Origin: Clostridia bacterium
GTDB taxonomy: Bacteria > Bacillota > Peptococcia > DRI-13 > UBA5745
NCBI GenBank assembly: GCA_018434325.1
Contig: JAHDPO010000021.1
Location: 1-64,000 of the forward strand
Length of the DNA: 64,000 nucleotides
Direction: 5' to 3'
Below are positions 1-64,000 of this stretch, piece by piece (within the stretch, counting starts at the first letter, position 1; each line of letters starts with the position of its first letter). The notes under the pieces are model-generated. The model was not told the DNA's origin and did not search any database. It worked only from the letters and a program-made list of their open reading frames with translations. The position numbers and the translations under genes were made by a program.

Positions 1-29
1 CTGCGCCAAAGGCGCAGGCAGAATAGCAT
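1..29 (+). repeat. Three-arm palindromic element, copy A (cut by window edge)
   Basis: Bases 1-17 form a perfect hairpin (CTGCGCC, loop AAA, GGCGCAG), followed by GCAGAATAGCAT at 18-29. The same 17-base arm and near-identical right end occur in the complete copy at 13974-14002. This is therefore the right half of the same element, with its left half outside the window. It lies one base from copy B, which is in the opposite orientation, so the two are tail to tail. Confidence 0.75.
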
Positions 30-30
30 A

Positions 31-142
31 TATGCCAATCTGCGTGGGCAAAGCCCACTATAGCTATTTATGTGGGCTTGCCCACTGCCGCACTCTGTGC
101 GGCAAATTAAAAACTAAAGGTTTTTAATTGCAGATTAGTATA
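31..142 (-). repeat. Three-arm palindromic (cloverleaf) element, copy B
   Basis: The outer stem is 31-43 against 130-142 (13 bp, one G-T wobble and one mismatch). It encloses three contiguous arms with no unpaired junction bases. Arm 44-85 pairs GTGGGCAAAGCCCAC with GTGGGCTTGCCCAC around a 13-base loop. Arm 86-104 is a perfect hairpin (TGCCGCAC, loop TCT, GTGCGGCA). Arm 105-129 is a perfect AT-rich hairpin (AATTAAAAAC, loop TAAAG, GTTTTTAATT). Read on the minus strand, the arm order (25, 19, then a long arm) matches copies C and D. Only the third arm is longer (42 against 17 bases). Confidence 0.8.
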
Positions 143-198
143 AGGCTGCAGGGATTAAGTATGATAATAGAATTATAGGAAAAGGAGTGTGTACACTA

Positions 199-1815
199 AT
201 GAGAAAAATGATTGCCCTGGCTCTGCTGGTTTTCCTGTTCGTTCCTTTACTGGGAGCTTGCTCGCCTGAAGACATTGGCTACCTGGAAATGTCCCTGGCT
301 GCCAACGCCATCAAGAAAGCTGATATGGAAGCTTCCTTTGTTATCGACATGAATGGAGCCGAATATGCCGGAGAATTGCCCTTTCAGAAGCTGAAATTGA
401 ATGTTGCCGGCCAGGTGGATACCAGCAAACCGGCTGATCCCTATTGTCTTCTGAATCTCAGCGTCTCTTTGGACAGTGCGCCCAGCCAGGCCATGGGACG
501 GCTGATGATGACAGGCAACAAAATCTATTCTGATACAGCTTATATTAAATCAATTTTTGATCTGGCCGCCAATTACAGCGAATTGGATGAGATTGAAGCC
601 GCCAGCCTGGCAAAGCTTTTCCAAGAGCTGGAGGGCAAAGACTATTGGATCAGTCTGATGCCTGATCCTGCTGCCGGAGACGCTTACGATGCTTACGGGG
701 CCTACGGCGCCAATTATCCCAGCCAGTTCATGGATGTTTATATGCAGACCATGACTTCCGCCATAACTCTTTATCAGGATCCCGCTTTCCTGCAAAGCGT
801 CAAGGATTTTTATGTTAATGGCTTCTCCGGTCTGGATAGCCAGGTGGTTAAAAAGATCGACGATGGCTATCAAATCTCTGTAGACGCCGCTGCTTTAAAA
901 GATTTGCTGATCCGCACCCTGGACTATACCGCTGCTCATCTTGATCAGGTGCTGGATGGTTATGCAGGCCTATTTGATCAGATGGTTTCGCTGCAACCCT
1001 TTACCGGCCTTGAGCAGGAGAGTGCGGCGATGGTCAAGGAGTATCTGAAGGATCCGGATTTCCGTAAGGAGCTCAAAGAAGGATTGACCGAAATCGTTGC
1101 TCAGCTTAAAGAAAGCGGCCTGGCAGAAGAATGGGCCGGCAAAATTCAGGGTTCCGAATTCAATATGGATCTGACGAAAAAAGATAAGGGTTATGCCAAT
1201 AACTACGATATTAAGGCCGTTTACGAAGGTAAGCCCATCGTCAATATCGCCATGACCAGCACGGTTAAGGCTGTGGATTCCATCAGCCGTCTGGCTGCTC
1301 CCCAAAACGTGATCACCATGGCGGAATTCATCAAGCGGCAGGAAAAAATCGCTTATGCCATGAACCCTGTTTCGGCAGCTGTGATTACTTGGGAAAACTA
1401 TGATCCCGCCGGCTTTAACTATGCCGATATCACCCTGATCAAAGAAGCGGGCGTCGATTGGGATTGGGACGCCCTGACGATTGAAGGCGGCGTTGCTTAT
1501 CTGCCTGTTGCCGCTGTCTGCTCCATGTTTGGCGAGGATTACGCCTGGGATTCTGCTGCCGGCCAGCTTTACCTGGTTCGGGATGCCAAGGTGGCGGTGG
1601 AGCATAAGGCCGACCCTTACGACGGCTTGCTGCTGCCTTTGCGGGAATTGAGAAAATTAGGCTACAGTGTTGCCTATTCTCCGGAGACTGAGGATACTAA
1701 GGCCTATGTGGTAATCACCAGAGACGGCCAGACTCCTTATGATCCTGCCGGCCTCGAAGATATTGTCAAGATCGGCATGCAGGAGCTGGATGAGGAGTAT
1801 TTGTCAGCCTGGTAA
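199..1815 (+). CDS. Secreted lipoprotein with C-terminal stalk (copper amine oxidase N-terminal-like) domain
   Basis: 538 aa. The ATG at 199 is preferred over the in-frame GTG at 187, because AAAGGAG (181-187) overlaps that GTG and sits 11 bases before the ATG. Residues 1-21 are a lipoprotein signal with lipobox LGAC and lipidation Cys21. The body is acidic with no catalytic motif I recognise. Roughly residues 420-520 resemble the copper amine oxidase N-terminal-like stalk domain found in many Firmicute envelope proteins (aromatic-rich beta repeats, 'LPLRELRKLGYSVAYS'). It is likely anchored outside the membrane. The gene stands alone and ends at a terminator. Role unknown. The gene at 12693 carries a similar C-terminal domain. 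Confidence 0.8.
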   Translation: MRKMIALALLVFLFVPLLGACSPEDIGYLEMSLAANAIKKADMEASFVIDMNGAEYAGELPFQKLKLNVAGQVDTSKPADPYCLLNLSVSLDSAPSQAMGRLMMTGNKIYSDTAYIKSIFDLAANYSELDEIEAASLAKLFQELEGKDYWISLMPDPAAGDAYDAYGAYGANYPSQFMDVYMQTMTSAITLYQDPAFLQSVKDFYVNGFSGLDSQVVKKIDDGYQISVDAAALKDLLIRTLDYTAAHLDQVLDGYAGLFDQMVSLQPFTGLEQESAAMVKEYLKDPDFRKELKEGLTEIVAQLKESGLAEEWAGKIQGSEFNMDLTKKDKGYANNYDIKAVYEGKPIVNIAMTSTVKAVDSISRLAAPQNVITMAEFIKRQEKIAYAMNPVSAAVITWENYDPAGFNYADITLIKEAGVDWDWDALTIEGGVAYLPVAAVCSMFGEDYAWDSAAGQLYLVRDAKVAVEHKADPYDGLLLPLRELRKLGYSVAYSPETEDTKAYVVITRDGQTPYDPAGLEDIVKIGMQELDEEYLSAW

Positions 1816-1852
1816 ACACGAACACATTATAGAGCCACTTTTAATGTACCAG

Positions 1853-1897
1853 GGGCTGTCTCAAATTTGAAAAACCAATTTGAGCAGCCCTTTTTTT
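1853..1897 (+). terminator. Intrinsic terminator after the stalk-domain lipoprotein gene
   Basis: GGGCTGTCTCAAATT (from 1853) pairs with AATTTGAGCAGCCC (to 1890) with one bulged base, followed by seven T. It lies 37 bases after the stop codon at 1815. Confidence 0.8.
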
Positions 1898-2286
1898 GCA
1901 TCATTGCTAAAGATAATGGGCAGCTGCTCAAAATTGCAGATATTACACCCGACTGTTGCGCTGCTGCTCAAATTTGCAGCTTTTACACCTTCATGGGGCA
2001 GCTAACTTCTCAAATTCGTGGGTTTAAAGGGTCAAACCACTTTTGTGGAAGATTTGAGACCCGATTTTAACCTAAAAAGGAAACAGGATGTTGTTTTTAC
2101 AACAAAATGAGGGTGTAGAATCTGAAATTTCGAACAAAAGGAATGCGCCTTAACCGTACAGTTTTGATCATAGGTCTGGCCCGGAACTATATGGGCCTAT
2201 CAAAATGAGACAGCGCCTTTTTTTGTGTTTGCACTCCCCAAAATACTATAAAAAGAAAATATATTTACTAAGAAACAAAATAGATG
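1898..2286. other. Gene-free stretch with degenerate repeats
   Basis: About 390 bases without a credible gene. Two related segments near 1925-1950 and 1965-1990 share a core of type TGCTCAAAATTGCAG followed by TTACACC. This core resembles the inverted repeats at 14018-14034 and 42509-42530. A short open frame at 1867-2070 overlaps the terminator and has no ribosome site, so I do not call it. A second T-rich stretch (CGCC followed by TTTTTTT near 2214-2224) has no convincing stem. Confidence 0.5.
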
Positions 2287-2317
2287 TGATATAATAAAAG
2301 TAAGTTATTAGAACTTA
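2287..2317 (+). promoter_or_regulatory. Extended -10 promoter with inverted repeat at the start site (DUF4160/DUF2442 pair)
   Basis: TGATATAAT at 2287-2295 is a consensus extended -10. The -35 region is poor, as expected for that class. Immediately downstream, TAAGTT (2301-2306) and AACTTA (2312-2317) form a perfect 6-bp inverted repeat around the predicted start site. That is a plausible operator for an autoregulated two-gene module. Confidence 0.5.
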
Positions 2318-2385
2318 ATTATATAAAAAGCTCCTATCAGGGGTATTTCCAGTAAACTAAATAAAAGCTTGAAAGGAGAGATAAG

Positions 2386-2652
2386 ATGCCGGCTTTAAGC
2401 ATGTTTTTTGGTATCATTATCTATATGTATCGAGAGTTAGGCGGGCGGCATAATTTACCTCACGTACATGCTGAATATCAAGGTGAAGAGGTCGTTGTGG
2501 CTTTCGATGGCGAAATATTAGAGGGCAGTATACCAAATAAAAAGTTAAAACTTGTTCTTGCCTGGATAGAAATTCATCAAGAAGAGCTAGAAGCTAACTG
2601 GAGACTCCTGAGTAACGGACAAGAAATATTTAAAATTGAACCATTACGTTAG
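2386..2652 (+). CDS. DUF4160 family protein
   Basis: 88 aa, start ATG with AAAGGAG eight bases upstream. The stretch 'IYMYRELGGRHNLPHVHAEY' is characteristic of DUF4160: an aromatic start followed by an HxPHVHA-like histidine cluster. Members are usually about 80-95 aa and are found next to a DUF2442 gene, as here (15-base gap to the gene at 2668). The pair is often regarded as a possible toxin-antitoxin-like module, but no biochemical role is established to my knowledge. The AT-rich promoter with an operator-like repeat fits a small self-regulating unit. Family call fairly sure, function unknown. Confidence 0.8.
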   Translation: MPALSMFFGIIIYMYRELGGRHNLPHVHAEYQGEEVVVAFDGEILEGSIPNKKLKLVLAWIEIHQEELEANWRLLSNGQEIFKIEPLR

Positions 2653-2667
2653 AAGGAGGAACAGCTT

Positions 2668-2910
2668 ATGTTGCAACCGCAAGTAGTTGATGTTAAGCCT
2701 CTGCCTGATTATAAGCTAATTCTATATTTTGAAACCGGTGAAAAAAAGCTTTTTGATGTTACTCCATATATCTCTGGCCAATGGTACGGTAAGCTAAAAG
2801 ATGTGAGCCTTTTTAATACTGTCCGAGTTTCCGGCTCTACAATTGAGTGGGCAGGAGGGCAAGATATTGCTCCCCATGAGCTTTATGATCACTCTATACC
2901 TCTCGTATAA
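2668..2910 (+). CDS. DUF2442 family protein
   Basis: 80 aa, ATG with GGAGGA upstream. It shows the DUF2442 pattern: 'VVDVKPLPDYKLILYFETGE', an LFD strand motif, and the ending 'WAGGQDIAPHELYDHSIPLV' (the family has a W..G.DI.P..LY end). It follows DUF4160 by 15 bases in what is clearly one transcript, which ends at the terminator at 2920. The family is small, has no known catalytic residues, and is often paired with DUF4160 in mobile or accessory DNA. Function unknown. A role as the partner or antitoxin of the upstream protein is only a guess from synteny. Confidence 0.8.
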   Translation: MLQPQVVDVKPLPDYKLILYFETGEKKLFDVTPYISGQWYGKLKDVSLFNTVRVSGSTIEWAGGQDIAPHELYDHSIPLV

Positions 2911-2919
2911 AAAAGAATA

Positions 2920-2959
2920 AAAACAGCTTGCAGGCTCATGGGCCGCAAGCTGTTTTTTT
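2920..2959. terminator. Bidirectional terminator between convergent genes
   Basis: AAAACAGCTTGC (from 2920) pairs with GCAAGCTGTTTT (to about 2956), with a T-run on the plus strand and an A-run on the left that becomes a T-run on the minus strand. It lies between the DUF2442 stop (2910) and the M20 stop (2978), so it can serve both. Confidence 0.8.
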
Positions 2960-2977
2960 AAACCATCCATAAAGAGA

Positions 2978-4231
2978 CTATTCGATTCCCAGCAAATCGC
3001 AGAAGGTCAGCATGTAGATTTCGGCGGAATGCACCACATCCTCCACGTCCACGTCCTCATTGTAGCTGTGAATGCCCTCCAGATTTGCGGGGCCGAATTG
3101 AATGGTGGGGATGCCCAGCTCCCGGTAATATTTGGCGTCGCTGGAGGCCCACTGATAGGCGGGGCGTACTGTCGCATTCCAAATTTTTTCGGCGTGGCCA
3201 TGGACGGCTTTGACGATGGCGGCGTCATAGTCGGTGTGATTGGCTTCGGCTTTGAAGTTCAGCTCCGCCTCTACTCCCTCGACGCCGCTTTTGGCAATCA
3301 ACTGCTGTACCGCCGCCTCAATTTCCTCTTTTTTGATGCCGATAGGCAAGCGCATATCCACCATCGCTTCGCAGTAATCGGGCACCATATTGATTTTCGT
3401 GCCGCCGCTGATCATACCCACATTGGCCGTCAGGTGGTCGATGGCGTTTTGGCCTTTTTCTCCCAGGGCCTGCCTGGCGATGTAAAGAGAATTCTCCAAA
3501 GCCTTCTCTTGGCCGGCGCCGAAGTGGCCCGGTACCTTGGTCAGGTCATCGATGTGAATCAGCACCTTAGCCAGTTTGGTAATGGCGTTGTCACCCACAT
3601 AATTACCGATACTGCCGTGGGCGGGGGTGCCCTTGGCCATTAGCTTCATATGGCAAATACCCTTCTGACCGATTTCGATATTGTCAAAAGAAGTGGGCTC
3701 CGCTACCAGGCAGGCGTCGCCGCCGTCGGCATAACCATTGGCACAGAGCCAGCTGGTGCCATAAACACCGGCGGTTTCCTCATCGGAGACGATGTGCAGG
3801 CGGATATTGCCCTGCAGCTTGGCGCCGGATTGCTGCAGCAGCCGCATGGTAAAGAGCAACCCGGCCACGCCGGCTTTCATATCGGAGGCGCCCCGGCCCC
3901 GGATTTTGCCATCCACCACATCGCCGCAGTAAGGATCAAACTTCCAGCCGCTGCGGCTGCCGGCGGGCACCACATCCACATGGCCGTTGAGGATGATGCT
4001 GAAGCCTTCCTCGCTGCCCATTTTGGCCAATACGCAGGGGTGGTCGGGGTTTACCGCCACCCGCTCATAAGAAATACCGGCGGCTTTCAGATAGTCTTCT
4101 ACAAACCGGATGACGGTGAGCTGCTCGCCGTCAGGATTTTCGCTGGGAATGCGCAGCAGGTCGGAGACTAATTGCACCAGCTCCTGTTGGCGCTCAATAA
4201 CCTGTTGGTGCAGTCTTTCTTTTATAGACAT
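2978..4231 (-). CDS. M20 family metallopeptidase (ArgE/DapE/ACY1-like)
   Basis: 417 aa. This is a two-zinc M20 hydrolase. Metal and catalytic residues are visible as H84 and D86 (GHVDVVP), D117 (GASDMKAG), the E151-E152 pair (SDEETAG), E178 (VAEPT) and a C-terminal His in GIHSYNED. The family cleaves N-acyl amino acids, dipeptides or succinyl-diaminopimelate; the substrate here is not decided by sequence. It is the last gene of the minus-strand peptide transport operon, 60 bases after the ATPase gene, with ribosome site GAGAGGA. The position implies hydrolysis of an imported peptide or acyl-amino acid in the cytoplasm. No signal peptide. Confidence 0.88.
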   Translation of the reverse strand: MSIKERLHQQVIERQQELVQLVSDLLRIPSENPDGEQLTVIRFVEDYLKAAGISYERVAVNPDHPCVLAKMGSEEGFSIILNGHVDVVPAGSRSGWKFDPYCGDVVDGKIRGRGASDMKAGVAGLLFTMRLLQQSGAKLQGNIRLHIVSDEETAGVYGTSWLCANGYADGGDACLVAEPTSFDNIEIGQKGICHMKLMAKGTPAHGSIGNYVGDNAITKLAKVLIHIDDLTKVPGHFGAGQEKALENSLYIARQALGEKGQNAIDHLTANVGMISGGTKINMVPDYCEAMVDMRLPIGIKKEEIEAAVQQLIAKSGVEGVEAELNFKAEANHTDYDAAIVKAVHGHAEKIWNATVRPAYQWASSDAKYYRELGIPTIQFGPANLEGIHSYNEDVDVEDVVHSAEIYMLTFCDLLGIE

Positions 4232-4291
4232 TTTATTAAGACACTTCCTCTCAAAAGATAATACTAATCCCGCCGTCCATTTAAATTTTTC

Positions 4292-5302
4292 TTATTCCTC
4301 GACGTATTCCTCCTGGTGGTAGAGAAAGCAGGCGGCCCGGTGACCGGGAGAAATCTCCTTGAGAGCCGGCCGTTTTTGGGAGCAGACCGGCATCCGTTCC
4401 GGGCAGCGGCCCGCCAGAGGGCAGCCCACCAAATCGCCGATAGGACTGGGTATTTCGCCGGAAAGGGTAAGCTTTTGTGATTTTTCAAAGGGGGAATCCG
4501 GCGGAATAGCCGATAAAAGAGCCTTGGTGTAGGGATGCCGGGGGTTTTGATAAATCTCATCGGCGTCGCAAAGCTCCACCACCGTACCCAGATACATGAT
4601 GGCCACCCGGTCGCTGATATGCTTGATCACGCTTAAATCGTGGGAAATAAAAATATAAGTAAGATTATGCCTTTTTTGCAGAGAGCTGAAAAGATTGAGC
4701 ACTTGAGCTTGCACCGAGACATCCAGGGCGGATACGGGCTCGTCGCAAACGATGACCTTGGGCTGCAAAACCAAAGCCCGGGCTACATTGATGCGCTGGC
4801 GCTGGCCGCCGGAGAACTCGTGGGGATAGCGGTCCATGTGCTGCACGTCCAAGCCTACCTCCCGCAGCATAGCCAGCACCGTTTCCCGCCGCTTTTTGCT
4901 GTCCCGTTCCAGGCCGTGGATGATCAAAGGCTCCTCGATGGCGGCTTTGGTAGTAAAACGGGGGTCCAGGGAAGAATAGGGATCCTGAAAAACCATCTGC
5001 AGCTCTTTGCGGACAGGCTTAAGAGCGGAATTAGATAAGGCGCAGAGATTCTGGCCGTTATAAAGGATTTCACCGGCGGTAGGCCTGGTCAGCTGAACGA
5101 GACATTTGCCCAGAGTACTCTTGCCGCAGCCTGACTCGCCGATGACGCCAAGGGTTTCCCCCTGAAATAAATCGAGAGAAACGCCGCTCAGGGCATGCAA
5201 AACACGGGGCGGCTGGCCCAGCTTGGAGGAGCGGATCTTGTAATCCTTTTTCAGGTTTTTGATCCGGATAATCGGTGTTCCGGCCATTTTACCTTCAGTC
5301 AT
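4292..5302 (-). CDS. Peptide ABC transporter ATP-binding protein, DppF/OppF type
   Basis: 336 aa. ABC ATPase with Walker A GESGCGKS (55-62), Q-loop Gln106, signature FSGGQRQR (from 163) and Walker B VIVCDEP (183-189). The C-terminal oligopeptide/dipeptide extension contains a Cys cluster (GCPLAGRCPERMPVC), as is usual in OppD/OppF proteins. It couples ATP hydrolysis to import through the permeases at 7518 and 8429. The start overlaps the end of the partner ATPase by eight bases, so the two are translationally coupled. The substrate is probably a dipeptide or modified amino acid, judging from the three M20 hydrolases in the same operon. Confidence 0.92.
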   Translation of the reverse strand: MTEGKMAGTPIIRIKNLKKDYKIRSSKLGQPPRVLHALSGVSLDLFQGETLGVIGESGCGKSTLGKCLVQLTRPTAGEILYNGQNLCALSNSALKPVRKELQMVFQDPYSSLDPRFTTKAAIEEPLIIHGLERDSKKRRETVLAMLREVGLDVQHMDRYPHEFSGGQRQRINVARALVLQPKVIVCDEPVSALDVSVQAQVLNLFSSLQKRHNLTYIFISHDLSVIKHISDRVAIMYLGTVVELCDADEIYQNPRHPYTKALLSAIPPDSPFEKSQKLTLSGEIPSPIGDLVGCPLAGRCPERMPVCSQKRPALKEISPGHRAACFLYHQEEYVEE

Positions 5303-6305
5303 GCTGATTTACCTCCCCCCGCACTAAAGTCTTATCGCCGTTTTGGCGGTGGCAGGCCACCAAATGGCCCGGCTCCACTTCCAGCAGAGGCGGCACTTCT
5401 TTGGCGCAGATTTCCCGCATATAGGGGCAGCGGTTATAAAAGGCGCAGCAGCCGCCGGTCAGCCGCAAATCCGGCGGTGTGCCGGGAATGGCCTTCAGCT
5501 CCTCCACCGGCGGCGCCGACAGGCGGGGCATGCTGTCCAGCAAGCCCCAAGTATAGGGGTGAAGAGGATTGGCATAAAGCTTGGCCATTTCCGTATATTC
5601 CACCGTAGTGCCGCCATACATGACCATTACCGTATCGCACATCTCCCAGACAATACCCAGGTTGTGGGTGATCATCAGGATGGAGACGCCCATTTCATCC
5701 CGCAATTTTTTTAATAAGCCCAGGATCTGGGCTTGTACGGTTACGTCCAGAGCTGTGGTAGGCTCGTCGGCAATGATGAATTTCGGCTGGCAGCTAATGG
5801 CCATGGCAATGATCACCCGCTGGCACATGCCGCCGGACAGTTCGTGGGGATAGGCGTTCATCCGGCTTTCCGGCTCCGGAATACCCACCAGATGCAGCAT
5901 TTCCACGGCAGTGCGGTAAGCTTCCTGCTGACTGAGGTTTTTGTGGGTGCGGATCAGTTCGATCATCTGATCACCGATCTTAAATACGGGATCCAGGGAG
6001 GTCATGGGGTCCTGAAAGATCATGGAAATCTCACTGCCCCGCAGCTTCAGCAGCTCCCGGTTGGCGATCCGCCGCATATCGTGGCCGTCAAAAATCACTT
6101 CGCCATCCACAATACTGCCTGTCTTGGGCAGCAAACGGATTAAGGAGGAAGCAGTGACGCTTTTGCCGGACCCGGACTCGCCCACAATACCCATGATCTG
6201 GCCCCGATTCATGGTAAAGCTGACTCCGTCCACCGCCTTGGCCGTGCCGCTGGCAGTAAAGAAGTAAGTTTTTAAATTATTTACTTGGAGGATTTGGTCG
6301 TTCAT
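5295..6305 (-). CDS. Peptide ABC transporter ATP-binding protein, DppD/OppD type
   Basis: 336 aa. Walker A GESGSGKS (42-49), Walker B FIIADEPTTALD, and the C-terminal oligo_HPY-type region with Cys residues (GGCCAFYNRCPYM). The signature reads LSGGMCQR, where most family members have LSGGMRQR; this Arg-to-Cys change sits beside the conserved SGG. It pairs with the DppF-type ATPase directly downstream (eight-base overlap). The gene follows the M20 amidohydrolase at 6316 by ten bases. The asymmetric ATPase pair is typical of Dpp/Opp importers. Confidence 0.92.
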   Translation of the reverse strand: MNDQILQVNNLKTYFFTASGTAKAVDGVSFTMNRGQIMGIVGESGSGKSVTASSLIRLLPKTGSIVDGEVIFDGHDMRRIANRELLKLRGSEISMIFQDPMTSLDPVFKIGDQMIELIRTHKNLSQQEAYRTAVEMLHLVGIPEPESRMNAYPHELSGGMCQRVIIAMAISCQPKFIIADEPTTALDVTVQAQILGLLKKLRDEMGVSILMITHNLGIVWEMCDTVMVMYGGTTVEYTEMAKLYANPLHPYTWGLLDSMPRLSAPPVEELKAIPGTPPDLRLTGGCCAFYNRCPYMREICAKEVPPLLEVEPGHLVACHRQNGDKTLVRGEVNQHD

Positions 6306-6315
6306 AGGGCCACCT

Positions 6316-7503
6316 CTACTCGTGTTTTTCTTTCATTTCCCGGAAGGCCCGGCGCACTCGCTCAATGGCCTGGGGATCGCTGAAGAGATCTACGCCGGAC
6401 ATGGCCAGGGCTTTGGCCGCCACCTCGATGGCCCGGTATCCCGCCGGGGAACCGCAGGCGTCTTCAAATTCCTTCGTATGGCCCCGCAGATCCGGCATTA
6501 CTTTAATATAAGACTGCAAGCCCGGTACCTTGTGGGTCACGTCGCCCATATCGGTACAGCCGATACCCAGCTCTTTTCTCCGGGGCATCACCGGCTCACC
6601 CAGGGCCTGGAAGTTTGCTTGCAGGAGTTCTTCCAAAATCTCATTGTTGCGGATATCCTCGTAGGTATATCCATCGATCTGATGCTCAAATCTCGTGCCT
6701 GTAATGACCGCCAGATGGCTGCAAATGTCAATTAGCCGGTGATACAGCTCCCACTTGTATTTCATGGAGAAGGAACGCACCGTAAATTTAGCCTGGCAAT
6801 GGTCGGGAATGTAAATGGGCTCTTCTCCGCCTTTGGAGATAATGCCGAGGATTTTACCCCGGTCGGCAATTTCCAGACGCAAAGCCTGAATAATATTAAA
6901 GAGCTCCAGCACCGGCGTCAGGGCGCTGACTCCTTCCTCCGGCCAGGTGGCGGCGTGGGAGGTCTTGCCATAGAAATCCACAATTACATCGGTTCGGGAA
7001 TAGGAAATATCATTGACTACGGTTTCGCTGGCGGAATGAATCAGCATAGCGGTATCCAGCCCGTCGAAGCCGCCTCGTTCCAGCATAACGATTTTGCCGC
7101 CGCCGCCTTCTTCGGCGGGAGCGCCGATGACGGTGACTTTGCCGCCGAACTGATCAGCCAGCGGCTTAAGGGCCCAGGCTGCCCCGATAGCAATGGGCGT
7201 CATCAGGTTGTGGCCGCAGGAATGGCCCATGCCGGGCACGGCGTCGTATTCGCCGATGAAGCCCAGATTCAGGCCGGGCTTGCCGCTGTCGTAGACGGCC
7301 CGTACTGCCGTTTCCAAGCCGCAGTAGCCGTGCTCGACGGCAAAGCCCAGCTGATTTAAACAATCGGCCACGGCGGCTGAGGATTTAAATTCCTGATAGT
7401 TATATTCGGGATGCTGATGAATATAATCCGCCAGCTCCCCAAGCCTGGGCATCAGCTCCTGAACCCGGCCCTGTACCATTTGCTTGTAATCCATAATATC
7501 CAT
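6316..7503 (-). CDS. M20 family amidohydrolase (AbgB-like)
   Basis: 395 aa. Peptidase M20 of the amidohydrolase branch, with metal-site motifs MGHSCGHN and APAEEGGGG and the later IGCTDMGDVTHKVP region. The overall look is closest to p-aminobenzoyl-glutamate hydrolase subunit B-like proteins, which remove an amide-linked acyl group from an amino acid. Start ATG with AGGAAGGGA upstream. It is inserted between the permease genes and the ATPase genes of the same operon (14 and 10 base gaps), so its substrate is very likely what the transporter brings in. Exact substrate unknown. Confidence 0.85.
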   Translation of the reverse strand: MDIMDYKQMVQGRVQELMPRLGELADYIHQHPEYNYQEFKSSAAVADCLNQLGFAVEHGYCGLETAVRAVYDSGKPGLNLGFIGEYDAVPGMGHSCGHNLMTPIAIGAAWALKPLADQFGGKVTVIGAPAEEGGGGKIVMLERGGFDGLDTAMLIHSASETVVNDISYSRTDVIVDFYGKTSHAATWPEEGVSALTPVLELFNIIQALRLEIADRGKILGIISKGGEEPIYIPDHCQAKFTVRSFSMKYKWELYHRLIDICSHLAVITGTRFEHQIDGYTYEDIRNNEILEELLQANFQALGEPVMPRRKELGIGCTDMGDVTHKVPGLQSYIKVMPDLRGHTKEFEDACGSPAGYRAIEVAAKALAMSGVDLFSDPQAIERVRRAFREMKEKHE

Positions 7504-7517
7504 AGTGAAATCCCTTC

Positions 7518-8432
7518 CTACCTTTTCATTTTGGGGTCCAGCACATCACGGACGCCATCACCGAACAAGTTAAAGCCCAATACGGTAATTAAAATAAAAA
7601 TACCGGAAATGGTGGCGATATGCGGAGCGGTATTCAGTGCTCCCCGGCCCCCTTGCAAAATATTGCCCCAGGAAGCCGTAGGCGGCATAATGCCCAACCC
7701 CAAAAAGCTCAAAGCCGCTTCAGAAATGATAGAGCCGGCTACGTTGAGGGTAAAATAAACGATGGTGGGGGAAATAGCGTTGGGGAGAATATGGCGAAAG
7801 AGAATACGGCTGCCGCCGGCCCCTAAAACCCGGGCAGCGGTGCAGTATTCCTCGTTTTTAACCACATGAACCTGGCCCCGGACGATTCTGGCAAAGCTGG
7901 GCACATTGGAGATGCCGATGGCCAAAATCACGTTAAATACGCCGGAGCCCAGAATCGTCATGAGGATAATCGACAACAGGATAAAAGGAAAAGCAAACAT
8001 GCCGTCCATAATACGCATGATGACGGAGTCCACAATGCCGCCCTGGTAACCGGCAACCAGCCCCAGCAGCAAGCCGATAATGCTGCCCACCAATGTGCCG
8101 CCTACGGCCACAAAGATCGAGATGCGGGCCCCATATACGATGCGGCTGAACAAGTCCCGGCCGAATTCGTCGGTGCCAAAAATATGGCCGGCTACGCCGG
8201 GGGGCCTGAAAGCCTTGGAAATAGCCAGGGCATTAGGATCATGGGTAGCGATCAGCGGCGCAAAAACAGCCAGAATCAGCATGATGACAATGATTACTAA
8301 GCCAATTACGGCAGTCTTGTTGCGCAAGAGCTTATTCCAGGCGCTGTTGGCCCGCCGCTCCTTCTTGAGCATGGCGGCCTGCTCCGCCGAACCCAGGGCG
8401 TCTTGCAGAGGAGGGGAATTCTTGGTTGTCAT
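7518..8432 (-). CDS. Peptide ABC transporter permease, DppC/OppC type
   Basis: 304 aa. An N-terminal cytoplasmic segment is followed by a first membrane helix ('AVIGLVIIVIMLILAVFAPL') and a periplasmic-side loop with GTDEFGRDLFSRIVYGAR. The five-helix BPD transport domain carries the EAA-loop region (EYCTAARVLGAGG) and 'EAALSFLGLGIMPPTASWG', all typical of DppC. The start overlaps the stop of the DppB gene by four bases (ATGA), so translation is coupled. It forms the translocation channel with DppB. Confidence 0.93.
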   Translation of the reverse strand: MTTKNSPPLQDALGSAEQAAMLKKERRANSAWNKLLRNKTAVIGLVIIVIMLILAVFAPLIATHDPNALAISKAFRPPGVAGHIFGTDEFGRDLFSRIVYGARISIFVAVGGTLVGSIIGLLLGLVAGYQGGIVDSVIMRIMDGMFAFPFILLSIILMTILGSGVFNVILAIGISNVPSFARIVRGQVHVVKNEEYCTAARVLGAGGSRILFRHILPNAISPTIVYFTLNVAGSIISEAALSFLGLGIMPPTASWGNILQGGRGALNTAPHIATISGIFILITVLGFNLFGDGVRDVLDPKMKR

Positions 8433-9391
8433 GCGGTACCTCCTCCTCCTTCATAATTTACCCGGGGATTAATGACCAGATAGATCAAGTCCACGATCAG
8501 ATTGACGAAAACAAAGATAATAGCAATAAAAAGCACCGCCCCTTGAATCAGGGCATAGTCCCGGTTGAATACGGCGCTGTAAATCAGCATGCCCATACCG
8601 GGCCAGGAGAAGATGGTCTCTGTCAGGATAGCGCCGGAAAAAGCGCTGGCCAGTTGCATGCCGATTACCGTAACCAGCGGCGGCAAGGCATTTTTTAAGG
8701 CGTGCTTCCAAATAACCAACGATTCCCGGATGCCCCGGGCCCGCAAGGCTTTGATGGACTCTTTATTTACCACTTCCAGCATGCTGGAGCGGGTAATCCG
8801 GGCGAAGGTAGCCGTGGGAATCGTGGTCAGGCAGACTACGGGCAGAACCATGTGCTGAACCACATCCCAGAAGCCGTTTTGCAGCGAGCCCATGCCCAAT
8901 ACGGCGAACCAACCCAGCTTGACGCTGAAAACCAGCACCAGCATTAAGCCCAGCCAGAAGATGGGCATGGAAACGCCCACCAGGGCCAATATCATAAAAA
9001 TATAGTCAAAAGCCGAATACTGCTTGACGGCAGAAAAGACGCCAATGGGTACACCGATAAATACCGCCAGGACCATGGAGGTCAGGGTAATTTGCAGCGT
9101 TGCCGGCAACCGTTCTAAGATCAAGCTTAAAACCGGCCGGTTGTAGGAAATGGACTTGCCGAAGTCCCCCTGTGAAATGCCGGTGAGATAATTGACATAC
9201 TGCTCCAGCATAGGCTTGTTCAATCCCAGCTCTTCCTGCATTCGGGCAATATCCGCCGGCGAGGCCTGAGGACCAAGCAAAATAGCCGCCGGGTTGCCGG
9301 GAATCATACGGGTTAATACGAAGGTCAGCGTAATAACCACAAACAGGATGGGAACCAGTTGAACAAGGCGTTTTAAAATTGTTTTCAGCAC
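8429..9391 (-). CDS. Peptide ABC transporter permease, DppB/OppB type
   Basis: 320 aa, GTG start with a modest AGGTGA site. The N-terminal helix continues into FVLTRMIPGNPA, then 'ELGLNKPMLEQYVNYL' and several membrane helices. The EAA loop is 'ESIKALRARGIRESLVIWKH', followed by a conserved ending with PRVNYEGG. These are standard DppB features. The gap to the binding-protein gene is 162 bases and holds two GC-rich hairpins, which may allow lower expression of the membrane components than of the binding protein. The downstream gene overlaps by four bases. Confidence 0.93.
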   Translation of the reverse strand: MLKTILKRLVQLVPILFVVITLTFVLTRMIPGNPAAILLGPQASPADIARMQEELGLNKPMLEQYVNYLTGISQGDFGKSISYNRPVLSLILERLPATLQITLTSMVLAVFIGVPIGVFSAVKQYSAFDYIFMILALVGVSMPIFWLGLMLVLVFSVKLGWFAVLGMGSLQNGFWDVVQHMVLPVVCLTTIPTATFARITRSSMLEVVNKESIKALRARGIRESLVIWKHALKNALPPLVTVIGMQLASAFSGAILTETIFSWPGMGMLIYSAVFNRDYALIQGAVLFIAIIFVFVNLIVDLIYLVINPRVNYEGGGGTA

Positions 9392-9458
9392 TGTATCACC
9401 TGCTCATTATCGATGTCCGCCACCGGCGGAAACAATCCGGAATCACTGATGACTTGAA

Positions 9459-9540
9459 GCGTCCGGGCCCTAAGAGGAGCCGGACGCTTGCAAAGTCCTG
9501 CAAATAAGGATGGGGCGGCCCTCCCCTAAGGAGCGGCCGC
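9459..9540 (-). other. Two GC-rich stem-loops between binding-protein and permease genes
   Basis: GCGTCCGG (9459-9466) pairs with CCGGACGC (9480-9487). GCGGCCCTCC (from 9515) pairs with GGAGCGGCCGC (to 9540) with one irregularity. Neither has a clear U-tract on the minus strand. The loops look alike (CCCTAAGAGGA and CCCTAAGGA). By analogy with malE-malF type operons, they may protect the upstream binding-protein mRNA or partly attenuate the permease genes. This is inference. Confidence 0.5.
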
Positions 9541-9553
9541 ACCCGTTAAACTG

Positions 9554-11176
9554 CTAGGAAAGCCAGACGTTGACTTCGTCGCTGACCAAAACGATTACGT
9601 TGTCGGCCCGCTGCAGGAAGCCCTGGACGTTGGAGGTGGCGCCATCGGTAACGTTTTCGTTACCGTAGACGAAAATCGGATTTTGATCCATAACGATTTT
9701 CAGAACCTGCTTGTACATATCCGCCCGTTTGGCCTGATCGGTTTCAAGCAAAGCATCTTCCAGAAGCTTATCTACCTCGGCGCTTTTGAAGCCGGCGCCG
9801 TTGCCCAGAGCACCGATCTCACCGCTATAGAACAGCTTGTTGAGGAAGAAGAAAGGATCGGGATACCAGGTCCAGGACATGCCGTAGATGTCGGCATTGC
9901 CGGAAGAGGCAATTTCACTGAAGGTGCCCCATTCGCTGGGATTGATCTCCAGGTCAATATTGAGATTTTGTTTCAGGTACTGCTGTACAATGGTGGCCAT
10001 TTTAATACGGAAGGCGGTGTTGCTGATATACAGCTTCAGGCTGAGGCCGTCGGGATAGCCGGCTTCGGCCAGCAGGGCTTTGGCTTTTTCGGGATCGTAA
10101 GCGGGAGAAGCACTTTCCAGACCTTTGTCATAGCCCCAGGAACCGGGAGGCAGGGGAACGTTGGCGATTTGGGCTTCACCGTAAGGATAGACGCCGGCTA
10201 CCAGGTCTTCACGATTGATGGCCATAGCGATGGCGTCACGGACTTTTTTATCGGCGGTGGGACCATTGACCTGATTCATGTACAGGTAAGCAATGTGCAG
10301 GCCGGGGGTCTCGTTGAGCACCAGATTGGCGTCATCGCGGACGATTTGTACGGCCTCGCCCTGGAGGGAGGTGGCGATATTGAGAGCGCCGGTTTTCAGG
10401 GCATTGGCTGCCTGGGCATGATCGTTGATGTACATAAAGGTGACGCCGTCCAGAAGAGGCGTTGCGGCCCAGTATTTATCATTGCGGACAGCAACGGTTT
10501 CCTGATCCAGTTTGAATTCTTTAAGGACGAAAGGACCGGTACCTACCAGATGAGTGCCGAAATCGGCGCCCCAGCCCTCAACTTCTTCCCGGGGAACAAT
10601 GGCGTTGCCGGCGTCGGTCAAAGCCGTCAGGAATACGGCGTTGGCATCCTTGAGAACGCATTTCACTTCAAACTCGCCCAGGACTTCGCAGTAATCCAGC
10701 ATGTCCAGACGGTTCATGGCGGATTCTTTGGCGGAACGCTCTAAGGAATACTTGATATCCTCGGCAGTCAACTGACGGCCATCCTGGTATTTGCCGGGAT
10801 GGAAGTAGACGTCTTGCCGCAGGGTGAAGGTGTATTCCTTGCCGTCCTCGCTGATTTGCCAGTCGCTGGCCAGGTTGGGCTTGATGCTGCTCAAGTCCAT
10901 TTTGTACTCGACCAGAGTATCGCAGACGCTGCGGATGATCTGGGATTCATAAGTGCCGGTGTACTTGATGGGATCTAGGTTTTTGGGGGAGGCGGGCAGA
11001 GAAACTTTCAATACGCCGCCAGATTTGGGCTGGCCGGCATCAGGCGCCTGGGTGGCCTCTGTGGCGCCCTGGGTGGGTGCAGGAGCCGGGCCGCCGGCAT
11101 TGCCGCCGCAGCCGCTGAGTACCCCAAGCATCAGCAGGGCCACAAGAAAGATGGACAGCATTTTTTTAGACATCAT
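9554..11176 (-). CDS. Peptide-binding lipoprotein, SBP family 5 (DppA/OppA type)
   Basis: 540 aa. Lipoprotein signal with lipobox LSGC near residue 23, then a low-complexity Gly/Pro/Ala/Thr linker. The SBP_bac_5 body shows 'YEPLVEYK'-like and 'DVYFHPGKYQDGRQLTAEDIKYSLER' type segments. It captures the substrate outside the membrane and delivers it to DppBC. Two ATGs (11176 and 11173) are possible; GAGG lies five or eight bases upstream. The length is normal for the family. A hairpin and a candidate promoter (11201-11228) lie upstream, so it may be made both with and apart from the M20 gene at 11279. Confidence 0.92.
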   Translation of the reverse strand: MMSKKMLSIFLVALLMLGVLSGCGGNAGGPAPAPTQGATEATQAPDAGQPKSGGVLKVSLPASPKNLDPIKYTGTYESQIIRSVCDTLVEYKMDLSSIKPNLASDWQISEDGKEYTFTLRQDVYFHPGKYQDGRQLTAEDIKYSLERSAKESAMNRLDMLDYCEVLGEFEVKCVLKDANAVFLTALTDAGNAIVPREEVEGWGADFGTHLVGTGPFVLKEFKLDQETVAVRNDKYWAATPLLDGVTFMYINDHAQAANALKTGALNIATSLQGEAVQIVRDDANLVLNETPGLHIAYLYMNQVNGPTADKKVRDAIAMAINREDLVAGVYPYGEAQIANVPLPPGSWGYDKGLESASPAYDPEKAKALLAEAGYPDGLSLKLYISNTAFRIKMATIVQQYLKQNLNIDLEINPSEWGTFSEIASSGNADIYGMSWTWYPDPFFFLNKLFYSGEIGALGNGAGFKSAEVDKLLEDALLETDQAKRADMYKQVLKIVMDQNPIFVYGNENVTDGATSNVQGFLQRADNVIVLVSDEVNVWLS

Positions 11177-11200
11177 AATACCTCTTTTCTTTTGTTTTAG

Positions 11201-11228
11201 ATCTTATTTATTTTGGAAGAAATGCCAA
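11201..11228 (-). promoter_or_regulatory. Candidate promoter before the SBP gene
   Basis: On the minus strand TTGGCA (11223-11228) and TAAGAT (11201-11206) are separated by 16 bases. The match is moderate. It follows a hairpin (11251-11272: CAGAAACAG, loop TTAT, CTGTTTTTG on the minus strand) that could partly stop readthrough from the M20 gene. Confidence 0.35.
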
Positions 11229-11278
11229 TGATCGGATAACTCCCAACCTTCAAAAACAGATAACTGTTTCTGAATTCT

Positions 11279-12448
11279 TTATTTATGCTCGGCCAGCCAG
11301 CGGGCGGCACAGCCGGCGTAGACGGCAGCCATTTGGTGCAGGGCTTTCTCATTGTAAGTCACCGCCGGATGATGTCCTCTGTGCATGTACCCTTCATCCT
11401 GACCGCCGGTGCCGAACCAGCAGATTACCGAGGGCATATGATCGCAGAGCAAAGAGAAATCCTCCGAGCCCGTCATGGGGGGAATTGCCCAAGAGGCTTG
11501 GCAGCCCAGGGTCTCGTCCACATACCGGGCGCATTTGCCGGCAAATTCCGGGTCGCTGATCATCGGCGGCACGCCGCCCTCATACGTAACCTCTGCCGTG
11601 GCCCGGAAGGTGGCGGCCACGCTTTGACAGATTTCCGCTAAACGCTTGGTGGCAAACTGACGCACTTTCTTGTTTGCCGTCCGGATGGTACCGCCCAGGG
11701 TGCAGGTGTTGGGGATGATATTGTGAGCGCTGCCTCCCTGAATCTTGCAGACGGTAACGACCAGCATGTCATCCGGCGCCACTTCCCGGCTGTTTAACGC
11801 CTGAAGGGAGGTGATGATGTGAGCCGCCACATTAATTGGGTCTATCCCTTGGTCAGGAACGGCTCCGTGAGTACCTAACCCGGTAATGGTAACGGTAAAG
11901 ACGTCGCTGGAGGCTCCGGCATAGCCCCGGTGAATGCCGGCGCCGCCGGTTTTCTCCTGGATGGTGTGCATCGCGAAAGCCGCCTGGGGTTTGGGATCAT
12001 CCAATAGGCCGTGATCCAACAGGTCCTGCATACCGTCCAGGCCTTCCTCACAAGCTTGGAAAACCAATAAAACCCTGCCCTGCAGCCGGTCTTCGTATTC
12101 TTTTAGCAGCTTGGCGGCGCCAAGAAGAGCTGTAGTATGAAAATCGTGGCCGCAGGCATGGCAATTGCCGTTTGTGCAGGCAAAAGGCAGGCCGCTTTCT
12201 TCCCTGATCGGCAAAGCATCCATATCGGCCCGCAATAAAATCACCGGCCCAATATTGCCGGCGGTGACGACGATTCCGGCTTTGCCTACAGTCTTGGGCT
12301 CATAACCGAATTCCTGTAATTTGCTTTTGACAAAAGTGGTAGTCAGCGGTAAATCAAAACAAATCTCTGCATTCTGATGCAAATAGCGCCGCCATTCAAT
12401 CAATTGGGACTCTATTGACCTGGCTTTTGTTAAAAATGGATAATCCAT
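11279..12448 (-). CDS. M20 family amidohydrolase (hippurate/N-acyl-amino acid hydrolase type)
   Basis: 389 aa. Start chosen at 12448 (MDYPFL), where GGAGG lies five bases upstream. The in-frame ATG at 12460 overlaps that ribosome site. The family pattern is clear: RRYLHQNAEICF, LLRADMDALPI, then the metal motif NCHACGHDFHTTALLG with Cys and His ligands, the EEG catalytic pair (FQACEEGLDG), HGAVPDQGIDP, and a C-terminal 'MTGSEDFSLL'. This M20D branch hydrolyses N-acyl amino acids such as hippurate or N-acetyl-amino acids. First gene of the transport operon, with a strong promoter upstream. Cytoplasmic. Confidence 0.9.
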   Translation of the reverse strand: MDYPFLTKARSIESQLIEWRRYLHQNAEICFDLPLTTTFVKSKLQEFGYEPKTVGKAGIVVTAGNIGPVILLRADMDALPIREESGLPFACTNGNCHACGHDFHTTALLGAAKLLKEYEDRLQGRVLLVFQACEEGLDGMQDLLDHGLLDDPKPQAAFAMHTIQEKTGGAGIHRGYAGASSDVFTVTITGLGTHGAVPDQGIDPINVAAHIITSLQALNSREVAPDDMLVVTVCKIQGGSAHNIIPNTCTLGGTIRTANKKVRQFATKRLAEICQSVAATFRATAEVTYEGGVPPMISDPEFAGKCARYVDETLGCQASWAIPPMTGSEDFSLLCDHMPSVICWFGTGGQDEGYMHRGHHPAVTYNEKALHQMAAVYAGCAARWLAEHK

Positions 12449-12483
12449 TATAGCCTCCATCGAAAATAAGCAATGTTTTCAGT

Positions 12484-12512
12484 ATTATATACCACTAGAA
12501 ATTGTTCTGCAA
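12484..12512 (-). promoter_or_regulatory. Sigma-A-type promoter of the peptide transport operon
   Basis: On the minus strand TTGCAG (12507-12512), a 17-base spacer and a perfect TATAAT (12484-12489). It lies about 35 bases before the M20 start at 12448, and would drive the operon 12448 down to 2978. Confidence 0.7.
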
Positions 12513-12692
12513 GATAATTGCAAAATATACAAGTTTTAAAATTTGGAATAAAAAACCGACTGGCGGCGGCGGATAAAAGCTGGTAATATATTTAAAAGTC
12601 TTATTGGGAACCTTTACTCTTTTCTTGCGTCTATAACAAGTAGATCAATGCTATAATCCCAAAGGCATAATAAATACAAGGAGATGATGTTA

Positions 12693-13757
12693 ATGAAAAA
12701 AACAAATACTATTCTTGCAGGCTTCCTGAGCGCCGCTCTTGTGGCCCTGCCTTTTGCTTCTTTAGGAGCCGGCCCTGTTCTGGCAGCCGCTGCGGACGAG
12801 CAATTGGCTTCTTCCGAAGAAAACCGGGTTTTTCCCTATTATCTTTCCTATACCGGTAAAGTTAAGGCCATTGAAGATTTTAATGCGGAAGACGGCCAGC
12901 GTATCCTGAACATGGAAAGCGATGAGCAGGGCCCTGCCAATCCTGTTTTGGCCAAAGACTGCTTTATTCTGGGCGGCGCAGATATTAAGGTTGGCGATAC
13001 CGCAACTCTTTATTATGAAGCTGACCGGCCGATGATGCTGATTTATCCGCCCCGGTATAATGCCGCTGTAGTTGTGATCCATCCTGCCGAAGCTGATGCT
13101 AAAGCTCCTGCCATGGCTGCCGATTTATTCGATAAAGACCTGGTCAGCAGGAGCGGTCTGATCAAATTGGCGCCGGGGGAAGAGACGGAAATCCTTGACC
13201 GTGACGGCCAAGCCTACACCGGCTCCCTGAGCGATAGCCTGCTGCTGGTATTTTATCAGCCGGACGCTGCTGCTGCCGAGAATATCCCCGAGGAGGTTAA
13301 TCCTGTGAAAGTTATTCACCTGGGAGCGCCTGAGACTGCCGCGGTAGAGCCCGGTGGCGAAGCTGCCCTGCCGGATGAGGATTTCTCCTATACCGCTAAT
13401 ATCGCCACTGCCGACATCGTTGTGGAGCAAAAAATTATTGAGGCTCCCGCCGCCTACGTTGGTGATAACGACGTGATCATGGTGCCCCTGCGGGCCGTTG
13501 CCGAAGCCTTGGGCTATCAGGTGGCCTGGGAGCAGGACAGCCAGACCGTCCGCCTGAATATGGCCATCAGCCTGGAGGTAGGCCGGGACTACTACGTTTA
13601 TATGCGGATGGCCCCCATTGAGCTGGGTACTGCACCGGCATTGAAGGACGGCTCCGTTTATGTGCCCCTCTCCTATTTCACCAAAGTTTTGCAAATGAAC
13701 AACGCCTATTTCTTTGAGAACCAGGTCGTCATCGACAATCAGGAAAAAATGCATTAA
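12693..13757 (+). CDS. Secreted stalk-domain protein (copper amine oxidase N-terminal-like)
   Basis: 354 aa. The ATG at 12693 is chosen because AAGGAG (12678-12683) is nine bases upstream; the ATGs at 12684 and 12687 lie too close to that site. A Sec signal peptide (KK, hydrophobic core, cleavage near AGPVLAAA) lacks a lipobox Cys. The C-terminal third ('VPLRAVAEALGYQVAWEQD', then a second 'VYVPLSYFTKVL' repeat) is the stalk domain found in Clostridial surface proteins. It shares this with the protein at 199 but is not otherwise obviously alike. The middle part is acidic and Ala-rich. Probably an envelope structural or binding protein; role unknown. Ends at a terminator at 13832. Confidence 0.82.
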   Translation: MKKTNTILAGFLSAALVALPFASLGAGPVLAAAADEQLASSEENRVFPYYLSYTGKVKAIEDFNAEDGQRILNMESDEQGPANPVLAKDCFILGGADIKVGDTATLYYEADRPMMLIYPPRYNAAVVVIHPAEADAKAPAMAADLFDKDLVSRSGLIKLAPGEETEILDRDGQAYTGSLSDSLLLVFYQPDAAAAENIPEEVNPVKVIHLGAPETAAVEPGGEAALPDEDFSYTANIATADIVVEQKIIEAPAAYVGDNDVIMVPLRAVAEALGYQVAWEQDSQTVRLNMAISLEVGRDYYVYMRMAPIELGTAPALKDGSVYVPLSYFTKVLQMNNAYFFENQVVIDNQEKMH

Positions 13758-13790
13758 TCGCCAAGCAAATTGACTGAATAAAAAACCATA

Positions 13791-13828
13791 AAAGACCACA
13801 AAAGACCACAAAAGACCACAAAAGACCA
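13791..13828 (+). repeat. Short tandem repeat, 10-base unit, 3.8 copies
   Basis: The unit AAAGACCACA is repeated three times exactly (13791-13820), followed by eight bases of a fourth copy. It lies between the stalk-protein gene and its terminator and so would be in the 3' end of the mRNA. Confidence 0.9.
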
Positions 13829-13831
13829 AGG

Positions 13832-13865
13832 GGGGCTATCTCAAAATTTGGGATAGCTCCTTTTC
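13832..13865 (+). terminator. Intrinsic terminator of the stalk-protein gene
   Basis: GGGGCTATCTCAAA pairs with TTTGGGATAGCTCC (one T-G pair), with a one-base loop region, followed by TTTTCTC. Confidence 0.75.
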
Positions 13866-13917
13866 TCACCTCTTTTATCACCCCACCGGTGAGGGGTAGA
13901 TGGCCAGTTGAGAGGGC

Positions 13918-14002
13918 ATACTATTCTGCGATTAAAATATTCCCTATTTTAATCTGGCAATTCTTGATTGCCACTGCGCCAAAGGCGCAGGCAGAATAGT
14001 AT
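13918..14002 (+). repeat. Three-arm palindromic (cloverleaf) element, copy C
   Basis: 85 bases. The outer stem is perfect: ATACTATTCTGC (13918-13929) against GCAGAATAGTAT (13991-14002). Three hairpins follow with no unpaired base between them. Arm 13930-13954 pairs GATTAAAATA with TATTTTAATC. Arm 13955-13973 pairs TGGCAAT with ATTGCCA. Arm 13974-13990 pairs CTGCGCC with GGCGCAG, loop AAA. It has the same architecture and length as copy D. It is not a tRNA: it has no anticodon or T-loop consensus and no acceptor end. Confidence 0.9.
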
Positions 14003-14017
14003 CAGTTGTGCTCAATT

Positions 14018-14140
14018 TTGCAAGTTTAAAGTGTGTTGCTCTTTTGGGATAGTGCTTTTCTTCTAAGCTCGACACTAAATAAAGTTAAAAAGCAGCCCTC
14101 ATCCTCGTCAAAGCAGGTTTCGGACACTTTAAACTTGCAA
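14018..14140. repeat. Small inverted-repeat element (17-bp ends)
   Basis: TTGCAAGTTTAAAGTGT (14018-14034) is the exact reverse complement of 14124-14140. The right arm continues (14124-14151) identically to 28 bases at 42665-42692, where a matching inverted arm also exists. This suggests a dispersed miniature element. No open frame inside. Confidence 0.65.
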
Positions 14141-14257
14141 TTTTGCTCATTAGCTATACCGTCTAACCTCGGGGGCCCCTAAAAATCTGTAATTTTGAGT
14201 AGTCAGCGCACCTGCGCCAATCAGCTTTGCCGGTATTACTGATATTATCTTAAATGA

Positions 14258-14286
14258 TTGCTTTATTGCCGTATTTTATCTACAAT
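14258..14286 (+). promoter_or_regulatory. Candidate promoter of the serine dehydratase operon
   Basis: TTGCTT (14258-14263), a 17-base spacer and TACAAT (14281-14286), 40 bases before the start codon. A hairpin (ATTGCC against GGCAAT) spans the -10 and leader. Confidence 0.5.
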
Positions 14287-14326
14287 GAAATAAATGGCAA
14301 TACATTTAAGGAGGAGGTAAACAGCA

Positions 14327-15910
14327 ATGACTCTGGGACTCTTTGATATTGTAGGGCCGGTGATGCACGGGCCCTCAAGCAACCACACAGGCGGCGCTAA
14401 TCGCATCGGTTATTTGGCCAAAGAAATTATGGGCGGTACTCCGGATAAAATACAGCTCGGCTTTCACCGGATATATATGGGTTCCTATGCCGGCCAGCAT
14501 ACCCATTCCGCCATGATTGCCGGCCTTTTGGGCCACCGGGAGTATGACGACGCCAGCGTCGACGCCATGAAGGAATTGGCGGCTAAAAAAATCCCCTGGG
14601 AGGCTTATGCCATTGCCGAGGAAGACGTCAGCCGCAATACCTTCCGCACCAGGGCGGAAATTAACGGTGATACCTGGGAGATCAACGGCGATTCCATTGG
14701 CGGCGGCAACATTATTATTGACCGAATTAATGGTCTGAAAATTGAATTAAACGGAAACCAACACCTTATCATCGTCAGCACGAAGGATAAAGGGCTTTTT
14801 GCCGAGGCCATCAGCGCCGTATCTTCTTTAGCCGGGAAGAACCTGAAACAAGAAGCTGCCGGCCAGAATTTGGGGGACAAATGGCTCTACATCGGCGCTT
14901 TTGCCGAAGTGCCGCCGGCCCTGGCGGATTTGCCCGAGGCTATACAGAAAGCGGCTGCCGCAGGCCGGCTTTCCTTTCGTAAAGTCAAGCCCTTATTTAC
15001 CTTTGCCTCCGCTAATGATTCTCCCCTTTTCACCACCTTTGCCGAAATGTTGGAGCTCTGCCAAAAACAGCCGATTTTGGATGTGGTTTTGGATTATGAA
15101 TCCCGCCGCAGTCAGGTCAGCCATCAGGCCGTACTGGATGAGGCCCTGTTTATGGTGCAGGAATGGGAGAAAGCCTTGGATAGAGGCGAAAACCAGCCTA
15201 TTAATTTGATCGGCGGCCTTACCGACGCCGATGACGGCAAGCGGATGGCGGCTTATGCCAAATCCGGCAATGTGGTGGTCAACGAAATGTTTGCCACGGC
15301 TTTGGCCAGGGCCGTAATTTTAGCCCAGCTCAACGCCGCCGGCTCTAAAATCGTGGCCGCTCCCACCGGCGGCTCCGCCGGCACCCTGCCCGGCGCCTTG
15401 TTTTCCGCTGCCGAGCGCTACGGCAAAAGCCGTACAGAGCTGGCTCAGGCTTTCCTGATCGCCGCGTCCATCGGCTTAATCATTGGCAATAAAGCCTCTT
15501 TCTCCGGCACTATCGGCGGCTGCCAAAGCGAGGTGGGCATCGGGGCAGCTATGGGGGCCGGGGCCATTATTTGGATGGCCGGCGGCAGCTCTCAGCAAAT
15601 TATCCAAGGGGCGACCATCGCCTTAAAGAATGTTTTAGGTCTGACCTGCGATCCCCCTGCCGGATGTACGGAGGTTCCCTGCATCAAGCGCAATGCTATG
15701 GGTGTGGCCGTGGCCTTCATGGGGGCCGATATGGGCCTGGCCGGTATTGTTTCGGCCATCACGCCCGACGACGTAGTGGACGCCCTGGCGGAAACCCAAA
15801 AGCTGATTCCCAATGAGCTGAAATTCTCTCATTGCGGCGGTTTGGCCACCACGAAATCCGGCCTGGCGCTTAATGAACATTGGCAGCAGCGTTTAAAAAC
15901 CTTGGAGTAA
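14327..15910 (+). CDS. L-serine ammonia-lyase, iron-sulfur type, single-chain (beta-alpha fusion)
   Basis: 527 aa. It deaminates L-serine to pyruvate and ammonia with a [4Fe-4S] cluster. The N-terminal beta/ASB-like domain begins with GPSSNHTGG (16-23; the family usually has SSSHT, so one Ser is Asn here). The alpha domain holds 'AAPTGGSAGTLPGALFSAAE'. Cluster cysteines C399 (GGCQSEVG), C441 (CDPP) and C452 (VPC) have the 42 and 11 residue spacings of known Fe-S serine dehydratases. An extra Cys447 is present. Ribosome site GGAGGAGG. First gene of a probable operon running to 19539. A related amino acid as substrate is possible. Confidence 0.88.
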   Translation: MTLGLFDIVGPVMHGPSSNHTGGANRIGYLAKEIMGGTPDKIQLGFHRIYMGSYAGQHTHSAMIAGLLGHREYDDASVDAMKELAAKKIPWEAYAIAEEDVSRNTFRTRAEINGDTWEINGDSIGGGNIIIDRINGLKIELNGNQHLIIVSTKDKGLFAEAISAVSSLAGKNLKQEAAGQNLGDKWLYIGAFAEVPPALADLPEAIQKAAAAGRLSFRKVKPLFTFASANDSPLFTTFAEMLELCQKQPILDVVLDYESRRSQVSHQAVLDEALFMVQEWEKALDRGENQPINLIGGLTDADDGKRMAAYAKSGNVVVNEMFATALARAVILAQLNAAGSKIVAAPTGGSAGTLPGALFSAAERYGKSRTELAQAFLIAASIGLIIGNKASFSGTIGGCQSEVGIGAAMGAGAIIWMAGGSSQQIIQGATIALKNVLGLTCDPPAGCTEVPCIKRNAMGVAVAFMGADMGLAGIVSAITPDDVVDALAETQKLIPNELKFSHCGGLATTKSGLALNEHWQQRLKTLE

Positions 15911-15995
15911 AAAGGGTTATTGCGTCGCAGGTCTTGCAAGTCTCGCAGGTCTATAATGCGGCGGCTACGAAGAGAAAAGATAGGAGAGATGATGT

Positions 15996-16724
15996 ATGAC
16001 AATTGCCAAGGGCGGCAGAACCATTTACGGTCAACCTATCGGTATCCTGATGCTCGACACCGTATTTCCCCGTATTCCCGGTGATGTGGGCAATGCTTTC
16101 ACCTTTGATTTCCCTGTCCGCTATCTTAAGGTGGAGGGAGCCAACCCAAAGCGAGTGGTGCAGGAGGCAGACCCCAGCCTTTTGGAGCCCTTTATCGCCG
16201 CTGCCCGTCAGCTGGAGGCGGAAGGCTGCCAGGCCATTTCCACCAGCTGCGGTTTTCTTGTGATGTTTCAAAAAGAATTGGCCGACGCCGTCTCCATCCC
16301 TGTTTTGACCTCAAGCTTACTGCAGGTTCCTTTTGTCAGTAAGTTCTTAGGGGGCAAAAAGAAGGTGGGCATTATTACCGCCCGGGCCTGCAACCTGACA
16401 GAAAAACACTTCCGGGGCGCCGGCATTGAGGAAGCGGTGCCGGTGGCGGGCATGGAGGATTGCCCGACCTTCAACACCAGCATCAGCAATAACCAGCCTA
16501 CTATGGATATCGCGGCTGTCGAGGCGGAAATCGTGGGCGTAGCCCAAAAATTCGTTCAGGAGCATCCGGAAATCGGCGCCATCGTGTTTGAATGCACCAA
16601 TATGCCGCCTTATGCTGCGGCAGTACAGCAGGCGGTGGGCTTGCCCGTCTACGATATCACTACGCTGATTCGCTTAGCCGTCGGTGCTCAACTGCGCAGT
16701 CCCTTTGTAGCCAAGACACTATAA
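15996..16724 (+). CDS. Aspartate/glutamate racemase superfamily protein
   Basis: 242 aa. It has the two-domain Asp/Glu/hydantoin racemase fold with both catalytic-type cysteines: ISTSCGF in the first half and FECTNMPPY in the second. Known relatives racemise Asp, Glu or hydantoins, or act as maleate isomerase or arylmalonate decarboxylase. The sequence does not decide between these. It follows the serine dehydratase by 85 bases and precedes DUF1177 and AroM. AroM belongs to the same broad structural class, which suggests a shared route for unusual or D-amino acids. No signal peptide. Ribosome site GGAGAG. Confidence 0.82.
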   Translation: MTIAKGGRTIYGQPIGILMLDTVFPRIPGDVGNAFTFDFPVRYLKVEGANPKRVVQEADPSLLEPFIAAARQLEAEGCQAISTSCGFLVMFQKELADAVSIPVLTSSLLQVPFVSKFLGGKKKVGIITARACNLTEKHFRGAGIEEAVPVAGMEDCPTFNTSISNNQPTMDIAAVEAEIVGVAQKFVQEHPEIGAIVFECTNMPPYAAAVQQAVGLPVYDITTLIRLAVGAQLRSPFVAKTL

Positions 16725-16750
16725 AAGTATCACTATTGGCAGTTCCAATG

Positions 16751-16899
16751 TGTTATAACGAGGCGATAGATATCCTTTGCCTCAACCGTAGCGGGCAGCG
16801 CTCGGAATAGACAATGGCAAATACCATTCGCCTCGTTGAAACGCACAGAGGTAAGTAAAATTTCTACACTCGAAATTTTACTACGGATGCGTTATAATA
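16751..16899 (+). repeat. Multi-hairpin leader before the DUF1177 gene
   Basis: Outer TGTTATAACG (16751-16760) can pair with CGTTATAATA (16890-16899), with one wobble. AACGAGGCGA (16757-16766) is the exact reverse complement of TCGCCTCGTT (16828-16837). GTAAGTAAAATTTC (16851-16864) pairs with GAAATTTTACTAC (16872-16884) with one bulged A. The whole gap between the racemase and DUF1177 genes is taken up by this structure. The sequence is unrelated to copies A-F, but the design is similar. Confidence 0.5.
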
Positions 16900-16934
16900 A
16901 GCCAATTGGATATTTTTATATGGAGGGATTTATC

Positions 16935-17876
16935 GTGTTATTTCGACAGATGCTGGAGCTCTTCGACCTGCTGGACAAGCCGTCGGCAAACGGTGAGGAA
17001 GTGGCTCAATTGCTGCGCAGCCGGGGAGCCGACGAGGTCACGGTGCAGCGTATTCAAGGGGATAAAGGCGGTACCGATAACATTAAGATATTGATTAAAG
17101 GCTCCAATGGCCGCTCCAGCGGCGGCAGTGCACCGACTCTGGGCATTATCGGCCGCCTTGGCGGTTTGGGGGCCCGGCCGGAGCGCATCGGCTTTGTCTC
17201 CGACGGTGATGGCGCCTTGGCGGCTTTGACTGCCGCCTTGAAGTTGGCGGAAATGCACAAAAACGGCGACGTACTGCCTGGTGATGTACTGATTGCCACG
17301 CATATTTGCCCCGACGCCCCAACTCAGCCCCATGATCCGGTGCCCTTTATGGACAGCCCTATTGATATGGCTCTGTCCAATGCCACGGAAGTGGATCAGC
17401 GGATGGAGGCTATTCTTTCAATTGATACCACCAAGGGCAACCGCATTATCAATATCAACGGTTTTGCCATTTCCCCCACTTGCAAGGAAGGCTACATCCT
17501 GCGGCCGGCCAATGACGTCATGGATGTGATGGCAACGGTCACCGGCAAAATGCCGCAAGTCTTCGCTTTGGCCCAGCAGGATATCACCCCCTACGGCAAC
17601 GACCTGCATCACGTCAACAGTATTCTCCAGCCCACTACGGCCACCGCAGCGCCGGTTATCGGCGTGGCGATTACCGTATCTCATATGGTGGCCGGCTGCG
17701 CGACAGGAGCAACTCATGGCACGGACGTGGAGGCTGCGTCCCGTTTTGCCGTAGAAATAGCCAAGGAATTCGGCACCGGCAAATGTGCTTTCTACGACGA
17801 AAAGGAATTTGCCCATCTGAAAAAACTCTATGGTGAGATGACTCACTTCCAGACCATGGGCAGAGACCATGATTAA
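16935..17876 (+). CDS. DUF1177 family protein
   Basis: 313 aa. GTG start at 16935 with GGAGG eight bases upstream; the longer in-frame reading from 16836 runs through a hairpin region without a ribosome site. The protein matches the DUF1177 family in length and composition: 'LFRQMLELFDLLDKPSANGE' at the start, then conserved DGDGALAALTAAL, ATHICPDAPTQPHDPVPFM and a late 'GCATGATHGTDVE'. The His/Asp/Cys-rich motif HICPDAP could bind a metal, but no activity is known to me. The family often sits with AroM and aminopeptidase genes, as here. Overlaps the AroM gene by eight bases. Confidence 0.82.
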   Translation: MLFRQMLELFDLLDKPSANGEEVAQLLRSRGADEVTVQRIQGDKGGTDNIKILIKGSNGRSSGGSAPTLGIIGRLGGLGARPERIGFVSDGDGALAALTAALKLAEMHKNGDVLPGDVLIATHICPDAPTQPHDPVPFMDSPIDMALSNATEVDQRMEAILSIDTTKGNRIININGFAISPTCKEGYILRPANDVMDVMATVTGKMPQVFALAQQDITPYGNDLHHVNSILQPTTATAAPVIGVAITVSHMVAGCATGATHGTDVEAASRFAVEIAKEFGTGKCAFYDEKEFAHLKKLYGEMTHFQTMGRDHD

Positions 17877-18552
17877 GCAGCGTATTGCGGCTATTACCAT
17901 CGGCCAGTCTCCCCGCAGGGATATGACTGCCGACAGTTTTGCCCGCCTGCCTGCCGATCTGGAAATTGTCGAATACGGCGCTTTGGACCCCTTCAGCCGG
18001 GAGGAGGCGGTAAAACGCTTTTCTCCTGCCGATGGCGATGAAGTGCTGGTCTCCCGCCTGCGAGACGGCAACCAGATCAGGCTTGGCGGCGAAGCGGTGA
18101 CGCAATTGCTGCAAGAATGCATCCAACGGGCAGAAAAAGACGGCGCGGCAGCCATCCTGCTGCTTTGCACCGGCGAATTTCCGGAATTCCGGCATACAAA
18201 GCCCTTGATTACCCCGATGCCGCTGCTCCACGCTACGGCACGGATTCTGGCCGGTGGCCGGCCGGTGGCCGTGTTGATTCCCGAACCGGAGCAGGTGGAG
18301 CCTGCGATTCAGCGTTGGCGGGAAAGCGGCCTGGAGGCGCTGGCAGTTTCAGCCTCCCCTTATCAGGACATTGCAGAAGTGGAGCGGGCCGCCGCCAGCC
18401 TCAGGGGTTGTGGGGCAGCTTTGCTCTGCATGGATTGCATGGGCTACACCGTAGAGATGAAAAGGCTGGCCGCCCGGGCCAGCGGCTTGCCGGTGCTTTT
18501 GCCCCGCACCCTGATGTCCGCCATTACCGGGGAGTTTTTATCGCTGCTTTAG
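17869..18552 (+). CDS. AroM family protein
   Basis: 227 aa. It begins 'KQRIAAITIGQSPRRDM', the family hallmark (IGQSPR.D), and contains LLLCTGEFPEF and LLCMDCMGYT, where Cys and surrounding residues recall the Asp/Glu racemase-like fold. AroM was named for its place in the E. coli aroM-yaiA-aroL region, but its biochemical role is unknown. Here it starts within the end of DUF1177 (eight-base overlap), which implies coupled translation and a joint function. It may act on a racemase-like or decarboxylase-like substrate in amino-acid turnover, by inference from neighbours only. Confidence 0.85.
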   Translation: MIKQRIAAITIGQSPRRDMTADSFARLPADLEIVEYGALDPFSREEAVKRFSPADGDEVLVSRLRDGNQIRLGGEAVTQLLQECIQRAEKDGAAAILLLCTGEFPEFRHTKPLITPMPLLHATARILAGGRPVAVLIPEPEQVEPAIQRWRESGLEALAVSASPYQDIAEVERAAASLRGCGAALLCMDCMGYTVEMKRLAARASGLPVLLPRTLMSAITGEFLSLL

Positions 18553-18576
18553 ATAAGCGGAAAAGAGGAAATGCAT

Positions 18577-19539
18577 ATGAATTTGGAAAAAGGCTGTTCC
18601 ATTGTGTGGGAGCAGTGTATGGGCCTGCAGCCAGGCGAGCGGGCCCTGATTATTACCGATGAGGCTAGGCTTCATCTGGGCCAGGCTTTATATGCCAAAG
18701 CCCGGCAGCTGGGGGCCCAGGCTCTGCTGATTCAGATGCCGGTGGCCAAGGTCAGCGGCGAGGAGCCGCCGGCAGCGGTGGCTGCCGCTATGCTGGAGGC
18801 TGACGTAATCGTCTGCCCTACTACAGAGTCCATCACCCATACCAATGCCAGGATCAATGCCGTTAAAAAAGGGGCCAGAATTGCCACCATGCCCGGCATT
18901 ACTGACGAGATGTTTGAAGCCGGCCCGATTACGGCGGATTATCAAGAGGTTGAGCGCCTTTCCCGGCTGTATGCAGAGCTTTTGTCCCAGGCCCAAAGCT
19001 GCCGCATCATTACGGGAGGCTGCCATGAGTTAATCCTTAACCTGGCGGGCCGCAAAGGCGTCATCAGCTCCGGAGTCTACCGGGAGCCGGGTCTGGCCGG
19101 TAATCTGCCCTCCGGTGAGGCTTATATTGCACCCTTGGAGGACGGCGCCGACGGCGAGTTTTTAGTGGATGGCAGCATTGTGGGCGTAGGCGCCTTGACG
19201 GAGCCGGTGATCATTACGGTACAGAAGGGCCAGATTACCGGAATTGCCGGCAAAGAAGCCGCCTTAGCAGAAAAGGCCATCCCCGACAATACCCTCTCCC
19301 GCACCATAGGAGAGCTGGGCATCGGTACCAACCGGATGGCCAGAGTCACCGGTATTATTCTGGAGGACGAAAAAATCTACGGTTCCGTTCATGTGGCCTT
19401 CGGCACCAATACTTCTTTTGGCGGCATAATCAAAGCCAGCTCCCACATCGATTGCGTAACCCTTAAGCCGGAGGTCTATCTGGATGGCCGGCTGGTGATT
19501 AAGGACGGCAAGCTTTTGGCAACGGACGAGACACTTTAA
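18577..19539 (+). CDS. Aminopeptidase (M29-like leucyl aminopeptidase family)
   Basis: 320 aa. Start at 18577 preferred (GAGGA seven bases upstream); the ATG at 18571 is too close to that site. Recognisable M29-like features are a Rossmann-like first half with VCPTTESITHTNARINA, then 'DGEFLVDGSIVGVG', GELGIGTNRMARVTG (Glu and Asn ligand region) and a C-terminal 'GSVHVAFGTNTSFGG' with a metal-binding His followed by 'SHIDCVTLKPEVYLDG'. Such enzymes remove N-terminal residues from small peptides using two metal ions. It closes the operon, 24 bases after aroM, and precedes a terminator. Substrate unproved. Confidence 0.8.
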   Translation: MNLEKGCSIVWEQCMGLQPGERALIITDEARLHLGQALYAKARQLGAQALLIQMPVAKVSGEEPPAAVAAAMLEADVIVCPTTESITHTNARINAVKKGARIATMPGITDEMFEAGPITADYQEVERLSRLYAELLSQAQSCRIITGGCHELILNLAGRKGVISSGVYREPGLAGNLPSGEAYIAPLEDGADGEFLVDGSIVGVGALTEPVIITVQKGQITGIAGKEAALAEKAIPDNTLSRTIGELGIGTNRMARVTGIILEDEKIYGSVHVAFGTNTSFGGIIKASSHIDCVTLKPEVYLDGRLVIKDGKLLATDETL

Positions 19540-19587
19540 GGGGCCAGAGCTTTTAGGCTGCCAGCTTTAACGCGTCTTCAACTAAAA

Positions 19588-19639
19588 AAGAAGCTCTCCA
19601 AAATTGGTTTATGAAAAACTAATTTTAGAGAGCTTCTTT
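19588..19639 (+). terminator. Terminator of the serine dehydratase to aminopeptidase operon
   Basis: AAAGAAGCTCTC plus the following ...AAAATTGGTTT pairs with AACTAATTTTAGAGAGCTTCTTT. The arms are over 20 bases long, with T-rich right and A-rich left ends, so it may work in both directions. Confidence 0.8.
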
Positions 19640-19682
19640 CGGATTGCAACGGGAAGTTGGAGAAACTAAACTCATATTTTGT

Positions 19683-19724
19683 CGTGCGTTAAAACTTGTG
19701 TTTCAACGCACGCGTGTGTTAGAA
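19683..19724 (+). promoter_or_regulatory. Repeated GTGCGTTA-type motifs before the AlbA-domain regulator
   Basis: GTGCGTTAA at 19683, its reverse complement TTCAACGCAC ending near 19710, and a near-palindrome AACGCACGCGTGTGTT directly after, just upstream of the ribosome site. The same motif is repeated in the palindrome at the 3' end of the gene (21381-21443), so these are likely operators or recognition sites. Confidence 0.55.
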
Positions 19725-19747
19725 TGTGTTGGAAGAGGAGGTGTGGT

Positions 19748-21397
19748 ATGCAAAATATGGGATTTGCCGAATCATTAAATATTGAGTTTAAGAGCGATAG
19801 GGCTAAATTATCAGATAGTGAAATTGTTGAAGCCGTTATTGCCTTTGCCAATACAGATGGCGGCGAATTGTATTTGGGTGTTGAAGACAACGGCGAGATC
19901 ACCGGACTCCATGATGAACATCAGGACACGACTCAGTTGGCTGCATTTATAGCGAATAAAACAGTACCGCCGGTGCCGGTACGCTGTGAGATTATTAAAT
20001 ATGATGTTCCGGTGTTAAAAATCACTGTTCCCCATCGCACAAGTGTCGCTGCCACATCTTCCGGTAAGATACTGCGCAGGCGAATTAAAGCTGATGGTAA
20101 ACCGGAAAATGTGCCGATGTATCCCTATGAGATTGCAACCAGGCTATCGAGCTTAAGCCTATTGGATTATTCTGCTCAGCCTGTGCCCGATGCGATTATC
20201 TCAGATTTAGATTCTGTGGAACGGGAACGGTTGCGAAATATAATTCGTGCTTATCATGGAGAATCAAATTTACTTGAACTTACCGATGAAGAATTAGATA
20301 AGGCTTTGCAGTTGGTTACGACGGTAGAGGGTAAGGCGATCCCCACTTTTACCGGATTGCTTTTGATTGGCAGAAAAGATCGCTTAAAAGCATTGATGCC
20401 TACTGCCGAATCTGCTATTCAAGTTTTACAGGGCACGGATATTAAGGTGAATGAATCTTTTACCCTGCCCATATTGGCTGCTTTTGAAAAAATCAGTGAA
20501 TACATGAATGCCTGGAACCGAAGCGAAGATATGGAAATAGGGCTGTACCGCATTACCATTCCTGATATTGAGTATCGGGCCTTTCGTGAGGCTCTGGTAA
20601 ATGCCTATTGTCATCGGGATTTTTCAATGCTGGGCCGGGTTCGTGTTCTGCTTAATGATGACGGCTTGACCATCAGTAATCCCGGAGGCTTCATTGAAGG
20701 GATTAATATCCATAATCTGATTGACGCCGAACCTCATGGCCGCAATCCTGTACTGGCTGATGCATTGAAACGAATAGGCCTTGCTGAACGTACCGGCAGG
20801 GGTATTGACCGTATTTTTGAGGGATCCCTTCTTTACGGGCGTCTTCTACCCGATTATAGTGCTTCAACAGATACCAGAGTGAGCTTATTTATTCCAAAGA
20901 GTATACCGGACAAGGCGTTTATCAAAATGCTTTCCGATGAACAGAAAAGAATTGGGCGATCTCTTTCGATACATGCTTTGTTAGTTTTGAATTCATTAAA
21001 ACATTTTCATCGGGCTTCCGTACATGATTTGACGGGGGAAATTGGAATTGAAGAGACAAAAGTAAAAAGCATAATAGAGTCTTTGACGGAAGCCGGTCTT
21101 GTTGAGGCTACCGGCTCAGGTAAAGGCCGTTACTATATTTTAAGCTCAAAGGTTTATCGTAATGCGGACAATACTGTAGGCTATGTGAGACAAACAGATA
21201 TAGATAAGTTGAGATATTCAGAGCTGGTTTTGAAATTAGCTCAAACTCAAGGCTACGTGACTCGAAAAAATGCGGCAGAACTATTGCATGTTACGCCGCC
21301 CCAGGCCTATCGCATTCTAGATGGTCTTGTTGCCGATAATCAGTTACGGCTTAAAGGAAAAGGGAGATATGCCAAGTATGTACCAATACACGGTTAA
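19748..21397 (+). CDS. AlbA_2/Schlafen-domain ATP-binding regulator
   Basis: 549 aa. Start ATG at 19748 with GAGGAGG seven bases upstream; the upstream Cys-rich frame has no such site and overlaps the operator motifs. The N-terminal AlbA_2 (Schlafen) DNA/RNA-binding domain spans about residues 8-120 ('ESLNIEFKSD', 'VIAFANTDGGELYLGV'). The middle has an HATPase_c_4-like module (FREALVNAYCHRDF, NPGGF, GLAERTGRGIDRI). The C-terminus has winged-helix repeats. Such proteins are putative transcription regulators, often in accessory DNA. Base use is more AT-rich than its neighbours, which hints at transfer. It stands alone, framed by matching palindromic motifs. Confidence 0.85.
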   Translation: MQNMGFAESLNIEFKSDRAKLSDSEIVEAVIAFANTDGGELYLGVEDNGEITGLHDEHQDTTQLAAFIANKTVPPVPVRCEIIKYDVPVLKITVPHRTSVAATSSGKILRRRIKADGKPENVPMYPYEIATRLSSLSLLDYSAQPVPDAIISDLDSVERERLRNIIRAYHGESNLLELTDEELDKALQLVTTVEGKAIPTFTGLLLIGRKDRLKALMPTAESAIQVLQGTDIKVNESFTLPILAAFEKISEYMNAWNRSEDMEIGLYRITIPDIEYRAFREALVNAYCHRDFSMLGRVRVLLNDDGLTISNPGGFIEGINIHNLIDAEPHGRNPVLADALKRIGLAERTGRGIDRIFEGSLLYGRLLPDYSASTDTRVSLFIPKSIPDKAFIKMLSDEQKRIGRSLSIHALLVLNSLKHFHRASVHDLTGEIGIEETKVKSIIESLTEAGLVEATGSGKGRYYILSSKVYRNADNTVGYVRQTDIDKLRYSELVLKLAQTQGYVTRKNAAELLHVTPPQAYRILDGLVADNQLRLKGKGRYAKYVPIHG

Positions 21398-21443
21398 CGC
21401 ACGCGTGCGTTAACCGTGTATTGGTAGTGCGTTAACCGTGCGT
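21381..21443. repeat. 46-bp perfect palindrome covering the regulator stop codon, plus extra half-sites
   Basis: Bases 21381-21426 form a perfect palindrome centred between 21403 and 21404 (TACCAATACACGGTTAACG and its complement, core GCACGCGTGC). The stop codon at 21395 lies within it. Two more half-sites follow (GTGCGTTAACC at 21427, CGTGCGTTG at 21437). It is not a standard terminator, as no T-run follows. The motif is shared with 19683-19724. Confidence 0.85.
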
Positions 21444-21480
21444 TGCCTCAAATTTGAGACATTAATTGTACCAGCCTGCT

Positions 21481-23469
21481 TTATTTCCCTTTTTTCATCG
21501 TTTTTTTGCCGGCAATGCCTTTGTTTCCCTTGCTTTTGCCGGCAATCCCTTTGGGCTTGGGGCTCTTAGGCTCTGGCTTTTGTCTTTGCTTTTGCCTTTG
21601 ATTTTGATTTCTTTCCCGGCCTTCTCTTTGCTCGGGTTTCTTTTCTCCCCTGCCGTACAAATAATACCGGTCCGGCGGCACCAGCTGATCCTTGCCGTAA
21701 CCGATCAGGTCTTCCCGGCCGGCCTCTATCAAAATCTTGATAATCTGACCCTGGTTTTCCTTCTTATAATATTGCAGCAGCAAACGCTGTTTGCGTTTTT
21801 CTTCGGCAGTTCTTGGCACATAGACGGCCTTCATGGTATAGGGATCAAAGCCCGTATAAAACATAGCTGTGGAAATGGTGCCGGGAGTGGGGTAAAAGTC
21901 CTGTACCTGCTCCGGCCGCATGCGGCGGGCTTTGAGAAACAAGGCCAGGTCAATAGCATCCTTCAAGGTGGAGCCGGGGTGGGAGGACATCAGATAAGGC
22001 ACCAGGTATTGCTCCTTGCCCACCTTTGCCGATATTTCTTTATAGCGGCGGGCAAAATCATCAAAGGCGTCAATGTTTGGCTTGCCCATCAAAGCCAGCA
22101 CCTTGGGTGAGCTATGCTCCGGCGCCACTTTCAACTGGCCGCTGACGTGGTGGCGGCACAGCTCCTCCAAAAAAGCGTCGTTTTTCTCTAAAAGCATATA
22201 ATCGTAACGGAGGCCGGAGCGGATAAAAACTTTCTTAACCCCCGGCAGCTGCCGCAATTCTCGTAAAAGCTTCAGATAGTCGCTATGATCCGCCTGCAGA
22301 GAGGGGCAAGGCCGCGGCGTCAGGCAAAGACGGCCGGCGCAGACGCCTTGTTCTTTCTGCTTTTCGCAGGAAGGGCCGCGAAAATTGGCGGTAGGCCCGC
22401 CTACGTCATGGATATATCCTTTAAAATGGGGCTGATGCAGAAAGCCTTTGGCTTCCTCAATTACCGAGCGGTGGCTGCGGCTTACCACATGACGGCCCTG
22501 GTGGAGGGTAATAGCGCAAAAATGACAGCCGCCAAAGCAGCCCCGGTTGTGAATCAGAGAAAACTCCACTTCCTCAATGGCTTTGACGCCGCCCTGGCTT
22601 TCATAAGAGGGATGATAAGTGCGGGCAAAAGGCAAAGCAAAAACCCGGTCCAGTTCCTGCCTGGAAAGAGGCGAGGCCGGCGGATTTTGGATCAGGTAAA
22701 GACCATCAGCCTGCTCCTGGATGATGGTGCGGCCGCGGATGTGGTCCTGCTCCGTCAATTGCAGTTTTGCCGCCAGGGCATAGGCTTTCTTATCTTTGGT
22801 GATTTCCGCCAGAGCAGGACAGAAAATGCTGGACTTTGGCCGCACTACCTTGTCTTCTTTACCGGCCAAGCGGCAAATTCCGGGCAGATCGGCCATATCG
22901 CCCAAGCTGCCGCCATCGGCAAAAATCTGGGCAATAGCAGTAATCTGCCTCTCGCCCATGCCGAAAATCAAAAGGTCGGCGCCGCTGTCGGTCAGCACCG
23001 AGGGGCGAACCTTGTCCTCCCAATAATCGTAATGGGCAAAACGACGCAAAGAAGCCTCGATGCCGCCCAGAATCACCGGGCAATCGGGGTAAGCTTCTTT
23101 AGCCAGACGGCTGTAGACGATAGCGGCCCGGTCCGGCCGCCGGCCGGCTTTATTGCCAGGGGTATAAGCATCGTCACTGCGCTTTTTTTTGGCGGCGGTA
23201 TAATGGGCCACCATGGAATCAATATTGCCGGCACTGATCAGAAATGCGTATTTCGGCCGGCCAAAGCGGCTGAAATCCTTGCAATGCCGAAATTCCGGCT
23301 GGGCTAAAATCGCCACCCGGAAACCTTGGCTTGCCAGCAGCCGAGAAATAATAGCCACTCCAAAACTGGGGTGATCTACGTAAGCATCACCGCTGACCAG
23401 CACAAAGTCAGGCCGGTCCCAGCCTAATTCTTCAATTTCTTGTTTAGTTACCGGTAAAAACTCTGTCAT
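21481..23469 (-). CDS. ygiQ: YgiQ family radical SAM protein
   Basis: 662 aa. The N-terminal B12-binding-like region of YgiQ ('DFVLVSGDAYVDHPSFG') is followed by the radical SAM cluster motif C311-x3-C315-x2-C318 (GCFGGCHFCA) and long conserved stretches such as VRSGLRYD-like and 'KVAPEHSSPKVLALMGKP'. It probably performs a SAM-dependent radical reaction; the substrate is unknown. The last 60 residues form a Lys/Arg/Gln/Pro-rich basic tail (GIAGKSKGNKGIAGKK), typical of RNA-interacting ends. The start overlaps the end of the upstream VOC-protein gene by 26 bases. Confidence 0.9.
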   Translation of the reverse strand: MTEFLPVTKQEIEELGWDRPDFVLVSGDAYVDHPSFGVAIISRLLASQGFRVAILAQPEFRHCKDFSRFGRPKYAFLISAGNIDSMVAHYTAAKKKRSDDAYTPGNKAGRRPDRAAIVYSRLAKEAYPDCPVILGGIEASLRRFAHYDYWEDKVRPSVLTDSGADLLIFGMGERQITAIAQIFADGGSLGDMADLPGICRLAGKEDKVVRPKSSIFCPALAEITKDKKAYALAAKLQLTEQDHIRGRTIIQEQADGLYLIQNPPASPLSRQELDRVFALPFARTYHPSYESQGGVKAIEEVEFSLIHNRGCFGGCHFCAITLHQGRHVVSRSHRSVIEEAKGFLHQPHFKGYIHDVGGPTANFRGPSCEKQKEQGVCAGRLCLTPRPCPSLQADHSDYLKLLRELRQLPGVKKVFIRSGLRYDYMLLEKNDAFLEELCRHHVSGQLKVAPEHSSPKVLALMGKPNIDAFDDFARRYKEISAKVGKEQYLVPYLMSSHPGSTLKDAIDLALFLKARRMRPEQVQDFYPTPGTISTAMFYTGFDPYTMKAVYVPRTAEEKRKQRLLLQYYKKENQGQIIKILIEAGREDLIGYGKDQLVPPDRYYLYGRGEKKPEQREGRERNQNQRQKQRQKPEPKSPKPKGIAGKSKGNKGIAGKKTMKKGK

Positions 23470-23893
23470 TCCTCTCCTGTTCTTTTAAGCCCACGAAATT
23501 CCACATGACGCCAAATTTATCAAAAAGCACGCCATGGCAAGGGCTGTTATATGATTCCTGCAAGGGCATAGTTATCCGTCCCTCTTCTGCCAGCACCGCA
23601 AAAGCCTGCTTCACTTTGCGCACGGAGCATTCCACCGCTAAAGACAGGCGCTCCGATTCGCCGGCTTTGAAAAAAGCGCCGCCGCTGTCGGACATCCGAA
23701 TGTAATCATCGCCGAAAGCCAGCGTGGCCTGGAGCACCTGGTTCATCAGCTCCTTGGGAATAATGTGGCCGGGAATGGGCGGTATATCGGAAAAACGCAT
23801 CAGTTCAATAGTATCGGTATCGAAGGCCCGCTTGTACAAATCGATGGCCTCCTGGCAATTTCCCTTAAAGGTAAGATACGGACGTATTTTCAT
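23444..23893 (-). CDS. VOC family protein (PhnB-like)
   Basis: 149 aa. Vicinal oxygen chelate fold of the PhnB/glyoxalase-like branch: 'MKIRPYLTFKGNCQEAIDLY' at the N-terminus, FGDDYIRMSD in the middle, and C-terminal SPCHGVLFDKFGVMWNF (DKFG.MW is a family hallmark). These proteins are small dimers and often have no known substrate. Its C-terminal end overlaps the YgiQ start by 26 bases, so the two are probably co-translated. The palindromic element copy D lies upstream, between it and the pdp gene. Confidence 0.85.
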   Translation of the reverse strand: MKIRPYLTFKGNCQEAIDLYKRAFDTDTIELMRFSDIPPIPGHIIPKELMNQVLQATLAFGDDYIRMSDSGGAFFKAGESERLSLAVECSVRKVKQAFAVLAEEGRITMPLQESYNSPCHGVLFDKFGVMWNFVGLKEQERNDRVFTGN

Positions 23894-23931
23894 TGATTTA
23901 TTCCCCGCATTCTCAAAATGGTGAAGATATT

Positions 23932-24016
23932 ATGCTATTCTGCGATTAAAATATAGAATATTTTAATCTGGCAATTTTCAATTGCCGCTGCGCCAGAGGC
24001 GCAGGCAGATTAATAT
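23932..24016 (+). repeat. Three-arm palindromic (cloverleaf) element, copy D
   Basis: 85 bases, same layout as copy C. Outer stem 23932-23943 against 24005-24016 (nine Watson-Crick pairs, one wobble, two mismatches). Arm 23944-23968 pairs GATTAAAATAT with ATATTTTAATC, loop AGA. Arm 23969-23987 pairs GGCAATT with AATTGCC, plus a closing T-G. Arm 23988-24004 pairs CTGCGCC with GGCGCAG, loop AGA. The arms are preserved while the loops differ from copy C. It lies between the VOC gene and the end of pdp. Confidence 0.88.
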
Positions 24017-24035
24017 TATCTCATGTCCGGGAGCC

Positions 24036-25370
24036 TTATGCAAGTTTTTGCTCCACCCCGTCCGCAGTAACCCGGCCAAGAATCAGCAAAGGCGGCTGCG
24101 GCTTCACCGGACCGATCTCGATGGCCTGAGCCACCAGCCGGTATCCTTCTTCGCCCTTATCGGCGGCAGATGTATGAAGCTCCGCCAGAATGTCGCCTGC
24201 TTCTGCCCATTGGCCGATTTTCTTTTTGAACACCAGGCCCGCTCCATGGTCAATATCGTCTTCCTTGCGGAGGCGGCCGGCCCCCAGCACCGCCGAAGCG
24301 TTGCCGATGGCCAAAGCGTCTATGGACGTCACATAACCGGAGGTCCCGGCCTTCACCGGCAAGATAAAAGGCGCTGCCGGCCAGCGGCTGGGATCATCCA
24401 GGTAAGCCGTGTCGCCGCCCTGGGCAGCCACCATTTCCTGCAGCTTGGCATAGGCGCTGCCATCGTCCAAAGTCTGACGGGCCATTTTACGGCAGCCCTC
24501 AATATCGCCGTCACCCTTGCCAGCCAGCAAAAGCATATTGGCGGCCAATTCCAGACAGACCTGCTGCAAATCCCCGGGCCCCCGGCCTTGCAGCGTGGCC
24601 ACGGCCTCGGCCACTTCCAGAGCGTTGCCGACGGCAGCGCCCAGAGGTTCGTCCATATTAGTCACTAAAGCAATGGTCTTGCGGCCTACCTTCTCGCCGA
24701 TGGCCACCATAGCCTTGGCCAGGCTAAGCGAACCCTCCAGAGTCTCCATAAAGGCTCCCTTGCCGGTCTTGACATCCAGCACGATAGCGTCGGCTCCGGC
24801 GGCGATTTTTTTGCTCATGATGGAAGAAGCGATCAAAGAAATATTTTCTACGGTGCCGGTTACGTCCCGCAAAGCGTAAAACTTTTTATCAGCCGGAGCG
24901 ATGTTGCCGGACTGGCCGATAACGGCTATGCCCACTTCCTTGACAATGCGGAAGAATTCCTCTTTGGGCAGCACCGTCTGAAAGCCGGGAATAGCCTCCA
25001 GCTTATCTACCGTGCCGCCGGTATGGCCCAGGCCCCGGCCCGACATTTTGGCCACCGGCACGCCGCAGGCCGCTACGATGGGGCCTACGATCAGAGTCGT
25101 CTTATCGCCGACGCCGCCGGTGCTGTGTTTGTCCACCTTGACGCCGGGAATAGCGGCCAGATCGATGAGATCGCCGGAGGCTGCCATAGCGTCCGTCAGC
25201 CAGGCCGTTTCCCGCTCCGTCATGCCTCGAAAGTAGATGGCCATCAACCAGGCGGCGATCTGATAATCGGGAATACTGCCGTCGGTATAGCCGGCCACCG
25301 TCCAGGCGATCTGCTCCCGGGTCAGCTCCTTGCCGTTTCTTTTATCGACAATAATATCGTACATTCTCAT
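24036..25370 (-). CDS. pdp: Pyrimidine-nucleoside (thymidine) phosphorylase
   Basis: 444 aa. It splits uridine, thymidine or deoxyuridine with phosphate into base and (deoxy)ribose-1-phosphate. The thymidine phosphorylase signature region reads KVDKHSTGGVGDKTTL, then KMSGRGLGHTGGTVDKLE, with the phosphate-binding Lys/Ser/Thr residues visible. The C-terminal PYNP domain ends in 'HTSAADKGEEGYRLVAQAIE'. Length is normal. It lies 13 bases after cdd and belongs with deoC to a nucleoside breakdown operon. The deoxyribose-1-phosphate would still need a phosphopentomutase, which is not in this window. Confidence 0.93.
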   Translation of the reverse strand: MRMYDIIVDKRNGKELTREQIAWTVAGYTDGSIPDYQIAAWLMAIYFRGMTERETAWLTDAMAASGDLIDLAAIPGVKVDKHSTGGVGDKTTLIVGPIVAACGVPVAKMSGRGLGHTGGTVDKLEAIPGFQTVLPKEEFFRIVKEVGIAVIGQSGNIAPADKKFYALRDVTGTVENISLIASSIMSKKIAAGADAIVLDVKTGKGAFMETLEGSLSLAKAMVAIGEKVGRKTIALVTNMDEPLGAAVGNALEVAEAVATLQGRGPGDLQQVCLELAANMLLLAGKGDGDIEGCRKMARQTLDDGSAYAKLQEMVAAQGGDTAYLDDPSRWPAAPFILPVKAGTSGYVTSIDALAIGNASAVLGAGRLRKEDDIDHGAGLVFKKKIGQWAEAGDILAELHTSAADKGEEGYRLVAQAIEIGPVKPQPPLLILGRVTADGVEQKLA

Positions 25371-25383
25371 GCCGGGCGCCCCC

Positions 25384-25923
25384 TCACTGTTTGGTCATAG
25401 CTTCAGCCGCAGCCGCTGCCGCAGCTTCCGCTGCGGATTTCGCAGGCTCTTTATCCTGCCGTTCTGTTTCCCCCTGCAGATCCCCCGGTCCGAAGGCTTG
25501 GGGCAAAAGCTGGGGAAATAAAAAAACTTTATAGTCCTCGGGGCTTTTAGCCATAATAATTTCAAAATCCCGGCCGCAAAATTCCGCCATGATCTGGCGG
25601 CATACGCCGCAGGGGAAAACGTAGTCGAAATCTGCCGGGCCCGTTTTTCGGGAGCCTCCTACCACGGCAATGGCGCTAAACTGCTGCCGGCCCTCGGAAA
25701 TCGCCTTAAAAAAGGCGGTACGCTCGGCGCAATTGGTAGGGGTAAAAGCAGCGTTTTCAATATTACAGCCCGTATAAACAACGCCTGCCGCAGTCAGCAG
25801 AGCGGCCCCCACCAAGAAATTTGAATAGGGGGCATAAGCGCTTTGCCTGGCCTCAAAAGCCTGCCGGATCAGGCCGCCGTAATCTATGCCCGGCGTTTTC
25901 TTTGGCTCCATGCTTTTTTCCAT
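25384..25923 (-). CDS. cdd: Cytidine deaminase
   Basis: 179 aa. It converts (deoxy)cytidine to (deoxy)uridine. Zinc and catalytic motifs are present: NCAER (Cys ligand and catalytic Glu) and PCGVCRQ (two Cys ligands). APYSNFLVGAAL is the usual N-terminal signature. The core is normal (about 135 aa), but the protein carries an extra C-terminal tail of some 25 residues that is acidic then poly-Ala (KSAAEAAAAAAAEA), not part of the fold. GGAGG precedes the ATG. It sits between deoC and pdp and feeds the latter. Confidence 0.92.
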   Translation of the reverse strand: MEKSMEPKKTPGIDYGGLIRQAFEARQSAYAPYSNFLVGAALLTAAGVVYTGCNIENAAFTPTNCAERTAFFKAISEGRQQFSAIAVVGGSRKTGPADFDYVFPCGVCRQIMAEFCGRDFEIIMAKSPEDYKVFLFPQLLPQAFGPGDLQGETERQDKEPAKSAAEAAAAAAAEAMTKQ

Positions 25924-25963
25924 TCTTCAGCACCTCCGCAGGGTAAAATCGATGGCCCGGCCT

Positions 25964-26704
25964 TTAATATTGGCCGCCGCCTTTTTCGTTGCCGCCGTTA
26001 CTTTGGCCGCTTACCTGGCCGCCGGCAGCTTCAGCCTGCATCAGGGTCACTGCGGCGCTGGCTCCCAGCCGGTCACAGCCTGCTGCAATAAATGCGATCA
26101 TATCTTCCTTGCTGCGGATACCGCCGGCAGCCTTGATCTTAACTTTAGGCCCGATATGGGCTTTAAACAGTTTGATATCGGCCAGAGTGGCGCCGCCGCT
26201 GCCAAAGCCGGTGGAAGTTTTGATATAGTCGGCGCCGCCTTCGGTGACGCAGCGGCAAAGAGCGATTTTCTCTTCTTCCGTCAAATAGCAGGTCTCAATA
26301 ATCACTTTTAGGATATTGCTGCCGCAAGCTTCCTTAATCCGGGCAATTTCATCGGTAACAGCGGCAAAATCCCGGTTTTTGACGGCGCCCAAATTGACGA
26401 CCATATCGATTTCTGAGGCCCCTGCCGCCAAAGCTTGTTTGGCTTCTGCTATTTTTATCTCTGCAGTGCTGTAGCCCAGGGGAAAGCCGATGACCGTACA
26501 GATAACCGGTTTTTCGCCAAAGGTTTCTTTTACCTTCGCCACATAAGCGGGCGGGATGCAAACGGAAGCGGCGCCATATTGAATGGCCTCTTCACAGAGA
26601 GCGGCTATTGCCGGCCAGTCCGCTGCCGCCTTCAGCAACGTATGATCCACCCGGCCGATAATCTCCGGCCAGCCGATATTTTCTATATTGGACATTCCTT
26701 TCAT
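25964..26704 (-). CDS. deoC: Deoxyribose-phosphate aldolase
   Basis: 246 aa. It cleaves 2-deoxyribose-5-phosphate to acetaldehyde and glyceraldehyde-3-phosphate. The class I aldolase barrel shows RVDHTLLK, VCTVIGFPLGY-like (ICTVIGFPLGYS), the Schiff-base Lys region LKVIIETCYL, and YIKTSTGFG with the second Lys. The C-terminus has a short Gly/Gln-rich extension (GGQVSGQSNGGNEKGGG). GAGGAGGG precedes the ATG, which overlaps the stop of the HTH gene by four bases. The cluster order regulator-deoC-cdd-pdp matches a deoxynucleoside salvage operon. Confidence 0.94.
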   Translation of the reverse strand: MKGMSNIENIGWPEIIGRVDHTLLKAAADWPAIAALCEEAIQYGAASVCIPPAYVAKVKETFGEKPVICTVIGFPLGYSTAEIKIAEAKQALAAGASEIDMVVNLGAVKNRDFAAVTDEIARIKEACGSNILKVIIETCYLTEEEKIALCRCVTEGGADYIKTSTGFGSGGATLADIKLFKAHIGPKVKIKAAGGIRSKEDMIAFIAAGCDRLGASAAVTLMQAEAAGGQVSGQSNGGNEKGGGQY

Positions 26705-27072
26705 GATAAGCCCTCCTCGTTAAAATATTTATCTTTAAGCTGAGCCACATATTGGTTAACTTCCGCTTCCATAGCCTGAAAATTCCTGGACAGCCAAATA
26801 CCAAACGGCGTCAGCCGGGAACCGCCGCCGCCGGCACCTCCGATTGACCGTTCCAAAAGAGGCCGGCCCAATTCCTCTTCCGCCCTCTTTACAATAAATA
26901 AGGCCTTGCGATAAGGCATGTCCATTTGCCGGGCCGCTCCATGCAAGGATTTAAGCTGATCCGTCAAGTCAAGGAGCCGGGCAATGCCGGAGCCGTATAC
27001 TACCCGGCCTTCTTTGCGCAGCCGGATTCTGGCGTCCAGGGTATAAGCTTTTTTCCATTCCTGCGTATCCAT
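26701..27072 (-). CDS. ModE/LysR-type winged-helix regulator, single domain
   Basis: 123 aa. Start at 27072 (MDTQEW) with AAAGGCGGAG upstream; the longer frame to 27246 runs into the cysteine desulfurase gene and lacks a ribosome site. It has the ModE-N-terminal type winged helix: 'DARIRLRKEGRVVYGSGIAR' then LLDLTDQLKSLHGAARQMDMPYRKA. A Gly-rich wing (GGAGGGGSRLTPFG) is the usual LysR/ModE signature. There is no ligand (TOBE) domain, so metal sensing is not implied. Translation is coupled to deoC by a four-base overlap. It may control the salvage genes or the cysteine desulfurase, or both. Confidence 0.82.
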   Translation of the reverse strand: MDTQEWKKAYTLDARIRLRKEGRVVYGSGIARLLDLTDQLKSLHGAARQMDMPYRKALFIVKRAEEELGRPLLERSIGGAGGGGSRLTPFGIWLSRNFQAMEAEVNQYVAQLKDKYFNEEGLS

Positions 27073-27110
27073 CTTCTCCGCCTTTCGTTGACAAAACCAT
27101 AAGGCAAATG

Positions 27111-28241
27111 CTATGGTTGTTCTGTTATTTCTTTGAAGGCAGCCAAAGCCGCATCTACTTCTGCTTCCGTATTGAAATGAGAGAAGGAAAACCGCAGTGC
27201 GCCTTGTTTTACAGTGCCAAAATGGCGGTGCAAAAGAGGCGCGCAATGGATTCCCGCCCGCAGGGCGATGCCGTATTTTGCTGCCAGGGTGGCCGCTACC
27301 GTGCCGGAATCCCGGGAGCCTAAATTTAAGGTAACGATGGGCAGCCGGTCCGTCGTTTCATAATCGCCATAGAAAGTAATGGCCTCGCCGGCCTCAGCCA
27401 TTTTTCTCAGCCCTTGATAGAAACGGCAGGCCGGTCCCCGGGCCTGAGCCAGCAAGGCTGAGGGCCCCTGCGCCTTGACGTAGCGGAGTCCTGCCAAAAG
27501 GCCGGCGATACCGTGGCTGTTTAGGGTGCCGGCTTCCAGCAGATCCGGCATATCGGCGGGATGTACCGGATCAAAGGAGCGGCTGCCGCTGCCGCCGGTC
27601 AAAAGGGCCTTGGGCCGGAAACGGCTGCTGAGGCAGATGCCGCCGGTACCTTGCAGGCCATAAAGGGATTTATGGCCCGTAAAGCATAGGGCGTCGATGG
27701 CCAGTTCCGCCATATCGATGGGCAAAAGCCCGGCGGTCTGAGCAGCGTCCACAATGAACAACAGCCCTTTTTCCCGGCAGAAGGCGCCGATTTCCGCCAG
27801 AGGCGCTATATTGCCTGTCAGGTTAGAGCCATGGCCTACTACTACGGCTGCCGTATCCTGCCGTATCTCGCTTTTGATGGCCGCCAAGGTCACCCGGCCC
27901 CGCTCATCAACTGCCGCCAAACTATGGTTTTTCAAATGGACAGGCCGCAGAACGGAGTTGTGTTCAGCCATTGTGGCAACAATATGGCCTTCCAGGGACT
28001 GGATGGCGATATTTAATGCCTCTGTAGCATTTTTTGTAAAAGCCACATTGTCTGCCTGGCAATGAAAGAAACCGGCAATCTCGTCTCTGGCGTATTCTAC
28101 TGTTCGTCCGGCGGCCAGAGCATAAGGATGGGCGGACCGGGAAGGATTGCCAAAGCTGTCGATGGCCTCAAGCACTGCCTGGGCCACTTGCGGCGGTTTA
28201 GGCCAGCTGGTGGCGGCATTATCGAAATAAATCAAGCACAC
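27111..28241 (-). CDS. Cysteine desulfurase-like class V aminotransferase (TIGR01977 type)
   Basis: 376 aa. PLP-dependent fold type I: YFDNAATSWPKPP start, DAAQTAGLLPIDM, the PLP Lys in CFTGHKSLYGLQGTGG, and a catalytic Cys in RAGIHCAPLLH. The subfamily often lies beside selenium or sulfur carrier proteins (DUF3343, YedF) and is thought to mobilise S or Se from cysteine or selenocysteine; this role is not proved here. A divergent DUF3343 gene begins 134 bases upstream. It is followed by the HTH-deoC genes with a 38-base gap. A good promoter lies at 28313-28341. Confidence 0.86.
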   Translation of the reverse strand: MCLIYFDNAATSWPKPPQVAQAVLEAIDSFGNPSRSAHPYALAAGRTVEYARDEIAGFFHCQADNVAFTKNATEALNIAIQSLEGHIVATMAEHNSVLRPVHLKNHSLAAVDERGRVTLAAIKSEIRQDTAAVVVGHGSNLTGNIAPLAEIGAFCREKGLLFIVDAAQTAGLLPIDMAELAIDALCFTGHKSLYGLQGTGGICLSSRFRPKALLTGGSGSRSFDPVHPADMPDLLEAGTLNSHGIAGLLAGLRYVKAQGPSALLAQARGPACRFYQGLRKMAEAGEAITFYGDYETTDRLPIVTLNLGSRDSGTVAATLAAKYGIALRAGIHCAPLLHRHFGTVKQGALRFSFSHFNTEAEVDAALAAFKEITEQP

Positions 28242-28289
28242 TCCCCCAAAAAAATCATTTCTTCCGTCAGGCAGCTATTAAATCCGCAT

Positions 28290-28315
28290 AATAACCGCCA
28301 AGTAATGAGGTTATT
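28290..28315. promoter_or_regulatory. Operator-like inverted repeat over the cysteine desulfurase promoter
   Basis: AATAACC (28290-28296) and GGTTATT (28309-28315) form a perfect 7-bp inverted repeat with 12-base spacing. Its right half overlaps the -10 box of the minus-strand promoter. Confidence 0.4.
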
Positions 28316-28341
28316 ATACCATATTAAGCGAAGCGCAACAA
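28313..28341 (-). promoter_or_regulatory. Promoter of the cysteine desulfurase gene
   Basis: Minus strand: TTGTTG (28336-28341), 17-base spacer, perfect TATAAT (28313-28318), about 70 bases before the start codon. Confidence 0.65.
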
Positions 28342-28375
28342 TTTGACCTCACCATAACGCTATAGGAGAATTCGC

Positions 28376-28597
28376 ATGGAAATTCTTTTTACTTTTCCTC
28401 ACACCCGGGGAGCTATCCGGGCTGAAAAAGTCCTTTTGGAACATGAGATTGCCGTTAGCATGATGCCTTTGCCCTCCCAGCTGGGGGCCGGCTGCGGCCT
28501 TAGCCTCCGTCTTAACAAAGACCGGGAGGAAGAAGCCCGGCAGATATTGCAGGCGGCGGATGTCCAATGGGAAGATATCTATGATTTACCGCTATGA
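28376..28597 (+). CDS. DUF3343 protein (putative Se/S carrier-like)
   Basis: 73 aa. ATG with AGGAG upstream. DUF3343 proteins are small ferredoxin-like-fold proteins with one conserved Cys, here in 'LGAGCGLSLRL', after an N-terminal strand ('EILFTFPHTRGAIRAEKVLL'). The family is described as Se/S carrier-like from its co-occurrence with selenium genes. It is divergent from a TIGR01977 desulfurase in the same intergenic region, so the desulfurase may load sulfur or selenium on this Cys. No UGA codon suggests selenocysteine here. Function inferred from family and context only. Confidence 0.82.
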   Translation: MEILFTFPHTRGAIRAEKVLLEHEIAVSMMPLPSQLGAGCGLSLRLNKDREEEARQILQAADVQWEDIYDLPL

Positions 28598-28661
28598 GCC
28601 CCCGCTTTGCCTCTAGGGGACTCCGCTTCATTAATACGGAACTTTATAGGAGGATCAGCCA

Positions 28662-29375
28662 ATGAACAACGCCTTTCACTTTACCGTAGCAGATCAGGTC
28701 TTTGAAGTTTTACCGCAAGCCTGCTTTGGCATTATTGCCATCAGCGGCGCCGACAATACCAAGGCCTTCCCCGAAATCAGCGATTTTTTAAACCAACAGA
28801 TAGCCCGGCAGGAAGAGCTGCTGGCAGGCGTCAATGTCAAAGAATTGCCGGCTATTGCTTGCTACAGGCAGGCATTTACTGAATTGGGCGTCAATCCTAA
28901 TAAATTTATGTGCTCCATTGAGGCTTTGTTGAGCCGCATCGCTAAAAAGAAGGGCTTTCCCTCCATTAATCCCTTGGTTGATTTGGGCAATGCCGTTTCG
29001 ATTAAATATGCTTTACCCATTGGCGCCCATGACTTGTCTACCGTGGAGGGGGAGCTGGCCGTGCGTTTTGCGGAGCCCGGCGATACTTTTGTGGCCTTTG
29101 GCAGCACGGAAGCGGAAACACCCGAAGAAAAGGAGCTCCTGTACGTTTCCGGCCATAATATCCGTACAAGGCGCTGGATTTGGCGGCAAAGCGAAATCGG
29201 CAAAATTACGGAAAATACTGCGGACGTCTTCTTCCCTATCGACGGGTTTGCCGGGGCCAATAAAGAACAGGTGCTGGCGGCCCGGGATGAACTCAGCCTT
29301 TTGCTGGCCCGGCATTTTGGCTTGCAGCCGGCGGTGGGCTTTGTAGACCGGGATAATCCGAAATTCAGCTTTTAG
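28662..29375 (+). CDS. B3/B4 tRNA-editing-like domain protein
   Basis: 237 aa. It matches the B3/B4 domain of phenylalanyl-tRNA synthetase beta chain, standing alone. Conserved segments are ITELGVNP-like (FTELGVNPNKFMCSIEALL), 'NPLVDLGNAVSIKYALPIGA' and 'DVFFPIDGF'. Stand-alone copies are thought to act as trans-editing or amino-acid binding proteins that clear mis-acylated tRNA, but this is not proved for most. Ribosome site GGAGG. Followed by a terminator-like hairpin. The asnS gene lies some 1.5 kb away, but no functional link is shown. Confidence 0.85.
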   Translation: MNNAFHFTVADQVFEVLPQACFGIIAISGADNTKAFPEISDFLNQQIARQEELLAGVNVKELPAIACYRQAFTELGVNPNKFMCSIEALLSRIAKKKGFPSINPLVDLGNAVSIKYALPIGAHDLSTVEGELAVRFAEPGDTFVAFGSTEAETPEEKELLYVSGHNIRTRRWIWRQSEIGKITENTADVFFPIDGFAGANKEQVLAARDELSLLLARHFGLQPAVGFVDRDNPKFSF

Positions 29376-29391
29376 CTATTAGCATACAAAC

Positions 29392-29437
29392 GGGGACGCT
29401 CATTCATGAAGCCATGATGAGGCGCCCCCTTCATTTT
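29392..29437 (+). terminator. Probable terminator of the B3/B4 gene
   Basis: GGGGACGCTCATTCATG pairs imperfectly with CATGATGAGGCGCCCC (loop AAGC), followed by CTTCATTTTTTA. Stem mismatches reduce certainty. Confidence 0.6.
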
Positions 29438-29479
29438 TTATTCTGATTTGTGGTTGTGCTGCCCCAATGTGCCTGGCTC

Positions 29480-30190
29480 TTAGCCATTGGCAGGAGCCGG
29501 AGTTCCCGCCCCTGCGCCCTCTGCACTCGCCGCATCCTCTGTACCTTCCGCGCTGCCGCTGTCGCCGCCGTCGCTGCTGCCCTCCGCCGGCTGCCGCGCC
29601 TCGCCGGCTTCGATGGTCATATCAATGGCCTCCTGCAAAGTAGCGGCCTCGATGGCCCCTTTGGCATAAGCCACAAAATAGCCGTGCTTATCGATGAAAT
29701 ACGTTTGGGGATAAGAATAAACGCCAAAAGTGCTCACCGCATCCTGATCTATATCGAAATAAACAGGGAAGCTGAACCCTTTATCCTGAAAAAATTCCTT
29801 GCCGCTTTTTTCTGTCTCCTTCTTGCCGTCTATCACATTGACCATCATGAACATGACATCGTCCTGCCGGTCCCGCCAAACCTGATTGAAATCCGGCATT
29901 TCCCAGACGCAAGGCGGACACCAGCTGGCCCAGAAATTAACGACTAAAGGCCGGCCCCGGAAATCCGATAGATTGACTTCTTTGCCGGCGATATCATAAA
30001 CAGTGAAATCTTCGGCCAGAACCAGTTCCCCCTCAGCCGCCGCCTCCTGGCTGGGGTCTGTCTCCGACAAGCTTGAATCCGCCGCATTTTTTCGGGCGGT
30101 AAACCCTTGATAAGCAAATAAGGCTCCTGCGATAATTACGATCATCAAAGCCAAAGAAATAAATGGCTTAAGCTGGTTCGGTATTTTCAT
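29480..30190 (-). CDS. TlpA-like membrane-anchored thioredoxin
   Basis: 236 aa. Start ATG at 30190 with GAGGA four bases upstream, rather than the TTG at 30211 that overlaps the ccdA stop. An N-terminal membrane anchor ('FISLALMIVIIAGALFAYQG') is followed by a redoxin domain with active site WASWCPPC and the cis-Pro region SYPQTYFID. It keeps extracytoplasmic thiols reduced, with electrons from the CcdA protein encoded directly upstream. Unusual: the last 45 residues form an acidic, Ser/Gly/Glu/Ala low-complexity tail (GSSDGGDSGSAEGTEDAAS), not part of the fold. Confidence 0.88.
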   Translation of the reverse strand: MKIPNQLKPFISLALMIVIIAGALFAYQGFTARKNAADSSLSETDPSQEAAAEGELVLAEDFTVYDIAGKEVNLSDFRGRPLVVNFWASWCPPCVWEMPDFNQVWRDRQDDVMFMMVNVIDGKKETEKSGKEFFQDKGFSFPVYFDIDQDAVSTFGVYSYPQTYFIDKHGYFVAYAKGAIEAATLQEAIDMTIEAGEARQPAEGSSDGGDSGSAEGTEDAASAEGAGAGTPAPANG

Positions 30191-30207
30191 GTTATCCTCG
30201 CTCTCTC

Positions 30208-30924
30208 TCAATATAATGACAATAGTGACAATAAAGCGCCCAGATAGCCGGTAGCCATCAACAGGCCCATCAAAATTAAAAAGCCGCCGGAAAGCTTGGT
30301 GATCAAAGACAGATGCTTTTTCATAAAAGCGAAACTGACTTTACCCTGGTGGATCAATAATGCCGCAATAATAAAAGGGATGCCCAGTCCCACCGAGTAG
30401 CAAAGCAGCATGATTATACCCTGGAAAGCAGAAGCCTTATTGGCCGCCAGCACTAAAGCTGAACCCAGAAAGGCTCCGACGCAGGGAGTCCAGGTGATGG
30501 AAAACACCAGACCGAATAAAAAAGCCGATAAAGAGCCGGTGATTTTGACACGGCTTCGGCCGGCGGCCAAACCAGAGGGCAGCAGACGGCCAAAGGGCAG
30601 CAAGCCCAAGTAGTTCAGGCCAAAAATGACGATGATGCCGCCGCCCAGAATTTGAACCAGCTGCTGATGACGAACCAGCAGGCTGCCCAAAACGCCGGCA
30701 AAAGCGCCCAGGCTCAAAAAAACCACGGTGAATCCCAAGACAAAAGCGCAGGCATTCCTCAAAACTTCCGCCCCGCCGGCAGAATCCTGATCTTCGATCT
30801 TACCCCTCTCGCCTGTCTCATCCCGGTCGCCGGCAAAATACAGGGCATACACCGGCAGCATCGGCAGCAAGCAAGGGGAAATAAAAGTAATTATCCCTTC
30901 CAAAAAGGACAGCAAATAATCCAT
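30208..30924 (-). CDS. ccdA: CcdA/DsbD-type thiol electron transporter
   Basis: 238 aa. Start ATG at 30924, with GGAG seven bases upstream inside the end of asnS; the longer frame to 30969 would overlap that gene. Six hydrophobic helices and both conserved Cys: 'GIITFISPCLLPMLPVY' in the first helix and SITWTPCVGAFLGSAL in the fourth. It moves electrons from cytoplasmic thioredoxin across the membrane to the TlpA-like protein at 29480. It has a hydrophilic loop (GDRDETGERGKIEDQDS) after the first helix that is longer than usual. Co-transcribed with asnS (stop and start two bases apart). Confidence 0.9.
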   Translation of the reverse strand: MDYLLSFLEGIITFISPCLLPMLPVYALYFAGDRDETGERGKIEDQDSAGGAEVLRNACAFVLGFTVVFLSLGAFAGVLGSLLVRHQQLVQILGGGIIVIFGLNYLGLLPFGRLLPSGLAAGRSRVKITGSLSAFLFGLVFSITWTPCVGAFLGSALVLAANKASAFQGIIMLLCYSVGLGIPFIIAALLIHQGKVSFAFMKKHLSLITKLSGGFLILMGLLMATGYLGALLSLLSLY

Positions 30925-30925
30925 A

Positions 30926-32320
30926 TTAAAACTCCGCCGTGCCTGTAGTCCGGGGAAAAGGCAAGACATCGCGAATATTGGCCATACCGGTGATATACAT
31001 GATCAGCCGCTCAAAGCCCAAGCCAAAACCGGCGTGACGGGCGCCGCCAAAGCGCCGCAAATCAAGATACCACCAATAATCCTCTTCACACAAATCCAAC
31101 TCCTGCATGCGGCCGGCCAAAACCTCCAGCCGCTCTTCGCGCTGGGAACCGCCGATGATTTCGCCGACTCCCGGCACCAAGAGATCCATGGCCGCTACGG
31201 TTTTGCCGTCGTCATTAAGCCGCATATAGAAAGCCTTGATATCTTTAGGATAATCCGTAACAAAAACCGGCTTTTCAAAAACGACCTCCGTTAAATAACG
31301 TTCATGCTCCGTTTGCAGGTCCGCTCCCCAGGAGACGGGATAAGTGAAGCGGTCCTGATGCTGCTCCAGTATGGCCACCGCTTCCGTATAAGTAATGCGG
31401 GCAAATTCGGCCCCCACAATACGCTCCAGGCGCTCCAGCAAAGTATTGTCCACAAATTGATTGAAGAACTGGATTTCGTCAGGGCAATGCTTCAAAATAT
31501 AAGACAAGACGTAGCGGATCATATCTTCTGCCAGGGCCATGTCATCAGTCAGATCGGCAAAGGCGAATTCCGGCTCGATCATCCAGAACTCGGCGGCATG
31601 CCGGGGAGTATTGGAATTTTCCGCCCTGAACGTAGGACCGAAGGTATATATTTTGGAAAAAGCCAGAGCCATGCACTCTCCATTGAGCTGGCCGGAAACC
31701 GTCAGATAAGCCGGTTTGCCGAAAAAGTCCTCACTGCCATCCACTTTACCTTGCTGATCTTTCGGCAGGTTTTCCAGATCCAGGGTAGTGACCCGAAACA
31801 TCTCGCCGGCTCCTTCGCAGTCACTGGCTGTGATAATGGGGGTATGGACATATAAAAAGCCCCGTTCATGAAAAAATTGATGAATGGCGTAGGCTGCCAG
31901 AGATCTGACCCGAAAAAGGGCTCCAAAGGTATTGGCCCGGGGCCGCAGATGCTGAATTGTCCGCAAATACTCCAGGGTATGGCGCTTTTTTTGCAAAGGA
32001 TAATCGGGAGCGGAGGCGCCTTCTACGGCAATCTGCCGGGCATGGAGCTCGAAGGGCTGTTTCGCTTCAGGCGTTAACTGCAGACTGCCGGTGATCACCA
32101 AGGCCGCGCCCACATTTTGCCGGGCAATTTCATCATAATTTGCTACTTTGCCATCCTCCAGAATAACCTGCAGGTTTTTAAAACAAGAGCCGTCATTTAT
32201 CTCAATAAAGCTAATGTTTTTGCCGCTGCGCAGGGTTCTGACCCAGCCGCAGACCGTAATAGGCTCCTGCCCATAGACGCCCGGCGCTGCGAATAGCTCC
32301 TTTAATTCCACTCTTTCCAT
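30926..32320 (-). CDS. asnS: Asparaginyl-tRNA synthetase
   Basis: 464 aa. It charges tRNA-Asn. The N-terminal OB-fold anticodon-binding domain ('[20 protein letters not shown]') precedes a class II catalytic core with motif 2 ([20 protein letters not shown]) and motif 3 ([16 protein letters not shown]) and the end '[10 protein letters not shown]'. Length is normal. The promoter is at 32397-32426. Followed closely by ccdA and the thioredoxin gene, probably one transcript. Presence of AsnRS means Asn-tRNA need not depend on the transamidation route. Confidence 0.96.
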
Positions 32321-32396
32321 AAATAGACCCTGCTTTCTTCTATATAATGATAAATTGTGACTTCATAATAATAGATTGTGCCGTCGTTTGGGTTCG

Positions 32397-32426
32397 ATTA
32401 TAGTATAACCGGCGGCTCTTGTGCAA
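32397..32426 (-). promoter_or_regulatory. Promoter of asnS
   Basis: Minus strand: TTGCAC (32421-32426), 18-base spacer, perfect TATAAT (32397-32402). It is back to back with the divergent promoter at 32433; the two -35 boxes are six bases apart. Confidence 0.6.
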
Positions 32427-32432
32427 TACTCC

Positions 32433-32461
32433 TTGAACAATTAAAGCCGATAAGCTAGAAT
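32433..32461 (+). promoter_or_regulatory. Promoter of the D-cysteine desulfhydrase operon
   Basis: TTGAAC (32433-32438), 17-base spacer, TAGAAT (32456-32461), 46 bases before the start codon. Confidence 0.65.
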
Positions 32462-32507
32462 AAAGCCATGTGAAAAGTGCGGCTGGCCGCCGGGAAAGGA
32501 AGGAAAT

Positions 32508-33554
32508 ATGATAAACGTTTTTATTGATGAGCCCCGGGTGCCTCTTATTTTTGCGCCCACACCCCTGCATCCTTCGGAGAACCTCTCCAAGGAATTAGGT
32601 ATTGACCTTTGGTTTAAGAGGGATGACCTCACAGGCCCTGGCGCCTTTGGAGGCAATAAAATGCGGAAACTGGAGTTTTTGATGGGGGAGGCGAAGGCTA
32701 AAAACCTGGACTACGTTTTCACTTACGGCGCTTCTCAGTCCAATCACGCCATGCAGACGGCAGCGGCCTGCGCCCGCAGCGGCTTAAAATGCGTTCTTTA
32801 TTTGGTAGCTTTAGTAGAGCCGGATACCCAAGCCCTTCGAGGCAATATGCTGCTGGATACCTTATTCGGCGCTGAGATCCACATTGTCAGCTTGGCCCCC
32901 GGTGAAACGGAAGACGACGGCTTCGAAAAATGTTACGCCCTGGCGGCAGAACATATCAAAAGGCTGGAAGCTGAAGGCCACGGCTGTCTGAATGTGCCTG
33001 TAGGCGGCGCCAGCATGGCCGGCAGCCTGGGCTTTGCCTCCGGCTATCTGGAATTGCGGGATCAGCTGCTGCTTTTGGAGCGGCCCTCCTTTGATTACAT
33101 TTACCATTCCACCGGCAGCGCCGGCACTATGGCGGGACTGTTGGCGGGCCGGGCTATTGCCGGCGGCGGCGAAGCCATCAGATCGATCTGCGCCAGTGAA
33201 AAAGGCGGCGAATATGAACCGAAAGTCGTGAAGATGGCCAATGAAGTGCTGGCCCATCTCTGCCAGGAGGCCCGGGTCAGCGAGCAGGATTTCACCGTAT
33301 GGCGGGAGTATGTAGGCCCCGGATATGAGATTCCTTACCCCGAATCCACGGCGGCACTGAAGCTGGTGGCCCGCCGGGAGGGCATCACCCTTGATCCCGT
33401 TTATTCCGCCAAAGCTTTTGCCGGTTTGCTGGATCATGTGAAAACCGGCAAAATTAAGGCCGGCGAAAAAGTCCTCTTTTGGTGTACCGGCGGCGCCGCT
33501 TCATTATTCGCCGAGCCGGAGATCGTAGGCGATTTCAATGATTTTGCTAAGTAG
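32508..33554 (+). CDS. D-cysteine desulfhydrase / ACC deaminase family PLP enzyme
   Basis: 348 aa. Fold type II PLP enzyme. PLP Lys51 sits in FGGNKMRKLEFL, with SQSNHAMQTAA as the carboxylate-binding loop and 'HSTGSAGTMAGLLAG' as the phosphate loop. The subfamily splits D-cysteine to pyruvate, H2S and ammonia, or opens 1-aminocyclopropane-carboxylate, or acts on L-cysteate or other 3-substituted alanines; sequence alone does not separate these. It makes reactive aminoacrylate, which the RidA protein two genes downstream would clear. Ribosome site GGAAGGAAA. First gene of the operon. Confidence 0.85.
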   Translation: MINVFIDEPRVPLIFAPTPLHPSENLSKELGIDLWFKRDDLTGPGAFGGNKMRKLEFLMGEAKAKNLDYVFTYGASQSNHAMQTAAACARSGLKCVLYLVALVEPDTQALRGNMLLDTLFGAEIHIVSLAPGETEDDGFEKCYALAAEHIKRLEAEGHGCLNVPVGGASMAGSLGFASGYLELRDQLLLLERPSFDYIYHSTGSAGTMAGLLAGRAIAGGGEAIRSICASEKGGEYEPKVVKMANEVLAHLCQEARVSEQDFTVWREYVGPGYEIPYPESTAALKLVARREGITLDPVYSAKAFAGLLDHVKTGKIKAGEKVLFWCTGGAASLFAEPEIVGDFNDFAK

Positions 33555-33592
33555 GAAATCACCAGCGATTTCGCCGATTAACAGGAGGAAAA

Positions 33593-34126
33593 ATGACAAA
33601 CATATGGCATGATATCGCCCCGGGCCGGATTAAAGAAGAGGATTTTATTGCCGTCATTGAGATCTCAAAGGGCTCGAAAAACAAATATGAACTGGATAAA
33701 GAAACCGGTCTGCTGATTCTCGACAGGATTCTTTATACATCTACTCATTATCCCGCCAATTATGGCTTGATTCCCCGGACGCTGGCCGATGACGACGATC
33801 CCCTGGATGTGCTGGTCCTTTGCAGCGAGACTATCCATCCCTTGAGCATAGTGCGCTGTTATCCTATTGGCGTAATGTCCATGCTGGATTCCGGCAAGCT
33901 GGATGAAAAAATCATCGCTATCCCCTTTAATGACCCGGCTTACAGCTCTTACTGCAATATTGATCAGCTGCCGGCCCATATTTTTTCGGAGATGCGCCAC
34001 TTCTTTTCCGTTTATAAAGATCTGGAAAACAAGGAAACCGTGGTGGACGAAGTGCAGGGTGCGGAACGGGCGAAAGAAATTATCCGGAAAGCCTGCGAGG
34101 CCTACAAAACAAAGTACGATAAATAG
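33593..34126 (+). CDS. ppa: Inorganic pyrophosphatase (family I)
   Basis: 177 aa. It hydrolyses pyrophosphate to two phosphates. Family I active-site residues are visible: the E-KGSKNKYE stretch near the N-terminus, HYPANYGLIPRT, and the metal-binding DDDDPLDVLVL (Asp cluster). The length is normal for a bacterial hexameric enzyme. It lies 38 bases after the PLP enzyme gene and 22 before ridA, with GGAGG. The link to the PLP enzyme is not obvious; it may simply support biosynthesis. Confidence 0.94.
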   Translation: MTNIWHDIAPGRIKEEDFIAVIEISKGSKNKYELDKETGLLILDRILYTSTHYPANYGLIPRTLADDDDPLDVLVLCSETIHPLSIVRCYPIGVMSMLDSGKLDEKIIAIPFNDPAYSSYCNIDQLPAHIFSEMRHFFSVYKDLENKETVVDEVQGAERAKEIIRKACEAYKTKYDK

Positions 34127-34148
34127 CCGCAAGGAGGAAATCTATATT

Positions 34149-34553
34149 ATGACCAAAGCAGAACGAAAAGAATGGGTGCTGCCCGGCAAAAAAGCCGCCC
34201 TTTTTTGCGATGCCGTACAATATAACGGCTTGCTTTTCACCAGCGGCCTGGTGGCCAGAAATGCCGACGGCTCCGTCTATTGCTCCGGAGATGGCGAAGC
34301 CCAGGCCAGGTTTATTTTTGAAAATATTAAAGAAACCCTGGCGCTGGCGGGAGCCGGTTTCCAGGATATCATCAAGTTGACTATTTATCTTCGGAATATG
34401 GAGGACCGGATCAAAATCAATCCTTTGCGGGAGGAGTATTTTCAGGGAACCCGCCCCGCCAGCACCGTAGTGGAAGTCAGCATGCTGGCTCATCCCGACC
34501 TGATGGTGGAGATGGAAGTCATTGCGGCGGTAGCCGCCGCCGGCCAGGAATAG
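34149..34553 (+). CDS. RidA family reactive intermediate deaminase
   Basis: 134 aa. The ATG at 34149 is chosen because AAGGAGG is 11 bases upstream; the longer frame starting at 33903 lies within ppa. RidA/YjgF/YER057c fold with 'ALAGAGFQDIIKLTIYLRNM' and the C-terminal 'PASTVVEVSMLAHPDLMVEMEVIA'. The usual catalytic Arg of RidA (R105 in E. coli, in a PxR(S/T) motif) appears here as 'GTRPASTVVEV'. It hydrolyses enamine/imine intermediates such as 2-aminoacrylate released by the PLP lyase in the same operon. Cytoplasmic trimer by family. Confidence 0.88.
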   Translation: MTKAERKEWVLPGKKAALFCDAVQYNGLLFTSGLVARNADGSVYCSGDGEAQARFIFENIKETLALAGAGFQDIIKLTIYLRNMEDRIKINPLREEYFQGTRPASTVVEVSMLAHPDLMVEMEVIAAVAAAGQE

Positions 34554-34584
34554 GATGATGATGCGGTAATATATAGGCGGGGGG

Positions 34585-35547
34585 ATGCCTGTGCAGGAAA
34601 ACGAGCTATATTTCCTCATGGTTGCAGAAGAGCTTAATATCACGAAAGCGGCCCAAAAGGCGTTTATATCGCAGCAGTGTATGAGCAGCCATATCAAGCG
34701 GCTGGAAGCGGCTTACAACGCCCGCCTTTTCAACCGCCGGCCCCGGCTCTCTCTTACACCCGCCGGCGAGCTGCTGGCGGAGACTTTGCGTCAGATTAAG
34801 CTCCTTAATGACAATCTCCGCAACGAGCTTAGTGAGGAGAACTTTAACTTCTGCGGCAAAATCAATCTGGGGATTACCTGGTCCCGCTCCAATATCCTCC
34901 TGCCTCCTGTGGTGGCAAAGTATAAAAAAATTTATCCCAATGTTGAGATCATCGTGCATAATAATATCACGGATAACCTGGAAAACCGGCTCCTTTGCGG
35001 TTATCTGGATCTGGCCGTCGGCACCGGGCTCATCAACTCTCCTCATCTTGAGGTCAGGCCCTTGGGCCGGGAAAGAGTTTTTCTGGTGATTTCCGACCAC
35101 CTTATGGAACAATATTTTACGGACAGCTATCCCGCATGTAAGGAGCGGTTCCGGGCTGGGGTATCTCTGGCTGACTTTGCTGATTGTCCCTTCATCCTCA
35201 ACACCCCCCAGGAGCGTTTTTTCGACCTGGCGGCCGAGATGCTCCGGCAGCAGGGACTGAATCTAAACGTAGTCTTTCAGTCAGACAGCTCCGACATCAG
35301 AAGCCAGCTCTGCGGCGCCGACTTAGGCGCTTCGCTTTTCTCCGAGCTGCTGCTCCAATATGTCAACCGCCAAAACCGGCTCCAGCCTGCCGATAACCAG
35401 CTTAATATTTATCCGGTCAACGGTGATTTTCCGGACTATTGGATGATTGCGTTTTACCGCAAAAACTGCTTTCAGGCGCAGTATATCAAGGTCTTTATCG
35501 AGATGCTGGCGGAGCAGGCAAAGCTATATCGCTACCAGGAAAGGTAG
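34585..35547 (+). CDS. LysR family transcriptional regulator
   Basis: 320 aa. The N-terminal winged helix-turn-helix (residues about 5-62: 'LYFLMVAEELNITKAAQKAF', SQQCMSSHIKRLE) is followed by a LysR substrate-binding domain of two alpha/beta lobes. The start is uncertain: ATG at 34585 lies against a GGCGGGGGG tract, and GTG at 34591 has better spacing; both give the same domain. It follows ridA by 31 bases and is followed by a strong terminator. It may control the operon upstream or the TAXI-TRAP operon 235 bases downstream. Confidence 0.86.
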   Translation: MPVQENELYFLMVAEELNITKAAQKAFISQQCMSSHIKRLEAAYNARLFNRRPRLSLTPAGELLAETLRQIKLLNDNLRNELSEENFNFCGKINLGITWSRSNILLPPVVAKYKKIYPNVEIIVHNNITDNLENRLLCGYLDLAVGTGLINSPHLEVRPLGRERVFLVISDHLMEQYFTDSYPACKERFRAGVSLADFADCPFILNTPQERFFDLAAEMLRQQGLNLNVVFQSDSSDIRSQLCGADLGASLFSELLLQYVNRQNRLQPADNQLNIYPVNGDFPDYWMIAFYRKNCFQAQYIKVFIEMLAEQAKLYRYQER

Positions 35548-35571
35548 GCAGCCTCTTCTTCTTAAATTATA

Positions 35572-35628
35572 CGGAGGGCCGCTCAAAATGACTTTAAAAG
35601 TCATGGAGAGCGCCCTCCATTTTTTTTG
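35572..35628 (+). terminator. Terminator after the LysR gene
   Basis: CGGAGGGCCGCTC..AAAATGACTT pairs with AAGTCAT..GAGCGCCCTCC, then TTTTTTTT. It separates the LysR transcript from the TRAP operon. Confidence 0.85.
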
Positions 35629-35781
35629 CGAAAAACCATCACAACTTTTATATTGTGGCCCTACAAAAAGGTTGAGTAGCTGAAAACCTCTCAATACGTG
35701 GACAAGGCCCAAAATATGCCATAAAATGGAAACGAGAAGGAAAATATTAAATATAACAAAAAATAAATAAGCGAGGTAAAA

Positions 35782-36816
35782 ATGATGAAAAAACATGTAA
35801 TGATTAAAATGTTATGCCTCATAACAGCGGTGATTCTTTTATTGGCCGGCTGCGGCGGCAGTGCCGCCTCTTCGTCGTCAGCCCCCTCCGCCGCCGGCAG
35901 TACGCCGGAAAGCGCTCCTGCCGATAGCGATAAGCCTATTTATATGAGAATGGGCACCGGCGGCACCGGCGGCGTATTTTACACCTTTGGCGTTGGTGCA
36001 GGCACTCTGGTCAGCGACAAGACTAATATGCAATTCACAGTGGAATCCACGAAGGCCTCCGTTGAAAACATGCGGCTGCTCACCAGCCAGGACATAGAGG
36101 TAGGCATGGCCAGTTTCCCCACCAGCCTGAAAGCCTATCTTGGAGTGGCGCCGTTTGATGCTAAGCAGGACGTAAATGTTTTGTTCCAGATGTATGACAA
36201 TCCTATCCACATTATCGTAATGGCTGATTCACCTTATCAAAGCCTGGAAGACTTGAAGGGCAAGAAGATTTCTATCGGCCAGCCCGGCAGCGGCAATGCC
36301 GAGGTAGCCTATGCCTTCCTGGAAGGTCTGCTTGGCTGGGTAGACGGAAAAGATTATAAAGGCGAATACCTTACCTACACTGAAAGCGTGGATGCTTTTA
36401 AAGCCGGCCAAATCGACGCCGCTATTTTTGATACGGTCCATCCCACCTCTTCTGTAATTGATCTGGCTTCCTGGAAGCCCATCCGCCTTTTGACGGTGGA
36501 CGCCGGAATGATTGAGAAAACGGATAACCAATATGCCAAGGAGTTTTTCCCCATCACGATTCCGGGGGGCACTTATAAAGGCCAGGATACTGACGTCCAG
36601 ACCATTGGCCATGGTAATTATATGATGTGCCTGGCCAGCTGGGGAGAGGACTATGCTTACCGTTTTGTTAAGACAATTTTTGAAAATGTAGACTATATGA
36701 AAAATGTCCACTCAGCCGCTGAACGGCTGACCCCCGCAGCCGGAGCCCAGGGCGGCGGCGTACCGCTTCATCCCGGCGCTATTAAGTATTTTAAGGAAGC
36801 CGGAGCGATCAAATAA
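35782..36816 (+). CDS. TAXI family TRAP transporter substrate-binding lipoprotein
   Basis: 344 aa. Lipoprotein signal with lipobox LAGC (Cys near residue 24), then a Ser/Ala/Pro-rich linker. The TAXI (TRAP-associated extracytoplasmic immunogenic) body shows 'MRMGTGGTGGVFYTFGVGAG', a family hallmark, followed by 'LKGKKISIGQPGSGNAEVAY'. It binds an organic anion outside the cell and passes it to the fused permease encoded 12 bases downstream. Ligand unknown; known TAXI ligands are dicarboxylates and glutamate-like anions. The downstream enzymes hint at a hydroxy or amino acid-derived carboxylate. Confidence 0.92.
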   Translation: MMKKHVMIKMLCLITAVILLLAGCGGSAASSSSAPSAAGSTPESAPADSDKPIYMRMGTGGTGGVFYTFGVGAGTLVSDKTNMQFTVESTKASVENMRLLTSQDIEVGMASFPTSLKAYLGVAPFDAKQDVNVLFQMYDNPIHIIVMADSPYQSLEDLKGKKISIGQPGSGNAEVAYAFLEGLLGWVDGKDYKGEYLTYTESVDAFKAGQIDAAIFDTVHPTSSVIDLASWKPIRLLTVDAGMIEKTDNQYAKEFFPITIPGGTYKGQDTDVQTIGHGNYMMCLASWGEDYAYRFVKTIFENVDYMKNVHSAAERLTPAAGAQGGGVPLHPGAIKYFKEAGAIK

Positions 36817-36828
36817 CGGAGGTAGACA

Positions 36829-38712
36829 ATGAATACTGCCATAGATTCTCCTAAAAACGCAATGATCAGTAAGATGATTGGCATACTGTCCTTTGTCTTG
36901 GGAGCATTTACTCTTTATACCTCGATATTTGGCCTGATGACAGCAGTGATTCAGCGGGGCCTGGTGCTGGCTATTACCTTATTAATCGCCTTTTGCCAGC
37001 TGCTGAAGAAGGCTAAGCCGGAATTCTCCCTGTTTAAGCTTATCGATACGGCGATGGCTTTCCTCAGCATAGGAACGGGCGCGTATATCGTATTGACCTT
37101 TAAATCTCTGGTGCAGCGGGCGGGGGCCTATAATCAGTGGGATATCATCATATCCTATGTCCTGTTTGTTGTGCTGGTCTATGCCGCTGTCCGCACTTTG
37201 GGCTGGCCCATGGTCATCATTGCCTTGTCCTTTGTAGCCTATGCCATGTTTGGCCGTTATTTGCCGCCGCCTTTTGGCCATGCCGGCTATAAGCTGACCC
37301 GGGTGCTGCCTTATCTGGTGCTGGGAACTGAGGGGATTTATGGCACCTCCATGGGGGTGGCGGCAGGAGTGATTATTGTTTATAGCTTGTTTGGCGGCTT
37401 CATGGAGATATTTGGAGTGGGCGACTATTTTATCAAGGTCGCCTATGGTATGGTTGGCCGCAGCAAAGGCGGCTCCGCCAAAGCCTCCATTGTGGCTAGC
37501 GGGCTGATGGGCACCGTTTCCGGCAGCGCCGTAGCCAACATATTGACCACCGGCAACTTTACACTGCCCTTAATGATCAAGTCCGGCTATGCCCCTATGA
37601 CGGCAGCCGCCATATTGGCGGTAGCTGCCTCCGGCGGCTTAATCATGCCTCCCGTCATGGGAGCGGCGGCCTTCGTTATGTCGGAGATGAGGGGGGTCAG
37701 CTACGGCTCCATTGCCGTAGCCGCCATCATTCCGGCGGTACTCTACTATGCCAGCTTATTTATCCAGGCCGGCTTTGAGGCGGATAAAATTGGCATGAAA
37801 GCCTTGACTAAGGAAGAGCTGCCGCCCAACAAAGAAGCCGTCAAGGAGATATACCTTTTTCTGCCGTTGATTGTGCTTTTTATTCTGCTGATCTTTTTCC
37901 AATACCCGGCCAGCCCTTCGGCGTGCATATCCATGGCCATTATTTTCATCCTGGCCTTCTTTAAAAAAGAAACAAAGCCCACAGCCCGAAAGCTATACAA
38001 AGCGATTTCGGAGGGCGGCAGCGGCGTTATATCTACAATATTAACCTGCGCCACCTCCGGTATTATTGTAGGCATCATTACCCTGACCGGCCTCGGCGTC
38101 AAGGTCTCCGCCGTCATTATGGCCATGAGCGGTAACTCTGTATATCTGGCTTTGTTCTTTGCCATGCTGATCGCCCTGCTTTTGGGTATGGGTATGCCGC
38201 CGGTGGCCGCCTATATCATTATGGCCTCCATGATCGTGCCCTCCCTGGTGACTTTGGGGGTGGAGCAGTTGGCGGCGGATATGTTCGTCTTTTTCTTCTC
38301 TTGCATCGGCAACATCACGCCGCCGGTGGCCCTGGCCGCTTTTACGGCGGCCGGCATGGCCCAGGTGAATCCTTTTCAGACAGGCTTCCGGGCTGCCAAA
38401 ATCGGCTTGGTATCCTTTATCATTCCCTACGCCTTTTGCACTTCCAGCAGTCTGCTGCTTCGGGGAGATCTGTTTAGCATAATCACTTCTCTCATCTCGG
38501 CCTTAGTAGGGGTTTTTGCCTTGTCGATTACCCTGACCGGCTGGTACAAGGGAGCGGTAAATATAGCTTTCCGGGGATTGCTGGCTGCGGCGGCTCTCTG
38601 TACGATTATGCCGGGTTTGCCCAGTGACGTTATCGGTTACGTGATTGTAGCGGGAACGATGGCAGCCCTTCATATAATGGGCAAGGGCAAAAGAAAGACG
38701 CTGGCAGGCTGA
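36829..38712 (+). CDS. TRAP transporter fused permease (4TM/12TM)
   Basis: 627 aa. A single chain contains both the small (DctQ-like, about 130 residues at the N-terminus) and the large (DctM-like) subunits, as usual with TAXI systems. The large domain includes 'GSAVANILTTGNFTLPLMIK', 'SGGLIMPPVMGAAAFVM', GMGMPPVAAYIIMASM and 'CIGNITPPVALAAFTAAGMA'. It uses the sodium (or proton) gradient to import the substrate captured by the TAXI protein. There are some 16 or more membrane helices. The last 100 residues add extra helices ('LISALVGVFALSITLTGWY'). Confidence 0.93.
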   Translation: MNTAIDSPKNAMISKMIGILSFVLGAFTLYTSIFGLMTAVIQRGLVLAITLLIAFCQLLKKAKPEFSLFKLIDTAMAFLSIGTGAYIVLTFKSLVQRAGAYNQWDIIISYVLFVVLVYAAVRTLGWPMVIIALSFVAYAMFGRYLPPPFGHAGYKLTRVLPYLVLGTEGIYGTSMGVAAGVIIVYSLFGGFMEIFGVGDYFIKVAYGMVGRSKGGSAKASIVASGLMGTVSGSAVANILTTGNFTLPLMIKSGYAPMTAAAILAVAASGGLIMPPVMGAAAFVMSEMRGVSYGSIAVAAIIPAVLYYASLFIQAGFEADKIGMKALTKEELPPNKEAVKEIYLFLPLIVLFILLIFFQYPASPSACISMAIIFILAFFKKETKPTARKLYKAISEGGSGVISTILTCATSGIIVGIITLTGLGVKVSAVIMAMSGNSVYLALFFAMLIALLLGMGMPPVAAYIIMASMIVPSLVTLGVEQLAADMFVFFFSCIGNITPPVALAAFTAAGMAQVNPFQTGFRAAKIGLVSFIIPYAFCTSSSLLLRGDLFSIITSLISALVGVFALSITLTGWYKGAVNIAFRGLLAAAALCTIMPGLPSDVIGYVIVAGTMAALHIMGKGKRKTLAG

Positions 38713-38743
38713 TCATGCTTGACGAAAGAGAAAGAGGTGGAAT

Positions 38744-39319
38744 GTGTTTGAAATCAGAAAGATAGTGACGATTAGGGAAACCCTCTGCCGGGAGGCCGGC
38801 CGGGAGCTGGCAGAACCGATTAATAAGGTAGCCGTAATGGCCGTAATAAACAACCCGGCAGCCGGTCAATACCTTGAGGATTTGCGGCCCTTTATCGATA
38901 AAGGCGGTCAGCTTGGGGTGCTCTTGACGGAAAAGGCTATGGAAATTCTGGGCCGGGAAAGCATCGAGAGCTTTGGTAAAGGCGCTATCGTAGGTTGCGA
39001 TGGTGAAATTGAGCACGGCGCCGCCATGAACCATGTAAAATTCGGTAATGGTATGCGGCAGGCTTTGAACTATCCCTGCAAAACGATTATCCCCTCAACG
39101 GTAGTTCGGGGAGCAGCCGGCACTCCATTATGCATTCCTTTAGTCCATCGGGAGGCCAACCTGGTACGGTCCCATTTTGACGCCATGGAAGTAAGGGTAA
39201 CGGACGCCCCTAAAAACGACGAGCTGGTGATTATCGCCGCTTTTGCCGATAATGGCAGACCCTTGCCCCGCTTAGGCGGCCTCCAAAAAGAGGAGATCAT
39301 CGGCGACGGTATTCGCTGA
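38744..39319 (+). CDS. Amino acid synthesis (AA_synth, DUF1185) family protein
   Basis: 191 aa. GTG start with GAGGTGG close upstream. The family is recognised by 'NKVAVMAVINNPAAGQYLED', then GKGAIVGCDGEIEHGAAMNH, 'KTIIPSTVVRGAAGTPLCIP' and 'FDAMEVRVTDAPKNDELVII'. It was named after a role suggested in amino acid synthesis, but the activity is unknown to me. Genes of this family often stand near transporters of the TRAP or ABC type, as here (32 bases after the permease). A conserved His/Glu pair (EHGAAMNH) and a Cys in IVGCDG may form the active site. Confidence 0.8.
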   Translation: MFEIRKIVTIRETLCREAGRELAEPINKVAVMAVINNPAAGQYLEDLRPFIDKGGQLGVLLTEKAMEILGRESIESFGKGAIVGCDGEIEHGAAMNHVKFGNGMRQALNYPCKTIIPSTVVRGAAGTPLCIPLVHREANLVRSHFDAMEVRVTDAPKNDELVIIAAFADNGRPLPRLGGLQKEEIIGDGIR

Positions 39320-39341
39320 GAAGGAAAGGAACGGATTGATC

Positions 39342-40229
39342 ATGAGGATTGGTTTTATCGGCACGGGTATGATGGGGGCGCTAATGGCCGCTAATCTGGT
39401 GCAAAAGGGCTATGAGGTGACGGGCTACGATATCGTAGCCGCCAATCTGGAAAAAGCCGCGGCCATGGGCGTAAAAAAGGGCCGCAGCAGCAAAGAGGTG
39501 GCGGCAGCTGCCGATATCGTTATCACTATGCTGCCGGAATCAAAAGATACCAAAAGCGCCCTGCTGGATACGGAGGGAGCGGCAGAAGCCATGAAACCCG
39601 GCATGATCGTCATCGATATGTGCACCGGCTCTCCCACAATAGCAAAAGAAATAGCAGTTGCTTTGGCGGCAAGAGGGATAGCTTATTTGGACGCCCCCGT
39701 CAGCGGCGGTGTGGCAAAAGCCTCGGACGGCACTTTGAGCATTATGGCCAGCGGCGATGAGGAAGCCTACCAAGCCTGTCTGCCGGTGCTGCAGGCTATG
39801 GGCCAGGAAGTCTTCTATGTAGGGCAAAGCGGCAACGGCCAGACCATCAAGCTGATCAATAACATGCTGACGGGCATTAATCTGGTAGGCATATGCGAGG
39901 GCATGGTTTTGGGCATGAAGGCCGGTATTGACCCGAAGCTTTTGTTACAGATCATTAATTCCAGTTCCGGCGAAAGCTACTCCTCCAGGATAAAAATACC
40001 AGGCTTTGTTTTCAAAAGAAATTTTAACGGCGGTTTTAAGGCCAAGCTTCAGCACAAGGATCTGAGTTTGGCCACTGCCTTGGCCCGGGAGCTTCAGGTA
40101 CCGGTGATTATGGGCGCCATGGCTCAGCAGTATTTTATGGCAGCTCTCTCCGGCGGCCGGGGTGAAGAGGACGCCTCAGTTATTGTCACTCTGTTGGAAA
40201 AGCTTACGGGCACGGAAGTAAGTCCCTGA
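39342..40229 (+). CDS. NAD(P)-dependent beta-hydroxyacid dehydrogenase (3-hydroxyisobutyrate dehydrogenase family)
   Basis: 295 aa. Start ATG at 39342; the preceding TTG (39336) is in frame but AAGGAAAGGA favours the ATG. The N-terminal Rossmann fold (GFIGTGMMGALMAANL) is followed by the substrate motif DAPVSGGVAKASDGTLS and the catalytic Lys in GNGQTIKLINNML. The C-terminal helical domain reads GGFKAKLQHKDLSLA. It oxidises a beta-hydroxy acid such as tartronate semialdehyde (reverse), 3-hydroxyisobutyrate or 2-(hydroxymethyl)glutarate. Co-transcribed with the TRAP genes, so the imported anion is probably its substrate or its precursor. Confidence 0.9.
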   Translation: MRIGFIGTGMMGALMAANLVQKGYEVTGYDIVAANLEKAAAMGVKKGRSSKEVAAAADIVITMLPESKDTKSALLDTEGAAEAMKPGMIVIDMCTGSPTIAKEIAVALAARGIAYLDAPVSGGVAKASDGTLSIMASGDEEAYQACLPVLQAMGQEVFYVGQSGNGQTIKLINNMLTGINLVGICEGMVLGMKAGIDPKLLLQIINSSSGESYSSRIKIPGFVFKRNFNGGFKAKLQHKDLSLATALARELQVPVIMGAMAQQYFMAALSGGRGEEDASVIVTLLEKLTGTEVSP

Positions 40230-40255
40230 CAAAAATAGCATAAAAAATGCGTGCC

Positions 40256-40299
40256 GGAGAAGGTGTGCCTTAATGAGGGCGCGCTTTCTCCCTATTTTT
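40256..40299 (+). terminator. Terminator between dehydrogenase and AEC carrier genes
   Basis: GGAGAAGGTGTGCC pairs with GGCGCGCTTTCTCC (14 pairs, three of them G-T), loop TTAATGAG, followed by CTATTTTTG. The carrier gene 38 bases on may thus be expressed at a lower level or separately. Confidence 0.7.
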
Positions 40300-40336
40300 G
40301 CCATAAAATAATAGCTATCAAGGGGGCCGATCTGTT

Positions 40337-41311
40337 TTGCTGGAAAACCTGATCTTTTGCCTAAACGTGGTGCTGCCAACATTTACAATGATTCTTTTAG
40401 GCGCATTAGCAGTTTATTTTGGCGTCATGGAACGGCCGGTAATGAACAAAATCGGCGGAGCGGTTTTTACCTGGTGTATATCCAGCCGGATTTTCCTTGA
40501 TGTCAGCGGCGCCGACGCCAATCAGATGAAAGATTTGAGTATGACGATGTATTGCTTTTTTGCAACAGTAATCACCTATATGATTATCTGGGTGTTGGCC
40601 TGGCGCTTTATTAAACACAAGGAAAGCACAGGGGCATTTATTCACGTCGCCTACCGCAGCAGCTTTACGATTTTAGGCCTGTCCATGGTTCGCAACATGG
40701 CGGGAGAAGCCGGCGTAGCTAAGTGTGCGCCCCTGTTTTCCATGGTGGCCTTAGTTTATAATATTTTAGCGGTTCTTTGCCTTTCCCGGAAAAACGGCAG
40801 CGAAGAACAAGAGGGGCTTGCCAGCTTAGGGGCCAGGAGCAAGGATATTTGCTGCAAGCTGGTTACTAACCCTTTGATTTTGGCGGTTCTGATCGGTCTG
40901 CCCTTTAGCATAATGAACATTAAGCTGCCTCATCTGCTGCTAAAGCCCATCCAATATCTTGGCGATATCGCCGTGCCCTTGGCCTTACTTTGCATCGGCG
41001 CCGGCCTGGAGGTCAGCAAAATAAAAAGCCGTTTATTCTATGGAATAACGGCGGCTTTGATTAAGACTTTATTTTTGGCTGTGCTGGTGGTGCCGGTGGC
41101 TGTGGCGCTGGGCTTTCGGGGCCTTGATCTGGCCATTATCGCCATACTGTTTACTGCGGCCAACCCTTCCGCTACCTATGTGATGACGGCAGCCATGGGA
41201 GGCGACGGCAGCCTGGCGGCTGCGGGGACCCTGTTTTCAACGGTGTTTTCCGTATTCACCACCACGGCAGCCTTATATATACTAAAAACCCTGGGCCTGA
41301 TCTTTAATTAG
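40337..41311 (+). CDS. AEC family transporter (auxin efflux carrier-like)
   Basis: 324 aa. TTG start, with AGGGGG about ten bases upstream. About ten hydrophobic helices with AEC features: 'VLPTFTMILLGALAVYFGVM' at the N-terminus, the crossover region 'PIQYLGDIAVPLALLCIGAG', and a C-terminal 'FTAANPSATYVMTAAMGGDG'. Bacterial members carry malate, malonate or other carboxylates (MdcF, MleP-like). It is likely a second carrier linked to the TRAP cluster, or an exporter of its product. It converges with the EamA gene (11 bases between stops). Confidence 0.87.
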   Translation: MLENLIFCLNVVLPTFTMILLGALAVYFGVMERPVMNKIGGAVFTWCISSRIFLDVSGADANQMKDLSMTMYCFFATVITYMIIWVLAWRFIKHKESTGAFIHVAYRSSFTILGLSMVRNMAGEAGVAKCAPLFSMVALVYNILAVLCLSRKNGSEEQEGLASLGARSKDICCKLVTNPLILAVLIGLPFSIMNIKLPHLLLKPIQYLGDIAVPLALLCIGAGLEVSKIKSRLFYGITAALIKTLFLAVLVVPVAVALGFRGLDLAIIAILFTAANPSATYVMTAAMGGDGSLAAAGTLFSTVFSVFTTTAALYILKTLGLIFN

Positions 41312-41321
41312 TGAAGAGCCT

Positions 41322-42332
41322 CTAGTTTTGTTGTTCTGTCGCCTTATTGCCGGCCAGACCCAACTGGGAACGGCTTTTCAGCGAAAAATTGCCCTCGGCA
41401 ATCAGAATCGCCCCGAAAACCAGAGCAAAGCCGATAACCAGCCGGAGGGTCAGCACTTCGTTGTAAAATAAGACAGAAAACAAGACGCCAAAGATGGACT
41501 CCAGGCTCAATAGCAGGGAAGCGGTGGAGGGGCTGGTATATTTTTGGCCGTAATTCTGCAGCAAAAGCGCCAGGCTGGTGCAGAAAAAGGTCAGATAAAA
41601 CAAATTAAAGGCTCCCGCGACGTCAATCGTCCGGGGGAAGGTCTCTAAAGCCACTGCCGCAATACCGAAGAAAATCGCACAATAACCGAATTGCAGTATA
41701 GTGATCAAAATAGGATCTTTATCCTGACTGAAAAGGCCTACGCATACCATATGGGCTGCAAAAAAGAAACCGCCCAGCAGCGTATAGCCGTCCCCCAAGC
41801 CAATGGTCAATTGGCTGGTCAGGGAAATCAGGCCGATGCCGGCCAGACAGGTTACGGCCGCCAGCAGATTCTTGCCGGCGGGTTTTTGTTTTTCCACAAA
41901 CCAGTGAAGGAAAGGCACGATGATAACATAAACTGCCGTTAAAAAAGCGTTTTTCCCCGGCGTGGTATGCTGAATGCCCAAGGTTTGCAGCGCATAGGCC
42001 ATAGATAAGCACAAGCCGATTATGGCCGTTTGAATCAGATAAACCTTGTTGATTGCCTTTAAGCGCCGCCGGAAAATCACGCCTAAAAACAGGCAGGATA
42101 CGCCAAAGCGGACGGCCAGCAAATAATTGGGCGGAAAAACGCCTACGGCATTTTTCATCATCACAAAAGAGCTGCCCCAGATCAGTGTAGCCATAAATAA
42201 AGCCAGCCGGGGGACTTGGCTTTTTAACCTGCTCTTTTGTTTGGGCTGCTGTATTTCTTGTTGTACAACTTGTTGTACACCTTGCGGTATTTCTTGTTGT
42301 GTTTCCTGCTGTGTCTCTTGCTGCACCATCAT
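41322..42332 (-). CDS. EamA/DMT family transporter with Gln-rich N-terminus
   Basis: 336 aa. Ten-helix drug/metabolite transporter with two EamA repeats: 'LFMATLIWGSSFVMMKNAVG' in the first, FFCTSLALLLQNYGQKYTS and 'TASLLLSLESIFGVLFSVLF' in the second. Probably exports amino acids or other metabolites. Unusual: the first 35 residues form a hydrophilic Gln-rich repeat tract (QQETQQETQQE, then QQVVQQEIQQ), coded by imperfect triplet repeats. The start lies in AGGA-containing context. The tract is likely a recent slippage expansion, because the family normally starts near the first helix. Confidence 0.88.
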   Translation of the reverse strand: MMVQQETQQETQQEIPQGVQQVVQQEIQQPKQKSRLKSQVPRLALFMATLIWGSSFVMMKNAVGVFPPNYLLAVRFGVSCLFLGVIFRRRLKAINKVYLIQTAIIGLCLSMAYALQTLGIQHTTPGKNAFLTAVYVIIVPFLHWFVEKQKPAGKNLLAAVTCLAGIGLISLTSQLTIGLGDGYTLLGGFFFAAHMVCVGLFSQDKDPILITILQFGYCAIFFGIAAVALETFPRTIDVAGAFNLFYLTFFCTSLALLLQNYGQKYTSPSTASLLLSLESIFGVLFSVLFYNEVLTLRLVIGFALVFGAILIAEGNFSLKSRSQLGLAGNKATEQQN

Positions 42333-42720
42333 CAGTTTTCCTGTAATCCTTTTATTTATTGTAATAGTATAACTTTTTCATTTTATCATTTTAGTGTTTT
42401 TTCAGCAAGACCCATAAGCCCATGTCTTTAACCGGCCGGTTAACGCCTTTAATTGGCGGATTGCAGCTTATGGCATATCTCTGACCGGCCAAGTCTCAGC
42501 TAAATACGCAAAATTGCAGGTTTAAAGTGTCCGGAACATCTGCGCTCCAATATTTTCGGATAGCAGATTGAGTCCGTAGGACGCTGCCTATCGTCTATAT
42601 TTGGCTGAATTTGGCTGTATCTAGTGTCGCAATCAGGGGAAGTCCGCTATTCTAAAGGAACAGCACACTTTAAACTTGCAATTTTGCTCATTTTTGAGCA
42701 CCTCACCCCGATCCGTCAGG
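42333..42720. other. Gene-free stretch with an inverted-repeat element
   Basis: About 390 bases with no gene. It holds the inverted-repeat pair 42509-42530 / 42665-42686 and a hairpin (TGCTCA, loop TTTT, TGAGCA) at about 42686-42701, just before the end of the DUF401 gene. The rest shows nothing I can identify. Confidence 0.6.
42509..42692. repeat. Small inverted-repeat element (22-bp ends), second copy
   Basis: 42509-42530 is the reverse complement of 42665-42686 with one mismatch (core ACACTTTAAACTTGCAATTTTG). The right end 42665-42692 is identical over 28 bases to 14124-14151. The interior (about 135 bases) is not clearly like the interior at 14035-14123 and has no open frame. Confidence 0.65.
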
Positions 42721-43953
42721 TTACGGAAGAATCAGATGATAAAGAAAATAGAGCAGAACCGTAATGGCCGGCAAAACCACCATAAAGGGCAGGTAATTAT
42801 GGTAGCGCTCGCCCACCGTACAGCCCACTTCCTGATCCGTCAGCAGCTGGCAGAGGTGAATGGGCGAAAAAAAGTAGCCCAGAAAACTCCAGCAAAAGGT
42901 ATAGGATAAAGCGATGAGCCTGGCGCTTTCACTGGTGTAAGGCAGACTGGCGGCAATAGGAATCAGGATGCCCACGGCAAGATACATCAGTCCGGTGGAT
43001 AAGCCAAATACTGTCCCCACTAAGGCCACTAAAGCCAAAAAAGCCCAGCCTGTTTGGCCGCCGATCAGCCGGCTAAAAAGCTCCAGCATCTCTGCCATAC
43101 GGCCTACGATGTTTTGAAAAAAATAGATGCCCACGATCATCAGGGCCGTATTGCGGTTGAAGCTGCATTTTAATCGCTTCAGGAAATCTTCTTTATCGCT
43201 CATAAAAAAGACGACCAGCATGGAAAAGATTAAGGCCAACGTATAGGGAATATTAAAAGCCGCTTTAAGTATGATCACCAGATAAATAGGGGAAAGAGCA
43301 AACAGCAAACGGCCCAAAGCATCCAGCCTCTCGGCAGCGGCTGCTTTGGGCATATCGATAGGCTGGCTGTGCCGCAGCAAGAAAAAGTAGCCTGCCCCTT
43401 GCATCAGCACTACAAAGCCCAGATTGAGAACGGCCAGTTTCGGGATGCTCAGATCCGGCACCAGGTCATGAACGATCAGCATATTGGTGGAAAAGGGCAG
43501 CAGCAGCATCAGCACATGGCGGGCGATCATATTAATATTGGAACGCTGAGCTTTGCTCAGACCCATTTCTTTGCCCAGATTGTTGACGAAGGGAGCCGAT
43601 AAGGCTGCGCCGCCGGGGGCCTGCAGGGCGCCGACCATGGTGGGCAGCAGCATAATAATAGCCCGGGGATTAGGCACCAGTATCCGCAGAGCCCGCTCCG
43701 CCTTCATGAGGATGCCATAGCAGTTCATAAGGTAGCTTAACATCCCTATTTCAATGACAATCAAAACGGAAGAAAGGCTGGCCTGGCTGGTAAACACATC
43801 GGTGAAGGCTTCCAGAATAGCGGCGGGCAAAATACCTGCTGTGCCGCCGGCAAGTATCCCGGCCAGCAGCAGCGTGGGACCGACAGGAATTTTTCTTTTT
43901 AATAAAATGGGAATACAGGCAATAGCCAGCAGTACTGCAAAAAGCTGTCTCAA
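42721..43953 (-). CDS. DUF401 family membrane protein
   Basis: 410 aa. Ten or more hydrophobic helices. DUF401-like layout: 'KRKIPVGPTLLLAGILAGG', then 'LLPTMVGALQAPGGAALSAP', which resembles the substrate-site loops of GntP/CitMHS-like carriers, and 'LSYTFCWSFLGYFFSPIHLC'. It is probably a carboxylate or other anion permease; function unproved. GAGGTGG precedes the ATG. It lies 190 bases downstream of the LysR gene on the same strand. It may be a target of that regulator or independent of it. Confidence 0.82.
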   Translation of the reverse strand: MRQLFAVLLAIACIPILLKRKIPVGPTLLLAGILAGGTAGILPAAILEAFTDVFTSQASLSSVLIVIEIGMLSYLMNCYGILMKAERALRILVPNPRAIIMLLPTMVGALQAPGGAALSAPFVNNLGKEMGLSKAQRSNINMIARHVLMLLLPFSTNMLIVHDLVPDLSIPKLAVLNLGFVVLMQGAGYFFLLRHSQPIDMPKAAAAERLDALGRLLFALSPIYLVIILKAAFNIPYTLALIFSMLVVFFMSDKEDFLKRLKCSFNRNTALMIVGIYFFQNIVGRMAEMLELFSRLIGGQTGWAFLALVALVGTVFGLSTGLMYLAVGILIPIAASLPYTSESARLIALSYTFCWSFLGYFFSPIHLCQLLTDQEVGCTVGERYHNYLPFMVVLPAITVLLYFLYHLILP

Positions 43954-44143
43954 GCCCTACCACCTCTTTCTCATGGCTTCTTATGGCTTGCCGGCGAAAC
44001 GGACGGCGAATTTTCCCTATTATATCTTTTGCTTGTTTTTAAGGCAAGCCTGCAGCTGCCTCTGCCATTTTTGAAGCCGGGCCGGAAAGCCTTGCTATAT
44101 CAAGGTTTCTTCGTTTGATTTATAGATCCATAACCAAAAGAAA

Positions 44144-45046
44144 TCAATTGCCCTCCTCTTCAAAGCACTCTGCCAGCATATCCCGAAAACGGGCGGCCAT
44201 AGGCGATAACTCAGTATTGGCTTTCCATACGATGTTGATATCCCGGGTAAGGGGGAAATCCACATCCAGGGGCACTTGGGTGATTCCTTTAAAATTAAGC
44301 ACGCCGATGGTAGGAATGATGGCGATGCCGTCGCCGGCGGAAACCATGCCGAAGACGCCGTAATCAGTATATGCTTCAGCTACGATATTCGGCTCAAAGC
44401 CATAAGGCTTACATAAATCGAAAATGATCTTGTTGGTGCCCAGATTGCTGCGGATATAGACAATGAAACCCTCGTCCCGCAGCTCTTCTACCTTTACCCG
44501 CTGCCGGCCGGCAAAGGGATGCTCCTTGCTTACCAGCAAGCCGATGGGTTCTTTATACAGCACAAATTTCTTTAAAGAAGCAAATTCGCCCTTCGTTTCA
44601 AAATCGCTGCAAATTCCCAGTTCAGCCCGGCCCTTCAATACATCATGAAGGATTGCGGTGGTATATTTGTATTCCATTGAGAAGCGGCAGCCCGGATTCT
44701 GGCGGCGAAACTGCATGACCCTATCAGGAAGATAAATAGCGTACATGGAAAACAGGGCCGATAAAAAAATAGTATTGCGCTCTATATCCATTAAACGGCG
44801 GACAGCGGCAATACCTTCGTCGATCTCATCGACAGAGCGTTTCACGTATTCATAAAATAGCTTGCCGCTTTTCGTCAGCGTTACATTGCGCCCATCCTTC
44901 TGAAAGAGAGATGTGCCAAATTCCAATTCCAGATTGCGAATAGCTTTGGAAAGGGCCGGCTGCGTAATATACAGCTCATTAGCCGCCCGTGTATAGTGCT
45001 GTAACTCCGCTACTGTCTTGAAATAAATCAGCGATTGATAGTTCAT
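44144..45046 (-). CDS. LysR family transcriptional regulator
   Basis: 300 aa. Winged HTH at residues 1-60 ('YFKTVAELQHYTRAANELYI', TQPALSKAIRNLELE) followed by the effector-binding domain (CysB/CbbR-like), ending in FRDMLAECFEEEGN. Length is standard. It is transcribed away from the TRAP-enolase operon that begins at 45296, the classical arrangement for a LysR activator of the divergent genes. An inverted repeat ATTCC-N4-GGAAT at 45129-45142 in the shared region could be its site. The inducer is probably the TRAP substrate or an intermediate. Confidence 0.9.
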   Translation of the reverse strand: MNYQSLIYFKTVAELQHYTRAANELYITQPALSKAIRNLELEFGTSLFQKDGRNVTLTKSGKLFYEYVKRSVDEIDEGIAAVRRLMDIERNTIFLSALFSMYAIYLPDRVMQFRRQNPGCRFSMEYKYTTAILHDVLKGRAELGICSDFETKGEFASLKKFVLYKEPIGLLVSKEHPFAGRQRVKVEELRDEGFIVYIRSNLGTNKIIFDLCKPYGFEPNIVAEAYTDYGVFGMVSAGDGIAIIPTIGVLNFKGITQVPLDVDFPLTRDINIVWKANTELSPMAARFRDMLAECFEEEGN

Positions 45047-45128
45047 AAATTAGCTCTTCCTCCCCTGTCTTTGACGCAGCTTTTAAGAGACCAAAAAATT
45101 TGGAGCATGCACAGAAGTAATCGATTCG

Positions 45129-45142
45129 ATTCCAAAAGGAAT
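45129..45142. promoter_or_regulatory. Candidate LysR-type operator
   Basis: ATTCC AAAA GGAAT, a perfect 5-bp inverted repeat 28 bases before the putative -35 of the TRAP operon promoter and some 83 bases before the LysR start. Its position suits an activator site; the arm spacing is only loosely LysR-like. Confidence 0.4.
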
Positions 45143-45169
45143 TGGACACAGGAGAAATTTCTTGTTACA

Positions 45170-45197
45170 TTGTGGATGATGGGATAAGCAGTATACT
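45170..45197 (+). promoter_or_regulatory. Candidate promoter of the TRAP-enolase operon
   Basis: TTGTGG (45170-45175), 16-base spacer, TATACT (45192-45197). The weak -35 would fit activator dependence. Confidence 0.45.
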
Positions 45198-45295
45198 CAT
45201 GTCGCTATTATATAAGGTAATGGCTGGCAAGGGAAGTGTTGCCTGCTTATTCAGAAAAACCAGAACATTCTTTTTAGTTGAAAGGAGAAAAAAAC

Positions 45296-46420
45296 GTGAA
45301 CAAAAAATTTAAGCAATTGATCACCGGTATCCTTTCCTTGACTCTGGCATTTTCCCTTACAGCCTGCGGCGGCGCCGCCGCTCCCTCCGGCGGCACCGCC
45401 CCTGCTGCCGGCAGCACTGCCCCCGCTGCCGGAGGCGCAGCTCCGGCCCCAGCAGAAAAAATCAATATCCGTATTGCTTCCTCTTCTCCCACTGTGGAAT
45501 TTAACGGCGAAGGCACCACTGCCCTGGGCGTATGTGTCAATTACTTTGTCAAGGAGATTGCAGCCCGAACCAACGGCCGCATTACGGCAAAAGTCTTCCC
45601 CGACGGTCAGCTGGCTTCCACTCCTGAGGAGTATATCGGCGGCCTTCAAAGCGGTTCCTTTGATATCGGCATCATGAACAATGGCTCCTGGTCCGATTAC
45701 ACCCATGCTTTTGCCGGACTGAATATTCCTTATCTCTACTTTGATTTTGAGACAGTTTACGCTGTTTTGGACTCTGAGCTGGGCCAGGGCTGGCGGCAGA
45801 AGGCTGAGGCGGATACTACCGTCATCCCTCTGGCTTACTTCGATATCGGCTTCCGGGAGCTGACCAACTCCTTACGGGAAGTTCGCACTCCCGACGATCT
45901 GAAGGGCATTAAGCTGCGTACTATGGTGGACGACATCCAGATGGCTGCCTGGTCCGCTTTGGGTACCGCCGTCACGCCGGTGGCTTATTCCGAGCTTTAC
46001 ACCGCCCTGCAGCAGAAAATGGTAGACGGCCAGGAAAACCCCGTATCCAATATCGTTTCCTCCAAGGTTTATGAGCTGCAGCCTTATATGACCATCACCA
46101 ACCACAATTATACCGCCACCATTCCCGCCGCCAGTCCTATTTTATGGAGCAAGCTTTCTGCCGAGGACCAGCAGTTGATCAAAGATCTGATGATCGAGGC
46201 CCAAAATAAAGGCCGGGAGAAAACCCAGGTTTTTGCCGACGGCTTTCTGAAGACCATTGCCGACAGCGGCGTACAAATTTACGAGCCCACCACCGCCGAG
46301 CTGCAGCAGTTCCAGAGCAAGGTAAAGACGGTCTGGACCAAGGTGGAGGAAAATATGGGTACGGAAGAATTCAATAAGCTGATCAAATTTGTGGATGATT
46401 ATATGGCCGGCAAGAAATAG
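45296..46420 (+). CDS. DctP-type TRAP transporter substrate-binding lipoprotein
   Basis: 374 aa. GTG start at 45296 with AAAGGAG nine bases upstream; the ATG at 45278 precedes the ribosome site. Lipoprotein signal with lipobox LTAC, then a Gly/Ala/Pro linker. DctP family body: 'IAARTNGRITAKVFPDGQLA', 'LKGIKLRTMVDDIQMAAWSA' (with the conserved Arg that binds the substrate carboxylate) and 'ELYTALQQKMVDGQENPVSN'. It captures a carboxylate, likely a sugar acid given the two enolase-superfamily enzymes encoded downstream. Works with the separate DctQ and DctM proteins encoded next. Confidence 0.93.
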   Translation: MNKKFKQLITGILSLTLAFSLTACGGAAAPSGGTAPAAGSTAPAAGGAAPAPAEKINIRIASSSPTVEFNGEGTTALGVCVNYFVKEIAARTNGRITAKVFPDGQLASTPEEYIGGLQSGSFDIGIMNNGSWSDYTHAFAGLNIPYLYFDFETVYAVLDSELGQGWRQKAEADTTVIPLAYFDIGFRELTNSLREVRTPDDLKGIKLRTMVDDIQMAAWSALGTAVTPVAYSELYTALQQKMVDGQENPVSNIVSSKVYELQPYMTITNHNYTATIPAASPILWSKLSAEDQQLIKDLMIEAQNKGREKTQVFADGFLKTIADSGVQIYEPTTAELQQFQSKVKTVWTKVEENMGTEEFNKLIKFVDDYMAGKK

Positions 46421-46465
46421 CAGGGCAGCTTCCTGCCGGAATACAATGCGAAAGAAGGTGTGTAA

Positions 46466-47041
46466 TTGAAGGACGGTAAGTTTGATTTAAAAACCTTTTT
46501 AAATAATTTTGAAGTCTATGCCGCCACGATTTGCTTCTTCATTCTGACGATTTTACTGACACTACAGGTAGTCAGCCGTTATGCCTTGCAGCACTCATTT
46601 ACCTGGATGGAAGAGCTGGGCACCATCATGTTCGTCTGGATGATCTATTTCGGCGTTTCCGGCGCCGTCACCTATCGCAAGCATTTGCGCATCGACTTTG
46701 TGCTGGATATGGTGTCTTTTAAAGCTAAACGGATTATGCTGATTTTTTCCAATATCATTTTTGCCGCATTCAATATATATATCGCCCTTGTCATGGCCAA
46801 TGTCATTCAATTATTGGGCAGAAGCGTGACCACTATGCTGCGCATGCCCAAGGCCCTTGTTTACTCCATTATCCCGATTGCCCTGATTTTAACCGTCTTG
46901 CGTATCGTCCAGGACACCGTGAAGCTGACCAAAGAAAATGCGGAGGAATTAGGGGCATCCAAGCCCTCCCTGGATCTGGCAGCTTGTGAACGGGAGTATC
47001 AGGAATTCACTGCCGCCCAGGGGAAAGGAGAGAGCGCTTAA
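46466..47041 (+). CDS. TRAP transporter small permease (DctQ type)
   Basis: 191 aa. TTG start with GAAGGTG upstream. Four membrane helices, with the DctQ motif 'FTWMEELGTIMFVWMIYFGV' followed by 'GAVTYRKHLRIDFVLDM' (conserved WxEE...H.. pattern). The hydrophilic C-terminal 35 residues are a longer tail than usual. The stop overlaps the start of the DctM gene by one base (TAATG), so translation is coupled. Helps to assemble the DctM channel. Confidence 0.92.
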   Translation: MKDGKFDLKTFLNNFEVYAATICFFILTILLTLQVVSRYALQHSFTWMEELGTIMFVWMIYFGVSGAVTYRKHLRIDFVLDMVSFKAKRIMLIFSNIIFAAFNIYIALVMANVIQLLGRSVTTMLRMPKALVYSIIPIALILTVLRIVQDTVKLTKENAEELGASKPSLDLAACEREYQEFTAAQGKGESA

Positions 47042-48309
47042 TGGCTACCGGTATTATGTTCCTTGTAATGTTCGGCCTGATGTTTGTCGGCGTTCCCATT
47101 GCCGTATCCCTGTTTATCGCTTTATTTGTATTGATCGGTTTAAATCCCGTGACCACCGCCAACTATCTGGCCCAGTCCCTCTATTCCGGCGTTGCAAACT
47201 TTACCATGCTGGCCCTGCCTTTCTTCATGGTAGCCGGAACCATCATGGAAACCGGCGGCCTATCCAAGCGGCTGGTCAATGCGGCTAACGCCATGGTCGG
47301 CGGTATCACCGGCAGCCTGGGTATGGTGACTATCATCGCCTGCATGTTTTTTGGCGCCGTCTCCGGTTCCGCTCCGGCCACTGTGGCAGCTATCGGCACC
47401 ATTATGATTCCTATGATGGTACGGGAGGGCTACAACAAGTACTACGCCACAGGCCTGATCTGTGTAGCCGGCGGTCTGGGCATCATTGTACCTCCCAGCT
47501 ATCCCATGGTGCTCTACGGCGTCACCTGCAACGTCTCCATCGGCGACCTTTTTATTGCCGGCCTGGGCCCGGCTCTGGTGGTAGGCGGCATTTTAATGGT
47601 CATCAATTATTTCTACTGCAAGAAGCATGGCCTGAAGGGCCGCAATAAGTTCAGCTTCAATAACATGTTCAAGAGCTTCTGGGATGCTAAAGCGGCATTG
47701 GTTATGCCGATCATTATTCTGGGCGGTATTTACGGCGGTATTTTCACCGCTACGGAGGCCGCTGTGATAGCCGCGGTATACGGCATTCTGATCGGTCTTT
47801 TCGTTTACAAGGAGCTGAAACTAAAAAAGCTTTGGTCAATTTTTAAAGACAACGCCGTATTTATCGCCGGCACGATGTTTGTTATGGCTCCCGCCCGGGC
47901 CACCGGCTCCGTCTTTGCTTTTCTGGGCGTCAACGAGGCAGTCAGCAACTTCATTTTCGGTATATCCAGCAACTACTTTATGGTCTTGACCCTGATCTTT
48001 ATTATCCTCTTCATCACCGGCATGTTTGTCCAGACCACTCCCGCCGTGGTCATCCTTGCCCCCACGCTGTTGGCTGTGGTACAGCAGGTAGGCGTTACCC
48101 CCATCCACTTCGGTATGATCATGGTGCTGGGGCTGGCCATTGCTTTTGTCACGCCGCCGGTGGCCCTGAATCTCTTTGTAGGGGCCTCCATGACCGGCAT
48201 CAGCATTGATAAGATCACCAGGGCGGCGGCGGTCTTTATTGTTGGCTTGATCCTTGCTTTCTTTATCGTCGCCTTTATCCCGCAGATTTCTCTCTTTATC
48301 GTCGGCTAA
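47041..48309 (+). CDS. TRAP transporter large permease (DctM type)
   Basis: 422 aa. About twelve helices; it forms the sodium- or proton-driven channel. DctM features: 'LFIALFVLIGLNPVTTANYL', LALPFFMVAGTIMETGG, 'CMFFGAVSGSAPATVAAIGT', GGLGIIVPPSYPMVLYG, and the late 'GMIMVLGLAIAFVTPPVALN'. Coupled to dctQ by a one-base overlap. Followed 40 bases on by the first enolase-superfamily gene. The substrate is likely an aldonate, aldarate or similar acid. Confidence 0.94.
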   Translation: MATGIMFLVMFGLMFVGVPIAVSLFIALFVLIGLNPVTTANYLAQSLYSGVANFTMLALPFFMVAGTIMETGGLSKRLVNAANAMVGGITGSLGMVTIIACMFFGAVSGSAPATVAAIGTIMIPMMVREGYNKYYATGLICVAGGLGIIVPPSYPMVLYGVTCNVSIGDLFIAGLGPALVVGGILMVINYFYCKKHGLKGRNKFSFNNMFKSFWDAKAALVMPIIILGGIYGGIFTATEAAVIAAVYGILIGLFVYKELKLKKLWSIFKDNAVFIAGTMFVMAPARATGSVFAFLGVNEAVSNFIFGISSNYFMVLTLIFIILFITGMFVQTTPAVVILAPTLLAVVQQVGVTPIHFGMIMVLGLAIAFVTPPVALNLFVGASMTGISIDKITRAAAVFIVGLILAFFIVAFIPQISLFIVG

Positions 48310-48349
48310 CTCCGGCAACTATTTTCCGCACAAAAGGAGCTATCACATT

Positions 48350-49528
48350 ATGAAAATTACCAAAGTAGACGTACTTCATCTCAAAACCGACCTGAAAGGC
48401 GGGCATTGGCGGCCCATTGTCTGCCGCATTTATACCGATGAAGGGATTTATGGCGATGGTGAAGCTGCCCTGGCTTACGGCGAAGCCCAGTTTGCAGCCT
48501 TCGGCATGCTGCAGAATTTTGCCAAGCTGATTATTGGCATGAATCCCCTGGATCATGAGATTATTTGGGATAAGCTTTATCGAAGCACCTTTTGGGGCCA
48601 AAACGGCGGGCCGGTAATCTTCTCCGGTATCAGCGCCATCGATATTGCCCTTTGGGACATCAAAGGCAAATACTATAATGCCCCGCTTTACCAGCTTTTG
48701 GGCGGCAAGCGGCGCAGCAAGCTGCGGACTTACGCCAGCCAACTGCAATTTAGCTGGGGGGATGATATCGTTCCTCAGCTTTCGCCGGAAGATTATGCCC
48801 GGGAGGCCCGTAAAGCGGTGGCCGAGGGTTACGATGCCATTAAAATTGACTTCTTCACCTTCACTCCTGAAGGAGATAAGTACGGTGACGAGGATCGCTT
48901 GGGACTTCTGAGTCCGGCCTATGTCAAGGTGATTGAAGACCGGATTAAGGCGGTGCGGGAGGCCATCGGCCCCGATGTGGATATCATTATGGAAAATCAC
49001 TCTTTTACCGACGCCCTTTCGGCCAGTCAATTAGGCAATGCCTTGAAAAAATACGGCATCTTCTATTATGAGGAGCCCACTACCCCCACCCCCCGGCTGT
49101 CCCGGTTCGTTCACGAAGAAACGGGCCTGCCCATTGCCAACGGCGAGCGGATCTACACCCGCTGGCAGTTCATCGAGTACTTTCTGGAAAATGCTATCCA
49201 GGTCATTCAGCCCGACATCGGCACCTGCGGCGGCATCACGGAAACGAAAAAAGTTTGCGATATGGCTTATACCTTTGATGTGGGCGTCCAGATTCACGCC
49301 TGCGGCAGCCCTCTTTCCACCGCCGCCGCCCTTCATATCGAGTGCGCCATCCCCAATTTCGTCATTCATGAGCACCATATCTATGCCAGAACCGGATACA
49401 ACCGGGAGCTGTGCATCTACGATTATCAGCCGGTAGAGGGCAAATTTGAGGTGCCGGATCTGCCGGGCCTGGGCAACGAGCTTTCGGAAACAGCCTTCCG
49501 TAATTGCGATAAAGTGACTATTCAATAA
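48350..49528 (+). CDS. Mandelate racemase/muconate lactonizing family enzyme (sugar-acid dehydratase-like), first copy
   Basis: 392 aa. The ATG at 48350 is used (AAAGGAG upstream); the longer frame from 48254 overlaps dctM. Enolase superfamily: N-terminal capping domain 'MKITKVDVLHLKT', then a barrel with KID at the second strand (GYDAIKIDFF), the first metal-ligand Glu and a His in IIMENHSF, a second Glu in YYEEPTTP, a third in NGERIYTR, and a late catalytic His region (FVIHEHHIY). The ENH layout recalls galactonate/gluconate-type dehydratases. Likely removes water from the sugar acid imported by the TRAP system. Exact substrate unknown. Confidence 0.9.
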   Translation: MKITKVDVLHLKTDLKGGHWRPIVCRIYTDEGIYGDGEAALAYGEAQFAAFGMLQNFAKLIIGMNPLDHEIIWDKLYRSTFWGQNGGPVIFSGISAIDIALWDIKGKYYNAPLYQLLGGKRRSKLRTYASQLQFSWGDDIVPQLSPEDYAREARKAVAEGYDAIKIDFFTFTPEGDKYGDEDRLGLLSPAYVKVIEDRIKAVREAIGPDVDIIMENHSFTDALSASQLGNALKKYGIFYYEEPTTPTPRLSRFVHEETGLPIANGERIYTRWQFIEYFLENAIQVIQPDIGTCGGITETKKVCDMAYTFDVGVQIHACGSPLSTAAALHIECAIPNFVIHEHHIYARTGYNRELCIYDYQPVEGKFEVPDLPGLGNELSETAFRNCDKVTIQ

Positions 49529-49578
49529 ACCTGCAGCCGGGGGCCGCAAGACAAATATAAATATAGGGAGGTTACTGC

Positions 49579-50781
49579 ATGAAAATCACCAAGGTAGACG
49601 TCTATGTCCTGGATGCCGGCGAGCAGCGGGGCAAAAGAATGCCCATCTGCTGCCGGGTCCATACCGACGAGGGTATCTATGGTGACGGCGAGGCCGGCAT
49701 CGCCTACGGTACGGGCTATACTGCCGCCTATGGTATGGTCGTGGACATGGCCAGACACATCATTGGTCAGGACCCCATGAATACCGAGCTGATTTGGGAA
49801 CAGATCCTCAAAGGCACCTTCTGGGGACAGGGCGGCGGCGTAGTGGTATTTGCCGGCATGTCGGCTCTGGATATTGCCTTATGGGACATCAAGGGTAAGG
49901 CATTGGGTGTGCCCATCTATAAGCTGCTGGGAGGAAAATGCCGGGATGAGCTGCGCTGCTATGCTTCTCAGCTGCAGTTTGGCTGGACCAGCAAGATCGG
50001 TCCCTACGGCAGCGACAAAGAATATGTGGAAATTGTCCGCCATGCTGCCGGCGAAGGCTATGACGCCGTAAAAATCGACTTTACGACTTATGATGAAAAT
50101 GCCAAGCCGATCCCCCATCTGGCCAAAGAAGGCTTCCCCGACCGCAAGCTCTATAAGCGCATCGAAAGCCGTATGGCCGCCATTCGGGAAGAGTTTCCCG
50201 ATATCGATATCATCGTGGAAAATCATTGCCAAACTGACCTCAATTCCGCCATCCGCATTGGTGAACTCTGCGATAAATATGATATGATGGCTTATGAGGA
50301 ACCGGTGACTATGCTGAATCCGCAAATGATGAAGGAACTGCGCCAGCGTATCCGTACTCCTCTGGCCGCCGGTGAGCGCATCTACTCCCGCTGGGGCTAC
50401 TACAATTTCTTTAAAGATAACTCCATTCAGCTGATTCAGCCCGACGCCTGCAACTGCGGCGGCATCAGTGAATTGAAGAAAATTGCGGATATGGCTCATG
50501 TTTTCGATGCCCGGGTTCAAGTCCATGTGGCCGGCGCCGTAATCACCAATGCAGCCTCACTGCATCTGGAGGCTGCTATCCCCAATTTCGGCATCCACGA
50601 GCACCATTTCCGCACCACCCAGGACTGCATCAACGTTCTGGGCAAATACGAAATGCAGCCCGTCAACGGCAAATATACCGTGCCCGACCGGCCGGGACTG
50701 GGCCAGGAGCTTTCCGACTTTGCCATTGAGACGGCTCTTATGCATACCGAAGTCAACGAATACGTTCCGGCAAATCAATGA
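49579..50781 (+). CDS. Mandelate racemase/muconate lactonizing family enzyme, second copy
   Basis: 400 aa. Paralogue of the preceding enzyme with the same motif set: MKITKVDVYVLD, DAVKIDFTTY, IIVENHCQTD (Glu metal ligand and His), MAYEEPVTM, AAGERIYSRWGYY, and a C-terminal GIHEHHFRTT. AGGGAGG precedes the ATG. Both copies keep the metal ligands, so both should be active. Tandem copies probably act on two epimers or on two related sugar acids. The gene lies 50 bases after the first and 33 before the C_GCAxxG_C_C gene. Confidence 0.9.
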   Translation: MKITKVDVYVLDAGEQRGKRMPICCRVHTDEGIYGDGEAGIAYGTGYTAAYGMVVDMARHIIGQDPMNTELIWEQILKGTFWGQGGGVVVFAGMSALDIALWDIKGKALGVPIYKLLGGKCRDELRCYASQLQFGWTSKIGPYGSDKEYVEIVRHAAGEGYDAVKIDFTTYDENAKPIPHLAKEGFPDRKLYKRIESRMAAIREEFPDIDIIVENHCQTDLNSAIRIGELCDKYDMMAYEEPVTMLNPQMMKELRQRIRTPLAAGERIYSRWGYYNFFKDNSIQLIQPDACNCGGISELKKIADMAHVFDARVQVHVAGAVITNAASLHLEAAIPNFGIHEHHFRTTQDCINVLGKYEMQPVNGKYTVPDRPGLGQELSDFAIETALMHTEVNEYVPANQ

Positions 50782-50814
50782 TCGGTAAACCCAGAGCAAG
50801 GGAGAATCAAAACT

Positions 50815-51327
50815 ATGGAAAACAAAATTATGGGTCAAGCGGCTAAGGACTATGCCATTGAAAATTTTAAAAACGGTTTAAATTGCGCGGAAAGCGTTTA
50901 TGACGGTCTGCTTCGGGCCGGCGCCTTGGAGGGCGTGGCTCCGGAAACCGTAGCTATGGTTCTTGGCTTCGGCGGCGGCGTCGGCATGGCCGGCTGCCTC
51001 TGCGGCGCCCTGGCCGCTGCAGTCATCGCCAATGGCGCGATCTACGGCCGGCCCGATCCCTATGCCGTACCGGCGGAGAACCGGGGCGGCGAAATCGCTG
51101 AAAAGTATTATGCCCGTTACAACAACCTGCTCTGGGACTTCGCCGAAGCCAACGGCAGCCCGCTCTGCAAGGAAATATGCAGTAAGTATGAGGATTTCCA
51201 CGGCAAAGAACGCAAAGTAGGCTGTTTGAAGCTGATTGGGGCTACAGCCGAACTGGCCTGCCGTTATCTGGAGATGACGCCGGAAGAGGCCGCAAAGCTG
51301 CCCTACCGTGAAAAGGTGGGGACTTAG
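50815..51327 (+). CDS. C_GCAxxG_C_C family protein
   Basis: 170 aa. The family is named from its cysteine pattern, here NCAESVYDGLL, then GGVGMAGCLCGALAAAVIA, LCKEICSKY and GCLKLIGATAELACRY. Such small proteins are thought to bind iron-sulfur or act in redox, and often lie near transporters or oxidoreductases. The Gly-rich helix with CxC (GCLCGA) is typical. Ribosome site GGGAGA. It ends the TRAP-enolase operon, before the terminator at 51376. The exact task is unknown. Confidence 0.85.
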   Translation: MENKIMGQAAKDYAIENFKNGLNCAESVYDGLLRAGALEGVAPETVAMVLGFGGGVGMAGCLCGALAAAVIANGAIYGRPDPYAVPAENRGGEIAEKYYARYNNLLWDFAEANGSPLCKEICSKYEDFHGKERKVGCLKLIGATAELACRYLEMTPEEAAKLPYREKVGT

Positions 51328-51375
51328 ATTAGCTTTTGGCCTGCCGCCGCTCATCGTTTCCATACAAACAGCAAA

Positions 51376-51428
51376 AAGGGGATGCGCCGATGACTTTATT
51401 CAAGTCATTCCGGAGCATCCCCTTGCTT
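51376..51428. terminator. Terminator between the TRAP operon and the XRE gene
   Basis: AAGGGGATGCGCCGATGACTT pairs with AAGTCATTCCGGAGCATCCCCTT around ATTC-like loop bases, followed by GCTTTCTTT. It stands between convergent genes and could serve both. Confidence 0.8.
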
Positions 51429-51431
51429 TCT

Positions 51432-51827
51432 TTAGCTTTCTATATTTAGTTCATCTTTGATCAGCCAAAGATATCTTTCTTTTTTCTTCTCCGGCAGCTT
51501 TTCCCAAAGGGCCAGCATTTCTTTGGTCTTACCATCGCTCTTGTACATGAAATAGCCCATGATCTCATTGAATGTATCCGTATCATTCTCCAGAAAATAT
51601 CGAGGGATCTGGTAAGTAACGGGATGCATCTCGTCGGAAGCTCCCAGCAAATAGTCTGTGGTGGTGTTCAGCTCTTTGGCCAGCTTGACTTTATTTTCAT
51701 CGATAGGATTGCTCTCATCGTTTTCATATTTTGAAATCATGCCGGCAGAAACATTGATCAGGGAAGCCAACTCCGCCTGTGACATTCCCGCCTCGTCCCT
51801 CAATGCCTTTAAACGCTTCCCAATCAT
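51432..51827 (-). CDS. XRE family helix-turn-helix regulator
   Basis: 131 aa. N-terminal Cro/CI-type HTH at residues 1-62: 'LKALRDEAGMSQAELASLIN', VSAGMISKYENDESNPI, then KLAKELNTTTDYLLG. The C-terminal 70 residues are unlike a known ligand domain (FLENDTDTFNEIMGYFMYK). The gene is next to the agr-like locus, but no direct link is visible. The 200-base upstream region is very AT-rich and includes TTATCT/AGATAA inverted copies (51893 and about 51935), candidate autoregulatory sites. May govern the agr genes or a stress response. Confidence 0.87.
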   Translation of the reverse strand: MIGKRLKALRDEAGMSQAELASLINVSAGMISKYENDESNPIDENKVKLAKELNTTTDYLLGASDEMHPVTYQIPRYFLENDTDTFNEIMGYFMYKSDGKTKEMLALWEKLPEKKKERYLWLIKDELNIES

Positions 51828-51994
51828 TTGAACCCTCCCAATACGCCGGCCTGGCAGCTACCTCCATTATAATAGTTCAAATTAAGGAAATGTTATCTAA
51901 TTCTGACTATTTTAATTCACCGATATTACTTATAAGATAATTTATTCTTATTACTATACTTATATGCTTGAAAATATCGTATTAGTAATATATA

Positions 51995-52024
51995 ATAAAA
52001 AGGCACCCGGCTGGGCGGGTGCTT
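51995..52024 (-). terminator. Terminator of the agrBD-like transcript
   Basis: On the minus strand GCACCCG, loop CCCAGC, CGGGTGC then CTTTTTATT. It lies 11 bases after the agrD stop codon. Confidence 0.8.
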
Positions 52025-52034
52025 AATGGTGGTA

Positions 52035-52178
52035 TTACTTGTCTTTCAATTTGTCCGGGACCGGCGGTTGAAACAAATGTGTTTTGCAGAAGAACCCAGC
52101 TGTGCGACGGGCATTTGTTTGTGCTAAGGTTGAGGCTTGCCGCAGCAGGAAGGGTATATTCTTCGAAACCTGTTTCAT
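52035..52178 (-). CDS. agrD: AgrD-like cyclic autoinducer peptide precursor
   Basis: 47 aa, directly after agrB. The ATG at 52178 has GGAG eight bases upstream (AGGAAAGGAGTGAAGCAG). The N-terminal part is a short amphipathic helix (KNIPFLLRQASTLAQ). A single Cys at residue 31 begins a five-residue ring candidate C-K-T-H-L. The remainder FQPPVPDKLKDK fits the family tail pattern (Q-P-x-x-P-x-x-L, as in clostridial AgrD). AgrB should cut after the ring and form a thiolactone. The mature peptide would be short and end in CKTHL. The call rests on position, size and tail; the exact N-terminal cut is unknown. Confidence 0.85.
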   Translation of the reverse strand: MKQVSKNIPFLLRQASTLAQTNARRTAGFFCKTHLFQPPVPDKLKDK

Positions 52179-52195
52179 TCTGCTTCACTCCTTTC

Positions 52196-52780
52196 CTAGG
52201 GATTATTGTCAGGTGATGGGACCAGCAGGGACAGCGCAGCTGTTGCCGCGCCCATACTTCCGCAAAGAGAAACCCCCGCCGCCCATGTCCCGGCAATTTT
52301 ATAGGCCGAAAAGATCACAATGGTCTGGCTCAGCGAAACACAGATTCCGATTACTCGGAATTTTTTTCTCTTTTGCATACCGGCGGGGGCATTAGGATGA
52401 ATTACCGGCCCCCGCCAAATGACCAGGAGCAGGGCCAGCAAGGAGAGAAGGAAAGCCAAAGGCCAAAGCCAGGTTTGGGGCAGCAGGCGAGAGCTTTGGG
52501 CCGCGGCAAAAGCCATTAGAGTGAAAATAAGCAAGCAGCTGCCGTGGGTTTTGGCATGGGCTCCGCCGATATTGGGTTTCAGCAGACAAAAGAAGAGCTC
52601 ATAACAAAAAATCTGCGGCAATATATCGAAAGCAAGCCCCAAAAACAGCAGGATCAGATTCTGCTCCAGGCCGGCCAGCAAGTCAAAGAGGCCGTATGCC
52701 AGCACCTCTTCGTCTTCGGCGCCGGCAGCGCCGCGTTTAATAAGATAACGGCTGATTTTTATGGCCAGCATATAGGTCAA
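52196..52780 (-). CDS. agrB: AgrB-like accessory gene regulator protease/transporter
   Basis: 194 aa. TTG start at 52780 with GGAGGAG five bases upstream; the ATG at 52771 is further off. Five or six membrane helices. Catalytic pair His75 and Cys82 in GGAHAKTHGSC, the same spacing of seven as in staphylococcal AgrB (H77, C84). It cleaves the AgrD precursor's tail and cyclises the peptide. The C-terminal part carries the conserved KFRVIGIC basic stretch and an Ala/Ser-rich last helix. The small agrD gene begins 18 bases downstream. Divergent from the response regulator at 52896. Confidence 0.92.
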   Translation of the reverse strand: MTYMLAIKISRYLIKRGAAGAEDEEVLAYGLFDLLAGLEQNLILLFLGLAFDILPQIFCYELFFCLLKPNIGGAHAKTHGSCLLIFTLMAFAAAQSSRLLPQTWLWPLAFLLSLLALLLVIWRGPVIHPNAPAGMQKRKKFRVIGICVSLSQTIVIFSAYKIAGTWAAGVSLCGSMGAATAALSLLVPSPDNNP

Positions 52781-52895
52781 GGTAACTCCTCCGTTTGTGT
52801 CCCTGATCTTTGCTTCGGGGGTTTTACACCCACTATAGCCGGAATAATCCTGCTTAAGCTAACCACGTCGCGGATAGGAGAGGAAATGTAGTGAA

Positions 52896-53639
52896 ATGTC
52901 CGACCAAAAAAATAAAGCCTCTTCTTGGGGCTGTGAAAAAGGAATAAGACGTATTGCTTTATGTGACGACGATCCCCTCTTCTTGGAACAAATGAGCCAA
53001 TTGGTTAAAGAATATCTGCCGGAACAAGGGGAGGTGCGCTGTTTTACCAATGGCCTGGATTTGATCCGGCTTTGTGAAAAGGAGCCTCCGCATCTGATTT
53101 TCCTGGACATCCAGATGCCGGGTCTGGACGGACTCCATACGGCCCGTGAACTGCGGAAACTTCATCCTTTTTTGACTATCGTCATCGTTACCCACTATCG
53201 GGAATTCGCTCTGCAAGGCTATGATATCCGGGCTTTCGACTATTTGGTTAAGCCCATATCCCCGCAAAAGGTCAAGCGGATTATAGACGAGCTGTACCTG
53301 CTGCCTTTTACAAAAGAAAGGCATTTTTTTATCTTCAATAAAACGAAGATTTTCCTGCCGCCTCTGGATTCGCTGTTTTATTTTGAAAGCTGCGGCCGCC
53401 TGATCAAGGCCTATCCTTATCAAGGCTGCTATAGCTGGTACGGCAAGCTGGAGGAGCTGGAAAATCAGCTGCCCCGGCAATTTGTTAAAATCCACCGTTC
53501 CTTCATCGTCAATCTTCGCTGGATCAAAGAAATCGACAAGTCCCGGCGCCAACTGATTCTGGCTAACGGCCGGCTGCTGCCCGTCAGCAAAAGCCTTTAC
53601 AACAAGCTGCTGAAAGAGGTGGAAGGGTGGAGCTATTGA
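52896..53639 (+). CDS. LytTR response regulator (AgrA-like)
   Basis: 247 aa. ATG at 52896, preceded by GAGAGGA. Receiver domain with acidic pocket D24-D26 (ALCDDDP), phospho-acceptor D71 in IFLDIQMPG, Thr/Ser in IVIVTHYRE and Lys in DYLVKP. The LytTR DNA-binding domain (residues about 145-245) carries 'FVKIHRSFIVNLRWIKEIDK'. It should bind agr-type promoters when phosphorylated by the kinase encoded next (13-base overlap). The first 16 residues are a short extra N-terminal tail. Confidence 0.92.
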   Translation: MSDQKNKASSWGCEKGIRRIALCDDDPLFLEQMSQLVKEYLPEQGEVRCFTNGLDLIRLCEKEPPHLIFLDIQMPGLDGLHTARELRKLHPFLTIVIVTHYREFALQGYDIRAFDYLVKPISPQKVKRIIDELYLLPFTKERHFFIFNKTKIFLPPLDSLFYFESCGRLIKAYPYQGCYSWYGKLEELENQLPRQFVKIHRSFIVNLRWIKEIDKSRRQLILANGRLLPVSKSLYNKLLKEVEGWSY

Positions 53640-54958
53640 TTGCGCTCATCGATTGTCTGATGATATTTTTTGACGCCCTTACTGCCTTCTTCCTGCTGGC
53701 TTCTTTGCTGCCCCGCCGGCGGCCGGGGAGAGGCTCTGTCCTCTGCTTTTTTCTGGGGCAAATCCTTTATCAGCTTTTTAACCGGCTGTATTGGCCCTCG
53801 GTCTATTGGCAGAGCCTTGCGTTCAGCTGGCTCATGGATTTATTAATGGCCCATGTCTTTTTTCAAGGGGGCCTGAAGCGAAAATCTTTGCTGATTGCCG
53901 TAACCTATACTGTTTTTACGGCCTGTGACGCCATTACCGTCATCATTATCTATTTAGCCCAGCCCTCCCTTTGGCCGCCGGCCGCTGCCCAGGATCTCAA
54001 GCTCAATATCCTGGTCTTTTTTTTCCGCTCTTTACTGCCATTAATGCTGGCCTTTTTCATCCGCAGCTTTTTTCGCAAAGAGGGCGAGCATAATCATTGG
54101 CTGATTTTCTTTGCCTTGACTCTCTATACCTCGCTGCTGCTGTTTCAGATGTTTCCCTTGGGAGACTTCACGGAAAAGCGGATTCTCTTGCTGGTTTTAG
54201 CCTGTTTTTTTGCTTTTTTGGTTATGCTGGCGGTGTTTTCTTATTTGTGTTTTCAAGATCATAAAAGCTTCAACGAAGAACGGCTGGATCTGCTGGAAAA
54301 ACTGAAGGCCTTTCAGGACCAGCATAACCGGGAGCTGAAGTTCTCTTTTGCTCAAATGGAGCATACCCTTCACGATGTCCGCAAGCATATCGGTTATTTG
54401 GAGCTGCTTTTTGCCGCCGGCAGGGAGGCCAGCATCCCTCTGTATATACAAAGTCTGCGGCAAAAGCTGGAGCCTCCTTTATTTACAGGTAATTTCACCG
54501 TAGACGCCGTAATCTTTCTGAAAAAACGGCAAGGAACGGAAATGGGTATTCCCCTCCAATCTTCAGGCACTTTGCCGGAAGATCTGCCCTGGCTGGACGC
54601 TGCCGATACGGTGGCCTTGCTGGGCAACGGCCTGGACAATGCTCTGGAAGAATACAGCCGCTTGCCGCGGCGAAATCCTTCCTTAGGCATTACCCTTACC
54701 TTTCTTTTTGATGAAGGCATATATTGTGAGATTGAAAACCCCATAGCCTCAAAACCTGTAGAAAAACAGCAAGGACCCTGGTTTTCCAGCCAAAAAGCGG
54801 GAAAGGGCCGGGGCCTCGGTATGGAGAGCATGCAGGCTGTCGTTGATAAATACGGCGGCCAGATGAGCACTTTCGTCAGCAGCGAGACTTTCCGCCTTTG
54901 TCTGTTCATTCCCAAGCCCCATCATACTAATCTGCAATTAAAAACTAAAGGTTTTTAA
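53627..54958 (+). CDS. AgrC-like membrane histidine kinase (GHKL type)
   Basis: 443 aa. GTG start inside the end of the regulator gene. Six or seven membrane helices (residues 1-215) form the peptide receptor, followed by a coiled region and a dimer helix with His249 in HDVRKHIGYLE. The GHKL ATPase has N-box NGLDNALEE and G-box GRGLGMESM. It senses the peptide made by AgrBD. Unusual: the last residues (TNLQLKTKGF) and the stop codon are coded by the palindromic element copy E (54924-54972), which therefore replaced or extended the native C-terminus. Confidence 0.92.
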   Translation: MELLIALIDCLMIFFDALTAFFLLASLLPRRRPGRGSVLCFFLGQILYQLFNRLYWPSVYWQSLAFSWLMDLLMAHVFFQGGLKRKSLLIAVTYTVFTACDAITVIIIYLAQPSLWPPAAAQDLKLNILVFFFRSLLPLMLAFFIRSFFRKEGEHNHWLIFFALTLYTSLLLFQMFPLGDFTEKRILLLVLACFFAFLVMLAVFSYLCFQDHKSFNEERLDLLEKLKAFQDQHNRELKFSFAQMEHTLHDVRKHIGYLELLFAAGREASIPLYIQSLRQKLEPPLFTGNFTVDAVIFLKKRQGTEMGIPLQSSGTLPEDLPWLDAADTVALLGNGLDNALEEYSRLPRRNPSLGITLTFLFDEGIYCEIENPIASKPVEKQQGPWFSSQKAGKGRGLGMESMQAVVDKYGGQMSTFVSSETFRLCLFIPKPHHTNLQLKTKGF

Positions 54959-54972
54959 TTGCAGATTAGTAT
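54924..54972 (-). repeat. One-arm 49-bp palindromic element, copy E
   Basis: Perfect 22-bp arms (ATACTAATCTGC + AATTAAAAAC) around loop TAAAG, then the exact complement. The arm is the same as the 25-base AT-rich arm of copy B, with the outer 12-bp stem conserved. This is a derivative with two of three arms missing. It codes the end of the agrC-like gene and may also act as its terminator. Relative to copy F the loop is reversed, so E and F are in opposite orientation. Confidence 0.9.
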
Positions 54973-55070
54973 TAGCGGCAGATATATCTCCCCGGGCGGG
55001 CACCTCAGTAAATAAGGCGGCATATTATATGAAGTAAAGTTTAGCCGCATGACCAGCAAAGGGGGTTACT

Positions 55071-56147
55071 ATGGAAAAAAATATCAGACAATACTTCCCT
55101 GGGGCCATTACTTACCAAGGGTACCTATCTTATTGGGATACCAATCTGGAGGGTATTGATCAGCTGTATATTTTAAAAGGAGGGCCGGGTACAGGTAAAG
55201 CGACTTTAATGCGCCGTATCGGTAAGGCTTTGTCGGAAGCCGGTCTGGAAACGGAGCTTTTATGGTGCTCTTCCGACGCTCGTTCTCTGGACGGCGTGAT
55301 CATCCGGGATTTCGGCCTGGCTATTATGGATGGTACGGCTCCCCATACCCGGGATCCCGTCTATCCGGGAGTACGGGACATGATCGTGGACTTGGGGCGC
55401 TTCTGGCGCCGGGATATTCTGAAAGAATACCGTCAGGAGATCCTTTCTCTGACCAACGAAAACAAAAAGATGTTCCTGGAGATTTATGCCCTGCTGAAAA
55501 AAGCCCGGGATTTTGCGGAACGGCGCCAGAGCCTTTACAAGATCAGGCTGGATGAAGAGGGGATGGAGGCCTGGCTTGATCACTTGCTGAAAGATCAGCT
55601 GGTGGGCAACAGCGTACCGAAAGAGCCCAGCCGCCACCGGTTTTACACCATCATGGCTCCCCAAGGTATAGTCAGCCATTTCGACGAGCTTTTAGAACAG
55701 GCGGAAAAAGGCTACCAATTTATTACCGACGACCTGATCATCGGTACAAAAGTGCTGAACTATATTGGCACTATGGCTCAGGGCAAGGGCTATGGCGTCT
55801 GGTATGTTCATGACGCCCAGGAGCCGGACTCTTTAAGCGCCGTTTTTCTGCCGGAATTGAAATCCCTTTATTACCTTAATAGCAAAGACCAGGATGAAAA
55901 ATGCAAGCCTGTGGAATTAGAGCGCTGGTATCACAAAAACCTTAACGGCCGCAATGAGCTGGAAGCCGAGTTTTTAATGACGGCTATTGAAGACGTCCGG
56001 CAAAGAGCCCAGAAGCTAATGGCGGAAAACAAGAAGATCCATGATCATCTGGAAACCTATTACGTCAAGGCGATGGATTTTGCCGCCCTGGAAATGGAAA
56101 AGGAAGTCCTGATCCGGGAATTCCTGGCCGGGGGCGGATTAAAATAA
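55071..56147 (+). CDS. PRK06851-like ATP-binding protein with a degenerate second P-loop
   Basis: 358 aa. It resembles the PRK06851 group of spore-forming Firmicutes, which as I recall has two P-loop halves. The first half holds LKGGPGTGKATLMRRIG (residues about 38-50; the usual Ser after Lys is Ala), with SSDARSLDGV and IMDGTAPHTRDP. The second half begins near MAPQGIVSHFDE, but its P-loop reads 'GYQFITDDLIIGTKVLNYIG', lacking the GxxGxGK pattern. Long helical stretch between the halves. Stands alone in its transcript with a good ribosome site (AAAGGGGG). Ends at the terminator at 56211. Role unknown. Confidence 0.78.
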   Translation: MEKNIRQYFPGAITYQGYLSYWDTNLEGIDQLYILKGGPGTGKATLMRRIGKALSEAGLETELLWCSSDARSLDGVIIRDFGLAIMDGTAPHTRDPVYPGVRDMIVDLGRFWRRDILKEYRQEILSLTNENKKMFLEIYALLKKARDFAERRQSLYKIRLDEEGMEAWLDHLLKDQLVGNSVPKEPSRHRFYTIMAPQGIVSHFDELLEQAEKGYQFITDDLIIGTKVLNYIGTMAQGKGYGVWYVHDAQEPDSLSAVFLPELKSLYYLNSKDQDEKCKPVELERWYHKNLNGRNELEAEFLMTAIEDVRQRAQKLMAENKKIHDHLETYYVKAMDFAALEMEKEVLIREFLAGGGLK

Positions 56148-56210
56148 AGCGCCATACGTTGCAGATGAGTGTTACTTGCAAGTAGCTGAGAGATTAATTC
56201 GTCGAAGATT

Positions 56211-56252
56211 AAATACCGCTGTTTGCCTTATTGCAGGCACAGCGGTATTTTG
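56211..56252 (+). terminator. Terminator after the PRK06851-like gene
   Basis: AATACCGCTGTTTGCC pairs with GGCACAGCGGTATT (one bulge), followed by TTGTTGCC. The first half is A-rich, so it might also act in reverse. Confidence 0.75.
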
Positions 56253-56863
56253 TTGCCAATTCTATGAAATAATAAAAATATTTATACATTAAAAGTTAGC
56301 CTATATTAACTTGATAATCACCTGCAAACAGCATAGGAATAAAAAGGGCGCGATTTCATTATATAAGCCGTATTATATAGCCTGTTTCTCTTAACATTTG
56401 TTATGAATAAGTAGTCAGAAAATTATATTGAATAATATTTATGCATTTTAAGATATTTATTATTCCTTTTAATTAATATTTTTGCAAATTTGGCCGCAAA
56501 AAACAGCAGAGTATATCCTCATTCTTGCAGGAGTTTTGCAACTAGCGGAGAATAATTAACGCTATGTTTGCATTTTGTTTACTTTTTTGCGCTTTTTTCC
56601 ACGAAAAATGGGGAAATCTCCGAAGCCTATCCGGCACAAAAGCTATGCTAAGATTTAGACGATTTGCATAGACATAAACCAATGCTTATTATTTTTTCCC
56701 AACTGATATTAACCTTCGTTAATATCAAAGATAACCGATGTTTCCGGTTTGGCAAGAACCATTCTCCAGGCTGGTATACGCCGCGAGGATTTAAAGTTCT
56801 GATAGATCAACAAAGGGGGAGAGGGATTTATTGCTATGGTTAGTAAAATAGGAGGTGTTCATT
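56253..56863. other. Long AT-rich gene-free stretch before the second Opp operon
   Basis: Over 600 bases without a gene on either strand, much poorer in G+C than the rest. It contains a perfect hairpin TGATATTAAC, loop CTTC, GTTAATATCA at 56704-56727, and repeated TATTAA-type motifs upstream (about 56300). It most likely carries a long leader and regulatory sites of the Opp operon; I cannot name a riboswitch class. No clear promoter hexamers chosen. Confidence 0.5.
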
Positions 56864-57859
56864 TTGGAAGAGACTAAAACCAAGGATATCATTCTTAGCG
56901 TCAAAGACTTAAGTACTTCCTTCTTCCTCCGGGAAGGCGAAGTGAAAGCCGTTGACGGCGTGTCCTTTTCCGTCAGAAAAGGAGAATGCCTGGCGCTGGT
57001 AGGCGAAAGCGGCAGCGGCAAGACGGTGACAGCCCTTTCTATGCTCCGCCTTGTGGTTTGGCCTCCCGGCAAAATCAAATCCGGTGAAGTGATTCTGGAT
57101 GGCGTCAGTGTTTTTGACCTGCCCATGAAAAACATGAAGGATGTCCGGGGCAAAGGTATGGCCATGATCCTGCAGGAACCTATGTCTTCGTTGAATCCGT
57201 CCCAGACTATCGGCCAGCAGATCCAGGAGGCCGTGGAGATCAATCAGGGTCTCAAAGGAGAGGAGGCCAAGAAAAAAGCTATTGAAATGCTGGGCATAGT
57301 CCGCATTCCTTCTCCGGAAAAACGTTATTATAACTATCCTCATGAGCTGTCCGGCGGCATGAAGCAGCGTATCATGATTGCTATTGCCTTGTCTTGCCGG
57401 CCCAAGGTGCTCATCGCTGATGAGCCTACTTGTTCTCTGGACGTAACCATTCAGGCCCAAATCCTGCGCCTGATGCAGCAGTTAAGAAAAGAAATTGATA
57501 CCACCATTCTTTTCATTACTTCCGATTTGGGCATCGTGGCAGAAATGGCCGACCGGGTGGCTATCATGTATGCCGGCCAGCTGATCGAAATCTGCGACGT
57601 GTTTACCCTTTTTGAAAACTCTGCCCACCCCTATACCAAAGGAATTATGGGTTCCATCACTGCCATGAAAGAAGGCGGCCGGCTCAATATTATTTCCGGC
57701 GATCCCCCGGATCTGATGGCGCTGCCTTCGGGCTGCAAATTCCATCCCCGCTGCGAATATTGTCAGGAGATCTGCAAGACGGAGGAACCGGGCTATACGG
57801 ATTTGAGCGGTACCGGCGATCACTGGGTGCGTTGTCATTTCCCTTTAAACAAAAAATAA
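56864..57859 (+). CDS. Oligopeptide ABC transporter ATP-binding protein, OppD type
   Basis: 331 aa. TTG start at 56864, eight bases after GGAGG; the in-frame GTG (56855) overlaps that site. Walker A GESGSGKT (residues about 48-55), Q-loop in LQEPMSSLNPSQ, signature LSGGMKQRIMIAIAL, Walker B VLIADEPTCSLDVT, and the C-terminal oligo_HPY region with Cys cluster CKFHPRCEYCQEIC. The switch region reads FITSDLGIVAEM, where most relatives have FITHDLGVV: the usual His is Ser here. First gene of an Opp operon ordered D-B-C-F-A. Confidence 0.92.
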   Translation: MEETKTKDIILSVKDLSTSFFLREGEVKAVDGVSFSVRKGECLALVGESGSGKTVTALSMLRLVVWPPGKIKSGEVILDGVSVFDLPMKNMKDVRGKGMAMILQEPMSSLNPSQTIGQQIQEAVEINQGLKGEEAKKKAIEMLGIVRIPSPEKRYYNYPHELSGGMKQRIMIAIALSCRPKVLIADEPTCSLDVTIQAQILRLMQQLRKEIDTTILFITSDLGIVAEMADRVAIMYAGQLIEICDVFTLFENSAHPYTKGIMGSITAMKEGGRLNIISGDPPDLMALPSGCKFHPRCEYCQEICKTEEPGYTDLSGTGDHWVRCHFPLNKK

Positions 57860-57916
57860 GTAAAGGCTAAACTATGGCCCCCCTTGGCGGCGGGCCAGGA
57901 AGCAGGAGGTATATTT

Positions 57917-58840
57917 ATGGGAATGGGTAAATACATACTACAGCGCCTTGCCTTTACCGTGCTTGTAGTAATTGGTATTTCAATTCTGGTCTTTGTCATC
58001 ACCCATATGGTCGGCAACCCCGTCGACATCATGCTCCCTCTGACCGCTACGGAAGAACAGCGGCAGCTGCTGACTCAGCAGTTAGGACTTGATAAGCCTA
58101 TGATCGAGCAGTTGGGCACGTTTTTGAAAGACGCGGCTACTTTAGACTTCGGTATGTCCTGGTGGCAGCGCAGACCTTGCATGGAAGTTATCATGGATGA
58201 CCTGCCCCTTACTGCATTATTAATTTTCTTCGCATCCTGCATCTCGGTAATTGTGGCTATCCCCTTGGGTATCGCCGCCGCTTACCACAAGGGCTCCTTT
58301 CTGGACCGGGTCCTGACCATCATCTCTTTGGGCGGTATCTGTCTGCCACCTTTCTGGATCGGTCTGATGCTGATGCTGGTGTTCTCGGTAAAGCTAGGCT
58401 GGCTGCCTACCTCCGGTATCGGCACTTGGAAACACATGATTCTGCCGGCTTTGGCCATCTCCTTCCGGCCGATGGGTCATCTGTCCCAGATTGTCCGATT
58501 TGAGATGATGCAGCAGCTGAACGGACTCTACGTCATTACCGCCCGGGCCAAAGGCGTTACGGAGACCGCAGTTTTGTTCAAACACGCATTAAAGAACATC
58601 ATGACGGCCTCCATTACCATGATCGGCAGCGACTTCACCAAACAGCTGGGCGGACTCAGTGCTTCTGTAGAGGTAGTTTTCGGTTTCCCCGGCTTTGGCC
58701 ATCTGATTTCCGAAACCATCAGCAACATGGATTTCCCGCTTCTGCAGGCAGAGGTATTTTTCGTAGCGCTTATCGTTTGCTTGATCAACTTGCTGGTGGA
58801 CATTTTGTACGCCGCTTTTGATCCTCGCATCCGGTATTAA
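57917..58840 (+). CDS. Oligopeptide ABC transporter permease, OppB type
   Basis: 307 aa. Start ATG at 57917 with AGGAGG seven bases upstream; the longer frame (57884) runs into the intergenic region. The N-terminal helix 'LQRLAFTVLVVIGISILVFV' is followed by ITHMVGNPVDIMLP and LGLDKPMIEQLGTFL. The BPD domain has the EAA-loop region 'ITARAKGVTETAVLFKHALK', and the conserved end VDILYAAFDPRIRY. Pairs with the OppC-type permease encoded 14 bases downstream. Confidence 0.93.
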   Translation: MGMGKYILQRLAFTVLVVIGISILVFVITHMVGNPVDIMLPLTATEEQRQLLTQQLGLDKPMIEQLGTFLKDAATLDFGMSWWQRRPCMEVIMDDLPLTALLIFFASCISVIVAIPLGIAAAYHKGSFLDRVLTIISLGGICLPPFWIGLMLMLVFSVKLGWLPTSGIGTWKHMILPALAISFRPMGHLSQIVRFEMMQQLNGLYVITARAKGVTETAVLFKHALKNIMTASITMIGSDFTKQLGGLSASVEVVFGFPGFGHLISETISNMDFPLLQAEVFFVALIVCLINLLVDILYAAFDPRIRY

Positions 58841-58854
58841 GGAGGGGGAAACAC

Positions 58855-59739
58855 ATGGCAAATTTAGCTACTTCAAAGAAAAAAGTTACCTTGTGGGATC
58901 GTTTCCGTTATAATAAAGCGGCTTTGGTTTCTTTAATCATTCTGATCATTCTCTTCCTGATGCTGATTTTCGCGCCTCAGGTTACCTCTTACAGCGCCTC
59001 TCAAAGCGACCTGTACAACCGTCTTTCGGCTCCCTCTTTTGAGCAGACGGCTAAAGGCGGTCCTCCCCACATCCTGGGCACCGACCAGCTGGGCCGTGAC
59101 ATCTATTCCCGCCTCATCTATGGCGGCCGCGTATCGCTGACCGTCGGTTTCGTAGTCGGCACCATCGGCGCCCTTATCGGTATCACCTTGGGTATGGTCG
59201 CCGGTTACTTCGGCGGCTGGACCGATATGATCATCATGCGTCTCGTAGACGTCTGGGCTTCTTCTCCTACTTTGCTGATCGCCCTGACCTTCGTTATGGT
59301 GCTGGGCCCCGGCATGAGAAACCTGATCATCGCCCTTTTGGTCAACAGCTGGACGCTGTTTTGCCGTATGGCCAGAAGCCAGGTGCTGGTTATCCGCAGC
59401 TCCGCCATGGTGGAGTCGGGCCATGCCATCGGGGCTTCCACCAACCGTATTTTATTTAAACACATCATGCCCAATATCATCTCTCCTCTGGTTACTACCT
59501 ACGTTCTGGAGCTGGCTCACTTCATTAACGCCGAAGCTAACCTCAGCTTCCTGGGCTTCGGTGTTCAGCCTCCCCAGACCTCCTGGGGCCTGATGATCGG
59601 CGAAGGACGTAAATATCTTACCCAAGCCCCGTGGATCGTCTTATTCCCCGGCTTGCTCATTGGTCTCACCGTGCTTTGTCTTAATCTGGTGGGCAACTGG
59701 ATCCGGGATGAATTCGATCCCCTGGCCGTAAAACAGTAG
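58855..59739 (+). CDS. Oligopeptide ABC transporter permease, OppC type
   Basis: 294 aa. GGAGGGGG precedes the ATG. Layout as in OppC: first helix 'ALVSLIILIILFLMLIFAPQ', GTDQLGRDIYSRLIYGGR, the transport domain with VESGHAIGASTNRILFKH (EAA loop), and the ending 'NLSFLGFGVQPPQTSWGLM'. Forms the channel with OppB. Codon use here and in the SBP gene is somewhat more C-ending than in the neighbours, suggesting higher expression. Confidence 0.94.
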   Translation: MANLATSKKKVTLWDRFRYNKAALVSLIILIILFLMLIFAPQVTSYSASQSDLYNRLSAPSFEQTAKGGPPHILGTDQLGRDIYSRLIYGGRVSLTVGFVVGTIGALIGITLGMVAGYFGGWTDMIIMRLVDVWASSPTLLIALTFVMVLGPGMRNLIIALLVNSWTLFCRMARSQVLVIRSSAMVESGHAIGASTNRILFKHIMPNIISPLVTTYVLELAHFINAEANLSFLGFGVQPPQTSWGLMIGEGRKYLTQAPWIVLFPGLLIGLTVLCLNLVGNWIRDEFDPLAVKQ

Positions 59740-59754
59740 AGGGGGGTGCAAAAC

Positions 59755-60768
59755 ATGACTGAAATCGATGCCAAAGCAAAAGAAACTCTATTATCGGTTC
59801 GCAACCTAAAAAAATATTTCCCTATCGGCGGCGGTTTGATCAGTAAAGCGAAATCAAACGTTCACGCCGTGGATGATGTGACTCTGGACGTATACGCCGG
59901 TCAGACCTTAGGTCTCGTAGGCGAATCCGGCTGCGGCAAAACCACCATGGGCCGTCTGGCTTTGAAGCTTTTGCCCAAGACCAGCGGAGAAATCTATTTC
60001 CAGGGCGAGGATATTTACAAATATACCGCCGAGCAGGAAAAGAAATTCCGCACCAGGGCCCAGCTGATTTTCCAGGACTCCTTCAGCTCTTTCGACAGCC
60101 GTAACAAGATCGGCAAAATTATCGGCGAGCCCCTGGAAGTCCACAATTACTGCAGCGGCAGTGAGTTGGAAGACCGGGTAGCCGAGCTGCTGCGCACCGT
60201 AGGCCTGAAGCCTGAGTTGATGCACGAGTATCCTCATACCCTGGCTGCCGGCCAAAAGCAATGTATCGGTATTGCCCGCTCCATCGCTTTGAATCCCGCC
60301 TTTATCGTAGCCGATGAGCCCATCTCCGCTCTGGACGTTTCCGTCCGGGCCATGGTGCTCAATCTGCTGAAGGACCTGCAGGCCAGCCATAACCTTACAT
60401 ACATGTTTATTTCCCACGATATCCGGGTGGTACGCTGGCTGTCCTCCCATATCGCCGTCATGTACGTAGGTAAATTGGTGGAATACGGTGAGACGGAAGA
60501 GATCTTTGCCCACCGGCTCCATCCCTACACAGAAGCACTGCTTTGCGCCGTGCCTATCGAGGATCCCCGCGCCCGCCATATCAAGAGGGAGATTCTGCTG
60601 GGCGAGGTGCCCTCGCCTGTGGACCCGCCGCCGGGCTGCCGCTTTGCCGCCCGCTGCAAGCTGGCCTCCGAGCGCTGCTTCAAGGAAACGCCGCCGCTTT
60701 TGGAACGCCGCCCCGGCCACTGGGTAGCATGCTTTGAAAACTTTGAAGGCGATTCCGAAATCAGCTAA
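59755..60768 (+). CDS. Oligopeptide ABC transporter ATP-binding protein, OppF type
   Basis: 337 aa. Start ATG at 59755; the GTG at 59746 lies within the ribosome site GAGGGGGG. Walker A GESGCGKT (residues about 56-63), Q-loop IFQDSFSSFDSR, Walker B FIVADEPISALDVS, His switch in FISHDIRVV. Notable: the ABC signature reads LAAGQKQCIGIARS instead of the usual LSGGQRQRI, so both Ser-Gly positions are changed to Ala. The C-terminal Cys region (GCRFAARCKLASERC) is intact. It pairs with OppD of the same operon. It may be a degenerate site, as happens in asymmetric ABC pairs. Confidence 0.92.
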   Translation: MTEIDAKAKETLLSVRNLKKYFPIGGGLISKAKSNVHAVDDVTLDVYAGQTLGLVGESGCGKTTMGRLALKLLPKTSGEIYFQGEDIYKYTAEQEKKFRTRAQLIFQDSFSSFDSRNKIGKIIGEPLEVHNYCSGSELEDRVAELLRTVGLKPELMHEYPHTLAAGQKQCIGIARSIALNPAFIVADEPISALDVSVRAMVLNLLKDLQASHNLTYMFISHDIRVVRWLSSHIAVMYVGKLVEYGETEEIFAHRLHPYTEALLCAVPIEDPRARHIKREILLGEVPSPVDPPPGCRFAARCKLASERCFKETPPLLERRPGHWVACFENFEGDSEIS

Positions 60769-60798
60769 TATGCCGTTTTACAAACTGTTAACAAAATT

Positions 60799-60824
60799 TT
60801 GACAGGGAGAAGGAATTCTGTCAA
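60799..60824 (+). other. Short inverted repeat upstream of the second binding-protein gene
   Basis: TTGACAG (60799-60805) and CTGTCAA (60818-60824) with a 12-base spacer, in the 272-base gap between oppF and the SBP gene. It could be an operator or a -35 region, though no matching -10 at 17 bases was found. The rest of the gap has no clear signals except the GGGAGG ribosome site. Confidence 0.35.
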
Positions 60825-61040
60825 TTCTGTAGAATCTCTATTTACTGTGTGCGAAAATTGGCAGTAATACTATTTTGCGCTTGTGTAAAATGTTCCGATA
60901 GTTAAGCTGCATTTGCAGATTGATTATGAGGAGGGGGGAAGCAGCCAACTTTTTCCGGAGAGTTACCTGAAGGTTGTTGTAAGCTCTGTATGCACATTGT
61001 TAGTTCAAACAAATTATCTTGAATTGGGAGGGAAATTTTC

Positions 61041-62600
61041 ATGAAAAAAACCTTAAGTATCTTGCTGATCTGCGTTCTGGCTTTAGGTCTCCTGGCCGGT
61101 TGCGGCAGTTCGTCCACTACGACGCCGCCGGCAGCCACCACGGCTACCCAAGCTCCCGCCGCTACTTCCGCTCCTGCGGCAGCCAAGACGGAGATCACCA
61201 TCGCCATTCAGGGTGAGCCTACCACTTTGGATACCCAGTATCCTGACGACGGCAACATGCGCACTATCACCTGGAGCATCTTTGAGCCTCTCTACAAGCT
61301 GGACGGCGTCACTTTGGAGCCGATTCCCTGCTTGGCTACCGATTACGAGATCGTTGACGACCTGACCTGGAAATTCACCGTCCGTGACGGCGTAACCTTC
61401 CATGACGGCAGCGCCTTCACCGTTGATGATGCCGTGTACTCCATCAACCGCATCATTGACCCCGAATACAACTCTCAGATCTTCTCCGATTTCGAGTCTA
61501 TCGCCAAAGCTGAGAAAGTAGACGATAAGACCCTGACCATCACCACCAGCGTTCCCGATCCTATCCTGCTGAAGAGATTGACTAAGCTGGATATCGTATC
61601 CAAGTCCTTCACCGAAGGCAAATCCGTAAACGATTTGACCTCTGTTGCCAACGGCACCGGCCCTTACAAGCTGGACAACTGGACTCGCGGCCAGCAAATC
61701 GTTATCTCTCGCAATGCTAATTACTGGGGCGAGCAGCCTGTTCTGGAAAAAGCCACCTACCGTTTCATTGAGGAAGTTGTAACTCGTGCCGCCGCTCTGA
61801 AAACCGGTGAAATCGACATCGCCATGAACATGTATCCCGAGTACGTTGCCGATCTGCCGAAGGTTTTCTCCGGCGTAGGCACCGAGACTTCCTGGGTTCG
61901 TTTCAATCAGCGTGCCGGCCTCATGAAAGACAAAAACATGCGTTTGGCTGCCAACTACGCCATTGACTTAGACGGTCTGGCCGAAGCTCTCTTCGGCGGC
62001 TATGCCCGTCCCTGCGAAGGCCAGATGGGCCGTGACGGCTACTTCGGTTTCTCCGAAAAAGTTAACAAATATCCTTACGATGTAGAAAAAGCCAAAGCCT
62101 TGCTGGCAGAAGCCGGTTATAAAGGCGAGCCCATTCAGTTCCTCTCCGAGCGCGGTCGCTGGCTGAAAGACGGCGAGCTCACTGAGGCTGTAGCAGCTCA
62201 GTTGCTGGAAGCCGGTTTCAATGTTGAGACTAAGTTCGTCAGCTGGCAGGAATGGCTGGACACCTTATTCGATCCCAGCAAGACCCCTGATATGCAGTTC
62301 TCCTGCACCTCCAACGAATTCTTCGATATGGATCGCACCTACTCCGCATTGGTACATAAGACCGGTACTCAGTCTGCTGTTGACAATGCCGAATACAATG
62401 CCATGATCGAAGAAGCCAAATCCGAAATGGATTTCGCCAAACGACAGGAAATCTACGATAGCCTGGTTCAGAAGCTGTATGACGATCCTTTCGCCATCTA
62501 TCTGCTGGTTCTGGATGATCTCCATGGCGGTGCTGCCAACTTGAACTGGACTCTCCGTCAGGACAGCCGGATCTACATTTCCGAATTGTCCTTCTCCTAA
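61041..62600 (+). CDS. Peptide-binding lipoprotein, SBP family 5 (OppA type)
   Basis: 519 aa. Start ATG with GGGAGG upstream. Lipobox LAGC at Cys21, followed by a Thr/Ala/Pro linker. The SBP_bac_5 body: 'EPTTLDTQYPDDGNMRTITW', WKFTVRDGVTFHDGSAFT and 'LKTGEIDIAMNMYPEYVADL'. The body is a typical two-lobe peptide binder. Codon use is strongly biased to C/T-ending common codons, consistent with high expression. Last gene of the Opp operon D-B-C-F-A, followed by a good terminator. Compared with the SBP at 9554 it is only a distant paralogue. Confidence 0.93.
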   Translation: MKKTLSILLICVLALGLLAGCGSSSTTTPPAATTATQAPAATSAPAAAKTEITIAIQGEPTTLDTQYPDDGNMRTITWSIFEPLYKLDGVTLEPIPCLATDYEIVDDLTWKFTVRDGVTFHDGSAFTVDDAVYSINRIIDPEYNSQIFSDFESIAKAEKVDDKTLTITTSVPDPILLKRLTKLDIVSKSFTEGKSVNDLTSVANGTGPYKLDNWTRGQQIVISRNANYWGEQPVLEKATYRFIEEVVTRAAALKTGEIDIAMNMYPEYVADLPKVFSGVGTETSWVRFNQRAGLMKDKNMRLAANYAIDLDGLAEALFGGYARPCEGQMGRDGYFGFSEKVNKYPYDVEKAKALLAEAGYKGEPIQFLSERGRWLKDGELTEAVAAQLLEAGFNVETKFVSWQEWLDTLFDPSKTPDMQFSCTSNEFFDMDRTYSALVHKTGTQSAVDNAEYNAMIEEAKSEMDFAKRQEIYDSLVQKLYDDPFAIYLLVLDDLHGGAANLNWTLRQDSRIYISELSFS

Positions 62601-62661
62601 GAGGAATTACGAGTTTTGAGTCCATCGTTTAGTTGAGCAATTAAATGAATTAATGTATAAT

Positions 62662-62691
62662 AAAGGAGTGACGAAAGTCACTCCTTTGTTT
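62662..62691 (+). terminator. Terminator of the second Opp operon
   Basis: AAAGGAGTGAC, GAAA tetraloop, GTCACTCCTTT, then GTTTC. A perfect 11-bp stem 62 bases after the stop codon. Confidence 0.85.
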
Positions 62692-62731
62692 CACCCCTCG
62701 TATTCTAGCCTCACAGGCAAGGAGATAATGA

Positions 62732-63328
62732 ATGTTTTTAAATGATTTGCAATCGGAATGGGCTTTTTACGGCCGGCAGCTGGATGTGATCGGCCACCTT
62801 TATATCAGCCCGGCAGAACAGCCTGCCCGTTATCCGGACCTGCTGTTCTTTTGCTTATATACCGCCCGCCTGCTGGTGGATAAGAAATTGACCTTGTCCG
62901 CCGCCACCAATATTCAAAAGCAGCTGCGTTTGGGCCAGGGCCTGGAAAAGGCCGTCAATTGGGACGAAGACCGGCAATTTTCTTTACCGGCCAGAGTCAT
63001 CGAATATAGAGGCTATGCCAAAAGTGCTATCAGCTCCTCGCTGCTGTTTCGGGATAAGCTCCATTTTCGCTTCGGCTATATGGGTTTTGGCTTGTTTAGC
63101 AACGGCAAGCGTTTTGATTTTTGCGCCGGCGCTTCGGTTTTTGCCTTGCTGGAGACGATTTATAAGAAATACGACGGCAACCAGGAGGCCCTGGCCGTGC
63201 TGTGGAGCTGCGCCGAGGCCTTGGGAAATGAGGAGCTGGGCGTCAAGATCAATAAAGGCAATTGCCTGACCCGAGGGAAAGAAATTTATCAAAGCATTAC
63301 CGGCGACCAGTTTGCCGCTTTATACTAA
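62732..63328 (+). CDS. Hypothetical protein
   Basis: 198 aa, ATG with AAGGAG seven bases upstream. I do not recognise the family. It has no signal peptide or membrane helix. It contains several aromatic-rich stretches (ARYPDLLFFCLYTARLL), a 'SNGKRFDFCAGASVFALLE' segment and scattered Cys. It is probably a cytoplasmic globular protein. The stop codon TAA at 63326 is the TAA within the left end ATACTAATCTGC of copy F, so the last residues (ALY) may be set by the element. Next gene (63398) is a RelA/SpoT-type protein on the same strand; a functional link is possible. Confidence 0.6.
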   Translation: MFLNDLQSEWAFYGRQLDVIGHLYISPAEQPARYPDLLFFCLYTARLLVDKKLTLSAATNIQKQLRLGQGLEKAVNWDEDRQFSLPARVIEYRGYAKSAISSSLLFRDKLHFRFGYMGFGLFSNGKRFDFCAGASVFALLETIYKKYDGNQEALAVLWSCAEALGNEELGVKINKGNCLTRGKEIYQSITGDQFAALY

Positions 63329-63370
63329 TCTGCAATTAAAAACCTTTAGTTTTTAATTGCAGATTAGTAT
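63322..63370 (+). repeat. One-arm 49-bp palindromic element, copy F
   Basis: ATACTAATCTGC + AATTAAAAAC, loop CTTTA, then the exact complement to 63370. Same as copy E except that the loop is reversed, so it is the same element in the opposite orientation. It begins in the last codons of the hypothetical gene and provides its stop codon. It ends 27 bases before the next start codon. Confidence 0.9.
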
Positions 63371-63397
63371 TGATGAAATAAATTTGGAGGATTGCCG

Positions 63398-64000
63398 ATG
63401 CCCAAAGAAGAAAGCCAAAGAATGGAACTTTTCGATATTATTGAGGAGGCGACGACTCTTTTGGAGCGTAAACGTCCCGTCTACGAGGCCGCTCTTAACG
63501 AAATTGTGGGCCTTTTGACCACGGTGCTTCAGGAAGATAATCAGCAAATCATCGCTTTCAAAGCCCGGCTGAAAACAAAGACCAGCTTGAAGGAGAAAAT
63601 CATCCGCCGGGAGCTGTATAAGCAGCACCGGGATCCTCAAATTATTCTGAACAGTATCCCCGATATCATTGGCGTTTTGGCGGAGTGCCGTTTCACGGCC
63701 GATGAGGTGCGGATTTACACCCGTTTAAAGGAAAACTTTTTCTTGACCACCGACGAGGGGCTGTATTATGATCCGGCTCTTCCCAATATCTTTTTTTGGC
63801 TGGCGGTGCCTCAGCCCCAAATCCAAAAAAACGGTCTGGCCGCTTACCGGGTGGACGGTCTTTACCTCAAAGACGGGGCGCCCATCCGTTTTGAGCTACA
63901 GATCAAATCCATGATCAATTCCTTCTGGTCGGAGGTGGAGCATGAGCTTATTTATAAGAACAATGCCTACCTGCCTGATGACGAGTTTATCCGCAGCACC
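63398..64000 (+). CDS. RelA/SpoT-domain protein (putative alarmone synthetase-like), cut at window end
   Basis: 201 residues visible, no stop before the window edge. ATG at 63398 with GGAGG eight bases upstream. RelA/SpoT-like nucleotidyltransferase motifs: FKARLKTKTSLKEKII (the region that is R.K...S..K in ppGpp synthetases), PDIIGVLAECRFTADEV (DIxGxR-type with Asp), and 'FELQIKSMINSFWSEVEHEL' (the EVQIRT...WaxxEH motif, Glu kept). The usual YRSLH motif reads YRVDGLYL, so its conserved His is absent. It may be a pppGpp synthase variant or a diverged relative with another product. C-terminal part unknown. Confidence 0.7.
   Translation, partial: MPKEESQRMELFDIIEEATTLLERKRPVYEAALNEIVGLLTTVLQEDNQQIIAFKARLKTKTSLKEKIIRRELYKQHRDPQIILNSIPDIIGVLAECRFTADEVRIYTRLKENFFLTTDEGLYYDPALPNIFFWLAVPQPQIQKNGLAAYRVDGLYLKDGAPIRFELQIKSMINSFWSEVEHELIYKNNAYLPDDEFIRST

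Follow-up and report, generated by a model that had tools for sequence, protein, structure and literature searches.

An uncultured clostridium carries a complete and apparently intact agr-type signalling locus, which is conserved in a second genome of the same genus. The locus belongs to a familiar type of system, whose principle is unchanged, and has an unusual back-to-back layout and an unusually basic ring. We interpret it, with high confidence, as an agr-type peptide quorum-sensing locus in which a signal derived from AgrD and cyclised by AgrB is read by a GHKL kinase/LytTR regulator pair.

Gene content and conservation of the locus

An open reading frame (ORF) check of the 64-kb window, meaning the whole stretch of DNA analysed, found all four genes where a preliminary description had placed them and on the same strands (Table 1), with agrB and a 47-residue AgrD on the minus strand and the LytTR regulator and GHKL kinase on the plus strand. 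The earlier reading, that the locus is of agr type, complete and divided between two divergent halves, was upheld, this layout occurring in two of the 124 sampled loci, both in the host genus. Gene content and order, active-site residues, the terminator, second-genome conservation and tree position are direct observations.

Table 1 Features of the agr-type locus and its control elements
Feature	Position	Strand	Description
Sigma-70-like promoter	51968..51996	+	TTGAAA-17-TATAAT, antisense into agrD; lead only
Rho-independent terminator of agrBD	52003..52022	-	GCACCCG-CCCAGC-CGGGTGC then T-run; z -3.7
agrD	52035..52178	-	47 aa; candidate ring CKTHL (Cys31), tail FQPPVPDKLKDK; custom AgrD profile
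agrB	52196..52780	-	194 aa; TTG start, GGAGG upstream; PF04647; putative membrane endopeptidase processing/cyclising AgrD
Divergent control region agrB/agrA	52781..52895	.	115 nt; central CTATAG
agrA-like response regulator	52896..53639	+	247 aa; receiver and LytTR domains; PF00072 78 bits, PF04397 68 bits
agrC-like GHKL sensor kinase	53627..54958	+	443 aa; GTG start inside end of agrA; PF14501 42.8 bits

The comparison set consisted of about 120 AgrB neighbourhoods containing 124 AgrB genes; relatives supplied 40 of the neighbourhoods and a phylum-wide draw supplied 80. Loci were typed by the order in which AgrB, kinase and regulator occur, and the survey was confined to the host phylum. In the same-genus genome (L033/L034), the four-gene set, its layout and its junctions are identical, the locus is ~86% identical in sequence and the flanks are collinear for ~10 kb. 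The host genome holds one AgrB above the family cut-off, namely that of the locus, and no related AgrB was found in phage records.

The agrB product scored 93.9 bits against PF04647 (Pfam AgrB; E=1e-26), above the cut-off of 23, and its gene has a strong ribosome-binding site. Its catalytic His75 and Cys82, seven residues apart within GGAHAKTHGSC, are intact as first described. Between the two genomes, AgrB is 83% identical, with 16% of codons changed. A search by sequence returned no close solved structure for AgrB or AgrC.

Receptor half and its pairing with the signal half

Both domains of the regulator, Response_reg (PF00072) and LytTR (PF04397), were above cut-off, and the phospho-acceptor Asp is placed by motif at about residue 71, in LIFLDIQMPG. 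The kinase has at least five hydrophobic segments in residues 1-204 according to hydropathy, followed by an HATPase_c_5 GHKL domain in which the H-box LHDVRKH (His at about residue 249) and the GNGLDNALEE and GRGLGM motifs are intact; 20% of its codons are changed in the same-genus genome. A 13-nt overlap between agrA and agrC makes their co-transcription probable.

A near-perfect 47-nt palindrome lies at the end of agrC (54926-54972) and recurs at 63324-63368, with one arm near 120-139. It is a member of a dispersed family: its 19-nt arm has 41 matches in the genome at up to two mismatches, several of them at contig ends, and the reversed control has none. The same-genus AgrC stops about ten residues earlier and lacks the palindrome, so an insertion seems to have lengthened AgrC in the host genome. 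Rfam matches on the palindrome were of microRNA type only and below the gathering score, and were rejected as fold artefacts.

Adjacency of the two halves could be non-functional, with AgrBD forming a working signal generator and the adjoining kinase and regulator answering another signal. AgrBD modules can stand alone, since 40 of the 124 sampled AgrB genes have no detected kinase/regulator pair nearby, and the sensor part of AgrC, for which there is no solved relative, is too divergent to reveal the ligand class by sequence. We nevertheless regard such a separation as quite unlikely: the same four-gene neighbourhood is present in the second genome, the operons of the closest AgrB relatives encode kinases and regulators of these families, and the best matches of the kinase outside the genus are mostly those A-C-B-D loci. 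The regulator itself counts against the preferred reading of a matched signal and receptor, in that its best matches outside the genus are C-B-D-A loci and not A-C-B-D loci.

Identification of the signal precursor

The short ORF beside agrB begins 17 nt past that gene, has a strong ribosome-binding site (GGAAAGGAG) and encodes the peptide FFCKTHLFQPPVP, which fits the pattern of Cys or Ser plus four residues and an x-[QE]-P-x-x-P tail (CKTHL-FQPPVP). The preliminary description had given a candidate C-K-T-H-L ring and a tail of the form Q-P-x-x-P-x-x-L. Read as C-K-T-H-L and F-Q-P-P-V-P-D-K-L, ring and tail match the corresponding segments of related AgrDs in a gapless alignment.

The preliminary description had suggested comparison with AgrD models and would have counted a missing match, together with the lack of a transcript across 52035-52178, against its proposal. 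The comparison with models came out divided. Curated models gave no support, because the peptide scored 12.0 bits against TIGR04223, below the cut-off of 19, had no match in a Pfam search and was not returned by a whole-genome search with TIGR04223. Profiles from relatives did recognise it: a profile of 22 AgrDs encoded beside related AgrBs placed the ORF at the top of the 809 in the window (E=0.0031), as did one of nine AgrDs from its own AgrB clade (E=2.6e-4). In our assessment, this family-specific evidence outweighs the sub-threshold curated score. No named cultured organism was found to have the peptide.

The leader of the candidate AgrD is atypical. It is strongly amphipathic (moment 0.55) yet poorly hydrophobic, with a best 15-residue mean of 0.36 compared with 1.4-2.6 in 22 relatives, and so falls outside their range. 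This polar leader and the sub-threshold model scores would fit an ORF that is no AgrB substrate, being either a chance ORF or a different peptide. We consider this very improbable given its first rank with two profiles, the strong ribosome-binding site directly 3' of agrB and the tail motif common to the AgrDs of the nearest relatives. The frame is also intact in a genome ~86% identical across the locus, where agrD has a TTG start and the protein is nearly unchanged: 44 of 47 residues are identical, all three substitutions fall within the first eight residues and the peptide is unchanged from residue 9 on, compared with codon changes of 16% in AgrB and 20% in AgrC. Synonymous constraint in agrD (2 of 21 four-fold sites changed versus 30% elsewhere) was considered as a sign of an RNA function and discarded, because other genes have 120-nt stretches without any change and because shuffled copies of the agrD RNA fold just as well.

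Ring and tail chemistry

As a putative signal precursor, the 47-residue AgrD was compared with other members of a set of 106 candidate AgrDs. Lys, Arg or His occurs in 20 of the 106 ring candidates, and two basic or His residues were found in CKTHL and in one doubtful extraction (L163), which leaves CKTHL as the only credible case. The ring is thus unusually basic. The preliminary remark that the charged residues K and H set it apart from the hydrophobic staphylococcal ring is right in degree, because rings that end in a single His are common.

The QPPVP tail is present in four of the 106 candidates, two of the host genus and those adjoining the AgrBs of L037 and L042, which lie closest in the tree to those of the host genus. 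Downstream of the AgrB genes of these two loci (AgrB at 5079-5669 in L037 and at 4959-5561 in L042) lie AgrDs MSRDDFYQPPVP and MSRLGFYQPPVP, with Ser at the ring-closing position. Their rings, SRDDF and SRLGF, thus have Ser in place of Cys and, like CKTHL, a basic second residue, a pattern that suggests a lactone/thiolactone switch within one small AgrB clade.

Gene order and origin of the divergent layout

Within the phylum sample, the divergent layout is genus-specific, its two occurrences being the host locus and its same-genus counterpart. An A-C-B order in one direction was found in nine of the 124 AgrB genes and a C-B-A order in about 20. In the AgrB tree, the host genus falls within a 12-member group (support 100/95) whose members with a detected pair are all A-C-B, save the two divergent ones. 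The sister pair is L037/L042 (88/85, a fork that is not strong), and a long stem branch (2.2) leads to the host genus.

The position of A before C had initially been described as unusual, a claim we reject: almost every one of the nearest AgrB relatives is among the nine other loci of A-C-B order, and C. difficile agr2 has the order agrACDB (PMC3754575). This order thus appears to be inherited and ordinary for the AgrB clade, with the split as the new part. Because the tree nests the host locus among A-C-B-D operons (100/95), the simplest reading is that the BD half of an ancestral A-C-B-D operon was probably inverted. Although both genomes are draft assemblies, an assembly artefact is exceedingly improbable as a source of the split, since the separate same-genus assembly has the same junctions and ~10 kb of collinear flank.

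Control region, terminator and flanking genes

Both promoters must lie within the 115 nt that separate agrB from agrA. The central CTATAG palindrome of this region is kept in the same-genus genome and could act as a -10 element on both strands. A scan for LytTR boxes across 52771-52910 gave no convincing box, a result that counts against the preferred reading of the locus; the same-genus genome lacks the one perfect half-site. The agrBD terminator hairpin and its T-run are identical in the two genomes. Rfam returned no RNAIII-like element at the locus.

Past this terminator, the TTGAAA-17-TATAAT sequence is the sole 11/12 sigma-70-type match in the window, a score reached by shuffled intergenic copies in 1% of cases, and the same-genus genome has both of its hexamers without change, as well as a hairpin and T-run inside agrB (52342-52363, +). 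This conserved promoter might drive a cis-antisense RNA that covers agrD and reaches into the 3' end of agrB, perhaps ending near that hairpin or running into agrA-agrC in the manner of an excludon, which would make signal production and receptor expression mutually exclusive or switch-like. Chance hairpins of this kind are common, and we therefore treat the antisense RNA as a lead, and an unlikely one.

On the same strand as agrBD and following it, a gene at 51432-51827 (-) encodes a Cro/CI-type HTH regulator, and the 66-nt stretch upstream of this gene is nearly unchanged between the host and same-genus genomes. Also near the locus is a gene for a C_GCAxxG_C_C redox protein (50815-51327), which is missing from the otherwise collinear same-genus contig.

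Discussion

By homology with agr, we propose that the Cys/His endopeptidase AgrB would cut AgrD at its C-terminal tail, FQPPVPDKLKDK, and that the product would be cyclised through a thiolactone between Cys31 and Leu35, giving a five-residue C-K-T-H-L ring with a short N-terminal tail. Once exported, the cyclic peptide would bind to the GHKL kinase at its membrane part, and the kinase would then phosphorylate the LytTR regulator. The regulator would in turn act as an activator at the divergent promoter region that the two halves share and at other targets. We infer the processing, the ring, the receptor pairing, the autoinduction and the targets from this analogy.

Known systems share parts of this arrangement. 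Staphylococcus aureus agr (agrBDCA) has the same four functions, the AgrB His/Cys pair and a five-residue thiolactone ring of the kind expected in the host, but it is a single B-D-C-A operon and its ring is hydrophobic. C. difficile agr2 likewise has A before C and combines a LytTR regulator, a GHKL kinase, AgrB and AgrD (PMC3754575); it runs in a single direction with D before B, whereas in the host B precedes D and BD lies opposite AC. In C. acetobutylicum, agrBD and agrCA are predicted to be two transcription units (PMC3754575), giving the signal half and the receptor half separate transcripts as in the host, although C precedes A in its receptor half. The A-C-B-D relatives (L037, L042, L035, L036, L055, L040, L056 and L061) are alike in gene content, A-C order, D right after B and AgrB clade (100/95), and differ in having all genes in one direction and hydrophobic AgrD leaders. 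L037 and L042 additionally share the host's QPPVP tail and basic second ring residue and differ from it in the Ser at the ring-closing position.

Within one AgrB clade, the agr genes have changed their order but remained together as a set of four. The locus adds a candidate pheromone of unusual chemistry, and its layout would allow the receptor half to be controlled apart from the signal half, a finding that bears on diversity within the known agr system and not on its principle.
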